DNA of 61,135 nt from an uncultured Clostridia bacterium (GTDB lineage Bacteria > Bacillota > Clostridia > Christensenellales > Borkfalkiaceae), in contig CALVUC010000006.1 of the NCBI GenBank assembly GCA_944363395.1, forward strand, positions 1-61,135, written 5' to 3'. A program made the position numbers and the translations under genes. The notes beneath the pieces are model-generated. The model was given only the letters and a program-made list of their open reading frames with translations, was not told where the DNA came from and searched no databases. Below, piece after piece: positions 1-61,135 of this stretch (the stretch's first letter is position 1; the number at the start of each line of letters is the position of its first letter).

Positions 1-111
1 GACAGGCTCTCCACCTGCGATCTGTGCGCGGCGGCAAACGACGGTCTGAGCGAAGCGAGCCGCGCGTCTTTGGCGGACGACGGCGGAAATTTTTCCAAGC
101 GGGATGCGTGA
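1..111 (+). CDS. C-terminal end of an unidentified protein (partial)
   Basis: An open frame enters from the left edge and ends at TGA 109-111, leaving 36 residues. The tail is Ala/Ser/Asp-rich with no recognisable domain. It stops about 20 bases before the next start and lies on the same strand, so it is probably the preceding gene of the polysaccharide operon, possibly another glycosyltransferase. That identity is inferred from position only. Confidence 0.55.
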   Translation, partial: DRLSTCDLCAAANDGLSEASRASLADDGGNFSKRDA

Positions 112-132
112 GCGCCGCTGCGGGCGAGAAGG

Positions 133-1173
133 ATGGAGAATATCGTTTGTACGGACTTCGTCCCGAAAGAGGGATGGGAGTTTCTGAGGGCGCTCGAAGC
201 GTGTACGGGGATGCCGTGGCGCGCGGTCGGCTATAACAATTCGGGGCTGCGCAAGGGCAGGGCGTCAAAGATCGGAAGACTGTCCGGGTACGTCGCTCAT
301 GCGTTCGGGCTGTTCGTGCATCGCGGGAAGTATCGGCGCATCGTCGCCTGGCAGCAGTTCTACGGGCTGTTCTTTGCCTTTTTCTCGCAGATCTTCCGTG
401 TGAAAAAGCGCACGTCGCTCATCGTGATGACCTTCATCTACAAGGAGAAAAAGGGGCTTGCAGGCAAGCTCTACCGAAAGTTCGTGCGCACGGCGGTCTG
501 TTCGGACTATGTCGACGCGCTGATCGTCTTTTCCCGCCATGAAGAGGAATACTATGCAGAGAAGCTGGGCGTCGGGAAGGAAAAGTTCTTCTATCTGCCG
601 CTCGGGACGCACAGCGAAGTTCCGAAGGAACGTACGGCGCTGCCGCTCCCCGAGAAATTTTTCCTGTCCGTCGGAAGAAGCAACCGCGACTACGATTTTT
701 TAGCCGCGCTCGCGTCGGAGCTGCCGCTTCCCGTCGTTGTCCTTTCGGACAGCTGGAGACCGGATGCGGTCCCCGAAAATCTGATCTTGCTTGCAAATGT
801 CGGCGGGGAAGAGTATCGCAAGGTGTTGGCTGCCTGCTTCGCCGTGCTCATCCCCCTGGATGACCCCGATATTTCCGCAGGGCAGCTCGTCATGCTGCAG
901 GCGATGCAATTTGAGAAACCTCTCGTCGTGACGCAGTCCCGCTCGGCGGAAAGCTATCTGCAAGACGGGTGGAACGCGCTTGTTCCGCCCAAGCAAAAGC
1001 AAGCCTTTCTTGCTGCGGCGCGCAGGCTCGCCGCGGACGGTGCGCTGTACGGCGCGCTTGCAAAAAACGGGCTTGAAACGTATGTATCCCGTCACTCGCT
1101 TGCCGCGCTCGGGACGAACGTCGGCAAGGTCGTTCTCACGCGGGGGGCTTTCGGGAAAGATAACGCTCTTTGA
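133..1173 (+). CDS. glycosyltransferase, GT-B fold (GT4-like)
   Basis: A 346-residue protein with two Rossmann-like halves, as expected of GT-B enzymes that move a sugar from a nucleotide donor onto a lipid-linked glycan at the cytoplasmic face of the membrane. The C-terminal donor-binding half starts near residue 176 (FLSVGRSNRDYDFL). The segment ISAGQLVMLQAM near residue 248 lies where GT4 enzymes carry their EGxxxxxLEA donor motif, but the glutamates are replaced, so the enzyme may be divergent. The ATG follows an AGAAGG ribosome site. The stop overlaps the TTG start of the next gene. Acceptor and donor cannot be told from sequence. Confidence 0.75.
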   Translation: MENIVCTDFVPKEGWEFLRALEACTGMPWRAVGYNNSGLRKGRASKIGRLSGYVAHAFGLFVHRGKYRRIVAWQQFYGLFFAFFSQIFRVKKRTSLIVMTFIYKEKKGLAGKLYRKFVRTAVCSDYVDALIVFSRHEEEYYAEKLGVGKEKFFYLPLGTHSEVPKERTALPLPEKFFLSVGRSNRDYDFLAALASELPLPVVVLSDSWRPDAVPENLILLANVGGEEYRKVLAACFAVLIPLDDPDISAGQLVMLQAMQFEKPLVVTQSRSAESYLQDGWNALVPPKQKQAFLAAARRLAADGALYGALAKNGLETYVSRHSLAALGTNVGKVVLTRGAFGKDNAL

Positions 1174-2246
1174 TCGATATGACGAAACAGACCATTCAAA
1201 AAAGAATTGCGATCGTGGCGCAGGGATTGTCGGGCGGCGGAGCGGAGCGCGTTGCGTCGATCTTGGCGAATCATTTCTGTGAGCGGGGATACCGCGTTCT
1301 TTTTGTCGCCGTCTACAACGACCGGAGAGATTACGCGCTGCGCGGGGGGATCGGGGTCTTTGATGTCCGCACCGAAGGACGTACGCCGCTGCGGCGTCTG
1401 CTCGACCGGAACAACGGTGTGTATCGGGCGCTGAAGGCGTTTTCTCCCGATGTGACGATCTCCTTTCTCCATAACGAGACGGCGCGCTCCGTTTTTGCGG
1501 GATTGCCCGTCATATTCTCGCTCCGCAACGATCCGCAGCGGTCGGGCAACGGATTTTGGGAGAGGCGGGTCAGGAACGCCGTGTATCGGCGCGCAAAGGC
1601 AGTCGTCTTTCAGACGGAGGGCGCGCGGGCGTATTTCGGCGGGAAGATCGGGCAAAAGGGGGTCGTCATTCCCAACCCGCTGGAGACGGCGTCGCTTCCG
1701 TTTTGGCGGGATCGTGCGCATAACCATACCTTTGTCACGGCGTGCAGGTTGAACGAACAAAAAAATCTTCCCATGATGATCGGCGCCTTTTGCGCCTTCC
1801 GCGCGCGTTTTCCCGCGTTTCGGCTGGAGATCTACGGGGAAGGAGAACTGAGGGAGCGTCTGCAGGCGATGATCGACGGATACGGCGCTTCGGAATATAT
1901 CAGACTGATGGGGCGGAGCAGCCGCATCCATGAGATCATGGCGCAGTCGTTCGCGTTTGTTCTTTCGTCCGACTATGAGGGGCTGTCCAATGCGATGCTG
2001 GAGGCGTTGGCGATCGGTCTGCCTTGTATTTGCACCGATTGCCCGCCGGGCGGCGCGCGGGCGTATATCCGTCCGATGGAGAACGGGCTCCTCGTTCCGT
2101 GCGGGGACGAGAGCGCGCTCTGCGAAGCGATGTGCCTTCTGGCGGACGATGCGGCGCTGTGCCGCACGCTTTCGCAGAACGCCGTGGGCGTGCGCGAGCG
2201 TCTGGATCGGGACAGGATCTGCGCGGAGTGGGAAAAACTGCTCTGA
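1170..2246 (+). CDS. glycosyltransferase family 4
   Basis: A 358-residue GT4 enzyme. The N-terminus has the acceptor-domain motif GGGAERV, the donor domain has a basic residue region near ACRLNEQKNL, and the GT4 EX7E-like motif is DYEGLSNAMLEALAIGLP. This architecture is that of capsule and EPS glycosyltransferases such as the GalNAc or Glc transferases of O-antigen clusters. The TTG at 1170 overlaps the previous stop; an ATG at 1179 is an equally good start and removes only three residues. It is followed within about 25 bases by the polymerase gene. Confidence 0.85.
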   Translation: MIDMTKQTIQKRIAIVAQGLSGGGAERVASILANHFCERGYRVLFVAVYNDRRDYALRGGIGVFDVRTEGRTPLRRLLDRNNGVYRALKAFSPDVTISFLHNETARSVFAGLPVIFSLRNDPQRSGNGFWERRVRNAVYRRAKAVVFQTEGARAYFGGKIGQKGVVIPNPLETASLPFWRDRAHNHTFVTACRLNEQKNLPMMIGAFCAFRARFPAFRLEIYGEGELRERLQAMIDGYGASEYIRLMGRSSRIHEIMAQSFAFVLSSDYEGLSNAMLEALAIGLPCICTDCPPGGARAYIRPMENGLLVPCGDESALCEAMCLLADDAALCRTLSQNAVGVRERLDRDRICAEWEKLL

Positions 2247-2269
2247 AAACGGGAAGGGGAAAGACCTGC

Positions 2270-3625
2270 GTGTTGAATCGTGCGATCTATAAAGAACGGA
2301 ATACGGTCACAAGTTTTCTGGATGTGCAGATCAATGTATCGTCCGTTTTTCAGTACTTTCTCATCTATCTCATGCTCCTCATTCCCGGCAGCTGCCTGTT
2401 TGCCAAATATTTCCTCGGCGATTGGAAGTATTATGTGCTCCTCGTGTTTTATGCGGCGCTTTTCGTGAGCGGGAAAAAGTACAGGGAAGGATATGCGCCC
2501 GTTTTTGCGCTTCTCCTTCTCGTCTTTGTCGTCGTGACCCGCCTGATCACCGACGGCGGCGCGGGGCTCTCGGCATGGATGCAGTTTGCGGTCTGCCTCG
2601 CTTCCGTGCATTTTGCCGTCTGCTGCAACCGCAGGATGTTTTTGACGCGCTTTGTCAAACTCGTCTGCGTGTTCTCGGTCATCAGCCTCGTTTTCTGGCT
2701 GCTCTTTCTTGTGTTTCCGCAGCTTGCCGACATATATCCCGCGCAGACTTACTTCACGCAGTCGATCGGGAGCGATCCCGCATGGGCGAAGGATTACTAC
2801 GGAAAGGGGCTGTTTCTCTACAGCTATCTGGAGATCCATCCCACGCGCAACTGCGGCATCTATACGGAGCCCGGCGTACATCAGATCGTCCTGAACAGCG
2901 CGCTGTTCGTCATGCTGTTCTGGGGACATAAGCTGACCGGGCTTACAGGCGGGAAATATTTTTGGCGTCTCGCCGTTCTCGTCTTTACGGTGCTGAGCTG
3001 TCAGTCCACGGCGGGATATATCGGATTTTTGCTCATCGTCGTCTTTTTCATGTTTTCCCGCCGTGTCAGGAGCAAGGGGAGGTACGCCGCAAAGGCGAAA
3101 CGCGCCCTTGCCATGCTGCTGTGCCTCGCGGTCATCGTACTGCTCCTCGAATATCAGGTGAACGGAGCGGAGAGCATCCTCAACAAGCAGATCGTGGAAA
3201 AGCTCTTTGCGGGGACGGACGGCGTTTCGCTGATGGAGGGGAGCGGACAATACAGGGTCGGGACCATCCTTCTCTCCGTGAGGTCGGTGATCGAACATCC
3301 GCTCGGGGTGGGATACGACCGCTTTATCGGGCTCACGAACCGCGCCGAGACGGGGTTTGTGGCTGCGAGCGTGATGTCGTTTGCGGCGGTCTACGGCGTC
3401 ATTCCGTGGATCGTGATGCTGGCAATGGTCTTTGTCCCCGTGATCCGCAATGAGAGCAGGACGGTCGCGCTGCTCTTTATGCTTCTGTTTTTGAATACGA
3501 CGCTGGCACAGACCGATCTTTTGTATCCCGCGCTCATGATGGTCCCCGTTTATCTGGAAGCGACCCGTCCGCGCGGAAAATTTGTCAGGGGAGGAGCGCC
3601 ATGCAAGCACCGAAGCCCGTATTAG
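2270..3625 (+). CDS. Wzy-like O-antigen/EPS polymerase
   Basis: About 451 residues with roughly ten hydrophobic segments and a large periplasmic-type loop. The loop holds RNCGIYTEPGVHQ; an R-x-x-G-x-x-x-EPG signature of this kind is typical of Wzy polymerases and O-antigen ligase-like proteins that join lipid-linked repeat units. The frame is open further upstream, but that part overlaps the GT4 gene and looks like a shadow. I place the start at GTG 2270 or TTG 2273, 9-12 bases after a GGGAAGGGGA ribosome site. The C-terminus overlaps the next gene by 25 bases. It is one of two polymerase-like proteins in the window; the other is at 58923. Confidence 0.8.
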   Translation: MLNRAIYKERNTVTSFLDVQINVSSVFQYFLIYLMLLIPGSCLFAKYFLGDWKYYVLLVFYAALFVSGKKYREGYAPVFALLLLVFVVVTRLITDGGAGLSAWMQFAVCLASVHFAVCCNRRMFLTRFVKLVCVFSVISLVFWLLFLVFPQLADIYPAQTYFTQSIGSDPAWAKDYYGKGLFLYSYLEIHPTRNCGIYTEPGVHQIVLNSALFVMLFWGHKLTGLTGGKYFWRLAVLVFTVLSCQSTAGYIGFLLIVVFFMFSRRVRSKGRYAAKAKRALAMLLCLAVIVLLLEYQVNGAESILNKQIVEKLFAGTDGVSLMEGSGQYRVGTILLSVRSVIEHPLGVGYDRFIGLTNRAETGFVAASVMSFAAVYGVIPWIVMLAMVFVPVIRNESRTVALLFMLLFLNTTLAQTDLLYPALMMVPVYLEATRPRGKFVRGGAPCKHRSPY

Positions 3626-4533
3626 TTCTTCTGCTTGAAAAAAACAGCTATTTTTTCCCCGCAGTCCGCGATGAGCGCATCGTCGCGGACGGGGTGTTCC
3701 GCGACCGTCTGATCGAAACGAGCCCGGTCTTTAAGGCGGTCAACAGATGGTTTCCCTCACTCAAACGGCTGTTTTACAGGCGTTCTTGGGTCTCCGCGCT
3801 CGGACAGTTCTCCAAGATCGTCGTATTTGACGTCGCTTATAAGGCGGACAAAAGCCTTTTAAGCTATCTTCACAGGAAGGCGCCGCACGCAAAGATCTTC
3901 CTGTACTATTGGAACATGGTCAAAGACGAGGCGGCGTTCCTTCGGGAAAAACAGCTCGCCGAGGCGTGCGGCGCCGCGGTCTTTCACTATGACAGGGGCG
4001 ACTGCGCGCGCTACGGCTTGCAGTTCAATTCGATCATGTACGATGAACATATCGCGCTTCCCGATCTCCCGCCCTTGTATGACTGCTTTTTCCTCGGCTT
4101 TTCCAAGGACCGCGAACCCGCTCTGAAGGCATTCCATGCCTGTCTTTCAGGCGCGGGGCTCAGGGGAAAATATGTCCTCGTCACGGGCGGCGGAGGGGAA
4201 GCGGCATTTGAATACAGACGCCGCCGCGTTGCATATCCCGAGTACCTCGCCATGCTGAGCCGCAGCCGTGCGATCCTCGATATCGCGCAGCAGGGGCAGG
4301 ACGGGCTCTCTCTTCGCGTGATGGAGGCGATCTTCTTCAACAAAAAACTTATCACGACAAACCGCGCCGTCAAAAGTTATGCGTTCTATTCTCCCGCCGA
4401 CATTCTTGTCTATGAAGAGGGGAAAACGACGGGTCGGGAGATCGCGGCGTTCTTCGATGCGCCCTTTGTCCCTTACGCGGAGGAAGTCAGAACATATTAT
4501 TCGATCGGGGCATGGGCGGAGCGTTTTGTATGA
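3601..4533 (+). CDS. EPS-locus glycosyltransferase-like protein
   Basis: A 310-residue soluble protein preceded by GGGGAGG. The second half contains RVAYPEYLAMLSRSRAILDI and then a GLSLRVMEAIFFNKKLIT stretch. This resembles the donor-binding half of CgeB/GT-B-like proteins found in capsule loci, where an S/G-L-R-x-x-E motif replaces the GT4 EX7E pattern. It overlaps the polymerase upstream and the acetyltransferase downstream (ATGA), so it is translationally coupled within the EPS operon. The exact sugar and linkage are unknown, and a non-catalytic role is possible. Confidence 0.55.
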   Translation: MQAPKPVLVLLLEKNSYFFPAVRDERIVADGVFRDRLIETSPVFKAVNRWFPSLKRLFYRRSWVSALGQFSKIVVFDVAYKADKSLLSYLHRKAPHAKIFLYYWNMVKDEAAFLREKQLAEACGAAVFHYDRGDCARYGLQFNSIMYDEHIALPDLPPLYDCFFLGFSKDREPALKAFHACLSGAGLRGKYVLVTGGGGEAAFEYRRRRVAYPEYLAMLSRSRAILDIAQQGQDGLSLRVMEAIFFNKKLITTNRAVKSYAFYSPADILVYEEGKTTGREIAAFFDAPFVPYAEEVRTYYSIGAWAERFV

Positions 4534-5118
4534 TGGGAAGGATCAGGAATTGGCTGCTTAGCCGCATGGCGCGAAGGAGATTGAGAAAAGAGAACGGACT
4601 TCATGTTCCGTGCGACATCGTACTACGGCTTCCGCAGTATTGTCATATTGCAGAAGACGCCGTTCTCGGCAGCGGTTGCCGTCTAATGTGTGGGGACAGT
4701 TATATGGGAAAGCCGACGGGTTTTGTGCCTCGGATCGTGGTCGGGAAGCGGTTTCATGCGACGCGCGGTCTGTCTGTTCAATGTGCCAATCATGTCGTTA
4801 TCGGAAATGATGTACCGATCGCAAGCAATGTTACGTTGATTGATTATGATCACGGGATCGATCCAACGGAAAAAAATTATCTGGACACGCCCTTGTCTGT
4901 ATCGGATGGGATCGAGATTGGGAACGGCGTATGGATCGGTGAAAATTGTCTGATCCTCGGTGGGGTCAGGATAGGAGAGAAGAGCATTGTCGGAGGGGGG
5001 CAGCGTCGTGACCCGGTCTGTTCCTCCGTATACGATCGTTGCGGGAAACCCCGCGAAGATCGTCAAGCGGTACGACCACGGGAAGAAGCAATGGATACGC
5101 GCAGATGAAGAGCTTTAA
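4530..5118 (+). pseudogene. hexapeptide-repeat O-acetyltransferase, frameshifted at a G6 run
   Basis: The first 157 or so codons encode a left-handed beta-helix acetyltransferase of the WcaF/maltose acetyltransferase type. The catalytic-type His is in DYDHGID, followed by hexapeptide turns such as IGNGVWIGENCLILGG. At 4995-5000 a run of six G shifts the frame. Removing one G restores GGGSVVTRSVPPYTIVAGNP and the family's normal C-terminus, ending at TAA 5116-5118. As written, the protein reads nonsense to a later stop at 5108. Start ATG 4530 overlaps the previous stop (ATGA) behind GGCGGAG. Base composition here is visibly more AT-rich than in its neighbours, suggesting a different origin. 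A sequencing error, a real mutation or slippage-based switching are all possible. Confidence 0.8.
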
Positions 5119-6562
5119 GGAGAAAACGGAACGGATCCCGCCCGGCGTGAAGTCGAGCGTGGTGTATACGCTGGCGACCCTCTTTACGCGGGGGCTGGCG
5201 ATCGTTACCGTGCCCGTTTTTACGCGCATCATGACGACCGAAGAGATCGGGCTGGTGAATTTGTACAATTCCTGGTATGCCATGATCAGCGTCGTGGCAA
5301 CGCTGTCTCTGACGTCGGGCGGCTTTCAGGTCATGATGAAGGAATATCCGGACAGGCGGCGGCAGTATCTCTCGTCGGTCACGACGCTGACGTCCGTCAT
5401 GGCGCTGCTGTTGGCAGTCGTCTATGCTTTCGCGCCCTCCTTCTGGAATGAGATCACGGGGCTTCCGACAGAGTTGATGCTTCTTATGCTCGCCGGGTTT
5501 CTGACGGCGCCCGCGCGCGACTTCTGGCTTGCGCAGCAGCGGTATGAATACCGCTATAAGCTGGCGGGGATCCTTTCATTCGGGCAGGCGATCGTCGCGA
5601 CGGCGCTGTCCGTGCTCATCGTTTTGCATCTGCGCGGTACGGGATATGCCGCGGAAGGGCGTTTGTTTGCCAATTATGCCGTGCTGTACGGGGTGGCGTT
5701 TGCGATCTGGATCGTGCTGCTCGTCCGCGGAAAGACCTTCTTCGACCATGAATTCTGGGGAAAATCGCTGCGGCTGAGCCTTCCGCTCATCGGCTACTCC
5801 ATCGCCGCACAGGTGCTGAGCGTCTCGGACCGCACAATGATCGGCAGCATGGTCGGCAATGATGCGGTCGGGATCTACGGGACGCTCTATTCTGTCGGTA
5901 CGATCTGCACATTGTTCTGGAGCGCGCTCAACGCCTCCTTTCTTCCCTATCTGTTTGAGAATATCGGGAAGGAGGAAAATAAGATCAAGCGAATTTCTTC
6001 GCTGATGCTTGCCGTTTATGCCGTGATCGCCGTCCTCATCACCTATCTCGCGCCCGAGATCGTGCGCATCCTTGCGACGGAGGAATACTACGAGGGGATC
6101 TATATCATGCCGCCTATTGCGGCGGGCGTCTTCCTGATGGCTGTCACAAATATGTATTCCAATATTGCCGTTTATTATAAAAAGACGGTGCTGGTCATGA
6201 TCCCCGCGGTGATCGCCGCCGTGAGCAATGTTGTTTTGAACTATATTTTTATCCCTCGTTACGGCTATATGGCGGCGGCATACACGACGCTCGTCGCCTA
6301 CGTTCTGCTTGCGGCGCTGCAGGCGCTGTTCGCCCTCATTGTGCAGCGCAGGAAAGGAGAGAAGATCTATGGAAATTGGAGCATTCTCCTGCTCAGCGTC
6401 GTGACGGTGGGGCTCGATCTGGCGGGGCTTGTGCTGTACCGCAATTCTGTGGCGCGCTATTGCGCGGTCGCGGCGGGGATCGCCGCTGCCGCCCTGCTGT
6501 GTTGGCTGTATGTGAAGAAAAGAAGGCAGCACCGCGTGCGCGATCCGCGGGAGCCGCAATAG
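5105..6562 (+). CDS. Wzx-like polysaccharide flippase (MOP superfamily)
   Basis: A 485-residue integral membrane protein with 12-14 hydrophobic segments. It belongs to the oligosaccharide flippase/MATE-like superfamily that moves undecaprenyl-linked repeat units across the membrane. The early sequence TLFTRGLAIVTVPVFTRIMT and the internal GIYGTLYSVGTI are characteristic of the family. ATG 5105 is inside the end of the restored acetyltransferase frame, giving a 14-base overlap that fits translational coupling; the frame is open upstream to 5039, but that part is a shadow of the acetyltransferase. It is the last gene of this polysaccharide operon and is followed directly by a terminator. Confidence 0.88.
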   Translation: MKSFKEKTERIPPGVKSSVVYTLATLFTRGLAIVTVPVFTRIMTTEEIGLVNLYNSWYAMISVVATLSLTSGGFQVMMKEYPDRRRQYLSSVTTLTSVMALLLAVVYAFAPSFWNEITGLPTELMLLMLAGFLTAPARDFWLAQQRYEYRYKLAGILSFGQAIVATALSVLIVLHLRGTGYAAEGRLFANYAVLYGVAFAIWIVLLVRGKTFFDHEFWGKSLRLSLPLIGYSIAAQVLSVSDRTMIGSMVGNDAVGIYGTLYSVGTICTLFWSALNASFLPYLFENIGKEENKIKRISSLMLAVYAVIAVLITYLAPEIVRILATEEYYEGIYIMPPIAAGVFLMAVTNMYSNIAVYYKKTVLVMIPAVIAAVSNVVLNYIFIPRYGYMAAAYTTLVAYVLLAALQALFALIVQRRKGEKIYGNWSILLLSVVTVGLDLAGLVLYRNSVARYCAVAAGIAAAALLCWLYVKKRRQHRVRDPREPQ

Positions 6563-6575
6563 AAGGCGTTGTTTC

Positions 6576-6618
6576 AAAAAGCGGACGCCGCGCATAAAAG
6601 CGCGGCGTCCGCTTTTTT
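6576..6618. terminator. bidirectional intrinsic terminator
   Basis: A 13-bp perfect GC-rich stem (GCGGACGCCGCGC with its complement) encloses a short AT loop and is flanked by A5 on the left and T6 on the right. It separates the convergent flippase and tmcAL genes and can end transcripts from both sides. Confidence 0.93.
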
Positions 6619-7801
6619 ACACGAACAGTGTTTCGTAGCTGCCGGAGCGGGTGCCGGAGAGGACGTTGTACAGGTCGTTGGCGCGGATGTCCGCGCCGAA
6701 GCAGGCGAGCGCTTCCTTTTTCAGGGCGAGCGCGTCGCTCTTGCGCGCGATGAGCGGGAACCTTCCCTGCCCGAGCGCGGAGAGCGCCTCCGCCTGCGAC
6801 GTCTTTTTGACGGCGAGCGTGCGGCAGTAGAGGGACGCCGTGAGGTATCCGCGCACGTCGTCGCCCCGCAGCCGCAGAAAATTCTGTGCGAGGATGCGGC
6901 GGATGCGGGAGAGCGTATAGCGCTTGGAGACCGTCTTTTTGAGCATCTCCTCGTAGTCCGGGTTGGCGCGCGCCATCGCGAGGATGCGACGCTCCAGCCC
7001 CTCGGAGCAATCGGCGCAGGCGGCGACGTCTCTCTCGTCCGCGGCGAGCAGCGCGCAGAGGGCTGCCGTCGGATAGGGCAGGGGTGCGTATGTCTCCGCC
7101 GTTTGCATGGCATAGGCGGGGAGATTGCTCCGCAGCATTTTTCTGACCTTGCGCGAGCGGTCGGAAAACGCTGCGCGCAGGGCGGTCGCCGAAGAAAAGG
7201 ACGGGCGCAGGACGTCGTCCGCGTAGCCGCTGCCGATGCGGGGGATGGGGATGGGTTCGATGTCCGCCTCCTCCGCGAGGATGGCGCGGCAGTACTCCGT
7301 TCCCAAAATATTGTTGGGCGAATTGAGCAGCGCCTCGTCCACGTCCGCGCCCGAAGCGAGCAGCGCCGCGTTGCGCGCGCGGATATAGCTCGTGCCGTCC
7401 TTCAGGTTCTCCTTGAGCGCCGCACGAAAGGCGCGCGTCTCTTCGAGCGTGGCGCGGGCGGTCTTTAAAAACGCCTCCCTGTCGCCGCTCTCGCAGCCGA
7501 AGGCGAGTGCTTTGACGGAGGGGATGGAGGCGAGGATGTGCAGCGCGCCCCGCGCGAACAGTTCGGCGGGGGCGACGGCGAACGCCGCGGGCAGTTCGAG
7601 CACGGCGTCAGCGCCTCCGAGGACAGCGTGGCGCGCGCGTTCGTATTTGTGAAAGACGGCGGGTTCGCCGCGCTGGGTGAAGTTCCCGCTCATGATGCAG
7701 AGGATGCCTTCGCAGCCCGAGAGCTCCCGCGCGCGCTCCAATTGATACCTGTGTCCGTTGTGGAAGGGGTTGTATTCGCAAATCACCGCACAAAAATTCA
7801 T
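6617..7801 (-). CDS. tmcAL: tRNA(Met) cytidine acetate ligase (TmcAL)
   Basis: A 394-residue member of the YlbM/TmcAL nucleotidyltransferase family, which uses acetate and ATP to acetylate the wobble cytidine (ac4C34) of elongator tRNA-Met. The N-terminus has VICEYNPFHNGHRYQL with the HxGH-type nucleotidyltransferase motif, then MSGNFTQRGEPA. The length matches the family. The start ATG follows an AAGGG-type site. It is transcribed divergently from pta-ackA, which is fitting because acetate metabolism supplies its substrate; that link is suggestive only. Confidence 0.93.
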   Translation of the reverse strand: MNFCAVICEYNPFHNGHRYQLERARELSGCEGILCIMSGNFTQRGEPAVFHKYERARHAVLGGADAVLELPAAFAVAPAELFARGALHILASIPSVKALAFGCESGDREAFLKTARATLEETRAFRAALKENLKDGTSYIRARNAALLASGADVDEALLNSPNNILGTEYCRAILAEEADIEPIPIPRIGSGYADDVLRPSFSSATALRAAFSDRSRKVRKMLRSNLPAYAMQTAETYAPLPYPTAALCALLAADERDVAACADCSEGLERRILAMARANPDYEEMLKKTVSKRYTLSRIRRILAQNFLRLRGDDVRGYLTASLYCRTLAVKKTSQAEALSALGQGRFPLIARKSDALALKKEALACFGADIRANDLYNVLSGTRSGSYETLFV

Positions 7802-7820
7802 AATTTTTTCCCTTGTGACC

Positions 7821-7849
7821 TTTACAACGTTTGCAAAAAGGTGTATAAT
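7821..7849 (+). promoter_or_regulatory. sigma-A type promoter of pta-ackA
   Basis: TTTACA at 7821-7826, a 17-bp spacer, and TATAAT at 7844-7849. It lies in the gap between the divergent tmcAL and pta genes and would give a leader of about 100 nt. Confidence 0.85.
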
Positions 7850-7956
7850 AAAACAGCAAATGTCGTGAAAATATCCTGCGGCGCGGGAACACCGTGCCGT
7901 CCATCGGTATTATACACGATTTCTCGGAAAAGATAAAGAGGTCGGAGGAAAAAAAC

Positions 7957-9012
7957 ATGGCGAATTTCGTAAGGCAGTTAAAACAGCTCGGAAGAAAGAT
8001 CGTGGAATCGGGTTCCATCGTGGACGATCTCAAAAAGCGTGCGGCGGAAAAGAACCGCACCATCGTCCTGTGCGAAGGCGAGGACGGCCGCGTCGTCGAG
8101 GCGGCGCTGCGCTGTACGGAGGAGGGCGTCGCAAAGATCGTCCTGCTCGGAAATGCGACGGTGATCAAGGCGGCGCATCCCGACGAGGACTTTTCGGGCA
8201 TCGAGATCGTCGATCCCGCATCGTCGCCCAAGCTCGATGAATATGCAAACCTTTTGTACGAACTGCGCAAGGCGAAGGGCATGACGGAGGAGACTGCGAA
8301 GCAGCAGGCGAAGGACGCCACCTTCTTCGGCGCGCTCATGCTCAAGGCGGGCGATGTGGACGGTCTCGTCTCGGGCGCCTGCCATTCTACGGCGAACACG
8401 CTGCGCCCCGGGCTCCAGATCATCAAGACGGCGCCCGGCGTCAAGTCGGTCTCCAGCTTTAATATGATGATCGCGCCCGCGGGCGGCAACAAGTATATGG
8501 ACGGCGATGTCATTTTCTTCGCGGACTGCGGGCTCAATCCCACTTACACGGCGGAAGGTCTTGCCGAGTGCGCCATTGCCACGGCGCAGAGCGCAAAGGA
8601 GATCGCGGGACTCGATCCCAAAGTCGCCATGCTCTCCTTCTCGACCATGGGCAGCGCCAAGCACGACAACGTCACGCTTGTGCAGGAGGCGACGCGCATC
8701 GCCAAGGAGATGGCGCCCGATCTCGCTCTAGACGGCGAGCTGCAGTTTGACGCCGCGATCGTTCCCGAGGTCGCCGCGCTCAAAGCGCCCGATTCCAAGG
8801 TCGCGGGTCATGCGAACGTGTTTATCTTCCCCGATCTGCAGGCGGGCAACATCGGCTACAAGATCGCAGAGCGCCTCGGCGGTTTCCAGGCGGTCGGTCC
8901 CATCTGCCAGGGCTTTGCAAAGCCCCTCAACGATCTCTCCCGCGGCTGCAAGGCGTCCGATATCGTCCTTGCCGTCGCCATCACGGCGCTTCAGGTGCGC
9001 GACGAAAAATAA
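7957..9012 (+). CDS. pta: phosphate acetyltransferase
   Basis: A 351-residue short-type Pta that interconverts acetyl-CoA and acetyl phosphate. Family hallmarks include VLCEGEDGRVVEAA near residue 30, DGLVSGACHSTANTLRP near 140 and SFSTMGSAKHD near 225. Without the upstream frame extension the start is ATG 7957, placed 8 bases after GGAGG; the extension back to 7894 lacks a ribosome site. ackA begins 21 bases downstream, so the pair forms the standard acetate/ATP-yielding operon of fermentative bacteria. Confidence 0.95.
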   Translation: MANFVRQLKQLGRKIVESGSIVDDLKKRAAEKNRTIVLCEGEDGRVVEAALRCTEEGVAKIVLLGNATVIKAAHPDEDFSGIEIVDPASSPKLDEYANLLYELRKAKGMTEETAKQQAKDATFFGALMLKAGDVDGLVSGACHSTANTLRPGLQIIKTAPGVKSVSSFNMMIAPAGGNKYMDGDVIFFADCGLNPTYTAEGLAECAIATAQSAKEIAGLDPKVAMLSFSTMGSAKHDNVTLVQEATRIAKEMAPDLALDGELQFDAAIVPEVAALKAPDSKVAGHANVFIFPDLQAGNIGYKIAERLGGFQAVGPICQGFAKPLNDLSRGCKASDIVLAVAITALQVRDEK

Positions 9013-9033
9013 TCGTAGGAGTACGACAGAAAT

Positions 9034-10227
9034 ATGAAAATTCTTGTGATCAACGCAGGCAGTTCCTCGCTGAAATATCAGCTCATCAACATTGAGACGG
9101 AAGAGGTCGTCGCCAAGGGCAATGTCGAGCGCATCGGCATCAAGGGCGGCTGCCTCACCCACAAGGCGCTCGGCAAGACCTTTGTCATCGAGAAGGAGAT
9201 CGCCGACCACACCGAAGCCATCCAGCTCGTTCTCAACGAGCTCATCGACGGCGAAGCGGGCGTCATCAAGTCGATGGACGAGATCGGCGCCGTCGGGCAT
9301 CGCGTCGTCGCTTCGGGCGAAGCGTTCAAGAAGACGACGCTCGTCACGGACGAGGTCATGAAGACGATGGATGAGATCGCCGAGCTTGCGCCCCTTCACA
9401 ATCCTGCCGCCATCAAGGGCGTCAACGCCTGCCGCGCGGTCATGCCCGACAAGAAGATGGCGCTCGTGTTCGATACCTCCTTCCATGCGACCATGCCCGA
9501 TTACGCGTATATGTACGCGATCGACTACGACGACTACAAGACCTATCAGGTGCGGCGTTACGGCGCGCACGGCACGTCGCACAAGTTCGTCTCGCAGGCG
9601 GCGGCGGAATACCTCGGCAAAAAGCCCGAAGAACTCAAGATCGTCACCTGCCATCTCGGCAACGGTTCTTCCATCTCCGCGGTGGACGGCGGCAAGTGCA
9701 TCGATACGTCCATGGGCTTTACCCCTCTTGCGGGCGTCCCGATGGGGACGCGCAGCGGCGATATCGACGCGGCGGCGCTGGAATTTTTGTGCGCCAAGAA
9801 GGGCATGAACATCCACGAAGGGCTCACCTATCTCAATAAGAAGTGCGGGATGCTGGGCATCTCGGGCGTCTCTTCCGACTACCGCGACCTCACGGCGGCG
9901 GCGAAGGAAGGAAACTACCGCGCGCAGCTCGCCCTCAATATGTTCTGCTATGCCTGCAAGAAGTATGTCGGCGCCTATATGGCGGCGCTGGGCGGACTGG
10001 ACGTCGTCGTCTTTACGGCGGGCGTCGGTGAGAACACGCCCTTCATCCGTCACGACGTGCTCTCCGGACTGGAGGCGTTCGGCATCGAGGTGGACGACGA
10101 AAAGAACAACTTCAAGAACGACGGCGCCATCCACGAGATCTCCAAGGACAGCTCTCGCGTTAAGGTGCTCGTCATTCCCACCAACGAAGAGCTCGTGATC
10201 GCCCGCGAGACGGCGGCGCTGCTCTGA
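9034..10227 (+). CDS. ackA: acetate kinase
   Basis: A 397-residue AckA of normal length, catalysing acetyl phosphate plus ADP to acetate plus ATP. The N-terminus MKILVINAGSSSLKYQL is the ASKHA-fold phosphate-1 motif; YGAHGTSHKFVS, HLGNGSS and FTAGVGENTPFIR are further signature segments. The start follows a GTAGGAG site 21 bases after pta, so the two are co-transcribed. No terminator is obvious in the 85-bp gap before the next promoter. Confidence 0.97.
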   Translation: MKILVINAGSSSLKYQLINIETEEVVAKGNVERIGIKGGCLTHKALGKTFVIEKEIADHTEAIQLVLNELIDGEAGVIKSMDEIGAVGHRVVASGEAFKKTTLVTDEVMKTMDEIAELAPLHNPAAIKGVNACRAVMPDKKMALVFDTSFHATMPDYAYMYAIDYDDYKTYQVRRYGAHGTSHKFVSQAAAEYLGKKPEELKIVTCHLGNGSSISAVDGGKCIDTSMGFTPLAGVPMGTRSGDIDAAALEFLCAKKGMNIHEGLTYLNKKCGMLGISGVSSDYRDLTAAAKEGNYRAQLALNMFCYACKKYVGAYMAALGGLDVVVFTAGVGENTPFIRHDVLSGLEAFGIEVDDEKNNFKNDGAIHEISKDSSRVKVLVIPTNEELVIARETAALL

Positions 10228-10272
10228 GCTTCCGAAAATTATAAAATGTTGCAATTCACCGCACAAAAAAGA

Positions 10273-10301
10273 TTGACAAAGGCGGTGAAATTGCCTATAC
10301 T
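10273..10301 (+). promoter_or_regulatory. strong promoter of yceD-rpmF
   Basis: A consensus -35 TTGACA (10273-10278), 17-bp spacer and TATACT (10296-10301). The yceD start codon is only 11 nt beyond the -10 box, so the expected leader is about 4-5 nt with no room for a ribosome binding site. Confidence 0.9.
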
Positions 10302-10312
10302 TTTATAAGACA

Positions 10313-10720
10313 ATGATTCCCGAAATAGACGTCCGCGGCTGTATCGCGAAAAAAATGACGGAGGGCGCGCTCAACTTCGAGTTTGAAGCGGATGACTCCC
10401 TCCTCGATATCCCCTTCGTGAAGTTTGCGGGTCCCGTGCGGGCGGAGCTGTTCTACCGGATCTTGGACGATCTTTCCGTCGAGATCGGCGGCAGTCTGCG
10501 CTTTCGTCTGGAGGGCGAGTGCTCCCGGTGTCTGTCAGAGACATCGTCGGAGATCGTTTCCGAGGCGGAGGGTCTGTTCGAGCGGGGCAAGGGTGACGGC
10601 GAGACATACGGATACGCGAACGGCAAGGTCGATCTTACGGAGTTCCTGCGCGATCGCGTGATGTTCGGTCTACCGCCGCGGCTGCTTTGCGAGGCGTGCG
10701 AGCAATGGGAAAATGAATAA
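10313..10720 (+). CDS. yceD: YceD/DUF177 family protein
   Basis: A 135-residue DUF177 protein. The family is linked to large-subunit rRNA and ribosome accumulation and is almost always encoded beside rpmF. Cysteine pairs are visible in ECSRCLSE (about residues 68-73) and LLCEACEQW near the end. It lies 15 bases upstream of rpmF, as in most bacteria. The start ATG 10313 lies almost at the predicted transcription start; the alternative ATG 10355 would remove 14 residues that fit the family N-terminus, so I keep the first. Confidence 0.85.
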   Translation: MIPEIDVRGCIAKKMTEGALNFEFEADDSLLDIPFVKFAGPVRAELFYRILDDLSVEIGGSLRFRLEGECSRCLSETSSEIVSEAEGLFERGKGDGETYGYANGKVDLTEFLRDRVMFGLPPRLLCEACEQWENE

Positions 10721-10735
10721 CGGAGAGGTGAGATA

Positions 10736-10921
10736 ATGGCAGTCCCCAAGACAAAGCAGTCCAAGAGCAGAACGAACAAGCGTTTTGCCAACTACAAGGC
10801 GACGGCGGCGACGCTCGTTGAGTGTCCTCATTGCCATGAGCTGAAGGTTGCGCATCGCGTCTGCAAGAATTGCGGCTACTACGACGGCAAGGAAGTCGTT
10901 GCGCAGGAAGAAGCAAAGTAA
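10736..10921 (+). CDS. rpmF: 50S ribosomal protein L32
   Basis: A 61-residue bL32. It begins MAVPKTKQSKSRTNKRFAN and carries a four-cysteine zinc ribbon (CPHC and CKNC), so it is the zinc-binding C+ paralogue type. GAGAGGTGATA provides the ribosome site. The gene is co-transcribed with yceD and ends at a strong terminator 7 bases later. Confidence 0.97.
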   Translation: MAVPKTKQSKSRTNKRFANYKATAATLVECPHCHELKVAHRVCKNCGYYDGKEVVAQEEAK

Positions 10922-10928
10922 CATAAAG

Positions 10929-10958
10929 AGAGCGGACAGGTTTCGTCCGCTCTTTTTT
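10929..10958 (+). terminator. rpmF terminator
   Basis: A 9-bp stem AGAGCGGAC/GTCCGCTCT with a 7-nt loop, followed by a T-run to 10958. Confidence 0.92.
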
Positions 10959-10999
10959 ATTCTCGTGCGCCGGCGGCGGAAGGGGGGAGAACGGTGCGG

Positions 11000-11908
11000 A
11001 TGCTCAGGGGCGCGGTCGGCAATTACTTCAAGTGCCTCGTATATGTCTTTGTCGCGCTCGGCTGCATCATGCTCGGCGCGCTGTTCGGGCTGTCCGTCCT
11101 TTGGGAGACACTCTCCGCGCAGGCGGCGCTGCTGTCGGGGGAGATCGGCGAACTCGTACCCGATGCGCAGACGCAGGTGGACGAACTGCTCGTCGCGCTC
11201 CTGTCCGCGGTCAGAAAACTCGATTGGAGCAACGCCGTCGATACCATCCTTTCGACCGACTGGCTCTCCGATCTGCTCGCGGAGTTCTTCCGCCTTTCGG
11301 AGACGGCTTCGGCGGAGCTCTCCGCGCGGCTCGGCGAAACGCTGCAGGAGGTCTCCGCGGCGCTCACGGCGGCGGTCGTCCTCTTTGCACTCTTCGTCGC
11401 GTTCGGCGTCATGCTCGGCTACCTTGTGACCAATTATTTCGTGCGAAGGGTCACGGTGCGGCGGGGGTTCCGCCGCTTCTGGCTGTATACCGTTGCCGAC
11501 GCGGCGATCTCGGCGACCATCGTCGCCTTCACGCTCTGGCTGCTCGCCGTCTGGGATCCCGGCGTGCTCATCTCCTCGGCGGTCGGTATCCTGCTGTCCG
11601 GCTTTGTCGCGCTGTTCGAGGCATATCTTCTGTACGGCAGGGGAAAAATTGCTTTGCGCAGCGTGATGACGCTCAAAAACTGTCTCATGCTCTTTGTCTC
11701 GCAGGTCTGCATCTATCTGATGTCCGCCTTTCTCGTTCTGCTCATCCTGCTCGTCACCAACGCCGTCGTCACGATCGCCTTGGGAACTTCGGTCATGACG
11801 ATCGCGCTGCTCGTCGTCAACGTCAATGCGGAGTGGTTCGTCTACCGCCGCGCCAACGGGCTGGACAGAGAGCTGCACGCCCTGCCCGCGCCCGACTTTC
11901 GGCAGTAA
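11000..11908 (+). CDS. uncharacterised polytopic membrane protein
   Basis: I do not recognise the family. The roughly 302-residue protein has a hydrophobic N-terminal segment (about residues 12-35), then an Asp/Glu-rich soluble stretch of some 70 residues. At least five more membrane spans follow, starting near residue 118. No catalytic motif is visible. AGGGGGGAG precedes both GTG 10994 and ATG 11000; the ATG has the better spacing. It sits after the rpmF terminator with no clear promoter of its own, and the flavin reductase-rubredoxin gene starts 21 bases after it, so the two may be co-transcribed. Confidence 0.7.
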   Translation: MLRGAVGNYFKCLVYVFVALGCIMLGALFGLSVLWETLSAQAALLSGEIGELVPDAQTQVDELLVALLSAVRKLDWSNAVDTILSTDWLSDLLAEFFRLSETASAELSARLGETLQEVSAALTAAVVLFALFVAFGVMLGYLVTNYFVRRVTVRRGFRRFWLYTVADAAISATIVAFTLWLLAVWDPGVLISSAVGILLSGFVALFEAYLLYGRGKIALRSVMTLKNCLMLFVSQVCIYLMSAFLVLLILLVTNAVVTIALGTSVMTIALLVVNVNAEWFVYRRANGLDRELHALPAPDFRQ

Positions 11909-11929
11909 CATCAAAACAGGAGGTTTTCT

Positions 11930-12559
11930 ATGGATAAAAAGGCTTTTTACGATCTCTCATATGGGGTATATCTCTGTTCGAGCTGGGACAAGGGGCGTCC
12001 CGTCGGGTGCGTCGCAAACAGCGCCGTGCAGATCACGTCCGATCCCGCGACCGTCGCCGTCTCCCTCAATCATGACAACTATACCAATCAATGCGTCAAA
12101 GACACGGGATATTTTGCCGTCGCCATCCTCGGCGAGGACGCAGACCCGCTCCTCATCGGCAAGTTCGGGTTTTATTCCTCCAAGGATAAGGACAAGTTCG
12201 CGGACGTTCCCTATGCCGTGCGCGGCAAGCTCCCCGTCGTGGACGGGTGCCTTTCGTGGATCTCCTGCAAGGTCGTGAGCAGCATGGAGACGTCGACGCA
12301 CACCGTCTTTTTGGGCGAGGTCATCGACGCGGGCGTGCTGAACAAGGGGACGCCCATGACGTACGCCTACTATCACAAGGAGCTCAAGGGCAGGACGTCG
12401 CCCAAGGCGCCCACCTATCAGCAGGAGGAAACGGACGGGAAATACGTCTGCAAGATCTGCGGGTACGTCTACGCGGGGGAAACGCCCTTCGGCTCGCTCC
12501 CCGCAGATTGGGTCTGCCCCGTATGCGGCGCGCCCAAATCGCAGTTTGAAAAGCGGTGA
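11930..12559 (+). CDS. flavin reductase-rubredoxin fusion (high-molecular-weight rubredoxin)
   Basis: A 209-residue protein. Residues 1-150 or so are an FMN-binding flavin reductase-like split-barrel domain. The C-terminal 40 residues are a rubredoxin with CKICGYVY and [11 protein letters not shown], the four iron-ligating cysteines. This architecture matches the Hrb proteins of acetogens such as Moorella, which pass electrons from NAD(P)H to flavodiiron proteins during oxygen or NO detoxification. The rubredoxin loop between the cysteine pairs is short (about 20 residues instead of about 30), as in rubrerythrin-type and Hrb domains. An AGGAGG site precedes ATG 11930. No flavodiiron gene is in the window. 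Confidence 0.9.
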
Positions 12560-12561
12560 TC

Positions 12562-12588
12562 AAAAAAACGGCGGGAACGCCGTTTTTT
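12562..12588 (+). terminator. intrinsic terminator after the rubredoxin fusion
   Basis: AAAAAAACGGCG and CGCCGTTTTTTT form a compact A-stem-T hairpin that could work in both directions. It insulates the following copper operon. Confidence 0.9.
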
Positions 12589-12601
12589 TGCGCCGTTTTT
12601 C

Positions 12602-12630
12602 TTGACAAACATACCCTTATGGGGTATAAT
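12602..12630 (+). promoter_or_regulatory. csoR-copA promoter
   Basis: TTGACA at 12602-12607, a 17-bp spacer and TATAAT at 12625-12630. A CsoR-type operator occupies the spacer, and a second lies over the transcription start. Confidence 0.92.
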
Positions 12631-12651
12631 TGATATACCTATCAGGGGTAT
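12611..12651 (+). promoter_or_regulatory. two CsoR operators
   Basis: ATACCCTTATGGGGTAT at 12611-12627 and ATACCTATCAGGGGTAT at 12635-12651 both fit the CsoR pattern of TACC and GGGGTA half-sites around a 5-bp AT-containing centre. They lie exactly 24 bp apart. The first overlaps the spacer and -10 region and the second covers the start of transcription, a layout expected for copper-relieved repression of the csoR-copA operon. Confidence 0.85.
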
Positions 12652-12670
12652 TTTTACGGGAGGAAGGCAT

Positions 12671-12976
12671 ATGGAAAGGTGCGAGGGGTGCAAGGAGCGC
12701 TTCAAGGCGCGTCCGCGCAGCGAGCAGGAGATCAAATCGCTCGTGAGCCGTCTCAACCGCATCGCGGGGCAGATCGGCGGCATCAAAAAGATGATCGAGG
12801 ACAACCGCTACTGCGGCGAGGTGCTGGTGCAGGTCTCCGCCGCCGAGAGCGCCATGCGCGCCTTCGGCTATCTCATTTTAGAGGAGCATCTGGCGACCTG
12901 CGTCAGCGATAAGATCAGGGCGGGGGACGAAAGCATCGTCTCCGAGACGGTGGAGCTCATCAAAAAACTCAATTGA
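12671..12976 (+). CDS. csoR: copper-sensing repressor CsoR
   Basis: A 101-residue all-helical DUF156/CsoR protein. The copper(I) site is intact with the exact family spacing: Cys in NRYCG, then 24 residues, His in EEHLATC, then three residues and Cys. This distinguishes it from the nickel and formaldehyde sensors RcnR/FrmR. ATG 12671 lies after GGGAGGAAGG; the longer frame to 12602 runs through the promoter and is not real. It is the first gene of a csoR-copA(Z) operon and probably represses that operon at the two operators just upstream. Confidence 0.93.
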   Translation: MERCEGCKERFKARPRSEQEIKSLVSRLNRIAGQIGGIKKMIEDNRYCGEVLVQVSAAESAMRAFGYLILEEHLATCVSDKIRAGDESIVSETVELIKKLN

Positions 12977-12992
12977 ACGGCGGGGGCGTGCA

Positions 12993-15416
12993 ATGAAGAA
13001 AAAATATTCGGTCACGGGAATGACGTGCGCGGCGTGCTCTGCGGGCATCGAGCGCACGGTCGGAAAGCTGGACGGGGTGCGTTCGTGCGCCGTCTCGCTG
13101 ATGGGGGAGAGTATGGAGGTCGAGTTCGACGAACAAAAGCTCTCCGATGCGCGCATCAGGCGCGCGGTCACGGCGCTCGGATACGGCGCCTACGACTTCG
13201 GGCAGGTGCCGGTAAAAAGCAAAAAGACGCTCACGCTCGGTCTGCGTTTTATCCTGTCGCTCATCCTGCTGCTGCCGGAAATGTATCTGGCGATGGGGCA
13301 TATGTGGGGCGCGCCCGTCCCGCACGGCTGGCTTAATTACGGGTTTCAGATCGGGCTGACGCTGTGTACGCTGCTCATCAACTATGCCTTCTTCGTGAGC
13401 GGCGTGCGCGCGCTCGTCAGGCTCGTGCCGAACATGGATACCCTCGTCACGATGGGCGCGGCGGTCTCTTTTCTATACAGCCTCGTCATGGCGATCGTCC
13501 GTCCGGAGACGCCCACCCTGTTCTTTGAATCGGCGGCGATGATCGTCACGCTCGTGACGCTCGGCAAGTGGTTGGAGGACAAGAGCAAGCGCCGTACGGG
13601 CAGGGAGGTGGAAAAGCTGCGCTCCCTCGCGCCCGACGACGTCACCGTCGAGCGCAACGGCAGACAGGAGCGCATCCCCGTTTCCGAAGTGAAGATCGGA
13701 GACCTCATCGTCGTGCGGCAGGGCGAATCCGTCGCCGTGGACGGCGTCATTGCCGAAGGGCACGCCTTTTTCGACCAGTCTGCCGTGACGGGCGAGAGCC
13801 TGCCCGTCGAACGCACGGAGGGGATGCGCGTCGTGAGCGCCTCCCTCGTCACGGACGGCTACGTCAAGATCCGTGCCGAGAAGGTGGGAGAGGACACGAT
13901 GCTCGCTTCCATCATCCGCATGGTGCGCGAAGCGGGCGCGAGCAAGGCGCCCATCCAGAAGCTCGCCGATAAAATTTCCGCCGTCTTTGTCCCCGCCGTC
14001 TTTTCCGTTGCCGTCGTCACCTTCCTTGTCTGGCTGTTTACGACGTGGGACGTGCAGGCGGCGTTCAACTACGGCGTGAGTGTCATCGTCATCTCCTGCC
14101 CGTGCGCGCTGGGGCTCGCCACGCCCGTGGCGGTCATGGCGGCGACGGGACGCGGCGCGTCGATGGGCGTCCTCTTCAAGAATGCGGAGGCGCTGCAGCG
14201 CTCGGCAGGGCTCTCCGCGGCGCTGCTCGATAAGACGGCGACGCTCACCGAGGGCAAGCCGAAGGTCGTCGATTTTGAGCCGTACGCGGACGAAGCGCGC
14301 GTCAGGGCGATCGCCTACGCGCTCGAAAGCAAACTCAATCACCCGCTCGCGCAGTGCATCGCGGCGTTCTGCGGCGAGGGCGGCGTGCAGGCGCGGGACG
14401 TAGAATACGTCGTGGGAAAGGGCGCGCGCGGCATTGTCGAAGGGAGGGTCTGTCTGCTCGGGAATGAACGCATTTTTGAGGGACGTGGTGCGAAATTCGA
14501 TACCATGCGGCAGCGCGCGGCAGACATTTCCGCCGAGGGAAAGACGGTGCTGTTCCTCATGGAAGGGGAGGAAGTCCTGGCGCTCTTTGCGCTTGCGGAT
14601 ACCCTGAAAGAGGGCAGCGTCGAGGCGGTGCGTTCGCTTACGGCGCTCGGCGTCACGCCCTATATGCTCACGGGCGACAACACCGCCTGCGCCCGCCGCA
14701 TCGCGGCGCAGGCGGGCATCCGGGCGGACTGCGTCTATGCGGAAGTCCTGCCCGAAGGGAAGCTGCGCGCGGTCAAGGAACATAAGGGCGGGAAGCATAC
14801 GGGCGTCGCGATGATCGGCGACGGGATCAACGATTCCCCCGCGCTGAAGGAGGCGGACGTCGGTTTTGCGATGGGCAACGGGACGGACGTCGCGATCGAG
14901 AGCGCGGACGTCGTGCTCGTGAGCGGCGATCTGCGCGCCGCGCCGAAGGCGATCGCGCTGGCAAGGCGCACGATGCGCATCATCAAACAAAATCTCTTCT
15001 GGGCATTTTTCTACAATTGTATCTGTATCCCGCTTGCGGCAGGGTGCTTTGCGGCGCTCGGCGTCTCGCTCAATCCCATGATCGCGGCGGCGGCGATGAG
15101 CCTTTCCTCGCTCTTCGTCGTATGCAACGCGCTGCGCCTGACGGTGTTCATGCGCGGGAAAACCAAAAATCAACTCCCGCAGGGAGAACAAAAAGGAGAT
15201 CGGACCATGAAAAAGTTACTCAAAGTGGAAGGCATGATGTGCGAACATTGCGTCAAGCACGTCCGCGACGCGCTGTCGGGCGTCCCCGGCGTGGTGAGCG
15301 TGGACGTCAACCTCAAAAAGAAGGGCGCGCTCGTCGAATGCGGCGCGGAGGTGACGAACGAGGCGCTCGCCGCCGCCGTCAGGGAAGCGGGGTACGAAGT
15401 GACGCAGATCATGTAA
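12993..15416 (+). CDS. copA: copper-exporting P1B-type ATPase with C-terminal CopZ module
   Basis: An 807-residue P1B ATPase. It has an N-terminal HMA domain (GMTCAAC), the CPC metal-transport motif (ISCPCALGLATP), the TGES actuator motif, an HP motif (LNHPLAQ), GDGINDSPAL in the hinge and the MSLSS motif in the last helix; this is a Cu(I) exporter layout. Two oddities stand out. The phosphorylation motif reads DKTATLT (Asp413, Ala416) instead of DKTGT. After residue 735 or so the frame runs through RGKTKNQLPQGEQKGDRT, which looks like translated intergenic DNA, into a second HMA domain (GMMCEHC). That domain has its own Shine-Dalgarno and ATG at 15207. It is co-transcribed with csoR. Confidence 0.92.
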   Translation: MKKKYSVTGMTCAACSAGIERTVGKLDGVRSCAVSLMGESMEVEFDEQKLSDARIRRAVTALGYGAYDFGQVPVKSKKTLTLGLRFILSLILLLPEMYLAMGHMWGAPVPHGWLNYGFQIGLTLCTLLINYAFFVSGVRALVRLVPNMDTLVTMGAAVSFLYSLVMAIVRPETPTLFFESAAMIVTLVTLGKWLEDKSKRRTGREVEKLRSLAPDDVTVERNGRQERIPVSEVKIGDLIVVRQGESVAVDGVIAEGHAFFDQSAVTGESLPVERTEGMRVVSASLVTDGYVKIRAEKVGEDTMLASIIRMVREAGASKAPIQKLADKISAVFVPAVFSVAVVTFLVWLFTTWDVQAAFNYGVSVIVISCPCALGLATPVAVMAATGRGASMGVLFKNAEALQRSAGLSAALLDKTATLTEGKPKVVDFEPYADEARVRAIAYALESKLNHPLAQCIAAFCGEGGVQARDVEYVVGKGARGIVEGRVCLLGNERIFEGRGAKFDTMRQRAADISAEGKTVLFLMEGEEVLALFALADTLKEGSVEAVRSLTALGVTPYMLTGDNTACARRIAAQAGIRADCVYAEVLPEGKLRAVKEHKGGKHTGVAMIGDGINDSPALKEADVGFAMGNGTDVAIESADVVLVSGDLRAAPKAIALARRTMRIIKQNLFWAFFYNCICIPLAAGCFAALGVSLNPMIAAAAMSLSSLFVVCNALRLTVFMRGKTKNQLPQGEQKGDRTMKKLLKVEGMMCEHCVKHVRDALSGVPGVVSVDVNLKKKGALVECGAEVTNEALAAAVREAGYEVTQIM
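15207..15416 (+). CDS. copZ: CopZ-like copper chaperone, in-frame internal start within copA
   Basis: A 69-residue HMA domain with the copper motif GMMCEHC near residue 10. An AAAGGAG site at 15192-15198 sits 8 bases before ATG 15207, so this module can be made as a separate soluble chaperone, although the copA frame also reads into it without a stop. In E. coli a chaperone is made from copA by frameshifting; here internal initiation would give a similar result. Whether the fused form, the free form or both exist cannot be decided from the sequence. Confidence 0.65.
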   Translation: MKKLLKVEGMMCEHCVKHVRDALSGVPGVVSVDVNLKKKGALVECGAEVTNEALAAAVREAGYEVTQIM

Positions 15417-15428
15417 CTTGCACAAGCG

Positions 15429-15458
15429 ACCGCCGCCCGTTTTTCGGGCGGCGGTTTG
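15429..15458 (+). terminator. hairpin terminator after copA
   Basis: An 11-bp stem ACCGCCGCCCG/CGGGCGGCGGT with a T5 loop. The downstream tract TTTGCAAAA is only moderately T-rich, so termination may be incomplete. Confidence 0.7.
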
Positions 15459-15509
15459 CAAAATTCCTGTTTTTCTGTCAGAACTTGCGCAAATGCGCAC
15501 GCGTGCAGA

Positions 15510-15518
15510 TGGTATACT
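15510..15518 (+). promoter_or_regulatory. extended -10 promoter of the ArsR gene
   Basis: TGGTATACT fits an extended -10 (TGnTATAAT-like). No good -35 exists at 16-18 bp. The palindrome TTGCGCAAATGCGCA just upstream is a possible operator. The start codon follows 22 nt later behind AAAGGAGG. Confidence 0.55.
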
Positions 15519-15540
15519 GTCACAAAAAAGGAGGCGCCGT

Positions 15541-15876
15541 ATGCAGACGCTCTTATTGGACAGGCGTACACAGGATACCATCGAAGGGGCGGTGCCGGAC
15601 GGGGAGGCGCTCGCGGGGCTCGTCCGCTTTTATTCCATCTTTGCGGATCCGACGCGCATCCGCATCCTTTCGGCGCTCGCCATCTCCGAGCTCTGCGTCA
15701 CGGATCTCTCGCGCGTGCTCCGCATCAATCAGACGACGGTCAGCCATCAGCTTCGCTTTCTGAAGGATATGGGGATGGTCGGGACGGAGCGCCACGGCAA
15801 AGTCATCTTTTACTCCCTTGCGAGCGGTCTCGTCAACGAAGTCATGCTCAAAGGGGTGGAATTTTTGGGGTATTGA
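15541..15876 (+). CDS. ArsR/SmtB family transcriptional regulator
   Basis: A 111-residue winged-helix repressor. FYSIFADPTRIRILSALAISE is the family start and TTVSHQLRFLKDMGMV the recognition helix. The alpha-3 position reads ELCVTDL: only one of the two cysteines of the classic ELCVCDL metal site is kept, and the alpha-5 His/Asp zinc pattern is absent, so the inducer is unclear. ATG 15541 follows AAAGGAGG; the upstream extension to 15418 has no signal. It stands alone between two terminators, and its target may be itself or distant genes. Confidence 0.88.
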   Translation: MQTLLLDRRTQDTIEGAVPDGEALAGLVRFYSIFADPTRIRILSALAISELCVTDLSRVLRINQTTVSHQLRFLKDMGMVGTERHGKVIFYSLASGLVNEVMLKGVEFLGY

Positions 15877-15892
15877 AAGAAGTTTCACCGCG

Positions 15893-15926
15893 GGGCGGGC
15901 GCAGAAATGCGCCCGCCCTCCGCTTT
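15893..15926 (+). terminator. terminator after the ArsR gene
   Basis: A 10-bp stem GGGCGGGCGC/GCGCCCGCCC with loop AGAAAT, then TCCGCTTTTT. The T-run is offset by a few bases. Confidence 0.75.
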
Positions 15927-15949
15927 TTGCGATTATTTTTGCGAATGAC

Positions 15950-15978
15950 TTGAAAATTTTTTGCAAAGCGTGTATAAT
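15950..15978 (+). promoter_or_regulatory. uvrC promoter, leaderless layout
   Basis: TTGAAA at 15950-15955, 17-bp spacer, TATAAT at 15973-15978. The ATG starts 6 nt after the hexamer, so the predicted +1 coincides with the A of the start codon. Confidence 0.85.
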
Positions 15979-15984
15979 GAAGAT

Positions 15985-17793
15985 ATGACCGACGTTGTTC
16001 GTGAAAAACTCAAGCTGCTGCCCGACCGCCCCGGCGTGTATATCATGCTGGACGGGGACGGGACGGTCATCTACGTCGGCAAGGCGCGCGTGCTCAAAAA
16101 CCGCGTGCGGCAGTACTTCCATTCCTCGGCAAAGCCCGTCAAGGTGCAGGCGATGGTGGACTGCATCGCCGATTTTTCCTATATCGTCACGCCGAGCGAG
16201 GTAGACGCCCTCGCGCTGGAAAATACATACATCAAGAAGTACAAGCCCAAGTACAATATCCTCTTAAAGGACGATAAGACCTATCCCTATATCAAATTGA
16301 CCAAAGAGGACTATCCCCGCCTCGTCATCACGCGCAAGGTGAAGAAGGGGGACGGCAGGTACTTCGGACCGTTTATGGCGGGCATAGCCGCCAAGGACGT
16401 CATCGAGATCGCCGCGCGCGTCTGCCATGTGCGCACCTGCGCGGTCGCCGTCACCGAAAAGCCCAAAAAACCCTGTCTTGAATACCACCTCGGCAGGTGC
16501 GGCGCTCCCTGCGCGCACCTCATTTCGAGGGAGGACTATCTTGCCGGAGCGGAGAAAGCCGCCGCCTTCCTTTCGGGCGATTACGAGGAGGCGCAGGCGG
16601 TCCTTGCGGAAAAAATGGCATCCTTTGCCGCGAACGAGGAATTTGAGCTGGCGCTCGACTACCGCAACAAGATCGAGATGCTCTCCCGTCTGGGCGAGCG
16701 CAGGATCACCGCCATGCCGCGCGATGTGGACGCCGATATCTGGGCGTTCGAGAGCAACGGACTGTATGCGGCGGCGAGCGTCGTCGTGACGCGCGGCGGG
16801 ATCATGCAGGGGGGCAGGAATTTCTCCCTTTCGGAGGGCGCGGGCGAGCGCGCGGAGAGTTTTCTCTCCTTTCTCACGCAGTACTATGCCTCCCACGAGC
16901 CTCCGCACGAGATCGTTGCCGACGAACCCTTCGACGAGGCGCTGTTCACCGACTACATCAGGGCGCGCGCAGGAAGGAAGATCGCGATCACCCGCCCCAA
17001 GTTCGGCATCCGCCGCGAGTTGTTGTCGATGGCGCAGGGCAACGCCAAAGAATATCTGGAAAAGTCCGTCTCCGCCGTCGAACACCGCAGCGACATGACC
17101 GTCCGCGCCTGCGAACGGCTCCGGTCGCTGCTGCGGCTCTTGCGCTATCCCAAGCGCATGGAGTGCTACGATATCTCCAATATCTCGGGCGTCGACAAGG
17201 TCGCGAGCATGGTCGTCTTTACCGACGGCGAGGCGGACAAAGTGCAGTACCGCCGCTTCCGCATCAAAACGGTGGAGGGCGCAGACGACTTTGCCTCGCT
17301 CCGGGAGACGCTCCGCCGCCGCCTGCAAAAACTCGGCACCGATGAAGAGGAACGCTTTCCCCGTCCGCAGCTCGTCGTCATCGACGGCGGCAGGGGGCAG
17401 CTCTCCTCCGTCAAGGAGATCTTTGACGAGATGGGGGTCGCGGACATCGACCTCATATCCCTTGCCAAGCGGGAGGAGGAAGTCTTTGTGCTCTGGCAGG
17501 ACGAGCCCGTGAAGATCGACCGCCGCGACTATTCCCTCAGGCTGCTGCAGCGCATCCGCGACGAGGCGCACCGCTTTGCCGTCACCTATTTCCGCAGCCT
17601 GCACAGCAAGCGCAATCTCGCTTCCGTTCTGGACGGCATCGAAGGCGTCGGCAAGCGCAAGCGCACGGCGCTCATGCAGGCGTTCGGCGATATCGACAAG
17701 ATCATGCACGCATCCGAAGAGGAACTCGCCGCCGTGGAGGGGATCGGACCTTCCCTCGCGGCGCGCATCCGCAGCTATTTCGAGGAATTATGA
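15985..17793 (+). CDS. uvrC: excinuclease ABC subunit C
   Basis: A 602-residue UvrC, the dual-incision nuclease of nucleotide excision repair. In order: GIY-YIG nuclease (GVYIML and VIYVGKA, residues 16-35), a cysteine-containing region (CLEYHLGRCGAPC), the UvrB-binding UVR motif (FAANEEFELALDYRNKIEML), the RNase H-like endonuclease domain (MECYDISN and VVIDGGRGQL) and a C-terminal helix-hairpin-helix pair (GIEGVGKRKRTAL). The frame could start at TTG 15961, but that codon precedes the -10 box. ATG 15985 is the only sensible start and implies a leaderless message. The stop overlaps the next start (ATGA). Confidence 0.95.
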   Translation: MTDVVREKLKLLPDRPGVYIMLDGDGTVIYVGKARVLKNRVRQYFHSSAKPVKVQAMVDCIADFSYIVTPSEVDALALENTYIKKYKPKYNILLKDDKTYPYIKLTKEDYPRLVITRKVKKGDGRYFGPFMAGIAAKDVIEIAARVCHVRTCAVAVTEKPKKPCLEYHLGRCGAPCAHLISREDYLAGAEKAAAFLSGDYEEAQAVLAEKMASFAANEEFELALDYRNKIEMLSRLGERRITAMPRDVDADIWAFESNGLYAAASVVVTRGGIMQGGRNFSLSEGAGERAESFLSFLTQYYASHEPPHEIVADEPFDEALFTDYIRARAGRKIAITRPKFGIRRELLSMAQGNAKEYLEKSVSAVEHRSDMTVRACERLRSLLRLLRYPKRMECYDISNISGVDKVASMVVFTDGEADKVQYRRFRIKTVEGADDFASLRETLRRRLQKLGTDEEERFPRPQLVVIDGGRGQLSSVKEIFDEMGVADIDLISLAKREEEVFVLWQDEPVKIDRRDYSLRLLQRIRDEAHRFAVTYFRSLHSKRNLASVLDGIEGVGKRKRTALMQAFGDIDKIMHASEEELAAVEGIGPSLAARIRSYFEEL

Positions 17794-18605
17794 AATATCC
17801 GCTCTTTTTATCTGATTTTGACGGCACGCTGGTGCGCTCGGACGGCACCGTCTCCGAGGGCAACAAGCGCGCCATTGCGGCGTACCGCAGGGCGGGCGGC
17901 ATCTTTGCCGTCTGTACGGGGCGGATGCTCTCTTCCATCCTGCCCCGCCTGAAGGAGCTGGGCATCGAGGAAGGACTGGTCGTCGCCTATCAGGGCTCGA
18001 CCATTGCCGACGTCGCGACGGGCAGGCTGCTCAAGGACGACGGCTTTTCCGCGGAAGAGGCGCTCACCGCCATCCGCCTGCTCGAAGAGGAGGGGCGGCA
18101 CGTCCACGTCTACACGGTGGACAAGCTGTATGCCAACCGCCGCGACGAGGCGCTCGCCTTCTATGAGCGCGTCTGCGGCGTGAAGGCGGAGATCGTCCCG
18201 CAGGAGCCGCTCTCGTGCTTTGCAGAGCGCCGCGGGCTGCGCGTCGTCAAGGCGCTCGCCATGGTCAGAAAGGAGGAGCGCGCCCCGCTCACGCGATCGC
18301 TGCAGGCGGCGTTGGGCGAGACCTTCTATGTGACCTGTTCGGCGGACGTCCTCGTCGAGGTCATGCCCGCGGGACAGAACAAGGCTTCCGCGGTCGACTT
18401 TTTGTCGCAGTACTATCATATCCCGCGGGAGAAGATCGCGGCGATCGGCGATCAGATGAACGATCTGCCCATGATCGAGCGCGCGGGCGGAAGATTTGCC
18501 GTCGCAAATGCCGTGCAGCCCTTGAAGGACGCGGCGCACGTCGTGAAGCACTTTGAAGAGGATGGCGTCGCCGAAGCGCTCGCCATCGCCATGCAGGACG
18601 AATAA
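17790..18605 (+). CDS. Cof-type HAD-superfamily phosphatase
   Basis: A 271-residue HAD IIB (Cof) hydrolase. Motif I is SDFDGTL with the nucleophile Asp near residue 9, motif II is VCTGRM, motif III the Lys in GQNKASAV, and motif IV GDQMNDLPMIE. Such enzymes dephosphorylate sugar phosphates, FMN or similar small molecules; the substrate cannot be read from sequence. The start overlaps the uvrC stop by ATGA, so translation is coupled. hprK follows after 60 bases. Confidence 0.9.
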   Translation: MKYPLFLSDFDGTLVRSDGTVSEGNKRAIAAYRRAGGIFAVCTGRMLSSILPRLKELGIEEGLVVAYQGSTIADVATGRLLKDDGFSAEEALTAIRLLEEEGRHVHVYTVDKLYANRRDEALAFYERVCGVKAEIVPQEPLSCFAERRGLRVVKALAMVRKEERAPLTRSLQAALGETFYVTCSADVLVEVMPAGQNKASAVDFLSQYYHIPREKIAAIGDQMNDLPMIERAGGRFAVANAVQPLKDAAHVVKHFEEDGVAEALAIAMQDE

Positions 18606-18665
18606 GAAGGGGACGTATCCCGAAAATCGTGACCAAACCGCCAGGGCTGCGGGAAGGAGAACAGG

Positions 18666-19592
18666 ATGAACGACAATTATTTACCCAAGGAAACCGTCAT
18701 GCTCGACAAGTTCGCCTCCGATCTCGGATTGGAGATGCTGTATGCGGGCAGGGGCATCATCACGCTCACGAGCATCAGCGTCGACCGTCCCGGTCTGCGG
18801 CTTGCGGGATTTTTCAGCTATTTCGATACCCAGCGCATCGTCGTCATCGGGCTCACCGAGCACGAATATCTCCATTCCTTCCCCTCCGACCGCCGAAAGG
18901 AGAAGATCAAGCGTCTGTTTGACTGCGGAGAGATCCCCTGCGTCATCTTTGCGCGCGACCTGCCCGTGCTCAACGAATTCATGGAGTGCGCACGCGCCAC
19001 GGGGACGCCCATTTTCCGCACGAGCAAAATGACGTCGTCGCTCATCGTCGACCTCAGTATCTATCTGAGCAGGCTTCTCGCGCCCATGACGACGGTACAC
19101 GGCGTTCTGATGGACGTGTTCGGCGCGGGCATCATGCTCACGGGCGGCAGCGGCGTCGGCAAGAGCGAGACGGCAATGGAACTCATCAAGCGCGGACACC
19201 GCCTCGTCGCGGACGACTCCGTGCTCATCCGCCGCATCGAAAACGAACTCGTCGGCACCGCGCCCGAGCGCATCCGTTACTTTATGGAACTGCGCGGCAT
19301 CGGCATCATCAACGTCAAGAATATGTACGGTTCGGGCGCCGTCCTCTCGGAAAAGGCGATCGAGCTCGTCATCGAACTGGAGCCGTGGCGAAAGGACAAG
19401 GAGTACGACCGCATCGGCGGGGAGGAGAACGTCGAGAACATTCTGGGGCTCAACGTCCCCAAACTCACCGTTCCCGTCAGCGCGGGGCGCAACCTTGCCA
19501 TCCTCATCGAGGTCGCCGCGCGCGACCAGCGCCTCAAGAACATGGGATACGACGCGGCGAGCGAACTCATCGCCCGCACGATAGGAAGATAA
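18666..19592 (+). CDS. hprK: HPr kinase/phosphorylase
   Basis: A 308-residue HprK that phosphorylates HPr on Ser46 and removes the phosphate, the central sensor of carbon catabolite repression in low-GC type Gram-positives. The C-terminal kinase domain has the Walker A GGSGVGKSE near residue 160, the Asp pair in ADDSVLI and the family signature ELRGIGIINV near residue 215. GGGAAGGAGAACAGG provides the ribosome site. It continues the operon from uvrC and abuts the next gene with no gap (stop 19592, next start 19593). Confidence 0.95.
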   Translation: MNDNYLPKETVMLDKFASDLGLEMLYAGRGIITLTSISVDRPGLRLAGFFSYFDTQRIVVIGLTEHEYLHSFPSDRRKEKIKRLFDCGEIPCVIFARDLPVLNEFMECARATGTPIFRTSKMTSSLIVDLSIYLSRLLAPMTTVHGVLMDVFGAGIMLTGGSGVGKSETAMELIKRGHRLVADDSVLIRRIENELVGTAPERIRYFMELRGIGIINVKNMYGSGAVLSEKAIELVIELEPWRKDKEYDRIGGEENVENILGLNVPKLTVPVSAGRNLAILIEVAARDQRLKNMGYDAASELIARTIGR

Positions 19593-21740
19593 ATGACGGA
19601 GATCCTTGCCCCTGCGGGGAATGAACAATGTGCGTATGCCGCGCTCCATGCGGGCGCGGATGCCGTATATCTGGGACTGACGCGATTTTCCGCGCGCGAG
19701 GGCGCGGAAAATTTTTGCGTTTCCGCGCTCGAAGCGCTCACGCGTACGGCGCACCTTCTGGGCGCCAAGGTGTATGTCGCGCTCAATACCCTCGTCAAGG
19801 ACGAGGAACTTCCCGCCTTTTTTGCGGCGGCGCGTGAAGCGTGGAACGCGGGCGCGGACGCTATTTTGCTGCAGGATCTCTTTCTCGGGCGCGCGCTGAA
19901 GGAGACGTACCCCGAGATCGTGCTCCACCTCTCGACGCAGGCGGGCTGCTGCAACGTCTACGGCGCGCAGCTTGCAAGGGAGTGCGGCTTCTCCCGCGTC
20001 GTGCTGGCGCGCGAAACGCCGCTTGCGGACCTTGAAGCCGTCTCGCAGATCGTGGAGACGGAGGCGTTCGTGCAGGGGGCGCTCTGCACCTGCTTTTCGG
20101 GGCAGTGCTACCTTTCGAGCTTCGCGGGCAACAATTCGGGCAACCGCGGCAGGTGCAAACAGCCCTGCCGCAAGCGGTATACCGTCGACCGCGCGGGCTT
20201 TTCCGAGCCCGCCTACGCGCTCTCTCTTGCCGATCTTTCGGCGGGGGAGGACGTTCGCAAACTCATCCGCGCGGGCGTTTCGTCCCTGAAGATCGAAGGA
20301 AGGATGCGTTCCGCGGCATATGTCTTTTCGGCGGTCTCCTACTACCGCGCGCTGCTGGACGGGACGCCCGCGGACGAGGCGTTCCGCGACATGAAGCGCG
20401 CCTATAACCGCGGCGGTTATACCCGCGGCATCACGCTGGGGGACGAGCGCCTTCTCTCGCGCGACGTGCAGGGACACATCGGCGAGCGCGTGGGGACGGT
20501 CGTCCGCGCGCAGGGGAAGGCGTATTTCGTCGAGAGCGGCTATGCGGCGCAGAAGGGGGACGGCTTCAAGATCCTGCGCGGCGGGAAGGAGGCGGGCGGC
20601 GCGCGCTTTGCCGCGTCCGCGCGCAACGGATTTTTGATAACGTCCCCCGAAAAACTGCGCATCGGCGACGAAGTGCGGCTCACGCTGTGCGCCCGCGCGG
20701 AAGAGCGCGCGCTGCAAAAGCGCCGCACGCGGGACGTCTCCGTCACGGTCACGCTGCGCGCGGGAGAGGCGATGCGCGCCGAGGGAGAGGGCGTCCTCGT
20801 TACGGGCGCCGTATGCGAGACGGCGAAGAGCGCGCCGCTCACGGAGGCGGACGTTGCCGTCTGCTTTCAAAAGACGGACGGCTTGCCGTTCGCGCCCCGC
20901 GTGAGCGTGCGCACGGACGGCGTCTTTGTCCCCAAGTCCGCGCTCAACGCCTTGCGACGCGCCTTTTTTGCGGCGCTCGCGGACAAACTTGCGCCAAGCC
21001 GCGCGCCCCTTGCCGAACGTACGCCGCGCTTGCCCGCGCTGCACACGGACGACGGGCGCATGACGGCGGTCATCGTGCCGGCGGGAACGCCCGCCGCGGC
21101 GGACATCGTCATCGAAAAACTTTCTTCCTATCGCGGCGCGGCGCTCTCGGAGGGCGCGTGGCTGTATCTGCCGCCCCTGCTGACGGCTGCGGACGAGGCG
21201 CTGCTCGCGCCCGTCATCCGAAGCGCGGCAGGGCTGTACTGCGAGGGGACGTACGGCGTTTTTCTTGCCAAAAAATATCAAAAACCGCTCTTTGCGGGGA
21301 CGGGGTGGAATCTGACCAACCGCGTCGCCGTCGCGGGGGCGGCGGAGTATGCGCGATACGCGGCGCTCTCCAAAGAACTGACCGTGCGCGAACAGGACGC
21401 GCTCGCGGCAAAGGGGACGTTCGTCCTCTCGGGCGGGGACTGCAAGGTGATGGATCTTTGCTATTGTCCCTTCCAAAAGACGTGCAAGACGTGCGATGCG
21501 CGCGCCGTCTATACGCTGACCGACGAGGAGGGGCGCGCCTTTCCGCTGCGCCGCTATGCCGCATCGGACGGCTGCCGCTTTGAAGTGTACAACTGCCTGC
21601 CGCTCGCGGCGGGCGTCGGGAAGCCCAACGCGCTTGCCGACTGCTCGCTGGGCGATCTCACCATCCTTCGCAACGTGCGCGAACCGTCCGCCGTCCTCCA
21701 AGAGGCGACGCGCGGTCATGCGTCAAGGAGCCTTGCATGA
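19593..21740 (+). CDS. U32 family peptidase-like protein (RlhA/YhbU type)
   Basis: A 715-residue member of family U32 (collagenase-like) with the DUF3656 extension. The N-terminal barrel begins EILAPAGNEQCAYAALHAGADAVYLG. The signature FSGQCYLSSFAGNNSGNRGRC lies near residue 170 and CKQPCR follows it. Further cysteines occur near the C-terminus (CYCPFQKTCKTC). E. coli RlhA of this family acts in hydroxylation of 23S rRNA C2501, probably via an Fe-S cluster, so an RNA-modification role is as likely as proteolysis. It overlaps mutS2 by ATGA. Confidence 0.88.
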   Translation: MTEILAPAGNEQCAYAALHAGADAVYLGLTRFSAREGAENFCVSALEALTRTAHLLGAKVYVALNTLVKDEELPAFFAAAREAWNAGADAILLQDLFLGRALKETYPEIVLHLSTQAGCCNVYGAQLARECGFSRVVLARETPLADLEAVSQIVETEAFVQGALCTCFSGQCYLSSFAGNNSGNRGRCKQPCRKRYTVDRAGFSEPAYALSLADLSAGEDVRKLIRAGVSSLKIEGRMRSAAYVFSAVSYYRALLDGTPADEAFRDMKRAYNRGGYTRGITLGDERLLSRDVQGHIGERVGTVVRAQGKAYFVESGYAAQKGDGFKILRGGKEAGGARFAASARNGFLITSPEKLRIGDEVRLTLCARAEERALQKRRTRDVSVTVTLRAGEAMRAEGEGVLVTGAVCETAKSAPLTEADVAVCFQKTDGLPFAPRVSVRTDGVFVPKSALNALRRAFFAALADKLAPSRAPLAERTPRLPALHTDDGRMTAVIVPAGTPAAADIVIEKLSSYRGAALSEGAWLYLPPLLTAADEALLAPVIRSAAGLYCEGTYGVFLAKKYQKPLFAGTGWNLTNRVAVAGAAEYARYAALSKELTVREQDALAAKGTFVLSGGDCKVMDLCYCPFQKTCKTCDARAVYTLTDEEGRAFPLRRYAASDGCRFEVYNCLPLAAGVGKPNALADCSLGDLTILRNVREPSAVLQEATRGHASRSLA

Positions 21741-24082
21741 ACGAACACGCAAAACGATTGGAACTGGATAAAATTTTATCGGCGTGCGCGGCGCACGCCG
21801 TCCTGCAGGAGGGCAGGGAGCGGGTGCTCGCCGCCGAGCCCGCCGCAGACATCCTCTCCGCGCGCGAGCGGCTCGATCTCACCGAGGAAGCGGGCATCCT
21901 GCTCTTTATGTTGGGCACGGGAAAGGTAGAGGAATTTCCCGACTGCACACAGCCGCTGGAACGCGCCGAAAAGGGGTCCGTCCTCTCGATGGCGGAGCTC
22001 CTCGGCATTGCACGCCTGCTGCGTTCCGCGCGCGTATTATATCACGCGGTGCGCGCGTTTTCCGATGAACGTATCGTAAAAATGCGTACGCTGACCGAGC
22101 ATCTCATGTTCGACAGGAACCTGGAAGAGGACATCGGGCGCAAGATCGTCAGCGAAAACGAACTCTCCGACCATGCGAGCGAAAAACTCTTTTCGCTCCG
22201 CTCGCAGATCCGCCTTCTGGGCGAGCGCATCCGCAGCCGTCTGCAAGGCTATCTCGCGGGCGAGGAACGCAAGTATCTGCAGGAGGGCATCGTCACGGTG
22301 CGCGGCGACCGCTATGTCGTACCCGTCAAAGCGGAATACAAGCGCAGCATCCGCGGCTTTGTACACGACCGCTCGCAGAGCGGCGCCACGGTGTTCATCG
22401 AGCCGGAGGAAGTGCTGGAGATGAACAACGAACTGCGCTCGCTGATGCTCGACGAGCGCGAGGAGACGGAGCGCATCCTCGCCGAACTCTCCCGCGCCGT
22501 GGGGCGCATGAGCGGTGCGCTGCGCGCCGATACCGGCATCCTCGCCGAGGCGGACAGCTACTATGCGCGCGCCGAATACGGCTATGCGATCAAGGGCGTG
22601 AAGCCCGTGCTCACGACGAACGGCGCGGTCGAGATCGTCAAGGGGCGTCATCCGCTCCTGGAGGCGGGCAAGGCGGTCCCCGTCACCCTCTCGGTGGGGG
22701 AGAAGTACCGCTTCCTGCTCATCAGCGGCGCGAATACGGGCGGCAAGACGGTCACACTCAAGATGTGCGGGCTGTTCTGCCTGATGGCGGCGTGCGGGCT
22801 GTTCGTCCCCGCCGCCGAAGGCACCCGCCTCTCGGTGTTCGACAGCGTCCGCTGCGACGTGGGCGACAGTCAGTCCATCGAAGAGAACCTTTCCACGTTT
22901 TCCTCGCACGTCGCGCATCTCAAAGAGATCCTGGAAAGCGCGACGGAACGCTCGCTCGTGCTCATCGACGAGCCGGGCGGCGGCACCGATCCCGAGGAGG
23001 GCGCGGCGCTCGCGCAGGCGGTGCTCTCCGAACTGCTGCGCCGCGGCTGCCGCGGTATCGTCACGACGCACTATTCCGCATTGAAGGAATTTGCCTATTC
23101 CGCGGACGGCATCGAGAACGGCTGCATGGAGTTTGACGCCGCCGACTTCCGCCCGCTCTACCGGCTGAAGATCGGCGCGCCCGGCTCGTCCAACGCGCTG
23201 CTCATCTGTACGCGGCTGGGGCTTCCCGAACGCACGGTCGCCGAGGCGCGCAGCTACCTTTCGGAGGGGGCGCGCTCCTTCGAGCACACCCTTCGCGCCG
23301 CCGAGGAGAGCCGCGTGCAGACGGAAGCGGCGATGCAGTCTGCCAAAGCGATGCAGCGCGAGTGGGAGACGCGGCTTGCCGAACTCGGAAAGGAGGAGGA
23401 AAAATTCCGCCGCGAACGGGAGCGCTTCCTCACCTCTTCCAAGGCGGAGGCGCGGCGCATCGTCGCGGAGCGTACGGCGGACGCCGAGGCGCTGCTCGCC
23501 GAAATGGAAAAGATCTTTGAAAAAGAGCACTATTCCGAGGCGGATCTCATCCGCGCCCGTACGCTCAAAAACAAATTGGAGAACGCGCCGACGGAAGAGG
23601 AGCCCGTGCGCGCCGTCCCCGTGGACGCAAAGACGCTCAAAGCGGGCGACCGGGTGATGGTCGGCTCGCTCGGAACGGAGGGCGTCGTACTCTCCGTCCG
23701 CAGGGAGAAGGGCGTCTGCGAAGTGCAGACGGGCGTGCTCAAAGCGAGCGTGAAATTGTCCGATCTCTACCGCGCCCGTCCTGCGGGGAAGGAAGGAGAG
23801 CGCGTGCAGGTCACGCGGCAGCTCGTCGACCGCCCCGTCGTAAAGCGGGAGATCAACCTCATCGGCATGACGACGGGCGAGGGCGTCGAGGAAGCGGAGG
23901 GGTTTTTGGACGGCGCCGTCGTTGCAAACCTGCACGAGGTGCGCATCGTCCACGGCGTCGGCACGGGAAAACTGCGCGCCGCCGTCCACGAGATGCTGCG
24001 CCGCCATCCGCGCGTCGAAAGTTTCCGCCTCGGCAAGTACGGCGAGGGCGAGAACGGGGTGACGGTGGTCACGCTGAAATAG
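21737..24082 (+). CDS. mutS2: MutS2 family ATPase with Smr domain (RqcU)
   Basis: A 781-residue MutS2: a helical core and clamp, the ABC-type ATPase with Walker A GANTGGKT near residue 331, a Walker B region LVLIDEPGGGTDPEEG near 412, a coiled coil around 510-590, a KOW-like linker (LKAGDRVMVGSLGTEG) and a C-terminal Smr domain. In B. subtilis the protein splits collided ribosomes (RqcU) and has anti-recombination roles. The Smr domain keeps the HGVGTGKLR motif, but its first strand reads INLIGM where the family usually has LDLRG. It overlaps the previous gene by ATGA. Confidence 0.94.
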   Translation: MNEHAKRLELDKILSACAAHAVLQEGRERVLAAEPAADILSARERLDLTEEAGILLFMLGTGKVEEFPDCTQPLERAEKGSVLSMAELLGIARLLRSARVLYHAVRAFSDERIVKMRTLTEHLMFDRNLEEDIGRKIVSENELSDHASEKLFSLRSQIRLLGERIRSRLQGYLAGEERKYLQEGIVTVRGDRYVVPVKAEYKRSIRGFVHDRSQSGATVFIEPEEVLEMNNELRSLMLDEREETERILAELSRAVGRMSGALRADTGILAEADSYYARAEYGYAIKGVKPVLTTNGAVEIVKGRHPLLEAGKAVPVTLSVGEKYRFLLISGANTGGKTVTLKMCGLFCLMAACGLFVPAAEGTRLSVFDSVRCDVGDSQSIEENLSTFSSHVAHLKEILESATERSLVLIDEPGGGTDPEEGAALAQAVLSELLRRGCRGIVTTHYSALKEFAYSADGIENGCMEFDAADFRPLYRLKIGAPGSSNALLICTRLGLPERTVAEARSYLSEGARSFEHTLRAAEESRVQTEAAMQSAKAMQREWETRLAELGKEEEKFRRERERFLTSSKAEARRIVAERTADAEALLAEMEKIFEKEHYSEADLIRARTLKNKLENAPTEEEPVRAVPVDAKTLKAGDRVMVGSLGTEGVVLSVRREKGVCEVQTGVLKASVKLSDLYRARPAGKEGERVQVTRQLVDRPVVKREINLIGMTTGEGVEEAEGFLDGAVVANLHEVRIVHGVGTGKLRAAVHEMLRRHPRVESFRLGKYGEGENGVTVVTLK

Positions 24083-24204
24083 CCCCGTCGCGTTTCGGGC
24101 GGTGGGGAACTCCCGCGCGGATGAGGCGCAAAAGGGCGGGCGAGGCATAGTTTTGCGGAAGAACTCATACAATGTGGGTGAGACTGTCATCCGAGAGGTG
24201 CTCC

Positions 24205-24915
24205 GTGAAAAAACTTTCCTCCCGCGCCGTCGCCGCCCTGACCAACGGCGTCCTTGCGCTCATCCTTGTCGTCGTGGGCGTCGTCTGTTTTCTTCCGTCC
24301 GCGGCAAACGTCTCGGGGCTGGAGGAACGCGTCTGCTACCGCGGCGCGAGCAAGGACGGCGTCTCTCTCATGTTCAATGTCTATTGGGGGACGGAGGAAG
24401 TGGAGGGCATCCTCTCCGTTCTGGAGGCGTACGGCGCCAAGGCGACCTTTTTTTTGGGCGGAAGCTGGGCGGACGACAACACTGCTTGCGTGCGCGCGAT
24501 CGCTGCGGCGGGACATGAGGTGGGCTCGCACGGGTATTTTCACCGCGATCACACGGTGCTCGGCTACGAGGGGAACGTGGAGGAGATCTCCCGCAGCGTC
24601 CGCTTCCTGCAGCTTGCCGCAGACGTTCCCGTCACCCTCTTTGCGCCGCCCTCGGGCGCGTATGACGAGGACACCGTGACGGCGGCGGAGAGTCTCGGGC
24701 TGCGGACGGTGATGTGGTCGCGCGATACCATCGACTGGCGGGACAAGGACGAACAGACGTGCTATGTGCGCGCGACAAAGCAGCTGCAGGCGGGCGAACT
24801 CATCCTCATGCACCCGATGGCGCATACGCTTGCGGCGCTGCCGCGCATCCTCGAATACTGCGGGGAACACGGGCTGCGCGCCGTCACGGTGAGCGAGAAC
24901 CTGCGCGGTACATAG
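24205..24915 (+). CDS. polysaccharide deacetylase family protein, membrane-anchored (PdaB-like)
   Basis: About 236 residues from GTG 24205, which follows GAGAGGTG; ATG 24172 is possible but lacks a ribosome site. An N-terminal signal anchor (about residues 8-32) precedes a NodB-homology domain. Motif 1 reads MFNVYWGTE where classical enzymes have TFDD and PdaB-like sporulation enzymes have a FDxxWG form. Motif 2 is intact as SHGYFHRDH. Motif 3 is FAPPSGAYDE instead of RxPYG. The catalytic base Asp of motif 1 is therefore not obvious. It may modify peptidoglycan glycans outside the membrane or be a divergent sporulation protein. Confidence 0.8.
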   Translation: MKKLSSRAVAALTNGVLALILVVVGVVCFLPSAANVSGLEERVCYRGASKDGVSLMFNVYWGTEEVEGILSVLEAYGAKATFFLGGSWADDNTACVRAIAAAGHEVGSHGYFHRDHTVLGYEGNVEEISRSVRFLQLAADVPVTLFAPPSGAYDEDTVTAAESLGLRTVMWSRDTIDWRDKDEQTCYVRATKQLQAGELILMHPMAHTLAALPRILEYCGEHGLRAVTVSENLRGT

Positions 24916-24950
24916 GCGGCAGATACAGGAATTTACATAGGAGTGAAGAT

Positions 24951-26189
24951 ATGATCGAAACAAAGACGCTTTCCAACGGCGTGCGCGTCATCGTCAAGCG
25001 CATGGAGGGGCTGTATTCCGTCTCCATGGGCGTGCTGGTCGGGACGGGCGCCGCCTTCGAGACGGATGCGGAGGACGGCATCTCCCATTTTATCGAGCAT
25101 ATGCTCTTCAAGGGGACGCCCACTCATACCGCGTTTGAACTTTCGGACGCGTTCGACGCGCTCGGCGCGCAGGTCAACGCCTTTACGGGCAAGGACCTCA
25201 CCTGCTATTATTCCAAGGCGACGAGCGATCACGCCGCAGAGGCGTTCGCGCTGCTCGCAGACCTCTTTTTGAACGCGTCCTTCCCCGAAGAGGAGATGGC
25301 GCGCGAGAAGGGGGTCGTCCTCGAGGAGATCCATATGGATGAGGACACGCCCGAAGATCTCTGCCTCGACCTGCTCGCCCGCGCCTCCTTCGGCAGCGGC
25401 AACTACGGCAGGAATATTCTGGGACCCGCGGCAAACGTCGAACGTTTCACGCGCGAGGATCTCTTTGCCTACCGCAGGGAGCGGTACTGTCCCGAGAACA
25501 TCGTCCTCTCCTTTGCGGGCAACATTGCGCCCGCCGAGGCGGTCGGGCTTGCCGAGCGCTATTTCGGCGGCATGGCGCGCACCCGCTTTTCGGACAGAAA
25601 GAAGGAGGTTCGTCAGGGTGCGGGCTGTCTCTTCCGCAAAAAGCCCATCGAACAGGCGCATTTTGCGATCGGGTTTCCCACCGTCGCGCGGGAGGACAGG
25701 CTTCGTCCCGCGGTGCAGGTCATGAACACCGTTCTGGGCGGCGGCATGAGTTCCCGCCTCTTCAAAAAGGTCAGGGAGGAGCTGGGGCTTGCTTACTCCG
25801 TCTATTCCTACTGCACGCACTATGCGGAGGCGGGGCTGCTCACCGTGTATGCGGGCGTCAATCCCGCCAAGGCGGAGGACGCTTTCGGCGCGGTGCGCGA
25901 CGTCATCGAAGCGTTCTGCCGCGAGGGCGTCACGGAGGAGGAATTCTCGCGCGGCAGGGAGCAGGTGAAGTCGGGCAGCATCTTCTCGCAGGAGAACACC
26001 TCGTCGCAGATGCTGCTCTACGGCAAGGAGATGCTCTACAACAATGCGGTCTATGATTTCGAGCGCCGCATGGCGGAGCTGTCCGCGCTCACCCGCGGCG
26101 ACGTGACCGAGGCGATCCGCGCGAACTTCGATCTCTCCCGCGCTGCGGTGGCGTCCGTCGGCAACCTGAAAGCGGGGCTTACGCTGTGA
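24951..26189 (+). CDS. M16 family zinc metallopeptidase
   Basis: A 412-residue M16B peptidase (MPP/PqqL-like). The inverted zinc motif HFIEH is near residue 45, and the distal zinc-ligand Glu lies in VVLEEIHMDEDTP about 75 residues later. The C-terminal half has the conserved LGGGMSSRLFKKVREELGLAY segment. Homologues in Bacillus and Clostridia are cytoplasmic processing peptidases of the YmxG/MlpA type. ATG 24951 follows TAGGAG. Its stop overlaps the next GTG start. Confidence 0.93.
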   Translation: MIETKTLSNGVRVIVKRMEGLYSVSMGVLVGTGAAFETDAEDGISHFIEHMLFKGTPTHTAFELSDAFDALGAQVNAFTGKDLTCYYSKATSDHAAEAFALLADLFLNASFPEEEMAREKGVVLEEIHMDEDTPEDLCLDLLARASFGSGNYGRNILGPAANVERFTREDLFAYRRERYCPENIVLSFAGNIAPAEAVGLAERYFGGMARTRFSDRKKEVRQGAGCLFRKKPIEQAHFAIGFPTVAREDRLRPAVQVMNTVLGGGMSSRLFKKVREELGLAYSVYSYCTHYAEAGLLTVYAGVNPAKAEDAFGAVRDVIEAFCREGVTEEEFSRGREQVKSGSIFSQENTSSQMLLYGKEMLYNNAVYDFERRMAELSALTRGDVTEAIRANFDLSRAAVASVGNLKAGLTL

Positions 26190-26674
26190 GCACGCGCGCC
26201 GAGGGCTTCGCGCCGTGCGCGGACGAGGGGAGCAGGCTGCTCATCCTGGGCAGCTTCCCTTCCGTCAAGAGCCGCGCCGAGGGGTTTTATTACGGGAATC
26301 CGCATAACCGCTTCTGGAAGACGGTGTGCGGATTTTTCGGCGAGGAGACGGCGAAAGACGTTCCCGCCAAGCGCGATTTTCTGCGGCGGCGGCACATTGC
26401 GCTCTGGGACGTCGTTCTCTCGTGCGAGATCGCGGGCTCGTCGGACGCCTCCATCCGCAAAGAGCGCGTCGCCGACGTCGCGGGGCTTATCTGCGGCAGC
26501 GCGATCGGCGCGGTCTTTTGCAACGGGAAACTCGCGTACAGGCTGCTCACGGAGCGCGCCGCGCCGCTCGCCGTTCCCGTTTTGTGCCTGCCGTCCACTT
26601 CGCCCGCCAACCCGCGGTTTGACGTGAACGTCTGGAATGCGGCGCTCGCACAGGTATTCGGGGAGAAATACTGA
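26186..26674 (+). CDS. DNA-deoxyinosine glycosylase (UDG superfamily)
   Basis: A 162-residue uracil-DNA glycosylase superfamily protein of the family 6 type, which removes hypoxanthine (deoxyinosine) from DNA. Motif 1 is LILGSFPSVKSR near residue 20, followed by YYGNPHNRFWK, and motif 2 is LPSTSPANPR near residue 132. The GTG start overlaps the stop of the M16 gene (GTGA). The next gene is AlkD-like, so two base-damage repair enzymes are encoded side by side. Confidence 0.88.
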   Translation: MSTRAEGFAPCADEGSRLLILGSFPSVKSRAEGFYYGNPHNRFWKTVCGFFGEETAKDVPAKRDFLRRRHIALWDVVLSCEIAGSSDASIRKERVADVAGLICGSAIGAVFCNGKLAYRLLTERAAPLAVPVLCLPSTSPANPRFDVNVWNAALAQVFGEKY

Positions 26675-26677
26675 TCG

Positions 26678-27367
26678 ATGCTTACATACGAACAGCTGCT
26701 GGAAGAACTTTTTTCCCATGCGGACGAGAAGTTCCGCGCCTTTCATAAGTCGCTTTTGAAAAACGACGCGATCCAAACGATCGGCGTGCGGACGCCCGTC
26801 CTGCGCGCCATCGCCAAGAGAGAGAAGGACAATTTTCAGGACCTCCTCGCCTTTCCCGATGCGTACTACGAAGTCACGTTTATCAAGTGCGCCTGCGCCT
26901 GTTTTCTGCCCTATGAGGCGCTGTGCGCTTGCCTTGACGAGCTCGTTTCATTGCTCGACAATTGGGCGACGTGCGACAGCTTCGCGCCCGCGTGTATCGC
27001 AAAAAACAGGGATACGTTCCTCGTTTTTGTGGACAAATACCTTGCGGACGGGCGGGTGTTCGCGCGCAGGTTCGCCCTCACGACGATGCTGCATTTCTAT
27101 GTGGACGAAACATATCTGCCCGCCGTGCTCGAGCGGCTCGCGCGGGTGGACGCGAAGGAGTACTATGTTTCGACGGCGGCGGCATGGCTTGCGGCGGAGG
27201 TCGCCGTCAGATCTTTCGCCGAGGGGGTCGCCTTTTTTCAAAGCGGCGCGCTCGACCGGGAGACGCACCGCCGCGCCATCCGCAAGGCGTGCGAGAGCAG
27301 GCGGCTTTCCGCACGACAAAAGGCGCTGCTGCGCGGGCTCGGGCGGGGATGTCATTCGGAAGGGTGA
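26678..27367 (+). CDS. AlkD-like DNA alkylation repair protein
   Basis: A 229-residue all-helical HEAT-like repeat protein of the AlkD family, DNA glycosylases for N3- and N7-alkylpurines. The GVRTPVLRAIAK segment near residue 36 and DNWATCDSFAP near residue 92 are typical; the Trp and Asp of the latter correspond to active-cleft positions in AlkD. It starts 4 bases after the glycosylase gene, so the pair is co-transcribed. Substrate range cannot be predicted more closely. Confidence 0.88.
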   Translation: MLTYEQLLEELFSHADEKFRAFHKSLLKNDAIQTIGVRTPVLRAIAKREKDNFQDLLAFPDAYYEVTFIKCACACFLPYEALCACLDELVSLLDNWATCDSFAPACIAKNRDTFLVFVDKYLADGRVFARRFALTTMLHFYVDETYLPAVLERLARVDAKEYYVSTAAAWLAAEVAVRSFAEGVAFFQSGALDRETHRRAIRKACESRRLSARQKALLRGLGRGCHSEG

Positions 27368-27395
27368 CTTTTTTCGCAGGATTTTCAAAAAAGGA

Positions 27396-27424
27396 TTGAC
27401 AAAGCGAACAAAAAGAGGTAGAAT
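27396..27424 (+). promoter_or_regulatory. acpP promoter
   Basis: TTGACA 27396-27401, 17-bp spacer, TAGAAT 27419-27424. A leader of about 63 nt with a GAGGAGA ribosome site follows. Confidence 0.85.
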
Positions 27425-27493
27425 ATATCATATCATTACGAGGGATCGCGCCCGGGGAGGGTCCGCGGGCAGACCCCGACGAGGAGAATAGTC

Positions 27494-27721
27494 ATGTACG
27501 AAAAAGTTTGTGAAATGCTCGCCAAGCAGTTGGACATTTCCGCAGACACCATCACGCCGCAGTCCGAAGTCGTTAAGGATCTGGGCGCAGATTCGCTGGA
27601 CGTCGTCGAACTGATGATGGATCTCGAGGACGAGTACGGCATCACGCTGCCCGAGGGCGACGTGGAGAACATCAAGACGGTGCAGGACATCGTCGACATG
27701 ATGGAAAAACTTGCAAAGTAA
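27494..27721 (+). CDS. acpP: acyl carrier protein
   Basis: A 75-residue ACP. The phosphopantetheine attachment serine is in GADSLDVVELMM (Ser37). The acidic helix II and overall length are standard for fatty-acid synthesis ACPs. It is monocistronic, with its own promoter and a following hairpin; other fab genes are not in the window. Confidence 0.96.
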   Translation: MYEKVCEMLAKQLDISADTITPQSEVVKDLGADSLDVVELMMDLEDEYGITLPEGDVENIKTVQDIVDMMEKLAK

Positions 27722-27727
27722 ACAATG

Positions 27728-27766
27728 CGAAAGCGCCGCCCGGATGTCTCCGGGCGGCGCTTTCGC
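27728..27766. terminator. long hairpin between convergent acpP and fumarase genes
   Basis: A 17-bp stem beginning CGAAAGCGCCGCCCGGA around loop TGTC. The outer A3 and T3 pairs give short U-tracts in both directions, so it probably serves both genes. Confidence 0.8.
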
Positions 27767-27773
27767 GTATCGG

Positions 27774-28298
27774 TCATTCCTTGTACACGCTCGCGCCGAA
27801 GGCGTCGTGCGCGACGACGGCGGGGAAGTTCTCCACTTCCATTTTGTAGATCGCCTCGCTCAGAAGGTCGCCGAAGGCGACGAGCTCCAGCTTTTTCACG
27901 GCGTTCCCGCACAGTGCGCCCGCGCCGCCGACGGCGGCGAAGTACACCTTTTTGTTGCGGACGAGCGCCTCGCGCGTTTCGCGGCTCATGCCGCCCTTTC
28001 CGATCATGCCGGCGAGCCCCAGATCGAGCAGGCGGGGCGCAAACGCGTTCATGCGCGCCGCGGTCGTCGGGCCGCAGCTCCCGCACGCCTTGCCCGCGGG
28101 CGCGGGACAGGGACCGGCGTAATAGATGTACGTCGTTTCAAGATCGACGGGCAGCGGCTCGCCCGCGTCCAGGAGCGCAAAGAGCCGTTTGTGCGCGCAG
28201 TCGCGCGCCGTGAAGATGGTCCCCGAGAGCAGCACGCCCTCTCCCGCGTGCAGGGAGAGGATGTCCTCTTCGGAGAGGGGAAGGGTGAGTGTTCTCAT
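27774..28298 (-). CDS. class I fumarate hydratase, beta (C-terminal) subunit
   Basis: A 174-residue beta subunit of the Fe-S hydro-lyase (fumarase/L-tartrate dehydratase) family. The segments GEGVLLSGTIFTARDCAHKR, YAGPCPAPAG and SCGPTTAARMN are the C-terminal catalytic elements, and KGGMSRET follows. The start overlaps the alpha subunit stop by ATGA, so the subunits are made in equal amounts. Fumarase is favoured over tartrate dehydratase only because it is the commoner activity; sequence reading alone does not separate them. Confidence 0.9.
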   Translation of the reverse strand: MRTLTLPLSEEDILSLHAGEGVLLSGTIFTARDCAHKRLFALLDAGEPLPVDLETTYIYYAGPCPAPAGKACGSCGPTTAARMNAFAPRLLDLGLAGMIGKGGMSRETREALVRNKKVYFAAVGGAGALCGNAVKKLELVAFGDLLSEAIYKMEVENFPAVVAHDAFGASVYKE

Positions 28299-29131
28299 AA
28301 CGTCTCCTTTTCGCAGCGGATGCAATGGCATTGGACGTTGACGGCGACGGGCAGCCCCGCTATGTGCGTCGGGGCGATCTCGCAGGCGACGCCCAGCGCC
28401 GTCACCTCGCCGCCGAAGCCCTGCGCGCCGATACGGAGCGCGTTGATCTTTTCCAGCGCCTCCCGTTCGATGGCGGCGACGTCCTCGCGCGGGTGGGAGG
28501 ACCCCGCCTCGCGCGTCAGGGCTTTTTTCGCAAGCAGGGCGCAGGAGTCGAACGCGCCGCCGATGCCCACGCCCACATACACGGGCGGGCAGGGGCGGGA
28601 GCCGGCGATGCGCACCGTCTCCACGATGGAGTTTACGATGCCCGCGCGCCCCTCGGCGGGGGTGAGCATATACAGCCGCGACATATTCTCGCTGCCGAAT
28701 CCCTTGGGAAGAAAGGTGATCCGCACCTGTTCGCCCGCAGTCATTTCGACGTGCAGGTGCGCGGGAGTGTTGTCGCCCGTGTTGACGCGCGTGAGCGGAT
28801 CGCAGATGCTCTTGCGGAAACAGCCGTCCGCATAGGCGCGGCGCACGCCGTCGTCCACGGCGGCGGCAAGGGGCGCGCCCGTGAGGTGTACGTCCTGCCC
28901 GAGTTCGAGAAGGACGACCGCCATGCCCGTGTCCTGACAGACGGGCATCTGCTCCGCGGCGGCGATGCGTTCGTTTTCCAGGAGGGTGTCGAGCGCGAAC
29001 CGCGCCGCGCCCGTCTCCGTGCTCCGCGCCTTTTCGAGCAGCGCGTGGCAGGCGGGGGTGAGCGTTGTCCCCGCCTTTCTTGCAAGGCGGTACACGCATT
29101 GGGAAATGAGGGAAGTATCCAAAGTTCTCAT
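28295..29131 (-). CDS. class I fumarate hydratase, alpha (N-terminal) subunit
   Basis: A 278-residue alpha subunit carrying the 4Fe-4S cluster cysteines: PVCQDTG near residue 64, a Cys in FDSCALLAKKAL near residue 189 and a third in VQCHCIRC near the C-terminus. The cluster is oxygen-labile, consistent with an anaerobe. The gene is first in a two-gene minus-strand operon. Its ATG lies 6 nt after a TATAAT box, so the message is predicted to be leaderless. Confidence 0.92.
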   Translation of the reverse strand: MRTLDTSLISQCVYRLARKAGTTLTPACHALLEKARSTETGAARFALDTLLENERIAAAEQMPVCQDTGMAVVLLELGQDVHLTGAPLAAAVDDGVRRAYADGCFRKSICDPLTRVNTGDNTPAHLHVEMTAGEQVRITFLPKGFGSENMSRLYMLTPAEGRAGIVNSIVETVRIAGSRPCPPVYVGVGIGGAFDSCALLAKKALTREAGSSHPREDVAAIEREALEKINALRIGAQGFGGEVTALGVACEIAPTHIAGLPVAVNVQCHCIRCEKETL

Positions 29132-29137
29132 ACCGCT

Positions 29138-29165
29138 ATTATAGAACTTTTTTCGCCGATTGCAA
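29138..29165 (-). promoter_or_regulatory. fumarase promoter, leaderless layout
   Basis: On the minus strand TTGCAA (29165-29160), a 16-bp spacer and TATAAT (29143-29138). The start codon (29131) begins 6 nt after the hexamer. It is back to back with the promoter of the CAAX protease gene. Confidence 0.75.
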
Positions 29166-29175
29166 AGTTTTTTCT

Positions 29176-29203
29176 TTTACTTTTCACGAATTTTTAGTAT
29201 AAT
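29176..29203 (+). promoter_or_regulatory. CAAX protease promoter, leaderless layout
   Basis: TTTACT at 29176-29181, 16-bp spacer, TATAAT at 29198-29203, then GTAAGC and the ATG at 29210. The 6-nt interval is identical to that of uvrC and the fumarase gene. Confidence 0.72.
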
Positions 29204-29209
29204 GTAAGC

Positions 29210-30124
29210 ATGGAAGAGTTGCAGAGCCGCCGCGGTCTCGCCGAGGCGGGCATTACCTATTCTGCGGGCATCGTCCTGTATGTCATCGCATCGCTCGTCC
29301 TCTCCGTCGCCTGCGTACTGAGCATGGGGGAGGGGTACGCTTCGAGCGCCGTTTACCGCTGGCTCGCCTATCTTTTGCCGCAGGTCTGTTTTGCCGCTGC
29401 GGCGCTCGTCTTTTTCCGCCGCAGCGGGCTTGCCGCGCGCGCCGTGTACCGCGGCTGTAAGCCGAAGTACTTTCTCTTCGCGCTGCTGCTGCCCTTCGGG
29501 CTGCTTTTTTCGCTGTCCGAGCTCAACACGCTCTTCTCCGATTGGCTCGTCTCCCTCGGCTTTTCCATGCCGGAGAATACGCTCCCGCCCCTCGAAGGCT
29601 GGTATCTCCTGCCCGCTCTGCTCATCATCGCGGTGCTGCCCGCTCTCTTTGAAGAGACCATTTTCCGCGGCATCCTCGTGGGGCGGATGCACGCCGCGGG
29701 CTGGGGGAACGCCGCCGTCGTGCTCATTTCGGGCGCGCTGTTCGCGCTCTATCACGGCAGCCCTCTGCAGACGGTCTATCAGTTTTTGTGCGGCTGCTGC
29801 TACGCGCTGCTCGCCCTGCGCGCGGGGAGCGTTCTGCCCACCGCCCTTTCGCATCTGTGCAACAACGCCGTCATCCTCGTTCTGACGGCGACGGGCTACG
29901 GCGATCTCACCCTGCTCGGGCAGGCGTGGCGCATCGCGCTCATCGTGCTCGCGGCGCTCGCTCTTGCGGGGACGCTCGTCTATCTCATCTTCTTTGACAA
30001 GAACAATGTGCAAAAGGGCGGCGCGAAGGACGGAAAATATTTCTTTTATGGGGCGGGGACAGGCATTGCGGTGTGCGCGGTGCTGTGGATCGCCAATCTT
30101 GTGACGGGGTTCTCGGGTGGTTAA
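29210..30124 (+). CDS. CPBP family intramembrane metalloprotease (CAAX protease-like)
   Basis: A 304-residue polytopic membrane protein of the Abi/CPBP family. The glutamate motif is FEETIFRGIL near residue 148, then the first His lies in ALYHGSPLQ near 183 and the second in LSHLCNNAV near 219, forming the intramembrane metal site. Around eight membrane spans are visible. Bacterial members act in peptide processing or bacteriocin immunity; the substrate is unknown. No ribosome site precedes ATG 29210, which sits at the predicted transcription start. The end overlaps rlmH. Confidence 0.88.
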   Translation: MEELQSRRGLAEAGITYSAGIVLYVIASLVLSVACVLSMGEGYASSAVYRWLAYLLPQVCFAAAALVFFRRSGLAARAVYRGCKPKYFLFALLLPFGLLFSLSELNTLFSDWLVSLGFSMPENTLPPLEGWYLLPALLIIAVLPALFEETIFRGILVGRMHAAGWGNAAVVLISGALFALYHGSPLQTVYQFLCGCCYALLALRAGSVLPTALSHLCNNAVILVLTATGYGDLTLLGQAWRIALIVLAALALAGTLVYLIFFDKNNVQKGGAKDGKYFFYGAGTGIAVCAVLWIANLVTGFSGG

Positions 30125-30554
30125 GCTCCATATCGTCTGTGTCGGAAAATTAAAGGAACAGTACTGGCGGGACGCCGTCGCGGAATACTGCAAGCGCCTC
30201 TCCCGCTTTTGCAGGGCGGAGGTGCGCGAACTTCCCGAGCGCCGCTCGCCCGAAGAGGAGGCGGACGCCATCCTCAAAGAGTGCCGCGGCTACACCTTCG
30301 CGCTCGCCGTCGAAGGTGCGATGTGCTCCTCCGAACAGCTTGCGAAAAAGATCGCCTCGCTTGTGGACGCGGGCAGGGAACTGACCTTTGTCATCGGCTC
30401 GTCGTGCGGGCTCTCGCCGCGCGTCAAGGCGCGGGCGGAGGAAAAGCTCTCCTTCTCGCCCATGACCTTTCCCCATCAGATGATGCGCGTCATCTTATGC
30501 GAGCAGATCTACCGCGCCTTTATGATCAACGCGGGCGCGGAGTACCACAAGTAG
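30117..30554 (+). CDS. rlmH: 23S rRNA pseudouridine-1915 N3-methyltransferase
   Basis: A 145-residue SPOUT methyltransferase. The N-terminus LHIVCVGKLKEQYW, the SAM-binding knot FVIGSSCGLSPRV near residue 90, and the C-terminal YHK tail that reaches the ribosomal A-site target are all present. The GTG start overlaps the end of the CAAX protease gene by 8 bases, suggesting coupled translation. Confidence 0.95.
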   Translation: MVKLHIVCVGKLKEQYWRDAVAEYCKRLSRFCRAEVRELPERRSPEEEADAILKECRGYTFALAVEGAMCSSEQLAKKIASLVDAGRELTFVIGSSCGLSPRVKARAEEKLSFSPMTFPHQMMRVILCEQIYRAFMINAGAEYHK

Positions 30555-30576
30555 ACGCTGCGGCATAGGATGGACG

Positions 30577-31389
30577 GTGGACGTCTATTCGGATGTAAAG
30601 GCATTTTATGCGGGATACCGCGGGCAAAAGCGCGTCATCGGCAAAAGCCGCGAAGGCAGGGCGATCTTTGCCCTCCGCGCGGGGACGCACGCGCCGCCCT
30701 GTGGCATTGCCGTGTACGCGATGCACGCGCGCGAGTGGATCACGGCGTATCTCGCGCTGGAGCACGTCCGCCGCGGGACCGCGTCGGGCGGCGTGTGGAT
30801 CGTGCCGCTCGCCGATCCGGACGGCGCGCTGCTCGTGCAAAGGGGCATCTCGTCCGTCGCCGCGCCGCGCCGCGGCTTTTTGCTGCGCGTGAACGGCGGC
30901 AATGATTTTTCGCTGTGGAAAGCCAACGCCGCAGCCGTCGATCTCAACGTCAATTGGGACGCAAAATGGGGAACGGGGGTGCAGAATGTGTACCATCCCG
31001 CTCCGGAAAGCTATGTCGGGGAAGCGCCGTTTTCCGAGCCCGAGACGCGGGCGGTGCGCGATTTTACGCTGGAAGTTTCTCCCGCGTTCGCCCTCGCCTA
31101 TCATACGAAGGGCGAGGTCGTCTACTGGCGCTTTCACCAACCTCCGCTGCGCGCGCGGCGGGACAAAAGGCTCGCCCGCGTCCTTTCGCGCGTCACGGGC
31201 TATCCGCTCGCGGAGGCAAAGGGTTCGGCAGGCGGTTATAAAGACTGGTGCGTGCAGACGCTCGGGATCCCCGCGTTCACAGTGGAGGCGGGGCGGGAGA
31301 TGTTCGCGCATCCGCTCGGGTTTTCGGCGCTGCCCGATATCCTCAAAAAAAATCTCGACGCGCTCGCCGCGTTGACAAGGGAGTTCTGA
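30577..31389 (+). CDS. M14 family zinc carboxypeptidase
   Basis: A 270-residue M14 peptidase. The zinc ligands are visible as HAREW (H-x-x-E, near residue 49) and YHTKGE near residue 163, and the catalytic Glu is in TVEAGRE near residue 233. It lacks a signal peptide, so it may act in the cytoplasm on peptidoglycan-derived gamma-D-glutamyl peptides, as in the MpaA group; that is inference. The GTG at 30577 after GGATGG is the likely start. tadA starts one base after its stop. Confidence 0.88.
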   Translation: MDVYSDVKAFYAGYRGQKRVIGKSREGRAIFALRAGTHAPPCGIAVYAMHAREWITAYLALEHVRRGTASGGVWIVPLADPDGALLVQRGISSVAAPRRGFLLRVNGGNDFSLWKANAAAVDLNVNWDAKWGTGVQNVYHPAPESYVGEAPFSEPETRAVRDFTLEVSPAFALAYHTKGEVVYWRFHQPPLRARRDKRLARVLSRVTGYPLAEAKGSAGGYKDWCVQTLGIPAFTVEAGREMFAHPLGFSALPDILKKNLDALAALTREF

Positions 31390-31390
31390 T

Positions 31391-31855
31391 ATGGAAGAGC
31401 GCTTCATGCGCGAGGCGCTGCGCCTCGCGGAGCGGGCGAAAAAGAAGGGGGAGGTCCCCATCGGCGCGGTCGTCGTCGCGGACGGCAGGATCGTCGGCAG
31501 GGGGTACAATACCCGCACCCGCTCGCAGATGGCGACGGCGCACGCCGAGATGCGCGCCATCGACAGGGCGTGCAAAAAACTGCATTCGTGGCGGCTTCCC
31601 GACGCCGAACTGTACGTCACGCTGGAACCGTGTCCCATGTGCATGGGCGCGGCGCTCAACGCGCGCATCGCCCGCATCTATTTCGGCGCGTACGAGCAAA
31701 AGGGCAGGAGCCTCACTGCGGAGCTCGCGAACGCCAATCTGCTCAATCACAGGGTGGAAGTGACGGGCGGCGTCCTGCAGGAGGAGTGCGCGGCGGTGCT
31801 CACCTCTTTCTTTACGGAGATGCGCGCGCGGGAAAAGGCAAAGCGGAAAAAATAA
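31391..31855 (+). CDS. tadA: tRNA-specific adenosine deaminase
   Basis: A 154-residue TadA that converts A34 to inosine in tRNA-Arg(ACG). The zinc and proton-shuttle motif HAEMRAID lies near residue 52, and PCPMCMGA near residue 81 supplies the two zinc cysteines. Length and N-terminus (FMREALRLAERA) are standard. It is translationally coupled to the carboxypeptidase upstream. Confidence 0.94.
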   Translation: MEERFMREALRLAERAKKKGEVPIGAVVVADGRIVGRGYNTRTRSQMATAHAEMRAIDRACKKLHSWRLPDAELYVTLEPCPMCMGAALNARIARIYFGAYEQKGRSLTAELANANLLNHRVEVTGGVLQEECAAVLTSFFTEMRAREKAKRKK

Positions 31856-31907
31856 CGTCCGCCGCGCCGTTCCCGGATGCCGTTTCGGAAAAAGCAGGCA
31901 AAACTGC

Positions 31908-31936
31908 TTGACAGAAGGGCGTCCGCGGCGTAAGAT
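31908..31936 (+). promoter_or_regulatory. promoter of the iron-sulfur flavoprotein gene
   Basis: TTGACA 31908-31913, 17-bp spacer, TAAGAT 31931-31936. An ordinary 23-nt leader with GGAGG follows, in contrast to the leaderless promoters nearby. Confidence 0.8.
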
Positions 31937-31965
31937 AGCGGCGAGACGTTCACGGAGGATAGAGT

Positions 31966-32586
31966 ATGAAAGTATTACTTGTCAACGGGAGCCCGCACGA
32001 GGCGGGCTGTACTTATACGGCGCTCTCCGAAGTCGGCGAGGCGCTGCGCGCAGAGGGCGTCGACACGGAGATGATCTGGCTGGGCAACAAGCCCGTGGAG
32101 GACTGCATCGCCTGCGGGAAGTGCAGGGAACTCGGCAAATGCGTCTTTGACGACGTTGTCAACGAACTCATCGGGCGGGCGAAGGAGGCGGACGGCTTTG
32201 TGTTCGGTTCGCCCGTCTACTATGCGCATCCATCGGGACGGGTGCTCTCCGCGCTCGACAGGGCGTTCTATGCGGGCAAAGCCGCCTTTGCGGGAAAGCT
32301 CGGGGCGGGCGTTGTCTCGGCGCGCAGGGGCGGTACGGCGGCTTCGTACGACGTGCTCAACAAGTACTTCGGCATCTCGTCCATGCCCGTCGTATCTTCG
32401 ACCTATTGGAACATGGTGTACGGCAACACGCCCGACGAGGTGCGCCGCGACGCCGAAGGGATGCAGACCATGCGCAACCTCGGAAGGAACATGGCGTATC
32501 TCATCAAGTGCATTGCCGCGGGCAGGGCGGCGGGGATCGAAGCCCCCGCGCAGGAGACGGCGGCAAAGACCAACGTCATCCGATGA
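31966..32586 (+). CDS. iron-sulfur flavoprotein / NAD(P)H-dependent FMN reductase
   Basis: A 206-residue flavodoxin-fold protein. The N-terminus VLLVNGSPHEAGCTYTAL is the FMN phosphate loop. Cysteines near residues 47-59 follow C-x2-C-x2-C-x5-C (CIACGKCRELGKC), the compact 4Fe-4S motif of Isf proteins from anaerobes. A second flavin segment FGSPVYYAHPSG follows. It probably carries electrons from ferredoxin or NAD(P)H to small oxidants. ATG 31966 follows GGAGGATAG. Confidence 0.88.
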   Translation: MKVLLVNGSPHEAGCTYTALSEVGEALRAEGVDTEMIWLGNKPVEDCIACGKCRELGKCVFDDVVNELIGRAKEADGFVFGSPVYYAHPSGRVLSALDRAFYAGKAAFAGKLGAGVVSARRGGTAASYDVLNKYFGISSMPVVSSTYWNMVYGNTPDEVRRDAEGMQTMRNLGRNMAYLIKCIAAGRAAGIEAPAQETAAKTNVIR

Positions 32587-32599
32587 CGGAAAAAACGCA

Positions 32600-32632
32600 G
32601 TGCGGCGGCGGACATTATGTCCGCCGCCGCAC
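32600..32632. terminator. hairpin between convergent Isf and SDR genes
   Basis: A 14-bp perfect stem starting GTGCGGCGGCGGAC with a 5-nt loop. There is no long T-run on either side, so it may act as an RNA-end stabiliser as much as a terminator. Confidence 0.65.
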
Positions 32633-32661
32633 GTCGCGATAGGGCATTCGGGCGCCCCGAG

Positions 32662-33474
32662 TCATTTAAGTTTTTGCTGTGCGAGGAACACCCGCATGAC
32701 AAAGGAGTGGGGCAGGAGCTTTGTGAGGGCGTGCGTCGCCTTGGCGACAAAGCCGGGGACGACGTAGTCCCTCTTTTTTTTCATGGCGGCGAACGTCTTA
32801 CGGGCGATGAAAGCGGGGTCGTACATACAGTCGAAGTGCGTGATGACGCCCTCCTTGTTGGCGCGTCCGAAAAAGTCCGTTTTGGTCCAGTAGGGGCAGA
32901 CTGCCAGGACGCGCACCTTTTTGGAGCGCAGTTCCCTGCCGACCGCGCGCGAGAGCGCCAGAACGTATGCCTTGGTCGCGGCGTATTCCGCGCCGTAGGG
33001 TACGGGCTGGAAGGCTGCGACGCTCGCGATGTTCACGATGATGCTCCCCGCCGAGCAATAGGGGAGAACGGCGCGCATGAGAAGGGTCAGGGCGCGGCAG
33101 TTGAGGTCGAGCATCCCCGCGGTATCCTCTTCGGCGATGGCTTCGAATCGCTCGAATTTTCCGTAGCCGCCCGCATTGACGAGGATGCGCACGTCGGGCT
33201 GTTCTTCCGCGAGGAGCGCCGCGATCGCAGAGAGGCTCTCCTGCTTTGTAAGGTCATAGGGGAGCGCGCGCACGGGGACGGGAAGCTCCTCTTTGAGCGC
33301 GCGGAGCTTGTCGCCGCTGCGGGCGATGACCCAGAGTTCGTCGGGGTCGTACCGCGCGGGGATGCCCTCCGCGATGCGTTTTCCGATGCCCGACGATGCG
33401 CCCGTCACGATGGCGATGCGTTTTCCGATGCCCGACGATGCGCCCGTCACGATGGCGATGCGTTTTTGTGCCAT
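32662..33474 (-). CDS. short-chain dehydrogenase/reductase with a duplicated nucleotide-binding loop
   Basis: A 270-residue classical SDR. The Ser-Tyr-Lys triad is seen as NIASVAAF and YAATK, and LVNAGGYG matches the NAG motif. The N-terminus is abnormal: the 14 residues KRIAIVTGASSGIG occur twice in direct succession before the protein resumes with KRIAEG. The TGxxxGIG dinucleotide loop and its beta strand are thus doubled by an exact 42-bp duplication. The start ATG follows GGAGG. The substrate is unknown; DltE/YqjQ-type oxidoreductases are possible relatives. Confidence 0.9.
   Translation of the reverse strand: MAQKRIAIVTGASSGIGKRIAIVTGASSGIGKRIAEGIPARYDPDELWVIARSGDKLRALKEELPVPVRALPYDLTKQESLSAIAALLAEEQPDVRILVNAGGYGKFERFEAIAEEDTAGMLDLNCRALTLLMRAVLPYCSAGSIIVNIASVAAFQPVPYGAEYAATKAYVLALSRAVGRELRSKKVRVLAVCPYWTKTDFFGRANKEGVITHFDCMYDPAFIARKTFAAMKKKRDYVVPGFVAKATHALTKLLPHSFVMRVFLAQQKLK
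33371..33454. repeat. exact 42-bp tandem duplication inside the SDR gene
   Basis: Bases 33371-33412 are repeated without a mismatch at 33413-33454, and 12 further bases (33455-33466) match the start of the unit. The unit is a multiple of three, so the frame is kept and 14 residues are added. Confidence 0.98.
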
Positions 33475-33502
33475 AAAAAACCTCCGAAAATTCGTTTGTT
33501 TG

Positions 33503-33533
33503 TTGTTTAACTGCCGCTGCGGCGCGGTATAAT
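33503..33533 (+). promoter_or_regulatory. probable hsp20 promoter
   Basis: A clear TATAAT at 33528-33533. The -35 is poor: TTGTTT at 33503-33508 gives a 19-bp spacer. No CIRCE-type inverted repeat is present. The gap is shared with the divergent SDR gene. Confidence 0.6.
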
Positions 33534-33537
33534 ATAT

Positions 33538-33573
33538 ATGACCTCCGAAGGGGAGGCAACAAAGGAGTTTTGA
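33538..33573 (+). other. possible 11-codon upstream ORF / SD-masking hairpin in the hsp20 leader
   Basis: ATG 33538 lies 4 nt after the -10 box and opens a frame of 11 codons ending at TGA 33571-33573, two bases before the hsp20 ATG. CCTCC at 33542-33546 can pair with GGAGG at 33552-33556 or with the AAAGGAG ribosome site at 33561-33567. Either feature could control hsp20 translation. Confidence 0.35.
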
Positions 33574-33575
33574 TC

Positions 33576-33995
33576 ATGAAAACGTATCTTCAGAAGAGAA
33601 ACAGCGGAGATGTATTTGATGTGCTCGAGGACTTCTTTAAGCCCATGTTCTACGATGAACAGCTCGACAGTATGCGCACCGATATCAAGGAAACGGACAA
33701 GGACTACCGGCTCTCCATCGAGATGCCCGGTTTCAAGAAGGATGAGATCAAGGTCTCGCTCGAGAACGGCTATCTGACCGTCAGCGCCGAGAAGCAGGAG
33801 AAGGAAGAGGAGGGCGGCAAGGACGAAAAGTATCTTCGCAGAGAGTGCCGCGTTTCCTGCCAGAGAAGCTACTACGTCGGCGATCAGGTCGAAGAGGACA
33901 GCGTCAAGGCGAAGTACGAAAACGGGATGCTGCAGCTCGTGGTGCCCAAGGAAGAGCCCAAGAAGATCGCTGCAAAGTCCATCGCCATCGAATGA
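33576..33995 (+). CDS. Hsp20 family small heat-shock protein
   Basis: A 139-residue alpha-crystallin-domain chaperone. The domain starts near residue 30 (MRTDIKETDKDYRLSIEMPG), continues with VSLENGYLTVSAEK and ends with KAKYENGMLQLVVPK, the A-x-x-x-n-G-v-L motif region of the family. It holds unfolded proteins in a refoldable state. ATG 33576 lies 8 nt after AAAGGAG. The leader carries a CCTCC/GGAGG hairpin, so temperature control of translation is possible. A terminator follows. Confidence 0.93.
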   Translation: MKTYLQKRNSGDVFDVLEDFFKPMFYDEQLDSMRTDIKETDKDYRLSIEMPGFKKDEIKVSLENGYLTVSAEKQEKEEEGGKDEKYLRRECRVSCQRSYYVGDQVEEDSVKAKYENGMLQLVVPKEEPKKIAAKSIAIE

Positions 33996-34053
33996 CGGCG
34001 CAGGGCGTCTTTTGCGGCGCTCCGGACGAATGACACCTGCATAATTTTCTCCG

Positions 34054-34086
34054 AAGGGATCCCCGCGAAAGGGGATCCCTTTCGGG
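34054..34086 (+). terminator. hsp20 terminator
   Basis: AAGGGATCCCC/GGGGATCCCTT stem with loop GCGAAA, followed by TCGGGTTTT. It lies between the convergent hsp20 and ABC-F genes. Confidence 0.8.
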
Positions 34087-34089
34087 TTT

Positions 34090-35949
34090 TCAGATGAGCG
34101 CGCCGTATTCCTCGTAGAGCGCTTCGCTGCGCTCGGCGATCTCGGTGCGGCGGGCGGCGATCGCCTGTGCGCGCACATAGTCCCTGCCGCAGTCCGAAAG
34201 TTCTTTGAGGAGCGCCGCGTCCTCCTCTTCGAGGGCGGCAAGTTCCTGTTCGATGGCTTTCACGCGGGTGCGGCGCTGCGCTTCGCGAGCGCGCTCCTCC
34301 TTGGAGCGGTACCCCTCGTTCGTCGGCTTTGGCGCGTTTTCGCGGGGTACGTTCTCCGTTTTTTGCGCCTTTTTCCAATTGAGGAAGTCCGCGTATCCGC
34401 CCGCAAAGGGGTGGAGGGCGCCCTCTTCGATGAGGACGACGCTCGTGGCGACCGCCTCGATGAAACGCCTGTCATGCGATACGAAGAGCACCGTCCCTTC
34501 AAAGGCTTTGAGCGCCGCTTCGAGCGATTCGCGCGCGGGCAGGTCGAGGTGGTTGGTCGGTTCGTCCAGAACGAGCACGTTGCCGCGCTCCGCTTCGAGC
34601 ATGGCGATGGCGAGCTTTGCCCTGAGCCCGCCCGAAAGTTCTTTGACTTTTTTGTCGATGTCGTCGGCGTCCAGCCCCGCCTGTGCGAGCAGGGCGCGCG
34701 CCTCCGTCTGCGAGAGCGCGCGGTGCGTCCCCCAAAAGGCGTCCAGCACCCGTTCGGCGGGGTCGAGCCGTGCGTTCTCCTGGTCGTAGTATGCGATCCT
34801 TACATACCGTCCCACCGAAATGCTGCCTTTCCCGGAGAGCAGATATTTCAAAAGCGTGCTCTTGCCCGTGCCGTTGTCGCCCAGAAGCGCGCACTTCTGC
34901 CCGCGCATCAGCGTGAACGAGGCGTCTTTGAGCAGCAGCTTGTCCTCCGCCTTAAGGTCGAAATGCTCGGCGCGCAGCACGCATTCATAGGGCTGCTCGT
35001 CAAAGCAAAAGCGGAAGAGGGGCGGCTTTTTGGGCGGTACGGGTCTTTCAAGCCGTTCCATCTTTTCAAGCTGTTTGACGCGGCTCTGCGCCGCAGAAGC
35101 GGACGTCGCGCGCACGATGTGGCGGTCGACGAAGTCCTGCAGCTTTGCGATCTCCTCGCACTGCTTTTCGTACAGCCGTTCCTCCTCCTTGCGCCTTTCC
35201 TCGCGCAGGACGCGGTACTGCGAATAGCTGCCCTTGTAGGAGGTGACTTTGCCGCGCTCCAATTCCAGCGTGCGCGAGGTGAGCCTGTCCAAAAAATAGC
35301 GGTCGTGCGAGACGATGAGCAGCGCGCCCTTGTAGGAGGCGAGGTAGTCCTCCAGCCAGAACATCGTGGACACGTCCAGATGGTTGGTCGGCTCGTCCAG
35401 GACGAGCAGTTCGGGCTCCTCTAAAAGCAGGCGGCAGAGTTTGAGTTTCGTGCGCTCCCCGCCCGACATCGTGTTCACTTTTTGGGTATACGTCTCCCCG
35501 AATCCCATGCCGCCGAGCACCGTTTTGATGCGCACGTCGCAGTGATAGGAGTCGCGCGCAGCGATGCGCTTGGTCAGGCTCTCCGCCCGCGCGGAGAGGA
35601 CGCGCATCTGTTCCTCGCCCGCGGAAGCCATCTGCCGTTCGGTCTCGCGCAGCTTTTCGATGAGCTGCCTGTCCTCGGCGAACACCTCCTCCATCGCGCC
35701 GTAGACGGTCGCGTCGGAGGTGAAGCCGCCGCTCTGTTCCAGATAGCCGATCGTGAGCCCGTTCTTTCTGACGACGGCGCCCGCGTCGGGCGCAAGTTCG
35801 CCCGTGAGCAGCCGTAAAAGGGTGGTCTTTCCCTCGCCGTTGCCGCCGAGCAGCCCCACGCGCTCCCTTTCGTGTACGGAAAAACAGACGTCCTCCACGG
35901 TGGGAACGCCGAGATAGCCGAATGTAACGTGTTCAAAGGTAAAGAGCAT
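34090..35949 (-). CDS. ABC-F family ATP-binding protein
   Basis: A 619-residue soluble protein with two ABC domains. Domain 1 has Walker A GGNGEGKTT and signature LSGGERTKL with LDEPTNHLD; domain 2 has GDNGTGKST and LSGGLRAKL with LDEPTNHLD. The linker between them and a charged C-terminal coiled coil (ERAREAQRRTRVKAIEQELA) fit the YdiF/Uup-type group of ribosome-associated ABC-F factors. No membrane domain is present, so it is a translation factor or resistance-type protein rather than a transporter. The open frame extends upstream into the radical SAM gene, but alignment to the family begins at ATG 35949. Confidence 0.92.
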   Translation of the reverse strand: MLFTFEHVTFGYLGVPTVEDVCFSVHERERVGLLGGNGEGKTTLLRLLTGELAPDAGAVVRKNGLTIGYLEQSGGFTSDATVYGAMEEVFAEDRQLIEKLRETERQMASAGEEQMRVLSARAESLTKRIAARDSYHCDVRIKTVLGGMGFGETYTQKVNTMSGGERTKLKLCRLLLEEPELLVLDEPTNHLDVSTMFWLEDYLASYKGALLIVSHDRYFLDRLTSRTLELERGKVTSYKGSYSQYRVLREERRKEEERLYEKQCEEIAKLQDFVDRHIVRATSASAAQSRVKQLEKMERLERPVPPKKPPLFRFCFDEQPYECVLRAEHFDLKAEDKLLLKDASFTLMRGQKCALLGDNGTGKSTLLKYLLSGKGSISVGRYVRIAYYDQENARLDPAERVLDAFWGTHRALSQTEARALLAQAGLDADDIDKKVKELSGGLRAKLAIAMLEAERGNVLVLDEPTNHLDLPARESLEAALKAFEGTVLFVSHDRRFIEAVATSVVLIEEGALHPFAGGYADFLNWKKAQKTENVPRENAPKPTNEGYRSKEERAREAQRRTRVKAIEQELAALEEEDAALLKELSDCGRDYVRAQAIAARRTEIAERSEALYEEYGALI

Positions 35950-35979
35950 AATTTTTATCCCGCCGCAAAGACTTGCGGT

Positions 35980-36099
35980 ATGAACAGATCGTGGTCGGAG
36001 GCGGAGCGCCTGCGCGCGGCGCTCCTGTCCTCGCCGCCCGTACAGAGCGGAAAGTTTACGAAAAAGCTGGTCGCGCTGATGCAGAAACTCGCTCAGTAG
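35980..36099 (+). CDS. possible 39-residue small protein
   Basis: An ATG-initiated frame in the 143-bp gap between the ABC-F and radical SAM genes, on the opposite strand. The product is basic and amphipathic (SEAERLRAALLSSP, then KFTKKLVALMQKLAQ) and reads like a plausible helical microprotein. There is no ribosome site, but the stem CCGCAA/TTGCGG lies just upstream. It overlaps the end of the radical SAM gene by 7 bases. I do not recognise it; chance is a serious alternative. Confidence 0.25.
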   Translation: MNRSWSEAERLRAALLSSPPVQSGKFTKKLVALMQKLAQ

Positions 36100-36944
36100 T
36101 CCCAGTCCGGGATGAACTTTGTGTCCGCGCTCGCCTTTTCCTGCGTGAAGAGGGGAAAGCCGAGTTGCTCCGCATAGCCGAGGACGCGGCGGTATTCGCG
36201 CGCCGTCAGCGTCCTGTTGAGTTCGGGGAAGCCCGCGATGCCGCCCGTCGGCGTATACTGCCGCATGAGCGAGACGGGGACGTCTTCGGGCAGCGTCTCT
36301 TTTAAGAAGCCGAGCACGCGCAGGCTGTCCGAGGTGCATCCCGGCAGAATGAGATGGCGCACGATGACGCCGGAGAGCAGCTTTCCCTCGCCGCTCCATA
36401 CGAGGGGCTTTTTCGCCATGAACGCGATGGCGGGCGCGGCGTATTCAAAGTAGTCCCGCCGCCCCGTGTAGCGCGCCGAGAGCTCGGGCGAGACGAATTT
36501 GCAGTCGGGCAGCCAGATGTCGACGTAGGGCGCGATCTCTTCGAGCGCGCGGACGCGGCAGTATCCGCCCGAATTGTAGACGACGGGGATGCGCGGCTTG
36601 CGCAGGGCGAGCGCCTCGCATATGAGCGGGGAGACGTGGTCGGGCGTGACGAGATTGAGGTTGTCCGCGCCCATCTCCTCGAGTTCGAGGAAGATGTCAG
36701 CCAGCTCCTTCGGCGTGACGCTCTTCCCGCGCCGTGCGCGGGAGACTTCGTAATTCTGGCAAAAGACGCATCGCAGCGAGCAGCCGCCGAAGAACACCGT
36801 CCCGCTCCCGTTGCGGAAGGAGACGGGCGGCTCTTCAAAGGGGTGCAGATAGTATTTGGCGACGGTGAGCCCCTTTACGCCGCACGCGCCCGCCTGCTGA
36901 GAGCGGTCCGCGCCGCAGGCGAGGGGACAGAGGGTACATTGCAT
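36093..36944 (-). CDS. radical SAM protein, pyruvate formate-lyase activase-like
   Basis: A 283-residue radical SAM enzyme of the PflA-like (COG1313/AmmeMemoRadiSam-related) group. The SAM cluster motif is CSLRCVFC near residue 55, preceded by GTVFFGG. The N-terminus CTLCPLACGADRSQ-AGACG carries four more cysteines that could bind a second metal centre. YNSGGYC and the PDCKF segment are typical of the group. The target protein is unknown and no glycyl-radical enzyme is nearby. Its ATG is 6 nt from a TATACT box, so the mRNA is predicted leaderless. Confidence 0.87.
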   Translation of the reverse strand: MQCTLCPLACGADRSQQAGACGVKGLTVAKYYLHPFEEPPVSFRNGSGTVFFGGCSLRCVFCQNYEVSRARRGKSVTPKELADIFLELEEMGADNLNLVTPDHVSPLICEALALRKPRIPVVYNSGGYCRVRALEEIAPYVDIWLPDCKFVSPELSARYTGRRDYFEYAAPAIAFMAKKPLVWSGEGKLLSGVIVRHLILPGCTSDSLRVLGFLKETLPEDVPVSLMRQYTPTGGIAGFPELNRTLTAREYRRVLGYAEQLGFPLFTQEKASADTKFIPDWDY

Positions 36945-36950
36945 GAAAAA

Positions 36951-36979
36951 AGTATATCATGTCCGCCGTGAAAAAGCAA
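36951..36979 (-). promoter_or_regulatory. radical SAM gene promoter, leaderless layout
   Basis: Minus strand TTGCTT (36979-36974), 17-bp spacer, TATACT (36956-36951). The ATG at 36944 follows 6 nt later. It is divergent from the metK promoter in a 94-bp gap. Confidence 0.78.
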
Positions 36980-37000
36980 CCTGCCGCGCGCCGCTTTTCG

Positions 37001-37029
37001 TTGACTTTTTGCCGCGCGCATAGTATAAT
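37001..37029 (+). promoter_or_regulatory. metK promoter, near-leaderless layout
   Basis: TTGACT 37001-37006, 17-bp spacer, TATAAT 37024-37029, then 9 nt to ATG 37039. The expected leader is about 2-3 nt, so no SAM riboswitch can be present. Confidence 0.85.
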
Positions 37030-37038
37030 GTGCAGGCT

Positions 37039-38199
37039 ATGAAACGATTTTTTACGAGTGAGAGCGTGACCGAAGGTCACCCCGACAAAGTCTGCGACAA
37101 TATTTCCGACGCGATCCTCGACGAACTGCTCGCCGCCGATCCCTGCTCCCGCGCCGCGGTGGAGTGCTGCGCGGCGTACAACACCCTCTTTCTCACGGGC
37201 GAAGTGACTTCCCGCGCCAAGGTGGACTATGAAGCCGTCGCCCGCCGCGTCATCCGCGAGATCGGCTATACCGAGGGCGATTTCGCCTTTGACAAGTGCC
37301 GCATCATCACGCTCATCCACGGGCAGTCGCCCGATATCGCGCTGGGCGTGGACGCCTCCGCCGAAATGAAGGCGGGCGGCGCGGGATACGACGCTATCGG
37401 CGCGGGCGATCAGGGCATGATGTTCGGCTACGCCTGCCGCGAGACGGAGGAACTCATGCCGCTGCCCGTCATGCTCGCGCACAAACTTGCGTACCGTCTC
37501 ACCGAGGTGCGGCGGGAGGGGACGCTTTCTTATCTGCGCCCCGACGGAAAGACGCAGGTCACCGTCGAGTACGACGGCAGGACGCCCGTCCGCGTGGATA
37601 CGATCGTGCTCTCCACCCAGCACGCCGAGGACGTGACGCAGGAGCGCATCGCGCGGGACATGAAGGAGTACGTCATCGCGCCCGTCGCGGGGGCGTGGAC
37701 GGACGAAAAGACGCGTATCCTCGTCAATCCCACGGGCAAGTTCGTCATCGGCGGACCGGAGGGCGACTCGGGTCTGACGGGCAGGAAGATCGTCGTCGAT
37801 ACCTACGGCGGACGCTGCCCGCACGGCGGCGGCGCCTTTTCGGGCAAGGATGCGACCAAAGTGGACCGCAGCGCCGCCTATCTTGCGCGCTATATCTGCA
37901 AGAACCTTGTGGCGGCGGGCATTGCGGACGAAGCGGAACTGCAGCTCGCCTACGCCATCGGCGTGGCGCGTCCCGTCTCCGTGTTCGTCGAGACGTTCGG
38001 CACGGGAAAACTCCCCGACGACGTCATCGCAGACATTGTGCAAAAGGAGTTCGACCTGCGCCCCGCGGCGATTATCGAGACGCTCGGTCTCCGCTCGCCC
38101 TGTTTTAAGGAGACGGCGGCGTACGGGCATTTCGGCAGGGAGGGCTTCTCCTGGGAGCGCATCGACAGGGCGGCGGCGCTCGCGGCATATCTCAAATAA
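37039..38199 (+). CDS. metK: S-adenosylmethionine synthetase
   Basis: A 386-residue MetK that makes SAM from methionine and ATP. Family markers are [13 protein letters not shown] at the N-terminus, [12 protein letters not shown] near residue 118, and [16 protein letters not shown] near 265 for phosphate binding. The methionine-site segment IHGQSPDIA shows the active-site loop is intact. ATG 37039 is only 9 nt from the -10 box and lacks a ribosome site. A hairpin terminator follows, so the gene is monocistronic. Confidence 0.96.
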
Positions 38200-38209
38200 C
38201 ATCATTGGC

Positions 38210-38238
38210 GGGAGGATCGCACGATCCTTCCGTTTTTT
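38210..38238 (+). terminator. metK terminator
   Basis: A 10-bp stem (GGGAGGATCG/CGATCCTTCC, one G-U pair) with a tight loop, followed by G and T7. Confidence 0.88.
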
Positions 38239-38283
38239 TACAATTTTATTACAATTTCGGGCGGCGGAGTTCGGCGGGACGTC

Positions 38284-38312
38284 TTGACAACGCCGCGCGG
38301 ACATAGTACAAT
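38284..38312 (+). promoter_or_regulatory. pfkA-ppx-ppk promoter
   Basis: TTGACA 38284-38289, 17-bp spacer, TACAAT 38307-38312. Five nt later an ATG opens a short ORF that spans the pfkA ribosome site. Confidence 0.87.
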
Positions 38313-38317
38313 AGAAT

Positions 38318-38353
38318 ATGGAAGAAATGGCAAATACGGGAGGAATGTTATGA
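38318..38353 (+). other. 11-codon leaderless upstream ORF before pfkA
   Basis: ATG 38318, 5 nt after the -10 box, opens a frame encoding MEEMANTGGML that stops at TGA 38351-38353 and overlaps the pfkA ATG as ATGA. The pfkA ribosome site GGGAGG lies inside it. Ribosomes that start on the 5'-terminal AUG would deliver themselves to the pfkA start, giving coupled translation. It may also be a fortuitous AUG. Confidence 0.45.
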
Positions 38354-39423
38354 AATTCGGGATCCTGACGAGCGGCGGCGACTGCGCGGGGCTCAACGCG
38401 GTCATCCGCGCCATCGGACTGTATCTTGCGAACAATGTGAAGAATGCCGAGATCGTCGGCATCCCCGAGGGGTACGCGGGGCTCATCCGCGGCGAGAGTT
38501 ATCCGCTCACGAAGGCGGATCTTGAAGGGCTCCTCCCCGTCGGCGGCACCATTCTGAAGACCCGCCGCACCCCCTTCAAGCGCATGACCGTATTGGAGGA
38601 AGGCGGCACCCGTCTTTCCAGGATGGTCGCGAACTATAAAAAGATGGGGCTGGACTGCCTGTTCACGCTGGGCGGCGCGGGGACGCACAAGACGGCGGCG
38701 CTACTCTCGATGGAGGGCTGCAACGTCATCGGCGTTCCCAAGACCATCGACAACGACATCTTCGGTACCGACGTCACGTTCGGGTTCCGCACGGCGGTGG
38801 AGGTCGTCACGGACGCCTTTGACCGCATCGAAACGACGACGCGCAGCCATTCCCGCATCATGCTCGTCGAGGTCATGGGCAACAAGGCGGGCTGGCTCAC
38901 GCTGCATTCCGGCATTGCCGCGGGCGTGCAGATGATCCTCATTCCCGAGATCCCCTTCAATCTCGACGTCGTGTGCGATACGCTCAACGCGCGCATCGCG
39001 GCGGGGGAGACGTACACGATGATCGCCGTCGCCGAGGGCGCGGTGCTCGACGCCGAGGCGCGTTTCAAAAAGGAGGAGCGCGCGTTTGCCCGTCCCGCGT
39101 TCGGCGAGACGACCGTCACCCGCCATCTTGCCGAGGTCATCGGCGAGCGCACGGGGCAGGAGACCCGCTATTCCGTGCTCGGCTATCTGCAGCGCGGCGG
39201 CACGCCCTGCGCCTACGACAGGCTCCTCTGCACCCGTCTGGGCGGGTATGCGGCAAAGCTCGCCGTCGAAGGCAGGTTCGGCGTGACGGCGGCGGTCGTC
39301 GGCAACGAGATCACCTTCAACGCCCTGCCCGACATCGCGGGCAAGTACAAGTTCGTCGATCCCATGGGCGGCGAAGTCGCCTGTGCGCGCGGCATCGGCA
39401 TCTCCTTCGGGGACAGAAGGTAA
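38350..39423 (+). CDS. pfkA: 6-phosphofructokinase, non-canonical active-site type
   Basis: A 357-residue PFK (PFK-A superfamily) acting on fructose 6-phosphate in glycolysis. It begins KFGILTSGGDCAGLNAVIR. The phosphoryl-donor loop reads GGAGTHKT (Ala110, Gly111) where ATP enzymes have GGDGS and PPi enzymes GGDD. The catalytic segment is PKTIDND (Lys131), and a Lys there is typical of PPi-dependent or mixed PFKs. VEVMGNKAGWLTLHSG and LIPEIPF are standard. Donor specificity is therefore uncertain. ATG 38350 follows GGGAGG. It leads an operon with ppx and ppk. Confidence 0.9.
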   Translation: MKFGILTSGGDCAGLNAVIRAIGLYLANNVKNAEIVGIPEGYAGLIRGESYPLTKADLEGLLPVGGTILKTRRTPFKRMTVLEEGGTRLSRMVANYKKMGLDCLFTLGGAGTHKTAALLSMEGCNVIGVPKTIDNDIFGTDVTFGFRTAVEVVTDAFDRIETTTRSHSRIMLVEVMGNKAGWLTLHSGIAAGVQMILIPEIPFNLDVVCDTLNARIAAGETYTMIAVAEGAVLDAEARFKKEERAFARPAFGETTVTRHLAEVIGERTGQETRYSVLGYLQRGGTPCAYDRLLCTRLGGYAAKLAVEGRFGVTAAVVGNEITFNALPDIAGKYKFVDPMGGEVACARGIGISFGDRR

Positions 39424-39436
39424 GGGGGGACAAGTC

Positions 39437-40771
39437 ATGAAATATTCCGTCATCGACGTCAGTTCGAGCAGCATTTCCATGATCGTCGCCGAAAACGGCG
39501 GCGTGAACGAGGTCGTCAGCCGCGAGCGCGCGTCGCTCAGCCTCATCCATTATCTCGAGGGGGACAGTCTCTCCCGCCGCGGCATCGTTAAACTCGCGGC
39601 GCTGCTCAATCATATGAAGGCGCTCGCCGCCGCGCAGGGCGCGGAACGCTGTTACGTCATCTCCACCGCGGCGCTGCGTCACGTTGCCAACAGCGGCGAG
39701 ATCGCCGCTTTCGTGCGCGAGACGACGGGGCTTGCGATCAACTTCATCGACGAGCCGACCGAAGCCTACTGCGACTATATCGCCAATCTCTCCTACCGCA
39801 CCTGCGAGCGCCCCGTCCTCATCGACCTGGGCGGCAAGAGCATCGAAGTATGCGACCTTGCCAAGACGGAGAAGGCGGAGATGTTCGGCATGGAGTTCGG
39901 GCTCACCGACCTCACGCGCAAGTTCGTCTCCAATATTTATCCCGATGAAGAGGAAGTCAAAGCCATCCGCAAATTCCTGAAAAAGAAGTTCGACGGGGCG
40001 GGGCTTCCCGAAAAGGGGACGTTTGAAACGGCGGTCCTCGTCGGCGCGGCGTCCACCGCCCTCTACGACATCTATGCCGATTTTGCCAAAGTGTCGGGCG
40101 CGGAGGAAAAGACCGTCGACGTCAAGAAATACAAAAAGCTCGTCAAGCGCCTTCTGGAGGGCGCGGACCGCTCCCGCCTCATCCTCAAGAATGCGCCCGA
40201 GAAGATGTATCTCATCTGCGCGGCGGCGGTCACGCTCAAAGTGCTCTTCAAACGTTTCGGCATCCGCACCGTCATCGTCAGCGACAGCGGCGTCAAGGAA
40301 GGCTATCTGCGCCTCGTGCTGGAGGGAAGGGAGAAGGGCGAATATCTTGCGCTCACGCCCCCCGCACCGTCGGAGGAGAGCGGGGCAGGCTCCGCAGAAG
40401 AGCCCGTCGAAGTCCCCGTGGACGTCTCCGCGGTGCCGGCATCGGAAGCCGAACAAGAAAAGCCCGCGTCCAAAAAGCGGGGACGTCCTGCGGGGAGCGC
40501 AAACAAAAAGCCCGCCGTACAGCCGTCTCCCGCCGTCGCGGACAAAGAGAAGTCCGCGCCCGCGCGCAGGGGACGCCCGAAGAAGGAGGCTGCCGGACAG
40601 CCGTCCGAACAGGAGAAGCCCGCGCCCAAAAAGCGGGGACGTCCTGCGGGGAGCGCGAACAAAAAGCCCGCCGTACAGCCGTCTCCCGCCGCCGCGGACA
40701 AAGAGGACCCCGCGCCCGCGCGGCAGGGGCAGGCAAAGCGGCGCGGCAGACCCAAAAAGACCACCGAATGA
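39437..40771 (+). CDS. Ppx/GppA-like phosphatase with AT-hook tail
   Basis: A 444-residue protein. Residues 1-310 or so are an ASKHA-fold Ppx/GppA domain (exopolyphosphatase/pppGpp phosphatase). STAALRHVANS and VLIDLGGKSIEV match the family, but the first phosphate loop reads DVSSSSIS instead of DxGSNxxR, so activity may be altered. From about residue 320 the chain becomes low-complexity, rich in Lys, Pro, Ala and Glu. It has four GRP cores: KKRGRP (R348-P351), RRGRPKK (377-383), KKRGRP (400-403) and RRGRPKK at the very end (435-441). These are AT-hook sequences and suggest DNA or polyphosphate binding. It lies between pfkA and ppk. Confidence 0.85.
   Translation: MKYSVIDVSSSSISMIVAENGGVNEVVSRERASLSLIHYLEGDSLSRRGIVKLAALLNHMKALAAAQGAERCYVISTAALRHVANSGEIAAFVRETTGLAINFIDEPTEAYCDYIANLSYRTCERPVLIDLGGKSIEVCDLAKTEKAEMFGMEFGLTDLTRKFVSNIYPDEEEVKAIRKFLKKKFDGAGLPEKGTFETAVLVGAASTALYDIYADFAKVSGAEEKTVDVKKYKKLVKRLLEGADRSRLILKNAPEKMYLICAAAVTLKVLFKRFGIRTVIVSDSGVKEGYLRLVLEGREKGEYLALTPPAPSEESGAGSAEEPVEVPVDVSAVPASEAEQEKPASKKRGRPAGSANKKPAVQPSPAVADKEKSAPARRGRPKKEAAGQPSEQEKPAPKKRGRPAGSANKKPAVQPSPAAADKEDPAPARQGQAKRRGRPKKTTE
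40451..40706. repeat. direct repeat coding for the AT-hook tail
   Basis: A segment of about 95 bp starting GAACAAGAAAAGCCCGCG at 40451 recurs at 40607 with a few substitutions, giving a 156-bp (52-codon) period. Each period carries one KKRGRP and one RRGRP hook. The near identity points to recent duplication. Confidence 0.9.
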
Positions 40772-40801
40772 CCCGCCAAGAGATCACAGCGAGAGGACAA
40801 T

Positions 40802-42898
40802 ATGAGTAAACCGTTTTCCGTTCCACAGAAGGTCGCCCGGAAGTTCATGCGGGATATCTACATGAACCGTGAGTACAGCTGGCTGCTCTTCAACAAGCGC
40901 GTGCTCGATCAGGCGTCCGATCCCACCAATCCGCTGCTGGAACGCTGCAAGTTCCTGTCCATTTTTACTTCCAATCTGGACGAGTTTTTCATGGTGCGCG
41001 TGGGGAGCCTCGTCAACGAGAGCATCGCCGAGCCCGACGAGCGGGAGAACAAGACCCGTCTCACGGCGGCGCAGCAGCTCGACGGCATCGCCGAGGTCGT
41101 CAAGCGCCTCTATAAGGTGCGTTCGGAGTGCTATGCCTCCCTTCGGAAGGAGCTCTCCGCAAACGGGCTGAAACTGCTGCGCGAGGAGGAGATCACGCCC
41201 CGTCAGGAGTTGGAATGCCGCGATATCTTCATGCGGCACGTCCTGCCCCTTCTCTCCCTCATGGTGCTGGACGCGAAGCACCCGCTCATGCAGTTTGAAA
41301 ACAAGCGCAGCTATGTCGTCTGCCAGCTGGAAAAGGAGGGGCGGCGCATGATCGGCGTCATCTCCGTCAATCCCGCGCTCGATAAGCTCTACCGCATCGG
41401 AGAGGGCAAGAAGGTGCGGCTCATCGTCCTTGAGGAACTCGTGCGCCTCTGCGCGAAATATGCCTTTACGGGATATACGGTGAGCGACCGTATGATGATG
41501 CGCGTCACCCGCAACGCCGACTTCGATACGGCGCTCGACGACAACGATCTGGAGCGCGACTTCACCGAGGTCATGAAGCGCAAGGTGGAGTCCCGCGCGC
41601 GCATGGGCGTCGTGCGGCTGGAAGTGGATAACAAGGGGAGCAAGCTCAAAGATTTCGTGCTGAGGATCCTCGGGCTCGATCCCAAGTTCAGTTTTGAGGA
41701 CGAGAGTTATTTCGACTACAAGTTCCTGTTCTCGCTCGGCGGCTTCCTGCCTGCCGAAAAAGCGGCGCTCATGAAGTACGAGCCCTTCAAGGGGGCGATC
41801 CCTTCCTGCGTCGCGGGCGCGCCCTCGCTCATCGACCTTGTTTTTTCGCGCGACGTCTTTTTGTCCTATCCCTATGACAGCATGGCGCCCGTCGTCGATC
41901 TTCTGGAGGAGTGCTCGCGCGACGACCGCGTCAGCGCCATCATGATCACCATCTACCGCCTTGCGCACCATTCGCGCATCGCGGAGCTCTTGTGCCGCGC
42001 CAGCGAGAACGGCAAGCAGGTCACCGTCGTCATCGAACTGTGCGCCCGCTTTGATGAGGAGAACAACCTCTACTTCGCCAACAAGCTGCAGGAGGCGGGC
42101 TGTACCATCATCTACGGGATGGAAAATTATAAAGTCCATTCCAAGATCATCTCCGTATTGTTCAAGGAGGGCGGCGATCTCCGCTATATCACCCATCTCG
42201 GGACGGGCAACTACAACGAATCGACCTCCCGCCAGTACACCGACCTCAACATCCTCACTTCGGACAGGAAGATCGGCGAGGACGCGGTCGCCTTCTTCCG
42301 CAACGTTGCCATCTGCAACACCGACTTTGCCTATCAGCGGCTCCTCGTCGCGCCAGAGACGCTCAAGAGCGGGCTTCTTTCCTGCATCGACCGTGAGATC
42401 GAAAAGGCAAAGGCGGGCAAAGAGGGCAGGATCCTCGCCAAGATGAACTCGCTGACCGATAAGGAGATCATCGACCGTTTCGCAAAGGCGAGCGAGGCGG
42501 GCGTCAGGATCGAACTCGTCATCCGCGGCATCTGCTGTCTGGTGCCCGGCATCGAGGGCAGGACGGACAACATCCGCGTCGTCAGCATCGTCGGGCGCTT
42601 CCTGGAGCATTCGCGTGTGTACTGTTTCGGGACCGACGACCGCGTCATGTATATTTCGAGCGCCGACCTCATGACGCGCAACACCGATAAGCGCGTCGAG
42701 ATCGCCGCGCCCGTGCTCGACCGCAAGATCGCCGATAAGATCGAGGACTTCGTCCGAACCATGCTCGCCGACAACGTCAAGGCGCGCGAACTGCACGCGG
42801 ACGGCGTCTATTATCCCGTCCCCGCCGAGGGGGACGCCCTCAACGCGCAGGAAAAATTCTTGCAGCAGGCGGCGGGAAGCCGCGAATTTGAAGCATAA
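40802..42898 (+). CDS. ppk: polyphosphate kinase 1
   Basis: A 698-residue PPK1 that polymerises the gamma-phosphate of ATP into polyphosphate. It has an N-terminal helical domain (NREYSWLLFNKRVLDQA), the FMVRVGSL segment, and two phospholipase D-like domains. The autophosphorylated His is in YKVHSKI near residue 446 and the second catalytic His in FLEHSRVYCF near residue 601. Length and motifs are complete. It starts 30 bases after the AT-hook Ppx-like gene behind GAGAGG and ends the operon at a terminator. Confidence 0.95.
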   Translation: MSKPFSVPQKVARKFMRDIYMNREYSWLLFNKRVLDQASDPTNPLLERCKFLSIFTSNLDEFFMVRVGSLVNESIAEPDERENKTRLTAAQQLDGIAEVVKRLYKVRSECYASLRKELSANGLKLLREEEITPRQELECRDIFMRHVLPLLSLMVLDAKHPLMQFENKRSYVVCQLEKEGRRMIGVISVNPALDKLYRIGEGKKVRLIVLEELVRLCAKYAFTGYTVSDRMMMRVTRNADFDTALDDNDLERDFTEVMKRKVESRARMGVVRLEVDNKGSKLKDFVLRILGLDPKFSFEDESYFDYKFLFSLGGFLPAEKAALMKYEPFKGAIPSCVAGAPSLIDLVFSRDVFLSYPYDSMAPVVDLLEECSRDDRVSAIMITIYRLAHHSRIAELLCRASENGKQVTVVIELCARFDEENNLYFANKLQEAGCTIIYGMENYKVHSKIISVLFKEGGDLRYITHLGTGNYNESTSRQYTDLNILTSDRKIGEDAVAFFRNVAICNTDFAYQRLLVAPETLKSGLLSCIDREIEKAKAGKEGRILAKMNSLTDKEIIDRFAKASEAGVRIELVIRGICCLVPGIEGRTDNIRVVSIVGRFLEHSRVYCFGTDDRVMYISSADLMTRNTDKRVEIAAPVLDRKIADKIEDFVRTMLADNVKARELHADGVYYPVPAEGDALNAQEKFLQQAAGSREFEA

Positions 42899-42902
42899 AA
42901 CG

Positions 42903-42930
42903 GCGGAGCCCGCGGGCTCCGCTTTTTATT
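42903..42930 (+). terminator. ppk terminator
   Basis: GCGGAGCCC/GGGCTCCGC stem with a 2-nt centre that opens to a small loop, followed by TTTTTATTT. Confidence 0.9.
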
Positions 42931-42952
42931 TGCGGAAATTTTGCAAAAATGA

Positions 42953-42981
42953 TTGACACAATGTCAGAATGGTGGTATAAT
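42953..42981 (+). promoter_or_regulatory. promoter of the alcohol dehydrogenase operon
   Basis: TTGACA 42953-42958, 17-bp spacer, TATAAT 42976-42981. The -35 box overlaps the left operator of a mirrored pair. Confidence 0.92.
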
Positions 42982-43002
42982 GCAGATACTGACATTGTGT
43001 CA
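42954..43002 (+). promoter_or_regulatory. mirrored operator pair, probable TetR sites
   Basis: TGACACAATGTCA at 42954-42966 and its exact reverse complement TGACATTGTGTCA at 42990-43002. Each is itself a TGACA/TGTCA palindrome around a 3-bp centre. The centres are 36 bp apart; one lies over the -35 box and the other just past the transcription start. The TetR protein encoded at the end of this operon is the natural candidate to bind them. Confidence 0.85.
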
Positions 43003-43031
43003 GAATAAGATCAAGACATCCGGAGGTCTGT

Positions 43032-44201
43032 ATGCTCGGAACTTTCAGTTACTGCAATCCCACCAAGTTGTACTTCGGCGAAGGCGCCGTCCGCTCTCTT
43101 GCGGGCGAGCTTGCCAAGTACGGCAAAAACGTCGTGCTCGTGTACGGCGGCGGCTCCATCAAGCGGAACGGCATCTATGACGAGGTCGTCGGCATCCTCA
43201 GGGAGTGCGGCAAGAATGTCGCGGAGATCGCGGGTGTCATGCCCAATCCCACCCTCGACAAGCTGTACGAGGGCATGAAGATCGCCCGTGAGCACAACGC
43301 CGACCTTCTTTTGGCAGTGGGCGGCGGCTCGGTGTGCGATTACACTAAGGCGCTCTCCGTCTCGGTGTACTGCGAAGAGGATCCGTGGGAGAAGTATTAT
43401 CTCCGCTTTGAGGAGCCTACCTGCAGGACGCTGCCCGTCGGCTGTGTCCTCACGATGGTCGGCACGGGCTCGGAGATGAACGCGGGCGCAGTCATCACCA
43501 ATACGCACACCAAACTCAAGATCGGACACGTCTTTGAGGACGAGAGCATCATGCCCCGCTTCTCCGTGCTCGATCCGAAGTATACGCTCACGCTGCCGCA
43601 CTATCAGATGGTCGCGGGCATCTATGACATTTTCAGCCATATCTGCGAGCAGTATTTCTCGGGCGAGGACGACAATACGAGCGACTATCTCTCCGAAGGG
43701 CTGATGCGTTCGCTGCTCGTCTCTTCGCGCATCGCCAACAAGGATATGCAGAATTACGAGGCGCGCAGCAACATCATGTGGACGGCGACGTGGGCGCTCA
43801 ACACGCTCGTCGCCTGCGGCAAGTCCACCGACTGGGAGGTGCATATGCTCGGGCAGGCGGTCGGCGCGCACACCGACGCGACGCACGGCATGACGCTCGC
43901 CGCCGTCTCCCTGCCGTACTATCGCCATATCCTGCCTTACGGGCTCAAGAAGTTTGTCCGTTTTGCGCAAAACGTCTGGGGCGTCGATCGTGCGGGCAAG
44001 ACGGACGAAGCGGTCGCCGAGGAGGGCTTGCAGGCGATGGAGGCGTGGATGAAGGAGCTGGGGCTCGTGCTGCACATCTCCGAACTGGGCGTCACGGAGG
44101 ACATGATCGAAGCGGTCGCCGACAGTACGCTCGTGATGGAGGGCGGCTACAAGGTCCTGACGAGGGAGGAGATCGTCTCCATCCTCAAAGAGAGTCTGTA
44201 A
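43032..44201 (+). CDS. iron-containing alcohol dehydrogenase (butanol dehydrogenase-like)
   Basis: A 389-residue group III ADH of the YugK/BdhA type, NAD(P)H-dependent and with an Fe or Zn centre. NAD-binding GGGSV lies near residue 95 (LLLAVGGGSVCDYTKAL). Metal ligands are expected in AGIYDIFSHICEQYF near residue 195, and the histidines near QAVGAHTDATHGM at 280. It reduces aldehydes to alcohols in fermentation or aldehyde stress. ATG 43032 follows GGAGG. It is co-transcribed with a flavodoxin and a TetR regulator. Confidence 0.92.
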   Translation: MLGTFSYCNPTKLYFGEGAVRSLAGELAKYGKNVVLVYGGGSIKRNGIYDEVVGILRECGKNVAEIAGVMPNPTLDKLYEGMKIAREHNADLLLAVGGGSVCDYTKALSVSVYCEEDPWEKYYLRFEEPTCRTLPVGCVLTMVGTGSEMNAGAVITNTHTKLKIGHVFEDESIMPRFSVLDPKYTLTLPHYQMVAGIYDIFSHICEQYFSGEDDNTSDYLSEGLMRSLLVSSRIANKDMQNYEARSNIMWTATWALNTLVACGKSTDWEVHMLGQAVGAHTDATHGMTLAAVSLPYYRHILPYGLKKFVRFAQNVWGVDRAGKTDEAVAEEGLQAMEAWMKELGLVLHISELGVTEDMIEAVADSTLVMEGGYKVLTREEIVSILKESL

Positions 44202-44211
44202 GGAGGCGCGT

Positions 44212-44679
44212 ATGGCAAAGATCCTGGTCGCATATTTTTCGGCGAGCGGCGTGACGGCGCGCGCGGCAAGGGAGATCGCGGGCGCGGTCGGCGGAGATCT
44301 CTATGAGATCGCGCCTGCCGAGCGGTATACGGACGCCGACCTCGACTGGCGCGACAAGACGAGCCGCAGTTCGCGGGAGATGAACGATCCCGCCGCCCGT
44401 CCCGCCATTGCGGGCGGGATGGAGAACATGGCGGCGTACGATATCGTCTTTGTCGGCTTCCCCGTCTGGTGGTATGTCGAGCCGCGCATCATCGATACTT
44501 TTCTCGAAAAGTACGATCTTGCAGGCAAGACGCTCATCCCGTTCGCGACGTCGGGCGGGAGCGGGATCGCGGGCGCGGAGAAGAGCCTGCGGGCGCACTG
44601 TCCCGCGGCGCGGTGGAAGAAGGGGGGACTCGTCAACCGCGGCGCCGCCGCATGGGCGCTGCAAGCCGTGAAGGCATGA
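44212..44679 (+). CDS. flavodoxin family protein
   Basis: A 155-residue short-chain flavodoxin. The FMN phosphate loop is YFSASGVTARAAREIA near residue 8, and the isoalloxazine contacts are in GFPVWWYVEPR near residue 83 and ATSGGSGIAGAE near 113. It is similar to the YwrO/“flavodoxin_4” proteins that accompany reductases in stress operons. It starts 10 bases after the ADH gene and ends 10 bases before the TetR gene, so all three are one unit. Confidence 0.9.
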   Translation: MAKILVAYFSASGVTARAAREIAGAVGGDLYEIAPAERYTDADLDWRDKTSRSSREMNDPAARPAIAGGMENMAAYDIVFVGFPVWWYVEPRIIDTFLEKYDLAGKTLIPFATSGGSGIAGAEKSLRAHCPAARWKKGGLVNRGAAAWALQAVKA

Positions 44680-44689
44680 GGAGGGAACG

Positions 44690-45313
44690 ATGCCGGCAGG
44701 TTCGGAGCAGCTGACGCAGGCGCGCAGGGAGGAGATCGTCGATGCCTGCGCCCGTCTCTATGAGACGATGCCCTTCGGAAAGATCACGCTGGGCGCGATC
44801 GGGGCGCAGACTTCCTTCACGCGTACGTCCATTTACAACTATTTTTGCACCAAGGAGGAGATCTTCCTCGCCCTTCTGGAGCGGGAGTACGCGGCGTGGA
44901 CCAAAGACGTCCTTTCTCTTGCGGCGCATCCCGTCGCGCGCGAGGCGTTCCCCGCGGCGTTCGCGGCGCTTTTGGAGGAGCGCGGCTGTATGCTCAAGCT
45001 GCTTTCCATGAATCTCTACGATCTGGAGGCGGGCAGCCGCACGGAAAATCTCGTCGCCTTCAAGCGGGTGTACGGCGCTTCGATGCAGGCGGTGGAGCGC
45101 TGTCTCGCGGCGCACTTCGCCCTTTCCGGGGAGAGGGTGCAGCGCTTTCTCTACGCCTTCTATCCCTTCCTGTTCGGCGTGTATCCGTACACCGCCGTGA
45201 CGGAAAAGCAGCGCCGTGCGATGGAGATCGCGGGCGTTGCCTATCGCAGCTGCACCGTCTCTGAACTGACGCGCGCATTTATCGAAGATCTTATCGCGGG
45301 GTTCGGCGCGTAA
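44690..45313 (+). CDS. TetR family transcriptional regulator
   Basis: A 207-residue TetR repressor. The N-terminal helix-turn-helix runs through residues 10-55 (KITLGAIGAQTSFTRTSIYNYF followed by TKEEIF is the recognition part). The C-terminal two-thirds is an all-helical ligand and dimer domain without a recognisable ligand class. AGGAGG precedes ATG 44690. As the last gene of the ADH operon it probably represses the operon at the mirrored operators at 42954-43002; an aldehyde or electrophile inducer is a guess. Confidence 0.9.
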   Translation: MPAGSEQLTQARREEIVDACARLYETMPFGKITLGAIGAQTSFTRTSIYNYFCTKEEIFLALLEREYAAWTKDVLSLAAHPVAREAFPAAFAALLEERGCMLKLLSMNLYDLEAGSRTENLVAFKRVYGASMQAVERCLAAHFALSGERVQRFLYAFYPFLFGVYPYTAVTEKQRRAMEIAGVAYRSCTVSELTRAFIEDLIAGFGA

Positions 45314-45325
45314 CGCCCGCGCGGC

Positions 45326-45360
45326 AAAAAAAGGAGCTGTATGCAACAGCTCCTTTTTTT
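45326..45360. terminator. terminator after the TetR gene, also usable on the minus strand
   Basis: AAAAAAAGGAGCTGT and ACAGCTCCTTTTTTT surround a short loop. The symmetric A and T runs allow it to stop both the TetR transcript and the minus-strand RNA coming from 45549. Confidence 0.93.
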
Positions 45361-45362
45361 CT

Positions 45363-45549
45363 GCAAAAAATATGACATCCGCCTGTGCCGCACCGCAAAG
45401 AATGGTGAACCCGCTTCTCGCAGGTGGGTACGCGGCGCGGCGGCATCAGACTTTCCGCAGATGCAGACCTTGCCTAGCCGCCCCGACGAGCGTTCCCGTT
45501 GGTATAATGTGGATTCCGCTTAATTTGCGCTCCGTACACCGCAGGTGTC
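45363..45549 (-). ncRNA. ssrS: structured non-coding RNA, probable 6S RNA (SsrS)
   Basis: No credible ORF, but a consensus promoter fires on the minus strand into a 187-nt segment. Its ends pair (GACACCUGC with GCGGAUGUC), followed by the tail AUAUUUUUU. Inside, GGGGCGGC and GCCGCCGC form a central stem capped by a second hairpin. Between outer and inner stems is a large open bubble whose 3' side holds the small hairpin ACCUGC-GAGAA-GCGGGU. A long rod with a central bubble and an end stem is the 6S RNA layout that mimics an open promoter and traps sigma-A RNA polymerase. Covariance support was not computed. Confidence 0.6.
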
Positions 45550-45555
45550 ACCTGT

Positions 45556-45584
45556 ATTATAGCACAGGGGAAGAAAAAATGCAA
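45556..45584 (-). promoter_or_regulatory. promoter of the probable 6S RNA
   Basis: Minus strand TTGCAT (45584-45579), 17-bp spacer, TATAAT (45561-45556). Transcription should start about 45549, exactly at the base of the closing stem. Confidence 0.85.
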
Positions 45585-45623
45585 CCGTACGGGCGGCATT
45601 TCATAAAATCTCCCGCCCCTTCC

Positions 45624-46427
45624 TCAGCGGGCATATTTTTCCAGCTGTTCCAGGAAGGGGAGGATCTCGCGCTCATAGTTGAGCCCGTACCTGCGGTCGG
45701 GGACTTCCTTTTGCGTGCGCACGATGGAGCGGTAGCAGAAGTCCGCCGTGAGGGAGAGCGCCTGCCCGAGCGGCAGCCCGCGCACGAGACATCCGCTGAA
45801 CGCCGAAGCGAACACGTCGCCCGCGCCGTGGTAGGAGCCGTCGCAGCGGGGGATGGGCAGCTTTTGTTCGCCGCCGTCCGCATAATAGATGAAGTAGCCG
45901 TCCTTTGTGTCCGCGCCCGTGATGACGGGATGGGGACAGAGGGCGGAGAGTTTTTCGAGTGCTTCGGAAAAGTCGCGCGTTCCCGTCAGGAGATAGCTCT
46001 CCGTCTCGTTGGGGACGATGTAGTCCGCCTCGGCGCAGAGCGAGCGCATCTGCTCCGCGAACGCCTCGTCAAAGCCCTTGTAGAAGGTGAAGTTGTCCCC
46101 GAGGACGGGATCGACGACAAAGATGCCGTTCTCTTTCAGGAAGCGGCGTTTGACGTCCTTGACAAAGTCGATCTGCGCGCGGCTGCCCAGATACCCGCTG
46201 TAGATGAGGTCGTATCGGAGCCCGAGCGTCTCCCAATGATCGCAGATCTTCTGCATTTCGTCGTCCAGACCCAAAAAAGTGTAGCCCGTAAAGCCGCCCG
46301 TGTGGGTGGACAAGAGGGCGGTGGGCAGGATATCGCAGGTCACGCCGCACGCCGAAAGAACGGGCAGGGCGACCGTCAGGGAGCATTTTCCGACGCAGGA
46401 AATATCGTTGATGGCAAGTACGCGCAT
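45624..46427 (-). CDS. pdxY: pyridoxal/pyridoxamine kinase
   Basis: A 267-residue ribokinase-superfamily kinase that makes pyridoxal phosphate from unphosphorylated B6 vitamers. AINDISCVGKCSLTVALPVLS at the start, LSTHTGGF near residue 38, the VVDPVLGD segment near 104 and the anion-hole/catalytic motif HGAGDVFASAF near 223 (catalytic Asp in GAGD) are present. The start follows AAGGAAGG. It is monocistronic, with its own promoter, and lies upstream of the 6S-like RNA gene on the same strand. The pdxY/pdxK naming is by family only. Confidence 0.92.
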   Translation of the reverse strand: MRVLAINDISCVGKCSLTVALPVLSACGVTCDILPTALLSTHTGGFTGYTFLGLDDEMQKICDHWETLGLRYDLIYSGYLGSRAQIDFVKDVKRRFLKENGIFVVDPVLGDNFTFYKGFDEAFAEQMRSLCAEADYIVPNETESYLLTGTRDFSEALEKLSALCPHPVITGADTKDGYFIYYADGGEQKLPIPRCDGSYHGAGDVFASAFSGCLVRGLPLGQALSLTADFCYRSIVRTQKEVPDRRYGLNYEREILPFLEQLEKYAR

Positions 46428-46456
46428 AGAGACCTTCCTTGTTTGAGATGCCCCAT

Positions 46457-46485
46457 ATTATACGCGGCGCAGGGCGTTTTGTCAA
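46457..46485 (-). promoter_or_regulatory. pyridoxal kinase promoter
   Basis: Minus strand TTGACA (46485-46480), 17-bp spacer, TATAAT (46462-46457). A roughly 25-nt leader with AAGGAAGG follows. Confidence 0.88.
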
Positions 46486-46547
46486 ACGGCGGGCGGCATT
46501 TTCAGTATTTTTTATTGCTGCCGCGGAGGAAAATTTTTGCAAATCCT

Positions 46548-46575
46548 TTACAATCTGAACAGACCGTGCTATAAT
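46548..46575 (+). promoter_or_regulatory. promoter of the HMA-domain gene, near-leaderless
   Basis: TTTACA 46548-46553, 16-bp spacer, TATAAT 46570-46575, then 9 nt to ATG 46585. CGGAG at 46576-46580 resembles a ribosome site but would lie at or upstream of +1. Confidence 0.78.
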
Positions 46576-46584
46576 CGGAGTATC

Positions 46585-46809
46585 ATGAAACGTGTCATCG
46601 AAGTCGAAGACCTGTGCTGCAAGCGGTGTGCCGAGCGCGCGGAAAAAAAGCTGCTTCTTCTGGACGGCGTGAGCGGCGCGAAGGCGAACTTCAAAAAGAA
46701 CATCATTTTTGTCGAAGCGGAGATCCCCGACGAAGCGCTCGCCGCCTGCGTCACGGACGCCGGGTTCACGGTGAAATGTGTCCGCGACCGCCGGGGGCTG
46801 TTCGACTGA
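46585..46809 (+). CDS. HMA-domain heavy-metal-binding protein
   Basis: A 74-residue ferredoxin-like HMA domain. The metal loop reads EDLCCKRCAERA, so the CxxC pair is kept, but the usual GMxC lead is LC and an extra Cys precedes it. The remainder (GVSGAKANFKKNIIFVE) follows the beta-alpha-beta-beta-alpha-beta pattern. It may be a chaperone or the soluble partner of a metal ATPase encoded elsewhere; copA in this window already has its own chaperone module. Its last 54 bp are duplicated downstream next to a 22-bp tandem array. Confidence 0.85.
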   Translation: MKRVIEVEDLCCKRCAERAEKKLLLLDGVSGAKANFKKNIIFVEAEIPDEALAACVTDAGFTVKCVRDRRGLFD

Positions 46810-46824
46810 GGCGTCCGTGACGCA
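46747..46824. repeat. 15-bp inverted repeat around the end of the HMA gene
   Basis: TGCGTCACGGACGCC at 46747-46761 is perfectly complementary to GGCGTCCGTGACGCA at 46810-46824, with a 48-bp loop that contains the last codons. The right arm begins directly after the stop codon. Confidence 0.95.
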
Positions 46825-46837
46825 ATGGTTCCCGAAA

Positions 46838-46860
46838 AAATTGCGAAAGCAAGTTTTTTT
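46838..46860. terminator. small A-stem-T hairpin after the HMA gene
   Basis: TTGC-GAAA-GCAA preceded by A6 and followed by G and T7. It is a short stem but has a good U-tract; weak terminator. Confidence 0.5.
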
Positions 46861-46937
46861 GGGAAGAGGAGCGGCAACGCAAAGAGCAGCCGTTTGCCGC
46901 AGGCGGACGGCTGAGGGACGGAGTTTGCCGCGACGAG

Positions 46938-46991
46938 GACGCCGGGTCCACGGTGAAATGTGTCCGCGACCGCCGGGGGCTGTTCGACTGA
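46938..46991 (+). repeat. 54-bp duplicate of the HMA gene 3' end
   Basis: Matches 46756-46809 with a single T-to-C change, 182 bp downstream, including the stop codon. The end of this copy merges into the first unit of the 22-bp array. Confidence 0.95.
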
Positions 46992-47167
46992 TTGGCGCGG
47001 GCTGTTCGGCTGATTGGCGCGGGCTGTTCGGCTGATTAGCGCGGGCTGTTTGACTGATTAGCGCGGGCTGTTTGACTGATTAGCGCGGGCTGTTTGACTG
47101 ATTAGCGCGGGCTGTTCGGCTGATTGGCGCGGGCTGTTCGGCTGATTGGCGCGGGCTGTTCGGCTGA
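46977..47167 (+). repeat. 22-bp tandem repeat array (8 units plus a 15-bp partial)
   Basis: Eight contiguous 22-bp units of the form GGGCTGTTCGGCTGATTGGCGC start at 46977, 46999, 47021, 47043, 47065, 47087, 47109 and 47131. A 15-bp partial unit at 47153 runs up to the leader of the next gene. Three central units are identical to one another (TTTGACTGATTAGCGC form). Differences are limited to C/T and A/G changes at three positions. The first 15 bp of the unit equal the last 15 bp of the HMA gene, including its TGA. Confidence 0.97.
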
Positions 47168-47186
47168 GGAAGGAAAAGGAGATAAA

Positions 47187-47894
47187 ATGAACGATAATTT
47201 GCTGACGCAGACGATCTACCGCGTCGTGCTGTGCTGCGTGTCGGCGCTCGCGGTGCTGCTCACCTTCGGCGTGTTCTATGCGGGGAAGGGCGCCTACGAA
47301 ATGGGCTGGGAGTTTTTGAAGTACTATACAAATATCTCCAACTATTTTGTGTTCGTCGTTTCGGTCATCGTGCTGGCAGATACCGTCAAGCGGGTGCGGG
47401 CGGGGGAGACGCGCGGCCATAACCGCGTCATCCGCACGCTGAAATTCATGACGACGGTCATGATCCTCGTCACCTTTCTCGTCTACCTCATCCTGCTCGG
47501 AGATCCCTTTTCGGCGGCGTTCTGGCGCGACCTCGGCAATCTTTCCTATCACGTCTTTGCGCCCGTGCTGTTCATTCTGGACTTCTTCCTCTTTGACGAA
47601 CACGGCACGCTGAGCGTCTTTGCGCCTCTTTACAGCGTTATCATCCCGCTCGTATACGTCGGTTATATCTTCCTTCTCGGCGCGTGCATCCCCGGGTTCA
47701 CCTATCCCTACTTCTTCCTCGACGTCAACGCGCTGGGTTACGGCGGCGTCCTCGTATGGGTCGTCATCCTGCTTGCGGTGTTCGTCGCACTCGGGTATCT
47801 GATGTGGCTGTACACGAGGATCGTGCGGACGGACGGCAGGTGGAAGCTGGTGCTGCGCGGGAAAAAAGAGCAGACTTCGCAGGAAAAACAATAA
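47187..47894 (+). CDS. Pr6Pr family membrane protein
   Basis: A 235-residue protein with six predicted membrane spans. The segments KYYTNISNYFVFVVSVIVL near residue 47 and HVFAPVLFILDFFLFDEHG near 125 match the FAR-17a/AIG1-like (Pr6Pr) group of six-helix proteins; eukaryotic relatives hydrolyse fatty-acid esters of hydroxy fatty acids. A bacterial function is not established. AAAAGGAGAT precedes ATG 47187, directly after the tandem array. Confidence 0.8.
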   Translation: MNDNLLTQTIYRVVLCCVSALAVLLTFGVFYAGKGAYEMGWEFLKYYTNISNYFVFVVSVIVLADTVKRVRAGETRGHNRVIRTLKFMTTVMILVTFLVYLILLGDPFSAAFWRDLGNLSYHVFAPVLFILDFFLFDEHGTLSVFAPLYSVIIPLVYVGYIFLLGACIPGFTYPYFFLDVNALGYGGVLVWVVILLAVFVALGYLMWLYTRIVRTDGRWKLVLRGKKEQTSQEKQ

Positions 47895-47957
47895 ATTTTG
47901 TCACAAAAGGCGGCGTTCGGGCGTCCGAAGGAATAAGAGACGGTCAAGGAGGGGGCT

Positions 47958-48245
47958 ATGAAGGACGAATACACGGGCTATTTGAAGGCAAAGGTGCGCG
48001 GCGCGAATATCCTTGCCGCGGTCATCGCCTTTCTCTTTCTCTGCGCGGGGACGCTGTTCATCGTCCTGTATTGTCTGCGCCCGGGCTTCGGCGTGGGGTT
48101 TCTGATCGTCGGCGTCGTCATGCTCGCGTTCGTCGCGGTCACCTTCTTCGTCCGCGCCCGCTATGTGCGCTTTCTGAAGAGGGCGCTCGCCACGTCCGAG
48201 CTGGAGCGCTCCTTCGTCCCCAACCGCAAATCGGACCGCGGGTAA
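47958..48245 (+). CDS. small two-helix membrane protein
   Basis: A 95-residue protein with two hydrophobic helices (about residues 16-40 and 44-66) and a basic C-terminal tail. I do not recognise the family. It follows the Pr6Pr gene by 63 bases and has a CAAGGAGG ribosome site, so it may be co-transcribed with it. Confidence 0.7.
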   Translation: MKDEYTGYLKAKVRGANILAAVIAFLFLCAGTLFIVLYCLRPGFGVGFLIVGVVMLAFVAVTFFVRARYVRFLKRALATSELERSFVPNRKSDRG

Positions 48246-48271
48246 AAAGTGCGGCAGTTCCCGAAAAACGC

Positions 48272-48300
48272 TTGACTTCTTCCGCGCGGTTTTTTATAAT
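48272..48300 (+). promoter_or_regulatory. ileS promoter
   Basis: TTGACT 48272-48277, 17-bp spacer, TATAAT 48295-48300. It starts the T-box leader. Confidence 0.88.
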
Positions 48301-48306
48301 AGAGAA

Positions 48307-48534
48307 AATACGGCGTCAAGAGAGGACGCGTCCGTATGCGTGGCTGCGCATCCAGAGAGCCCCCGTTCGGTGAGAGGGGGAGGCGGGCGGCATACGGGTA
48401 TCACCGCTCGTGCCTGCGGGGAGAATTCCGAGTAACTCCGCACGGGGTCGCAGCCCGTTATCCTCTGCGGCATATGTCTGTATGTTTTGGTGGTAAAAAT
48501 GCCTTCGCGTATTCCGAAACGCGGAGGTTTTTTT
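48307..48534 (+). promoter_or_regulatory. T-box leader of ileS, isoleucine (AUC) specifier
   Basis: A leader of about 230 nt. CCGTATG (48332) pairs with CATACGG (48391) to build Stem I. The apical part holds CCAGAGAG and GGTGAGAGG, matching the conserved Stem I bulge and loop. Directly 3' of that helix lies the specifier AUC (48400-48402) followed by a purine, an Ile codon. Further down, TGGT at 48491-48494 is the antiterminator bulge that pairs with the ACCA end of uncharged tRNA-Ile. CCTTCGCGT/ACGCGGAGG and T7 form the terminator at 48502-48534. Uncharged tRNA-Ile should allow readthrough into ileS. Confidence 0.87.
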
Positions 48535-48574
48535 GTTTGAAAAAATCATTGTAAAGCTCGTCAAGGAGGCGTTT

Positions 48575-51500
48575 ATGTACAAAAAAGTAGATACGTCCCT
48601 CAATTTTGTGGGACGTGAGAAGGAGATCATCGACTTCTGGAAGACCAACCACATCTTTGAAAAGTCCATCGAAAAGAACGAGGGCGGAGAGGAGTTCTCC
48701 TTCTTCGACGGTCCTCCCACGGCAAACGGCAAGCCCCATATCGGTCATATCCTGACGCGCGTCATGAAGGATATCATCCCGCGCTATCAGACGATGAAGG
48801 GCAAACACGTCCTGCGCAAGGCGGGCTGGGACACGCACGGGCTTCCCGTCGAGCTCGAAGTGGAGAAGTCCCTCGGCATGGACGGCAAGCAGGACATCGA
48901 AAAATACGGCATCGAGCCCTTCATCAAGAAGTGCAAGGAGTCCGTCTGGAAGTATCAGGGCGAGTGGGAAAAGATGAGCGACCGCGTCGGCTACTGGGTG
49001 GACATGGAGCATCCCTACGTCACCTATCACGACGATTATATCGAATCGGTCTGGTGGGCGCTCAAGGAGATCCACAAGAAGGGGCTGCTCTACAAGGGGC
49101 ACAAGATCGTTCCCTACTGCCCGCGTTGCGGCACGGCGCTCTCCTCGCACGAAGTCGCGCAGGGCTATAAGGACGTCAAGGAGACCTCCGTTGTCGCGCG
49201 CTTTCGGGTAAAGGGCAGGGAGAGTGCCTACATCCTCGCCTGGACGACGACGCCGTGGACGTTGCCCTCCAACGTCGCGCTCTGCATGAATCCCGACGAG
49301 ACGTATGTGGAGATCGAAGCGGACGGGACGCGCTATATCCTTGCGGAGGCGCTCGTCTCCAAGTTCTTTGAAAATTACACCGTGATCGAAAAGAGGACGG
49401 GTAAAGAATACGAGGGGACGGAGTACGAGCCGCTCTTCTCGTGGGCGCAGGGCTCCTTCCGCGAGAAGGCGTACTACGTCGTCTGCGACGGTTACGTCAC
49501 GCTCACGGACGGCACGGGCGTCGTCCATATCGCGCCCGCGTTCGGCGAGGACGACTACAAGGTGGGCAGGAAGTACCGCCTTCCCGTCGTGCAGCTCGTC
49601 AACGAGCGGGGCTGCTTTGACGGGCGCTGCCCCGAACTCGACGGGCTGTTCGCCAAAAAGGCGGACAAGCGCATCATGGAGATGCTGGAGGAGAAGGGGC
49701 TGCTGTTCCAAAAACTGCCCTTCGAGCACAGCTATCCCTTCTGCTGGCGGTGCGACACGCCCCTTCTGTATTACGCACGCTCCTCGTGGTTCATCGAGGT
49801 CACCAAGGTCAAGGACAGGCTGATCGCCGCCAACCGCTCCGTCAACTGGATGCCGGAGACCATCAAGGAAGGGCGCATGGGCAACTTCCTCGAAAACGTC
49901 ATCGACTGGGGGCTTTCGCGCGACCGTTACTGGGGGACGCCGCTCCCCGTCTGGGTGTGCGAGGACTGCGGGGAGATCGAAGTCATCGGCTCCAAGGCGG
50001 AACTCAAAGAAAAGTGCGGCGTAACGGGCGAGATCGAGCTGCACAGACCCTATCTGGACGGGCTCAGCTGTACCTGCCCCAAGTGCGGCGGCAGAATGAA
50101 GCGCACGCCCGAAGTCATCGACTGCTGGTTCGATTCGGGTTCCATGCCCTTTGCGCAGTATCACTATCCCTTTGAGAACAAAGATCTCTTTGAGGAGACC
50201 TTCCCTGCGGACTTTATCTCCGAAGCCGTCGATCAGACGCGCGGCTGGTTTTATACGCTGCTCGCCATCTCGACCATCCTCTTTGACCGCGCGCCCTTCA
50301 AGAACTGCATCGTCTTGGGACACGTCAACGACAAAGACGGCGTCAAGATGAGCAAGCACAAGGGCAACGTCGTCGATCCGTGGAGCGTGCTCGACAAACA
50401 GGGCGCCGACGCGGTGCGCTGGTACTTCTATACGGGCAGCGCGCCCTGGATCCCGTCCCGCTTCGGCGCCGAGGCAGTGAGCGAGGTGCAGCGCAAGTTC
50501 CAGGGGACGCTCTGGAACACCTACGCCTTCTTCGCGCTGTATGCCGAGATCGACAAGTACGATCCCTCCAAGTTTGACTTGAAGCAGTGCAGGCTCTCCC
50601 TGATGGATAAGTGGATCCTTTCCAAACTCAACACGCTCGTCAGGGACGTGGACGAAAAACTCGCCGCCTACAACATTACGGACAGCGCGCGCGAGATCCA
50701 GGACTTCTCCGACGTGCTCTCCAACTGGTATGTGCGCCGCGGACGCGAGCGCTACTGGGGCGGGGAGATGACGGAGGACAAGGCGGCGGCGTATACGACG
50801 CTGTACACCGTGCTCGTGACGCTTTCCAAGGTGCTCGCGCCCTACACGCCCTTCATGGCGGAGATGATGTATCAAAACCTCGTTCCCGCCTTCTATAAGG
50901 ATGCGCCCGAATCGGTGCATCTGTGCAGCTTTCCCGCGGCGGACGAGAGCTATATCGACGCGGCGCTCGAAGCGGGCATGGAGGACGTCCTTGACGTCGT
51001 CGTCCTCGGCAGGGCGGCGCGCAACGCGGGCAATCTCAAGAACCGCCAGCCGCTTGCCGAGATGCTCGTCGCTTCCGCCCGTCCGCTCGCGATCGAAGGC
51101 GAACTTGCGGCGGTCGCGCTGGATGAACTCAACGTCAAGTCCATGCGCTTTGTCTCGGACGGGACGTCCCTTGTGAGATACGTCTTAAAGCCGCAGCTCA
51201 GGACGCTGGGGCCCAAGTACGGCAAGCAGCTCAAGGCGATCGGTCAGTTCCTCGCGTCGTGCGACGGCGCGGAGGTCGTCGCCGCGGTCAGAAACGGCGG
51301 CAGCTATACCGTTCCCCTCGATCCGCCCGTCGTCCTGCTCGAAGAGGATCTGCAGATCTTCACAGAGTCGGCGGAGGGTTATCAGGCGGCAGCGGCGGGC
51401 GGCATCACCGTCGCGCTCGACACCCGCCTTACGGAGGAACTTCTGGACGAAGGGACGGAGCGCGAGCTCGTCTCCAAGATCCAGACGCTGCGCAAGGAAG

Positions 51501-51694
51501 CGGGGTTTGAGGTCACGGACCGCATCGACGTGTACTTCTCCGCGCCCGAAGGAAGGGCGAAGAGGATGCTCGTATTGTCGCGATTTGCGGGGGACGTCCT
51601 TGCAAAATCGGTACAAGAGGGCGCTGCGGAGGGCTTCACGCGCGAGGCGGACGTCAACGGTGAAAAGGTGACGTTCACCCTCGTCAAGGCATAA
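48575..51694 (+). CDS. ileS: isoleucyl-tRNA synthetase
   Basis: A 1039-residue class I synthetase of the longer (type 2-like) clostridial form. HIGH motif in PHIGHILTRV near residue 60, CP1 editing domain with WTTTPWTLPSN near 223, KMSKHKGNVVDPW near 590 (His in place of the last Ser of KMSKS), then the anticodon-binding region with DVLSNWYVRRGRERYW. GCGG and CPRCG segments suggest zinc sites. The frame opens at 48533, but that part is the terminator of the T-box; ATG 48575 lies 5 bases after AAGGAGG. It is monocistronic. Confidence 0.96.
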   Translation: MYKKVDTSLNFVGREKEIIDFWKTNHIFEKSIEKNEGGEEFSFFDGPPTANGKPHIGHILTRVMKDIIPRYQTMKGKHVLRKAGWDTHGLPVELEVEKSLGMDGKQDIEKYGIEPFIKKCKESVWKYQGEWEKMSDRVGYWVDMEHPYVTYHDDYIESVWWALKEIHKKGLLYKGHKIVPYCPRCGTALSSHEVAQGYKDVKETSVVARFRVKGRESAYILAWTTTPWTLPSNVALCMNPDETYVEIEADGTRYILAEALVSKFFENYTVIEKRTGKEYEGTEYEPLFSWAQGSFREKAYYVVCDGYVTLTDGTGVVHIAPAFGEDDYKVGRKYRLPVVQLVNERGCFDGRCPELDGLFAKKADKRIMEMLEEKGLLFQKLPFEHSYPFCWRCDTPLLYYARSSWFIEVTKVKDRLIAANRSVNWMPETIKEGRMGNFLENVIDWGLSRDRYWGTPLPVWVCEDCGEIEVIGSKAELKEKCGVTGEIELHRPYLDGLSCTCPKCGGRMKRTPEVIDCWFDSGSMPFAQYHYPFENKDLFEETFPADFISEAVDQTRGWFYTLLAISTILFDRAPFKNCIVLGHVNDKDGVKMSKHKGNVVDPWSVLDKQGADAVRWYFYTGSAPWIPSRFGAEAVSEVQRKFQGTLWNTYAFFALYAEIDKYDPSKFDLKQCRLSLMDKWILSKLNTLVRDVDEKLAAYNITDSAREIQDFSDVLSNWYVRRGRERYWGGEMTEDKAAAYTTLYTVLVTLSKVLAPYTPFMAEMMYQNLVPAFYKDAPESVHLCSFPAADESYIDAALEAGMEDVLDVVVLGRAARNAGNLKNRQPLAEMLVASARPLAIEGELAAVALDELNVKSMRFVSDGTSLVRYVLKPQLRTLGPKYGKQLKAIGQFLASCDGAEVVAAVRNGGSYTVPLDPPVVLLEEDLQIFTESAEGYQAAAAGGITVALDTRLTEELLDEGTERELVSKIQTLRKEAGFEVTDRIDVYFSAPEGRAKRMLVLSRFAGDVLAKSVQEGAAEGFTREADVNGEKVTFTLVKA

Positions 51695-51714
51695 AGACTG
51701 CGGGTCCGTCCCGT

Positions 51715-51755
51715 GAAAAGGCGGGCGCGCCGATCGTCGGCGCGCCCGCCTTTTC
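51715..51755 (+). terminator. ileS terminator
   Basis: A 19-bp perfect stem starting GAAAAGGCGGGCGCGCCGA around loop TCG. The A4/T4 ends supply short tracts; a further T6 run follows at 51773. Confidence 0.88.
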
Positions 51756-51756
51756 A

Positions 51757-52117
51757 TAAAATAAAAAATTTTTTGTCACGATTTCCGGGAAATTACGTCT
51801 CTTTCATAAAGGGCGGGTGCGCGGAAGGGACGCTCGTTTTGTGAGGGGCGAACGCTCTCTTTCCCGCTTTTTGTATAAAGTTTCATGATTTCGCGCAAAA
51901 TATTCACAAAGACGGGAAAAAGCGCCCACATTGCCGCGGTATGATGGCGTCGGGCGACAAAAAATATCATGTTTTTATATGACATAAAAAATTTGACAAT
52001 ATAATGTAGACATGGTATAATTTGTTATGTTCCCATAAGCAAAGAAAACGGCGCTGCCGCGCAGGGGCGTGCGCGCGCGTCGTCCTGCGGGGTCTGCCCG
52101 CCGGGGAGGGGTCACAA
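51757..52117. other. AT-rich non-coding gap and leader before the second polysaccharide locus
   Basis: About 360 bp without a credible gene. The first 235 bp are AT-rich with no recognised element. Then come the palindrome TTTTTAT-atgac-ATAAAAA (51973-51991), a promoter at 51993-52021, and a leader of about 90 nt. That leader has GC-rich stems (GGCGCTGCCGCGC region) and, at its very 5' end, the minimal frame ATG-TTC-CCA-TAA. No known riboswitch could be matched. Confidence 0.7.
51993..52021 (+). promoter_or_regulatory. promoter of the second polysaccharide locus
   Basis: TTGACA 51993-51998, 17-bp spacer, TATAAT 52016-52021. An A/T palindrome abuts the -35 box upstream and could be an activator or repressor site. 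Confidence 0.85.
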
Positions 52118-52906
52118 ATGCAAGAAACCGATCGCCAAGGATGCGCATCTGCGGAAGGGGCGAAACGTTCAGAGGAGATCGAATCAAAGGCGCACGCGAG
52201 CGGTGCGTCCGCGCAGCCTGCTTCGGATGAGAAGCAGGCGTCTTTCGTTGGAGAAGAGGGCGCGTTTGTCCCGCGCGGCGGGGCAAAGTACAAGTGCTAT
52301 CTCTTTTTCAAGCGTGCGTTCGATATTTTCTCGTCGGGGCTGTTCCTGCTCGTCTTTTCGTGGCTGTATCTCATTCTCGCCATCCTTGTCAAATGTTCGG
52401 ACGGCGGTCCCGTCTTTTACCGCCATCCCCGCGTCGGGAAGGGCGGCAAGACCATCTATATCCCCAAATTCCGCAGCATGAAAAAGAACGCGGACAGGCT
52501 GGAGGAGATGCTCACGCCCGAGCAGCTCGAGCAATACCGCCGCGAATACAAGATCGACAACGATCCCCGCGTCACCAAACTCGGCGCGTTTTTGAGAAAG
52601 ACTTCGCTCGATGAACTGCCCAACGTCTGGTCCATCTTTACGGGCGCCATCTCCGTGATCGGACCCCGTCCGCTCATGCGGGAGGAGGCGGAGGAGAAGT
52701 ACGGCGCGGATATGCGCAAGCTGCTCTCCGTAAAGCCCGGTATGATCGGCTGGTGGGCGGCGAACGGCAGGAGCAACTGCACTTACGAGAGCGGCGAGCG
52801 GCAGAAACTCGAACTCTATTACGTCGACCATTGCTCCGTGGGGCTGGATATCAGGATCGTGTTCAAGACCATCGTGGGCGTCTTTAAGCGAACGGGCGCA
52901 AAATAG
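52118..52906 (+). CDS. undecaprenyl-phosphate sugar phosphotransferase (initiating, monotopic PGT)
   Basis: A 262-residue bacterial sugar transferase. After a polar 60-residue N-terminus, a single hydrophobic helix (about residues 75-98) leads into the catalytic domain. KRAFDIFSSG marks its start, followed by PVFYRHPRVGKGG, KFRSMKKNAD, RKTSLDELPNVWSI (the Asp-Glu dyad) and VIGPRPLM. It transfers a sugar 1-phosphate to undecaprenyl phosphate and so starts repeat-unit assembly. ATG 52118 after GGGGAGGGG is chosen; the frame to 52022 lacks a site. It is the first gene of the second locus. Confidence 0.92.
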   Translation: MQETDRQGCASAEGAKRSEEIESKAHASGASAQPASDEKQASFVGEEGAFVPRGGAKYKCYLFFKRAFDIFSSGLFLLVFSWLYLILAILVKCSDGGPVFYRHPRVGKGGKTIYIPKFRSMKKNADRLEEMLTPEQLEQYRREYKIDNDPRVTKLGAFLRKTSLDELPNVWSIFTGAISVIGPRPLMREEAEEKYGADMRKLLSVKPGMIGWWAANGRSNCTYESGERQKLELYYVDHCSVGLDIRIVFKTIVGVFKRTGAK

Positions 52907-52914
52907 GGGGGCGT

Positions 52915-54054
52915 ATGAAACTGCTGCAGATCAGTAACTATTACCCGCCGCACGTCGGTGGGATCGAACAGGTGGCGCACGACTGCGCCGCGGCGCTCGC
53001 CGCGGCGGGAGTGGAGCAGCGCGTCTTTTGCTTTCATCACGAAAGGGGAGACAGGTGCGACGAAGCAGACGGCGTGACCGTCGTTCGCGCGGGGACTTTT
53101 TGCAAGGTCGCCTCGCAGTCGCTCTCCCTCTCCTACGGGAGGCTCCTGAAAAAGACGTTTGCGGAATTTGCGCCCGACGTCGTCATCTTTCATTACCCCA
53201 ACCCCTTCGCGGCGCACTATTTGCTGAAACTGTTAAAAAAACATCCCGCCTGCAAACTTGTGCTCTGGTGGCATCTCGATATCACCAAGCAAAAGATCCT
53301 GGGCAAATTGTTTGTCCGTCAGAACAAGCGCCTTCTTGCGCGCGCCGCAAAGGTGGTCGCGACCAGCCCGAACTATATCGACGGCAGCCCCTATCTCTCC
53401 TCCGTACGCGATAAATGCACGGTCATCCCCTGCTGCGCGGGGGACGAGCGCATCGCCGCGGGCGAGGACGTGCTGTCGCGGGCGCGGGAAGTGCGGGAGC
53501 GGTATGCGGGCAAGACGCTGCTCTTTGCGATCGGGCGGCACGTCCCCTATAAGGGCATGGAGTATCTCGTCCGCGCGAGCAAGCTGCTGGGAGAGGCGTA
53601 TGCCGTATGTATCGGCGGCTCCGGTCCTCTGACCGGGGAGCTGGAGGCGCTTGCGGCGGACGATCGCAAGGTGCATTTTTTGGGCAGGCTCTCCGATCTT
53701 GACGTAAGGGCGTATTTGTGCGCCTGCGACATCTTCTGTTTTCCTTCCGTCACCAAGAACGAGGCGTTCGGCATCGCGCTCGCCGAGGCGATGAGCTTTG
53801 CAAAGCCCGCCGTCACCTTCACTATTCCCGGTTCGGGCGTCAACTACGTCTCTTTGGACGGCGTGACGGGGATCGAGTGTCCCAACGGCGACGTGCAGGC
53901 GTATGCGGCGGCGATCCGCGCGCTCGCTTCGGACGATGCGCTCAGAGCGCGCTATGGCGCGGCTGCGCGCGAACGCGTCGGCGAATTGTTTACACAGGCG
54001 CAGTTCTCTGCCAACGTGCGCCGTCTCATCTCGGAGTTATCGGACAATGCTTGA
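52915..54054 (+). CDS. glycosyltransferase family 4
   Basis: A 379-residue GT4 enzyme. The acceptor loop is YYPPHVGGIEQ near residue 10, the donor domain begins LLFAIGRHVPYKGMEYL near residue 202, and the EX7E motif is TKNEAFGIALAEAMS near residue 280. The layout matches mannosyl- or glucosyltransferases such as WbaZ/WcaL types. It is likely to add the second sugar. It starts 9 bases after the initiating transferase and overlaps manC by 8 bases. Confidence 0.9.
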   Translation: MKLLQISNYYPPHVGGIEQVAHDCAAALAAAGVEQRVFCFHHERGDRCDEADGVTVVRAGTFCKVASQSLSLSYGRLLKKTFAEFAPDVVIFHYPNPFAAHYLLKLLKKHPACKLVLWWHLDITKQKILGKLFVRQNKRLLARAAKVVATSPNYIDGSPYLSSVRDKCTVIPCCAGDERIAAGEDVLSRAREVRERYAGKTLLFAIGRHVPYKGMEYLVRASKLLGEAYAVCIGGSGPLTGELEALAADDRKVHFLGRLSDLDVRAYLCACDIFCFPSVTKNEAFGIALAEAMSFAKPAVTFTIPGSGVNYVSLDGVTGIECPNGDVQAYAAAIRALASDDALRARYGAAARERVGELFTQAQFSANVRRLISELSDNA

Positions 54055-55108
54055 AATTTACGGCGTCATCATGGCGGGCGGCGGCGGGACGCGCTTCTGG
54101 CCGCTCTCACGCAGACGCACCCCCAAACAGCTGCTCAATCTGAGCGGGAAGGATATCATGGTCAACGAGGCGGCGGACCGTCTCGCGCAGGTCGCCGCGT
54201 ATCGCAATCTGTATATCGTCACAAACTGTGAACAGGCGGAGGAGATGAAGCGGGTCACGGCGGGGCGGATCCGTGCGGATCATATCCTCTCCGAGCCTGC
54301 CGCGCGCAACACGGCTGCCTGCATCGGGTATGCCGCGATGAAGATCGTACACGATCGCGGCGACGGCATCCTCGTCGTCACGCCGAGCGACGCCTATATC
54401 CGCGATACGCAGGCGTTTGCCGCGGTGCTGGAACGGGCGGTCGACGCCGCGCGAGGCGGCGCGCTCGTCACGGTCGGCATCACGCCCACCTTCCCCGCGA
54501 CGGGTTACGGCTATATCCGCTGCGCGAAGGGGGAGGGCGCGCTCCCCGTCGAGCAGTTTATTGAAAAACCGCCGCGCGAAAAGGCGGAAGAGTACCTCGC
54601 TTCGGGCAGATATTTCTGGAACAGCGGGATGTTCATCTGGAAGGCGTCCGTCATCCTGCAGCGGATCGAGGCGCTCCTGCCCGAACTCTACGGCGGGCTG
54701 CAGACCATCGCCGCCTCCTTCGGAAGGGAGGACGAGGCGCGCGTCACCGCACAGGGGTATCCGACCCTGCCCTCCGTCTCCGTGGACAAGGGCATCCTGG
54801 AGCGCACGGACGGCATCCTCGTCGTGCCCGGGGAATTCGGCTGGAACGACGTCGGGAGCTGGGATATGCTGGGCGCGCTGCACCCCTGCGATGAAAACGG
54901 CAACATTGCCGTGGGCGATACCATCGCCGTCGATACCGAAAACACCGTCCTCTATGCGGGCGGGCGGCTGGTCGCCGCCGTGGGCGTTTCCGATCTTGTG
55001 GTCGTGGAGACGCCCGACGCCGTGCTCGTCTGTCACAGATCTGCGGCGCAGGACGTCAAGAAGATCGTAGACAGATTGAAGGAAGCGGGGCGGGAGGAAC
55101 TGCTTTGA
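54047..55108 (+). CDS. manC: mannose-1-phosphate guanylyltransferase
   Basis: A 353-residue short ManC (without the isomerase domain) that makes GDP-mannose. The nucleotidyltransferase signature MAGGGGTRFWPLSR lies at residues 9-22, followed by KQLLNLSGKDIM. YIEKP-type motif FIEKPPREKA near 168, FWNSGMFIWK near 193 and GWNDVGSWDML near 265 complete the family pattern. ATG 54047 overlaps the end of the GT4 gene. With the mutase and manA downstream it supplies GDP-mannose for this locus. Confidence 0.94.
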   Translation: MLEIYGVIMAGGGGTRFWPLSRRRTPKQLLNLSGKDIMVNEAADRLAQVAAYRNLYIVTNCEQAEEMKRVTAGRIRADHILSEPAARNTAACIGYAAMKIVHDRGDGILVVTPSDAYIRDTQAFAAVLERAVDAARGGALVTVGITPTFPATGYGYIRCAKGEGALPVEQFIEKPPREKAEEYLASGRYFWNSGMFIWKASVILQRIEALLPELYGGLQTIAASFGREDEARVTAQGYPTLPSVSVDKGILERTDGILVVPGEFGWNDVGSWDMLGALHPCDENGNIAVGDTIAVDTENTVLYAGGRLVAAVGVSDLVVVETPDAVLVCHRSAAQDVKKIVDRLKEAGREELL

Positions 55109-56865
55109 CGCAATTTTTTACCGAATGGAAGAGATGGCAGGAAGATCCTGTCTTTGATGAACGGACGAGAAAGGCTGCCGCCGCGCTCTCCGAAGCGGAG
55201 GCGCGCGAGGCGTTCGCGGGCGAGCTCGCCTTCGGGACGGGCGGGCTCAGGGGCGTTCTCGGCGTCGGCACCGCCCGCATGAACGTCTACACGGTCGGAA
55301 AGGCGACGCAGGGTCTTGCGGACTATATCCATGCCGCCCGAAAAGAGGGGAGCGCCGTCATCGCCTATGACAGCAGGCATATGTCGCCCGAATTTGCGCT
55401 CGATACGGCGTGCATCCTGGCGGCGAACGGCATCCGCGCCTATCTCTTCGAGAGCCTGCGCCCGACGCCCGAACTGTCCTTTGCGGTGCGCCATCTCAAG
55501 GCGACCGCGGGCATCGTCATCACGGCGAGCCACAACCCGCCCAAATATAACGGCTACAAAGTCTATTGGGGGGACGGCGGACAGATCGTCCCGCCCTACG
55601 ATAAGGAGATCATCGCCTGCGTCCGGAACGTGGCGGGGTACGGCGCCGTGCGCCGCATCTCCCCCGAGGAGGCAAAGGCGCGCGGGCTGCTCGTCATCAT
55701 CGGCGAGGAGGTCGACCGCCGCTATCTCGACGCGGTGAAGGACAACCTTCTCGAACGCGATCTTTGCGGAAAGGACGCGCTCACCATCGTCTATACGCCC
55801 CTGCACGGGACGGGCAACGTCCCCGTGCGCCGCGTGCTCGCGGAGACGGGGTTCACGAACGTTTACGCCGTTGAGGCGCAGACGGCGCCCGACGGCAGTT
55901 TTCCCACCGTCGCAAGTCCCAATCCCGAGGACAAGCGCGCCTTTTCGTTGGCGCTCGCGCTCGCGAAGGAGAAGGACGCAGACCTCGTCCTTGCGACCGA
56001 TCCCGATGCGGACCGCCTCGGCGTGTACGCAAAGGACAAGGCGACGGGCGAATATCTGCCTTTCACGGGCAACATGAGCGGGCTGCTCCTTGCGGAGTAC
56101 ATCCTCTCCCGCCGCGCGGCGCGCGGGCTGCTGCCGGAGCGGCGGCGGGACGGCGCGCTCGTCACGACCATCGTCTCTTCGGATATGGCGAAGGCAGTCG
56201 CGGACGCGTACGGGCTGACCTGTATCGAGACGCTCACGGGCTTCAAGTATATCGGCGAACAGATCGGGCGGTTCGAGAAAGCGACGGCGCAGAACGGCGG
56301 CGTACCCGACGGGGAAAAGGGCGCCTATGTCTATGAGTTCGGCTTCGAGGAGAGCTACGGCTGTCTCATCGGGACGCACGCGAGGGACAAGGACGCCGTC
56401 ATGGCGGTCGCCATGCTTGCCGAAGCGGCGGCGTTCTACGCGCGGCAGGGCAAGACGCTTTGGGACGTCATGCAGGAGATGTATCAAAAATACGGCTTCT
56501 ATGCGGAAGGGCTGGAGAGCCTGACGCTGGAGGGCGCGGACGGAAAGGCGCGCATCGGCGAAATGATGCGCTGCATCCGCGAGCATCCGCCCGCCGTGGT
56601 CGGCGCTTCTCCCGTTCTCGCGGTGCGCGATTACGCCGCAGGGGTGCGGCGGACGGCGGACGGCACCGAAAGCCCTACAAGGCTTCCGGAGAGCGACGTC
56701 CTCTATTTCGAGCTCGGGGACGGCTGGTGCTGCGTGCGCCCGTCGGGAACGGAGCCGAAGATCAAGTTTTATTTCGGGGCAAAGGGAAGAAACCGGGAAG
56801 AAGCGCAGCTCGGGCTGGACGGCATCCGCCGCGCCTTTCTCGCGCTCTTTACGTCTGCGGGCTGA
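55105..56865 (+). CDS. phosphoglucomutase/phosphomannomutase family (alpha-D-phosphohexomutase)
   Basis: A 586-residue PGM/PMM. Motifs: FGTGGLRGVLGVG near residue 42, the phosphoserine loop ITASHNPPKYNGYKVY near 138, metal-binding ATDPDADRLG near 296, sugar-binding GFEESYGCL near 414, and the phosphate clamp RPSGTEPKIKFY near 547. The length resembles B. subtilis PgcA. Position between manC and manA suggests it interconverts mannose 6- and 1-phosphate, though glucose phosphate is equally possible. The TTG start overlaps the manC stop. Confidence 0.93.
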   Translation: MTQFFTEWKRWQEDPVFDERTRKAAAALSEAEAREAFAGELAFGTGGLRGVLGVGTARMNVYTVGKATQGLADYIHAARKEGSAVIAYDSRHMSPEFALDTACILAANGIRAYLFESLRPTPELSFAVRHLKATAGIVITASHNPPKYNGYKVYWGDGGQIVPPYDKEIIACVRNVAGYGAVRRISPEEAKARGLLVIIGEEVDRRYLDAVKDNLLERDLCGKDALTIVYTPLHGTGNVPVRRVLAETGFTNVYAVEAQTAPDGSFPTVASPNPEDKRAFSLALALAKEKDADLVLATDPDADRLGVYAKDKATGEYLPFTGNMSGLLLAEYILSRRAARGLLPERRRDGALVTTIVSSDMAKAVADAYGLTCIETLTGFKYIGEQIGRFEKATAQNGGVPDGEKGAYVYEFGFEESYGCLIGTHARDKDAVMAVAMLAEAAAFYARQGKTLWDVMQEMYQKYGFYAEGLESLTLEGADGKARIGEMMRCIREHPPAVVGASPVLAVRDYAAGVRRTADGTESPTRLPESDVLYFELGDGWCCVRPSGTEPKIKFYFGAKGRNREEAQLGLDGIRRAFLALFTSAG

Positions 56866-56897
56866 ACGCGGACGGACGGGTAAATTTGGGGCAAAAT

Positions 56898-57878
56898 ATG
56901 GTACAGAACGAAATGATCCGCCTCTCGCCGGTCTTTAAGGACTACATCTGGGGCGGAACAAAGATCAGAGACGTCCTTCACAAGGACACGGGCTCCCTCG
57001 AACGCATTGCGGAGAGCTGGGAGTTCTCTTCGCACGCGGACGGGCAGAGCGTCATCGCGTCGGGCGAGTATGCCGGCTTGACGCTGGGCAAATACTTTGA
57101 CGCGGTCGGTTGGGACAAGACGGGGTACTTCGGGCAGAGGAGCAGGCAGCTTCCCTGCATGGTCAAGTTCATCGACGCCTGCGAGAACCTCTCCATCCAG
57201 GTGCATCCCGCCGACGGCTATGCGCACCGCCACGAGCACGACAACGGCAAGAACGAGATGTGGTATATCATGAGCGCCGAAGAGGGGGCGTTCATCTACG
57301 TCGGGTTCAACCGCGATACCTCCCGCCGCGAAGTGCTGCGCCGCATCCGCGACAACAGCATCGAGGAGATCCTCAACAAGATCCCCGTCCGCAAGGGCGA
57401 TTCTTTCTTCATCCCCGCAGGGACGGTGCACGCGATCGGCGCGGGCTGTTTTATCTGCGAGATCCAGCAGACTTCCAACGTCACTTACCGCCTGTACGAT
57501 TACGGCAGGCTCGACAAGGACGGGAAACCCCGTCCGCTCCAGGTGAAAAAGGCGCTGGACGTGCTCAATTACCGCCGTCTGCACGTCTCTCAGGACGAGC
57601 AGAGCGGGCTCTATCATATCGGGACGGCGTCCTCCAAGATGCTCGCCCGCACCAACTGGTTCACCGTCACGAAGTACGATGTGGACGGCGAACTGCAGAT
57701 CTCGGTCATGCGTTCGCCCTATTCGCTGTACAAGGCGTTCATCGTCGTGGACGGCGAGGGACAGGCGGTGCTCCCCGAGGGGAGGCAGGCGATCCGCGCG
57801 GGCTCGACGTGGCTGCTGAAACAGCAGGCGCCGCTGCGCATCTCGGGACATTGTTCCGTGCTCATCGTCAATCTGTGA
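56898..57878 (+). CDS. manA: class I mannose-6-phosphate isomerase
   Basis: A 326-residue type I PMI interconverting fructose 6-phosphate and mannose 6-phosphate. Zinc ligands are visible in LSIQVHPADGYA (His near residue 98), KNEMWYI (Glu near 115) and GTVHAIGAG (His near 178), with LYDYGR further on. ATG 56898 follows TTGGGG; ATG 56913 is a possible later start, and the long upstream frame is a shadow of the mutase. With the mutase and manC it gives a complete Fru6P to GDP-mannose route. Confidence 0.93.
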   Translation: MVQNEMIRLSPVFKDYIWGGTKIRDVLHKDTGSLERIAESWEFSSHADGQSVIASGEYAGLTLGKYFDAVGWDKTGYFGQRSRQLPCMVKFIDACENLSIQVHPADGYAHRHEHDNGKNEMWYIMSAEEGAFIYVGFNRDTSRREVLRRIRDNSIEEILNKIPVRKGDSFFIPAGTVHAIGAGCFICEIQQTSNVTYRLYDYGRLDKDGKPRPLQVKKALDVLNYRRLHVSQDEQSGLYHIGTASSKMLARTNWFTVTKYDVDGELQISVMRSPYSLYKAFIVVDGEGQAVLPEGRQAIRAGSTWLLKQQAPLRISGHCSVLIVNL

Positions 57879-57894
57879 CGGAAGGGGAAAGGGC

Positions 57895-58926
57895 GTGAAG
57901 ATCGCGATCGATTGCAGGTATTTCGGAAAATCGGGGATCGGCAGGGTATGCAAGGGCATCGTCGATCACCTCGACCGGACACATGAATATTATCTCATCG
58001 GAAAGCGCGAGGCGCTTTCTTCCTATTCTTTTGCGCATATCGTCGAGGACGGGAGCGATCCCTTCTCCGCAAAGGGGATGCTGACCTTTCCCGCATTCCT
58101 CAATAAGGAGTGCGACTGCGTCGTGATCCCCAACTTCATCATCCCGTTCGGTATCCGCATCCCGGTGTACACGGTGATGCACGATCTCATCTTCCTCGAT
58201 CTTCCCTCGATCACGACGCGCGGCAAGGCGGACTATCTCATCAAAAAGACGCTGCTCGCCCGCTGCATGAAAAAGAGCGTACGGATCGCCTGCGTCTCCG
58301 ATTTTACGCGCTCCCGCTGCACATACTATTTCGGGAAGAAGGCGGAGAAGTGCTTTACCGATCATATCGGGCTTTCGGAGGAGGTGCTCTCCTTTGAAGC
58401 CGCGCCCGAAAAGAAGGATACCATCGTCTATGTGGGCAACGTCAAGGCGCACAAGGGATTAAAGACGCTCGTGGAGGCGTACGGGAAACTGCCGCGCGGG
58501 GCGTATGAACTCAGGATCATCGGCGAGAAGGAGGGCTTCCTGACGGGCATGGATGAAACGGAGCTCATGTCGGACGGCGTCGTCTTCACGGGAAAACTCG
58601 GGGACGAGGCGCTCCTCAGGGAGATCGCGCAGGCGAAGTTTCTGATCCAGCCTTCGCTCTATGAGGGATTCGGGCTTCCGCCGCTCGAGGCGCTGTGGTT
58701 GGGGACGAAACCCATCCTTTCGGACATTCCCGTGTTCCGCGAGGTGTACGGGGAACTTCCCGTCGCCTTCTTCCCCGCCGAGAACGCGCAGGCGCTCGCA
58801 GAGACCATCCTCTCTGCCGATCCCGCCCTGCCTTCCTGCCGCGAAGAGATCGAAAAACGGTATGATTATTCTTTGTTTACTAAAAAATTGTTTGCGTTCG
58901 GAGAAAACAACGAGGTGACTGCGTGA
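57895..58926 (+). CDS. glycosyltransferase family 4
   Basis: A 343-residue GT4 enzyme. The N-terminus IAIDCRYFGKSGIGRVCKGI is typical of mannosyltransferases (WbdA/MtfB-like), the donor-domain opening is IVYVGNVKAHKGLKTLV near residue 182, and the EX7E motif is PSLYEGFGLPPLEALWLG near residue 250. Given the GDP-mannose genes beside it, mannose is the likely donor sugar (inference). The GTG start follows GGGGAAAGGG. The end overlaps the next start as GTGA. Confidence 0.9.
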   Translation: MKIAIDCRYFGKSGIGRVCKGIVDHLDRTHEYYLIGKREALSSYSFAHIVEDGSDPFSAKGMLTFPAFLNKECDCVVIPNFIIPFGIRIPVYTVMHDLIFLDLPSITTRGKADYLIKKTLLARCMKKSVRIACVSDFTRSRCTYYFGKKAEKCFTDHIGLSEEVLSFEAAPEKKDTIVYVGNVKAHKGLKTLVEAYGKLPRGAYELRIIGEKEGFLTGMDETELMSDGVVFTGKLGDEALLREIAQAKFLIQPSLYEGFGLPPLEALWLGTKPILSDIPVFREVYGELPVAFFPAENAQALAETILSADPALPSCREEIEKRYDYSLFTKKLFAFGENNEVTA

Positions 58927-61016
58927 CCGTTTCCGGGGAGCGTCAAAAACCGAATATCCGCATTTCGGAGCTGCAGCTTTGCGACCTGCTCGTGTTCATC
59001 GTGGTCGTGCTCGTCATTTTCCGCGGGTTCATCGATAATTTCCTCGGCAACGGGACAGCCTTTGTCGATATTTTTTTTGCCGCGCTCCTGCCCTGCTGCT
59101 TTTTCGCGCTCCTCTCGGGGAAGGTCTCCCGCAGCAGCTACGGTCTGGTCCTGCGCTTTTATCTGTTCTGGATGTTTTTCTGCGTCCTGCTGGCGGCGGT
59201 GCAGATCGGTCTCGGCGGTACGACGCTTTGGGACGCCGCTCTGGGACTGCGGGACAACAACGTCTACACGCTTCTCTTTTTTGTCATTGCGCTGCAGATG
59301 GAGCGCCGCGGCGCGCTTTCGCTCTACCGCCTTTTCATCAATTGCGGGACGCTGATCTGCGCCTTTGCGATCGCGCAGTTTGCGTTCCGCAACGTTCTGC
59401 CTGACAGCCTGCTCGTTCTCAAGGGGGAAGATCCTTTCGGCTTTCACGGCACCGATCTGATCCGCGTGACGGGTCTGATGGGAAACACCATTATTTTCGG
59501 CGGGTTTGCGATCGTGTTGTTTGCGCTCGTCTGGGCGCAGACGCTCAACGAGCGGTTCCGCTCGCCTGCTTCCGTCGTCAAACTCGTCGTCATTGCGGCT
59601 GCAAATGCGCTCACGTTTTCCCGCGCCTCGGTGGCGGGAATGGCAATGATCGCCTTTGTGCAGTTTGTTCTCTACGGAGCGGCACATAAAAAATTTTGGG
59701 AATATCTCGCGGTGGCGTTCTGCGCCGTCGTTGCGCTCGGCGTCATCGTCGTCGTGTTTTTCTGGGACAGCACGATCGTTCAGCGCCTGTTGGGGCTGAA
59801 CGGCATCTGGAACGAGGGGAGCGATGCGGAACATTTAAGGATGATCCGCGAAGCTCTTTCCGTGATCGGCCGCAACTGGCTGGTCGGCACGCTCATGGGG
59901 AACAGTACCGCGGTCATCACGGACGGCGTGTTCTGGGCGTACGCCGTCGAATGGGGGATCCCCGTCTTTTTCTTGTATCTCATTCTTTTCGGATGGCTCT
60001 GTGCGATCGCCTATCGCAAGAACAAGAGCAAGGATGCGTTTACGGCGACGCTTGCCAACGGTTTTTTGGGCATGGCGCTGTATATGTTCTGCTTTTCCTT
60101 CATCAATTCGGCATACGGCGCGCGCAGCGTGCTTGTGTTCTTCTGGATGACGGCAGGGCTGATGCTTGCTTCACAAAACCATTTCGCCGTACCCGCGCAT
60201 GGGCTGTCCGTTCGCAAAGAATACACTGCCGATCGCAGCGGTCTGCAAAAGGAGGATAAATCCATGACACGCATACCCAAGATCATTCATGCCTGCTGGC
60301 TGGGAAAGGGCGAGATGCCCGCCGATCAGAAGGCATATGTCGAAGGCTGGAAACGGCTGCATCCCGATTGGGAAGTGATCGTTTGGACGGATGAGATGTT
60401 TGCGCCCTATCTTCATGACAGCGCGTTCGTCCGGGAGGCGATCGCCCGCAGGAAGTACGGATTTCTGAGCGATTATTTCCGTTTTACCGTACTTCACGCA
60501 TTCGGCGGCGTCTATATCGATACGGACGTGGAGCTCTTCAAACCGCTCGATGCCTTTCTCGGCTGCAAAATGTTCATGGGGTTTATCTTCGACACGGCGC
60601 TCGGTACGGCGCTCATCGGCTCGGAGAAGGGCAACCCGCTGCTTATGGAGTGGCGCGATCTTCTGGAAAAAGATTTTGAACGGAAAGGAGATTTCACCGT
60701 CAGCAACGACTGGATCACCAGATATTTCCTCGATCATTTCCCCGATTTCCGCCTGAACGGAAAACGGCAGTCGCTCGCCTGCGGGATCGAAGTCTATCCG
60801 AAGGACTGGTTTGAGCGCTATCAGATCGATAAAAAGAGCGGAGGCGGATATGCCGAGCGCCATTGCGCCGGCTCATGGAAGGACGGCGCCGAGGGCGGCG
60901 GCAAGGGATTTTTGAAAAAGCTGCTGCCGCGGGGGCTTGTCTCGTGGCTCGGTCACAAAAGGATCGTAAGGCAGTCGCCTTACTACAAGATTTATCTCAA
61001 ACACCGCAGGAAATGA
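58923..61016 (+). CDS. Wzy-like polymerase joined in frame to a GT32 glycosyltransferase
   Basis: A 697-codon frame with two unlike halves. Residues 1-425 or so are a polytopic O-antigen-polymerase/ligase-like protein with about ten membrane spans and a large outer loop (RVTGLMGNTIIFGG, NSTAVITDGVFW). Residues 448-697 are a soluble GT32 (DXD-sugar) enzyme of the capsular transferase type, with IPKIIHACWLGKG and the metal motif GGVYIDTDVE. The joining stretch around SGLQKEDKS contains AAAAGGAGGAT in the DNA, then ATG 60264. So either a true fusion exists or two separate genes have lost the intervening stop. GTG 58923 overlaps the previous stop. Confidence 0.8.
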   Translation: MTVSGERQKPNIRISELQLCDLLVFIVVVLVIFRGFIDNFLGNGTAFVDIFFAALLPCCFFALLSGKVSRSSYGLVLRFYLFWMFFCVLLAAVQIGLGGTTLWDAALGLRDNNVYTLLFFVIALQMERRGALSLYRLFINCGTLICAFAIAQFAFRNVLPDSLLVLKGEDPFGFHGTDLIRVTGLMGNTIIFGGFAIVLFALVWAQTLNERFRSPASVVKLVVIAAANALTFSRASVAGMAMIAFVQFVLYGAAHKKFWEYLAVAFCAVVALGVIVVVFFWDSTIVQRLLGLNGIWNEGSDAEHLRMIREALSVIGRNWLVGTLMGNSTAVITDGVFWAYAVEWGIPVFFLYLILFGWLCAIAYRKNKSKDAFTATLANGFLGMALYMFCFSFINSAYGARSVLVFFWMTAGLMLASQNHFAVPAHGLSVRKEYTADRSGLQKEDKSMTRIPKIIHACWLGKGEMPADQKAYVEGWKRLHPDWEVIVWTDEMFAPYLHDSAFVREAIARRKYGFLSDYFRFTVLHAFGGVYIDTDVELFKPLDAFLGCKMFMGFIFDTALGTALIGSEKGNPLLMEWRDLLEKDFERKGDFTVSNDWITRYFLDHFPDFRLNGKRQSLACGIEVYPKDWFERYQIDKKSGGGYAERHCAGSWKDGAEGGGKGFLKKLLPRGLVSWLGHKRIVRQSPYYKIYLKHRRK
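60264..61016 (+). CDS. GT32 glycosyltransferase, in-frame internal start
   Basis: A 250-residue glycosyltransferase. It begins MTRIPKIIHACWLGKG and has the catalytic metal-binding DTDVE near residue 90; the segment RRKYGFLSDYFRF before it is standard for OCH1/capsular GT32 enzymes. AAAAGGAGG ends 10 bases before ATG 60264, an excellent ribosome site, so this protein is probably made on its own even though the polymerase frame runs into it. Confidence 0.7.
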   Translation: MTRIPKIIHACWLGKGEMPADQKAYVEGWKRLHPDWEVIVWTDEMFAPYLHDSAFVREAIARRKYGFLSDYFRFTVLHAFGGVYIDTDVELFKPLDAFLGCKMFMGFIFDTALGTALIGSEKGNPLLMEWRDLLEKDFERKGDFTVSNDWITRYFLDHFPDFRLNGKRQSLACGIEVYPKDWFERYQIDKKSGGGYAERHCAGSWKDGAEGGGKGFLKKLLPRGLVSWLGHKRIVRQSPYYKIYLKHRRK

Positions 61017-61040
61017 TCTTTTTCGCGGAAGGAGGGAACG

Positions 61041-61135
61041 ATGGACGTTTCCGTTATTATGATCAATTACAACACCTTTGCGCTTGCAAAGGATGCCGTT
61101 GACAGCATCTTTGCCTGTACCAAGGGCGTGGATTA
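61041..61135 (+). CDS. glycosyltransferase family 2, N-terminal fragment
   Basis: ATG 61041 follows GGAAGGAGGG. The 31 complete codons in the window read MDVSVIMINYNTFALAKDAV and on to a helix. The VSVIMINYN beta strand is the nucleotide-binding start of GT2 enzymes. The gene continues beyond the right edge. Confidence 0.85.
   Translation, partial: MDVSVIMINYNTFALAKDAVDSIFACTKGVD

Follow-up and report, generated by a model that had tools for sequence, protein, structure and literature searches.

A Ppx/GppA-family protein with an AT-hook tail, a candidate DNA tether, encoded in a pfk-ppx-ppk gene cluster of uncultured Clostridia

Introduction

In Pseudomonas aeruginosa, AlgP is associated with polyphosphate granules, is needed for their even spacing and carries a DNA-binding KPAA tail; in the accessible text of that report, the authors note that it "has been unclear" why and how such granules come to be linked to the nucleoid, and speculate that AlgP tethers the granules to the chromosome, as PhaF is thought to do for PHA granules. 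For the exopolyphosphatase of Deinococcus radiodurans (DrPPX), the excerpted text of the mutational analysis gives ~5-12% of kcat for D7A, E114A, D136A and E143A, and ~35-42% for N11A, S12A and H14A (~41-42% for N11A and H14A) (PMC11234463). Three phosphoryl-donor classes of phosphofructokinase (PFK) are defined, in the excerpt at hand, by the consensus motifs GGDGSxxG (ATP), GGDGSxxI (ADP) and GG(D/E)D(S/T) (PPi) (PMC11609450). In published titles and abstract openings, searched with coverage of few subscription papers, neither an AT-hook exopolyphosphatase nor a pfk-ppx-ppk operon was described. Here we present a gene cluster of uncultured Clostridia in which a Ppx/GppA-family protein with an AT-hook tail is encoded between a PFK and polyphosphate kinase 1 (PPK1).

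Results

The ppx gene and its neighbours

The window, a stretch of 61,135 nucleotides from an uncultured Clostridia bacterium (contig CALVUC010000006.1), encodes a protein that an earlier note had described as Ppx/GppA-like, with four AT-hook cores in a repeated Lys/Pro/Ala-rich tail behind the catalytic domain and a gene lying ahead of ppk (Table 1). This description held: PF02541 matched residues 16-291 (E 4.1e-31; 108.9 bits against a cut-off of 27), the domain ended at residue 294, the translation contained four RGRP cores with the basic flanks that define an AT-hook, in the contexts that the note had given, and PPK1 was encoded directly downstream. The NCBIfam exopolyphosphatase model TIGR03706 scored 136.1 bits, far below its cut-off of 307, and Pfam AT_hook scored 17.1 bits, just below a cut-off of 17.4 that orthologues in G015 and G071 exceeded. 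An AlphaFold2 model built from six sequences had a mean pLDDT of 56 and a pTM of 0.46, with modest confidence in the domain, and was used for fold and disorder only; its top Foldseek match was 1t6c, the Ppx/GppA protein of Aquifex aeolicus (E 3.2e-16). A Pfam CRC_subunit (Rsc7/Swp82) match within the Ppx domain (E 0.0015, sub-cut-off) was taken as chance.

None of 20,000 shuffles of the window tail contained four RGR[PK] motifs, and KPAA repeats were absent from the translation. The two 118-nt copies within the tail, which begin at 40449 and 40605, are a recent in-frame duplication, and core 4 may derive from core 2. Two further tandem repeats lay elsewhere in the window, a 22-bp unit at 46977-47167 (8.7 copies, 95% matches) and a perfect 42-bp unit at 33371-33466 (2.3 copies); Rfam gave no matches in the window at gathering scores.

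The third member of the cluster, a PFK gene absent from the earlier note, ends 13 nt ahead of ppx, and 30 nt separate ppx from the start of ppk; because of this close spacing, the three genes are likely to form one operon. The scan of the window returned five promoter-like sites against 1.2 expected and eight terminator-like sites against 6.0 expected in shuffles, so that the hairpins around the cluster carry little weight by themselves.

Table 1. Coordinates of the pfk-ppx-ppk cluster and of features within ppx (window positions).
Feature	Position	Strand	Evidence
Terminator-like hairpin ahead of pfk-ppx-ppk cluster	38207..38234	+	Consensus scan
Sigma-70-type promoter-like site TTGACA-17-TACAAT upstream of pfk	38284..38312	+	11/12 matches
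Cassette-type 6-phosphofructokinase, 357 aa; donor-site GGAGTHKT + PKTIDND	38350..39423	+	PF00365, E 1.3e-93
Ppx/GppA-family protein with AT-hook tail, 444 aa	39437..40771	+	ORF call, PF02541 match
Catalytic domain, residues 1-294; D7, R81, E109, D130, E137 kept; loop 1 DVSSSSIS, loop 2 DLGGKSIE	39437..40318	+	Alignments, Foldseek
Basic Pro/Ala/Lys-rich tail, 150 residues (295-444), predicted disordered, net charge +10	40319..40768	+	pLDDT <50 at residues 297-444
Internal duplication of a 118-nt segment, copies 156 nt apart (93% identity)	40449..40722	+	Copies at 40449 and 40605
AT-hook core 1 (KKRGRPAG), residues 348-351	40478..40489	+	Translation
AT-hook core 2 (RRGRPKK), residues 378-381	40568..40579	+	Translation
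AT-hook core 3 (KKRGRPAG), residues 400-403; copy of core 1	40634..40645	+	Translation, duplication
AT-hook core 4 (KRRGRPKK), residues 436-439	40742..40753	+	Translation
Polyphosphate kinase 1, 698 aa	40802..42898	+	TIGR03705, 700.8 bits (cut-off 465.85)
Terminator-like hairpin directly 3' of ppk	42902..42923	+	9-pair stem, then T run

Distribution within the genus

Among the 103 genomes of the genus, ppx (E 1e-20 or better), PPK1 (E 1e-20 or better) and the PFK of the cluster (cassette-type; at least 49% identity, E 2.9e-110 or better) each occurred in 27, and the carriers were the identical 27 genomes, with the three genes adjacent in all of them; the linkage of ppx to ppk thus recurred in every carrier. 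In one of these, G078, ppx was broken across two contig ends, one half being flanked by pfk and the second by ppk. A second PFK, 37-41% identical, was present in 92/103 genomes (26 of the 27 cluster carriers and 66 others), while ten genomes had no PFK of any kind at E 1e-30. The five named relatives are metagenome-assembled Clostridia genomes. Duplicate loci L033, L034, L035, L036 and L037 (of L038, L005, L040, L041 and L004) were excluded, as was L053 from all counts and L049 from the tail counts (G078 gene split by contig ends).

AT-hook cores were found in 20 of the 26 unsplit genus orthologues, and these 20 make up the lineage of the window protein, all members of which bear hooks. An isolated expansion of the tail, with no homologues sharing it, which the earlier note had named as the outcome that would undo its proposal, is thereby ruled out. 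Two to four cores were present in 19 of the 20 hook tails and one in L005; one of the three cores of L006 reads RSRP, and L048 has RGRK-type cores only. The six remaining orthologues (L012, L013, L014, L050, L051 and L052), which form one lineage, have short, net-negative, hook-less tails, are 39-41% identical to the window protein and lie in the same pfk-ppx-ppk cluster. Since hook-less versions occur within the same cluster both in the genus and beyond it, hooks are dispensable for some versions. The genus, then, holds a second, distant version of the cluster at these six loci.

Conservation of the hook cores

The spacers of the genus tails aligned poorly, and both length and spacers varied freely. 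RGRP accounted for 42 of the cores in these tails and was spelled in 21 synonymous ways; five RGRK and one RSRP came in addition. Shuffling reached the observed hook count in 0-2 of 20,000 trials for 19 of the 20 tails (168/20000 for L005), and tail composition is therefore insufficient to produce the hooks. Because the search pattern itself demands Arg, a Fisher test of Arg against Lys within the cores is circular, and [KR]G[KR] tripeptides were counted instead: the 26 hook tails (genus and beyond) contained 62 RGR, one KGR and one KGK (n = 64), against 92 Arg and 251 Lys among the basic residues outside the hooks. Together, the 21 spellings and the predominance of RGR indicate that neither charge nor recent copying alone is sufficient to account for the RGRP cores. 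In L011, L042, L046, L047, L097 and L098, the tails contained species-specific tandem units with one hook each, which suggests that selection has repeatedly favoured the presence of several hooks.

One alternative would make the tail near-neutral, low-complexity sequence that arose through slippage at repeats, the genome being GC-rich. It accords with the recent duplication in the window gene, with the free variation of tail length and spacers, and with the GC content of hook-bearing loci (0.52-0.65), which exceeds that of hook-less loci outside the genus (0.45-0.53); base composition at hook-bearing loci may thus favour Arg, Gly and Pro codons, although the hook-less genus members, at 0.59-0.60, run counter to this. 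Slippage, however, would have to yield hooks in 20/20 tails of the lineage, in 21 RGRP spellings and in numbers that shuffles rarely reproduce, and to do so in a genome in which neither the AT-hook DNA pattern nor Pfam AT_hook revealed another credible AT-hook gene. We consider this alternative very improbable, and such a drift-based account is already hard to hold.

The genome-wide search behind the last point returned 22 sites for the AT-hook DNA pattern against 12 for a reversed control pattern, along with three Pfam AT_hook matches. Outside the window ppx, RGRP fell inside the longest open frame at L062 and L073 only, and both were rejected by eye as AT-hook genes, the first because its frame is not protein-like in composition and the second because the site precedes a hydrolase-like start. 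As a control across the genus, Pfam AT_hook was run at E up to 0.3 on 40 of the 103 genomes, 20 with the cluster (15 of the hook type) and 20 without it. Of 43 weak matches, 18, from nine genomes, fell within cassette ppx and 25 elsewhere (13 in cluster genomes and 12 in cluster-less ones), 17 of these 25 in open frames of <130 residues; both control genomes with an above-cut-off match had that match in ppx. Six of the 15 hook-type genomes gave no match in ppx, which marks the 13-position AT_hook model as weak.

A second alternative holds that the tail is a polyphosphate-binding polycation that keeps the enzyme on its substrate or on the granule surface, with the hooks mattering as charge only. 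All 20 genus hook tails are net positive (+1 to +16), and in other genera the same cluster can encode a tail that contains Lys but lacks hooks; both observations fit such a polycation. The charges are small, however, because the tails are also rich in Asp and Glu, and charge alone would not predict RGR in 62 of 64 tripeptides when Lys dominates the basic residues outside the hooks. We regard the polycation reading as improbable, if less so than slippage. Stretches dense in Asp, Glu, Ser and Lys, which would also suit a polyphosphate-binding tail, were observed in L008, L044 and L011 (best 20-residue windows 0.90, 0.85 and 0.80, respectively); we take these to be of the PASK type, as in polyphosphate-binding proteins.

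Catalytic residues of the Ppx domain

The acidic residues D7, E109, D130 and E137 of the window protein align with D7, E114, D136 and E143 of DrPPX, and R81 aligns with the conserved R86; all five were invariant among 17 aligned cassette Ppx. The phosphate loops differ. The earlier note had called the first loop degenerate, and it does read D7-V-S-S-S-S-I-S14: the equivalents of G9, N11 and H14 are Ser, that of G140 in loop 2 is Lys, and the canonical D-x-G-[ST]-N-[ST] is replaced by D-V-S-S-S-S. In all 43 cassette copies, Gly is replaced by Ser, positions 9 and 14 are both Ser, and the loop follows D-x-S-[SA]-[STN]-[SG]-x-S as against the canonical DxGSN[ST]xR, with the loop Asn kept in a single copy (L048). 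Likewise, every one of the 42 cassette copies that extend to the REG motif has KEG there. Since the loop 1 change is common to the 43 copies, hooked or not, it is a property of the clade and is not tied to the tail.

From the degenerate loop, the earlier note drew a hint of a sensor role, and the Ppx-like domain might on that account be a non-enzymatic sensor of polyphosphate or nucleotides that regulates transcription or PPK through a DNA-binding tail. The clade-wide loop and KEG changes would suit such a sensor, as would the two additional Ppx/GppA proteins of the same genome, whose loops are canonical. Against it, D7, R81, E109, D130 and E137 are kept, and mutation of the equivalent acidic residues nearly abolishes the activity of DrPPX, whereas the N11A, S12A and H14A enzymes retain over a third of theirs. 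AT-hooks, moreover, give little sequence specificity, which counts against a regulatory sensor. The hint therefore found no support, the catalytic residues being kept and the loop change being clade-wide, and we judge a sensor unlikely. With the essential acidic residues kept and auxiliary phosphate-loop residues changed, the domain is likely to have retained activity, which may be altered. Mycobacterium tuberculosis Rv1026, in which, according to the excerpted report, the residues are conserved and exopolyphosphatase activity is undetectable (PMC3411833), serves as a warning against reading activity from conserved residues.

Distribution beyond the genus and phylogeny

In a sample of 396 genomes of the order, 26 had profile matches (E 1e-25 or better), of which 18 were of the cassette type (E 1e-100 or better), two of these in the genus of the window. 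The 16 cassette copies outside the genus comprised six with hook tails (L095, L096, L097, L098, L100 and L101), eight with Lys-containing, hook-less tails (L094, L099, L102-L106 and L109), one with hardly any tail (L108) and one truncated by a contig end (L107). PFK and PPK1 were both present in 17 of the 18 genomes; the exception, G355, which encodes the nearly tail-less L108 (G355:C2), had no matching PFK or PPK1. Among the eight weaker order matches, the gene was found in seven (not at L113), with a canonical loop and without RGR[PK], and the PFK motif was absent from the flanks of all eight.

In the phylum sample, 36 of 398 genomes matched, the window's own genome included (E 1e-30 or better), and 29 of 37 places outside that genome were read. 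The gene was found at 28 of these 29 other-order loci (not at L127), in each case with a canonical loop and in a frame of 305-349 or 511-521 residues. RGR[PK] occurred in 0/28 of these copies and the PFK motif within the flanks of 0/29 loci; a PPK1 motif lay near 16 of the 29. Within the genomes sampled, the hook tail and the pfk-ppx-ppk triad therefore look confined to the order.

A tree of 42 cassette-type and six canonical Ppx domains, in which the contig-cut L107 was scored as hook-less, placed all cassette-type domains on one side of a 100/100 branch. Four changes were needed to account for the 26 hook bearers, and well-supported branches force three of these; all but one of the hook bearers fell, together with two hook-less copies, in one fork (95/90). 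Members of families f1, f19 and f32 interleave, which, along with the two distant versions in one genus, suggests that the cluster has been transferred or replaced. Several forks of the tree are poorly supported, and its long branches call for caution.

The cassette phosphofructokinase

GGAGT and PKTIDND were present in all 27 genus cassette PFK, the other PFK of the window's genome having GGDGS and PGTIDND. The donor site GGAGTHKT departs from the ATP signature GGDGSxxG and, as GGAG in 27/27 genus copies, from the GG[DE]D of the PPi alpha-phosphate site. PKTIDxD is PPi-like, yet the excerpted text reports it from an ATP enzyme too (PMC12203962), and it is accordingly not decisive alone. A further excerpted source associates PPi-PFK with extra residues inserted around 220-230 and a larger side chain at position 108, and ATP-PFK with Gly at 104 (PMC10339645). 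The cassette PFK combines an ATP-like Gly104 with a Thr, larger than Gly, aligned to Gly108 of Escherichia coli, the PPi-type Lys of PKTIDND and, following AEG, an insertion of 23 residues, a mixture of sequence features that fits none of the three published classes.

Cassette-like PFK occurred in 79/396 order genomes (E 1e-70) and PPK1 in 83/396 (E 1e-60), with both in 71, PFK alone in eight and PPK1 alone in 12 (Fisher 5e-56, uncorrected for kinship). The two genes lay within 3 kb of each other in 31 of the 71 genomes, 15 of which lacked cassette ppx, and farther apart, mostly on different contigs, in the other 40. The 29 order PFK loci that were read (L147-L175) comprised 23 GGAGT and six GGNGT within the donor motif GG[AN]GTHK[TS], L152 having GGAGTHRT. 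The PPi-PFK of Thermotoga maritima accepts polyphosphate. Together, the donor-site mismatch and the co-occurrence with PPK1 suggest a polyphosphate-linked PFK, and that polyphosphate or PPi feeds the enzyme is a natural guess.

Discussion

The reading that we favour, with some confidence, is that a competent polyphosphatase is held by its AT-hook tail at the nucleoid, beside polyphosphate granules. Because the hooks are kept while the tail around them changes, and because ppk and pfk are neighbours, tethering is the probable function of the tail, which is unlikely to be accidental; the earlier note, which proposed that the tail could tether the protein to polyphosphate granules near the nucleoid or place polyphosphate turnover on AT-rich islands, is supported in that a tether is the most likely use of a conserved hook tail as judged from sequence comparison. 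AlgP provides a precedent, and the window protein would combine such a tether with a polyphosphate enzyme in a single polypeptide. Counting against this reading are the hook-less versions of the cluster, the possible influence of base composition, the sub-cut-off AT_hook and TIGR03706 scores, the weak AT_hook matches outside ppx, some of them in cluster-less genomes, and the nearly tail-less Ppx of G355. AT-hooks are minor-groove binders of AT-rich DNA, and the disordered, multivalent tail would hold Ppx on AT-rich nucleoid DNA and so place it next to polyphosphate granules forming there, where polyphosphate synthesised by PPK1 could be trimmed locally, assuming that the domain hydrolyses it. 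Lysines of the tail may additionally contact polyphosphate. By binding DNA in the cell, the tail would tether granules or limit turnover to the nucleoid.

A wider scheme, which we offer tentatively and hold to be doubtful as a whole, is a polyphosphate-powered glycolysis operon: PPK1 would bank ATP, the cassette PFK, as a fourth donor class, would spend polyphosphate on fructose 6-phosphate, and the nucleoid-anchored AT-hook Ppx would determine where the store lies and how long its chains are. This Ppx would then be, as far as the literature searched shows, the first polyphosphatase whose own sequence directs it to DNA. A polyphosphate enzyme with its own candidate DNA tether makes the link between granule and nucleoid testable with one protein and a tail deletion, and if the cassette PFK is driven by polyphosphate or PPi, it would connect glycolysis with energy storage in these uncultured Clostridia.

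Comparison with known systems

The window Ppx has its fold and the catalytic Asp, Arg and Glu residues in common with the A. aeolicus enzyme (1t6c, 2j4r) and the N-domain of D. radiodurans PPX (8jgu). The 28 Ppx copies found in other orders, in contrast, lack RGR[PK], and where single-domain Ppx/GppA phosphatases have loop 1 GSN[ST]xR and REG, the cassette proteins have S[SA][STN][SG]xS and KEG. The cassette PFK shares PF00365 and TIDND with the PFK-A family, but its GG[AN]GTHK[TS], PKTIDND and 23-residue insertion are unlike the excerpted ATP, ADP and PPi consensus (PMC11609450). Like AT-hook proteins (Pfam AT_hook), the window tail has several copies per protein of an RGRP core with basic flanks; unlike in those proteins, the hooks are fused to a polyphosphate enzyme. 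AlgP and PhaF resemble the window Ppx in their Lys/Pro/Ala-rich C-terminal tails, which, in the accessible text of the reports, bind DNA and are linked to polyphosphate and PHA granules, respectively. AlgP is presented there as histone H1-like, with repeats of KPAA, and that text does not describe it as degrading polyphosphate, whereas in the window RGRP hooks are fused to Ppx itself.
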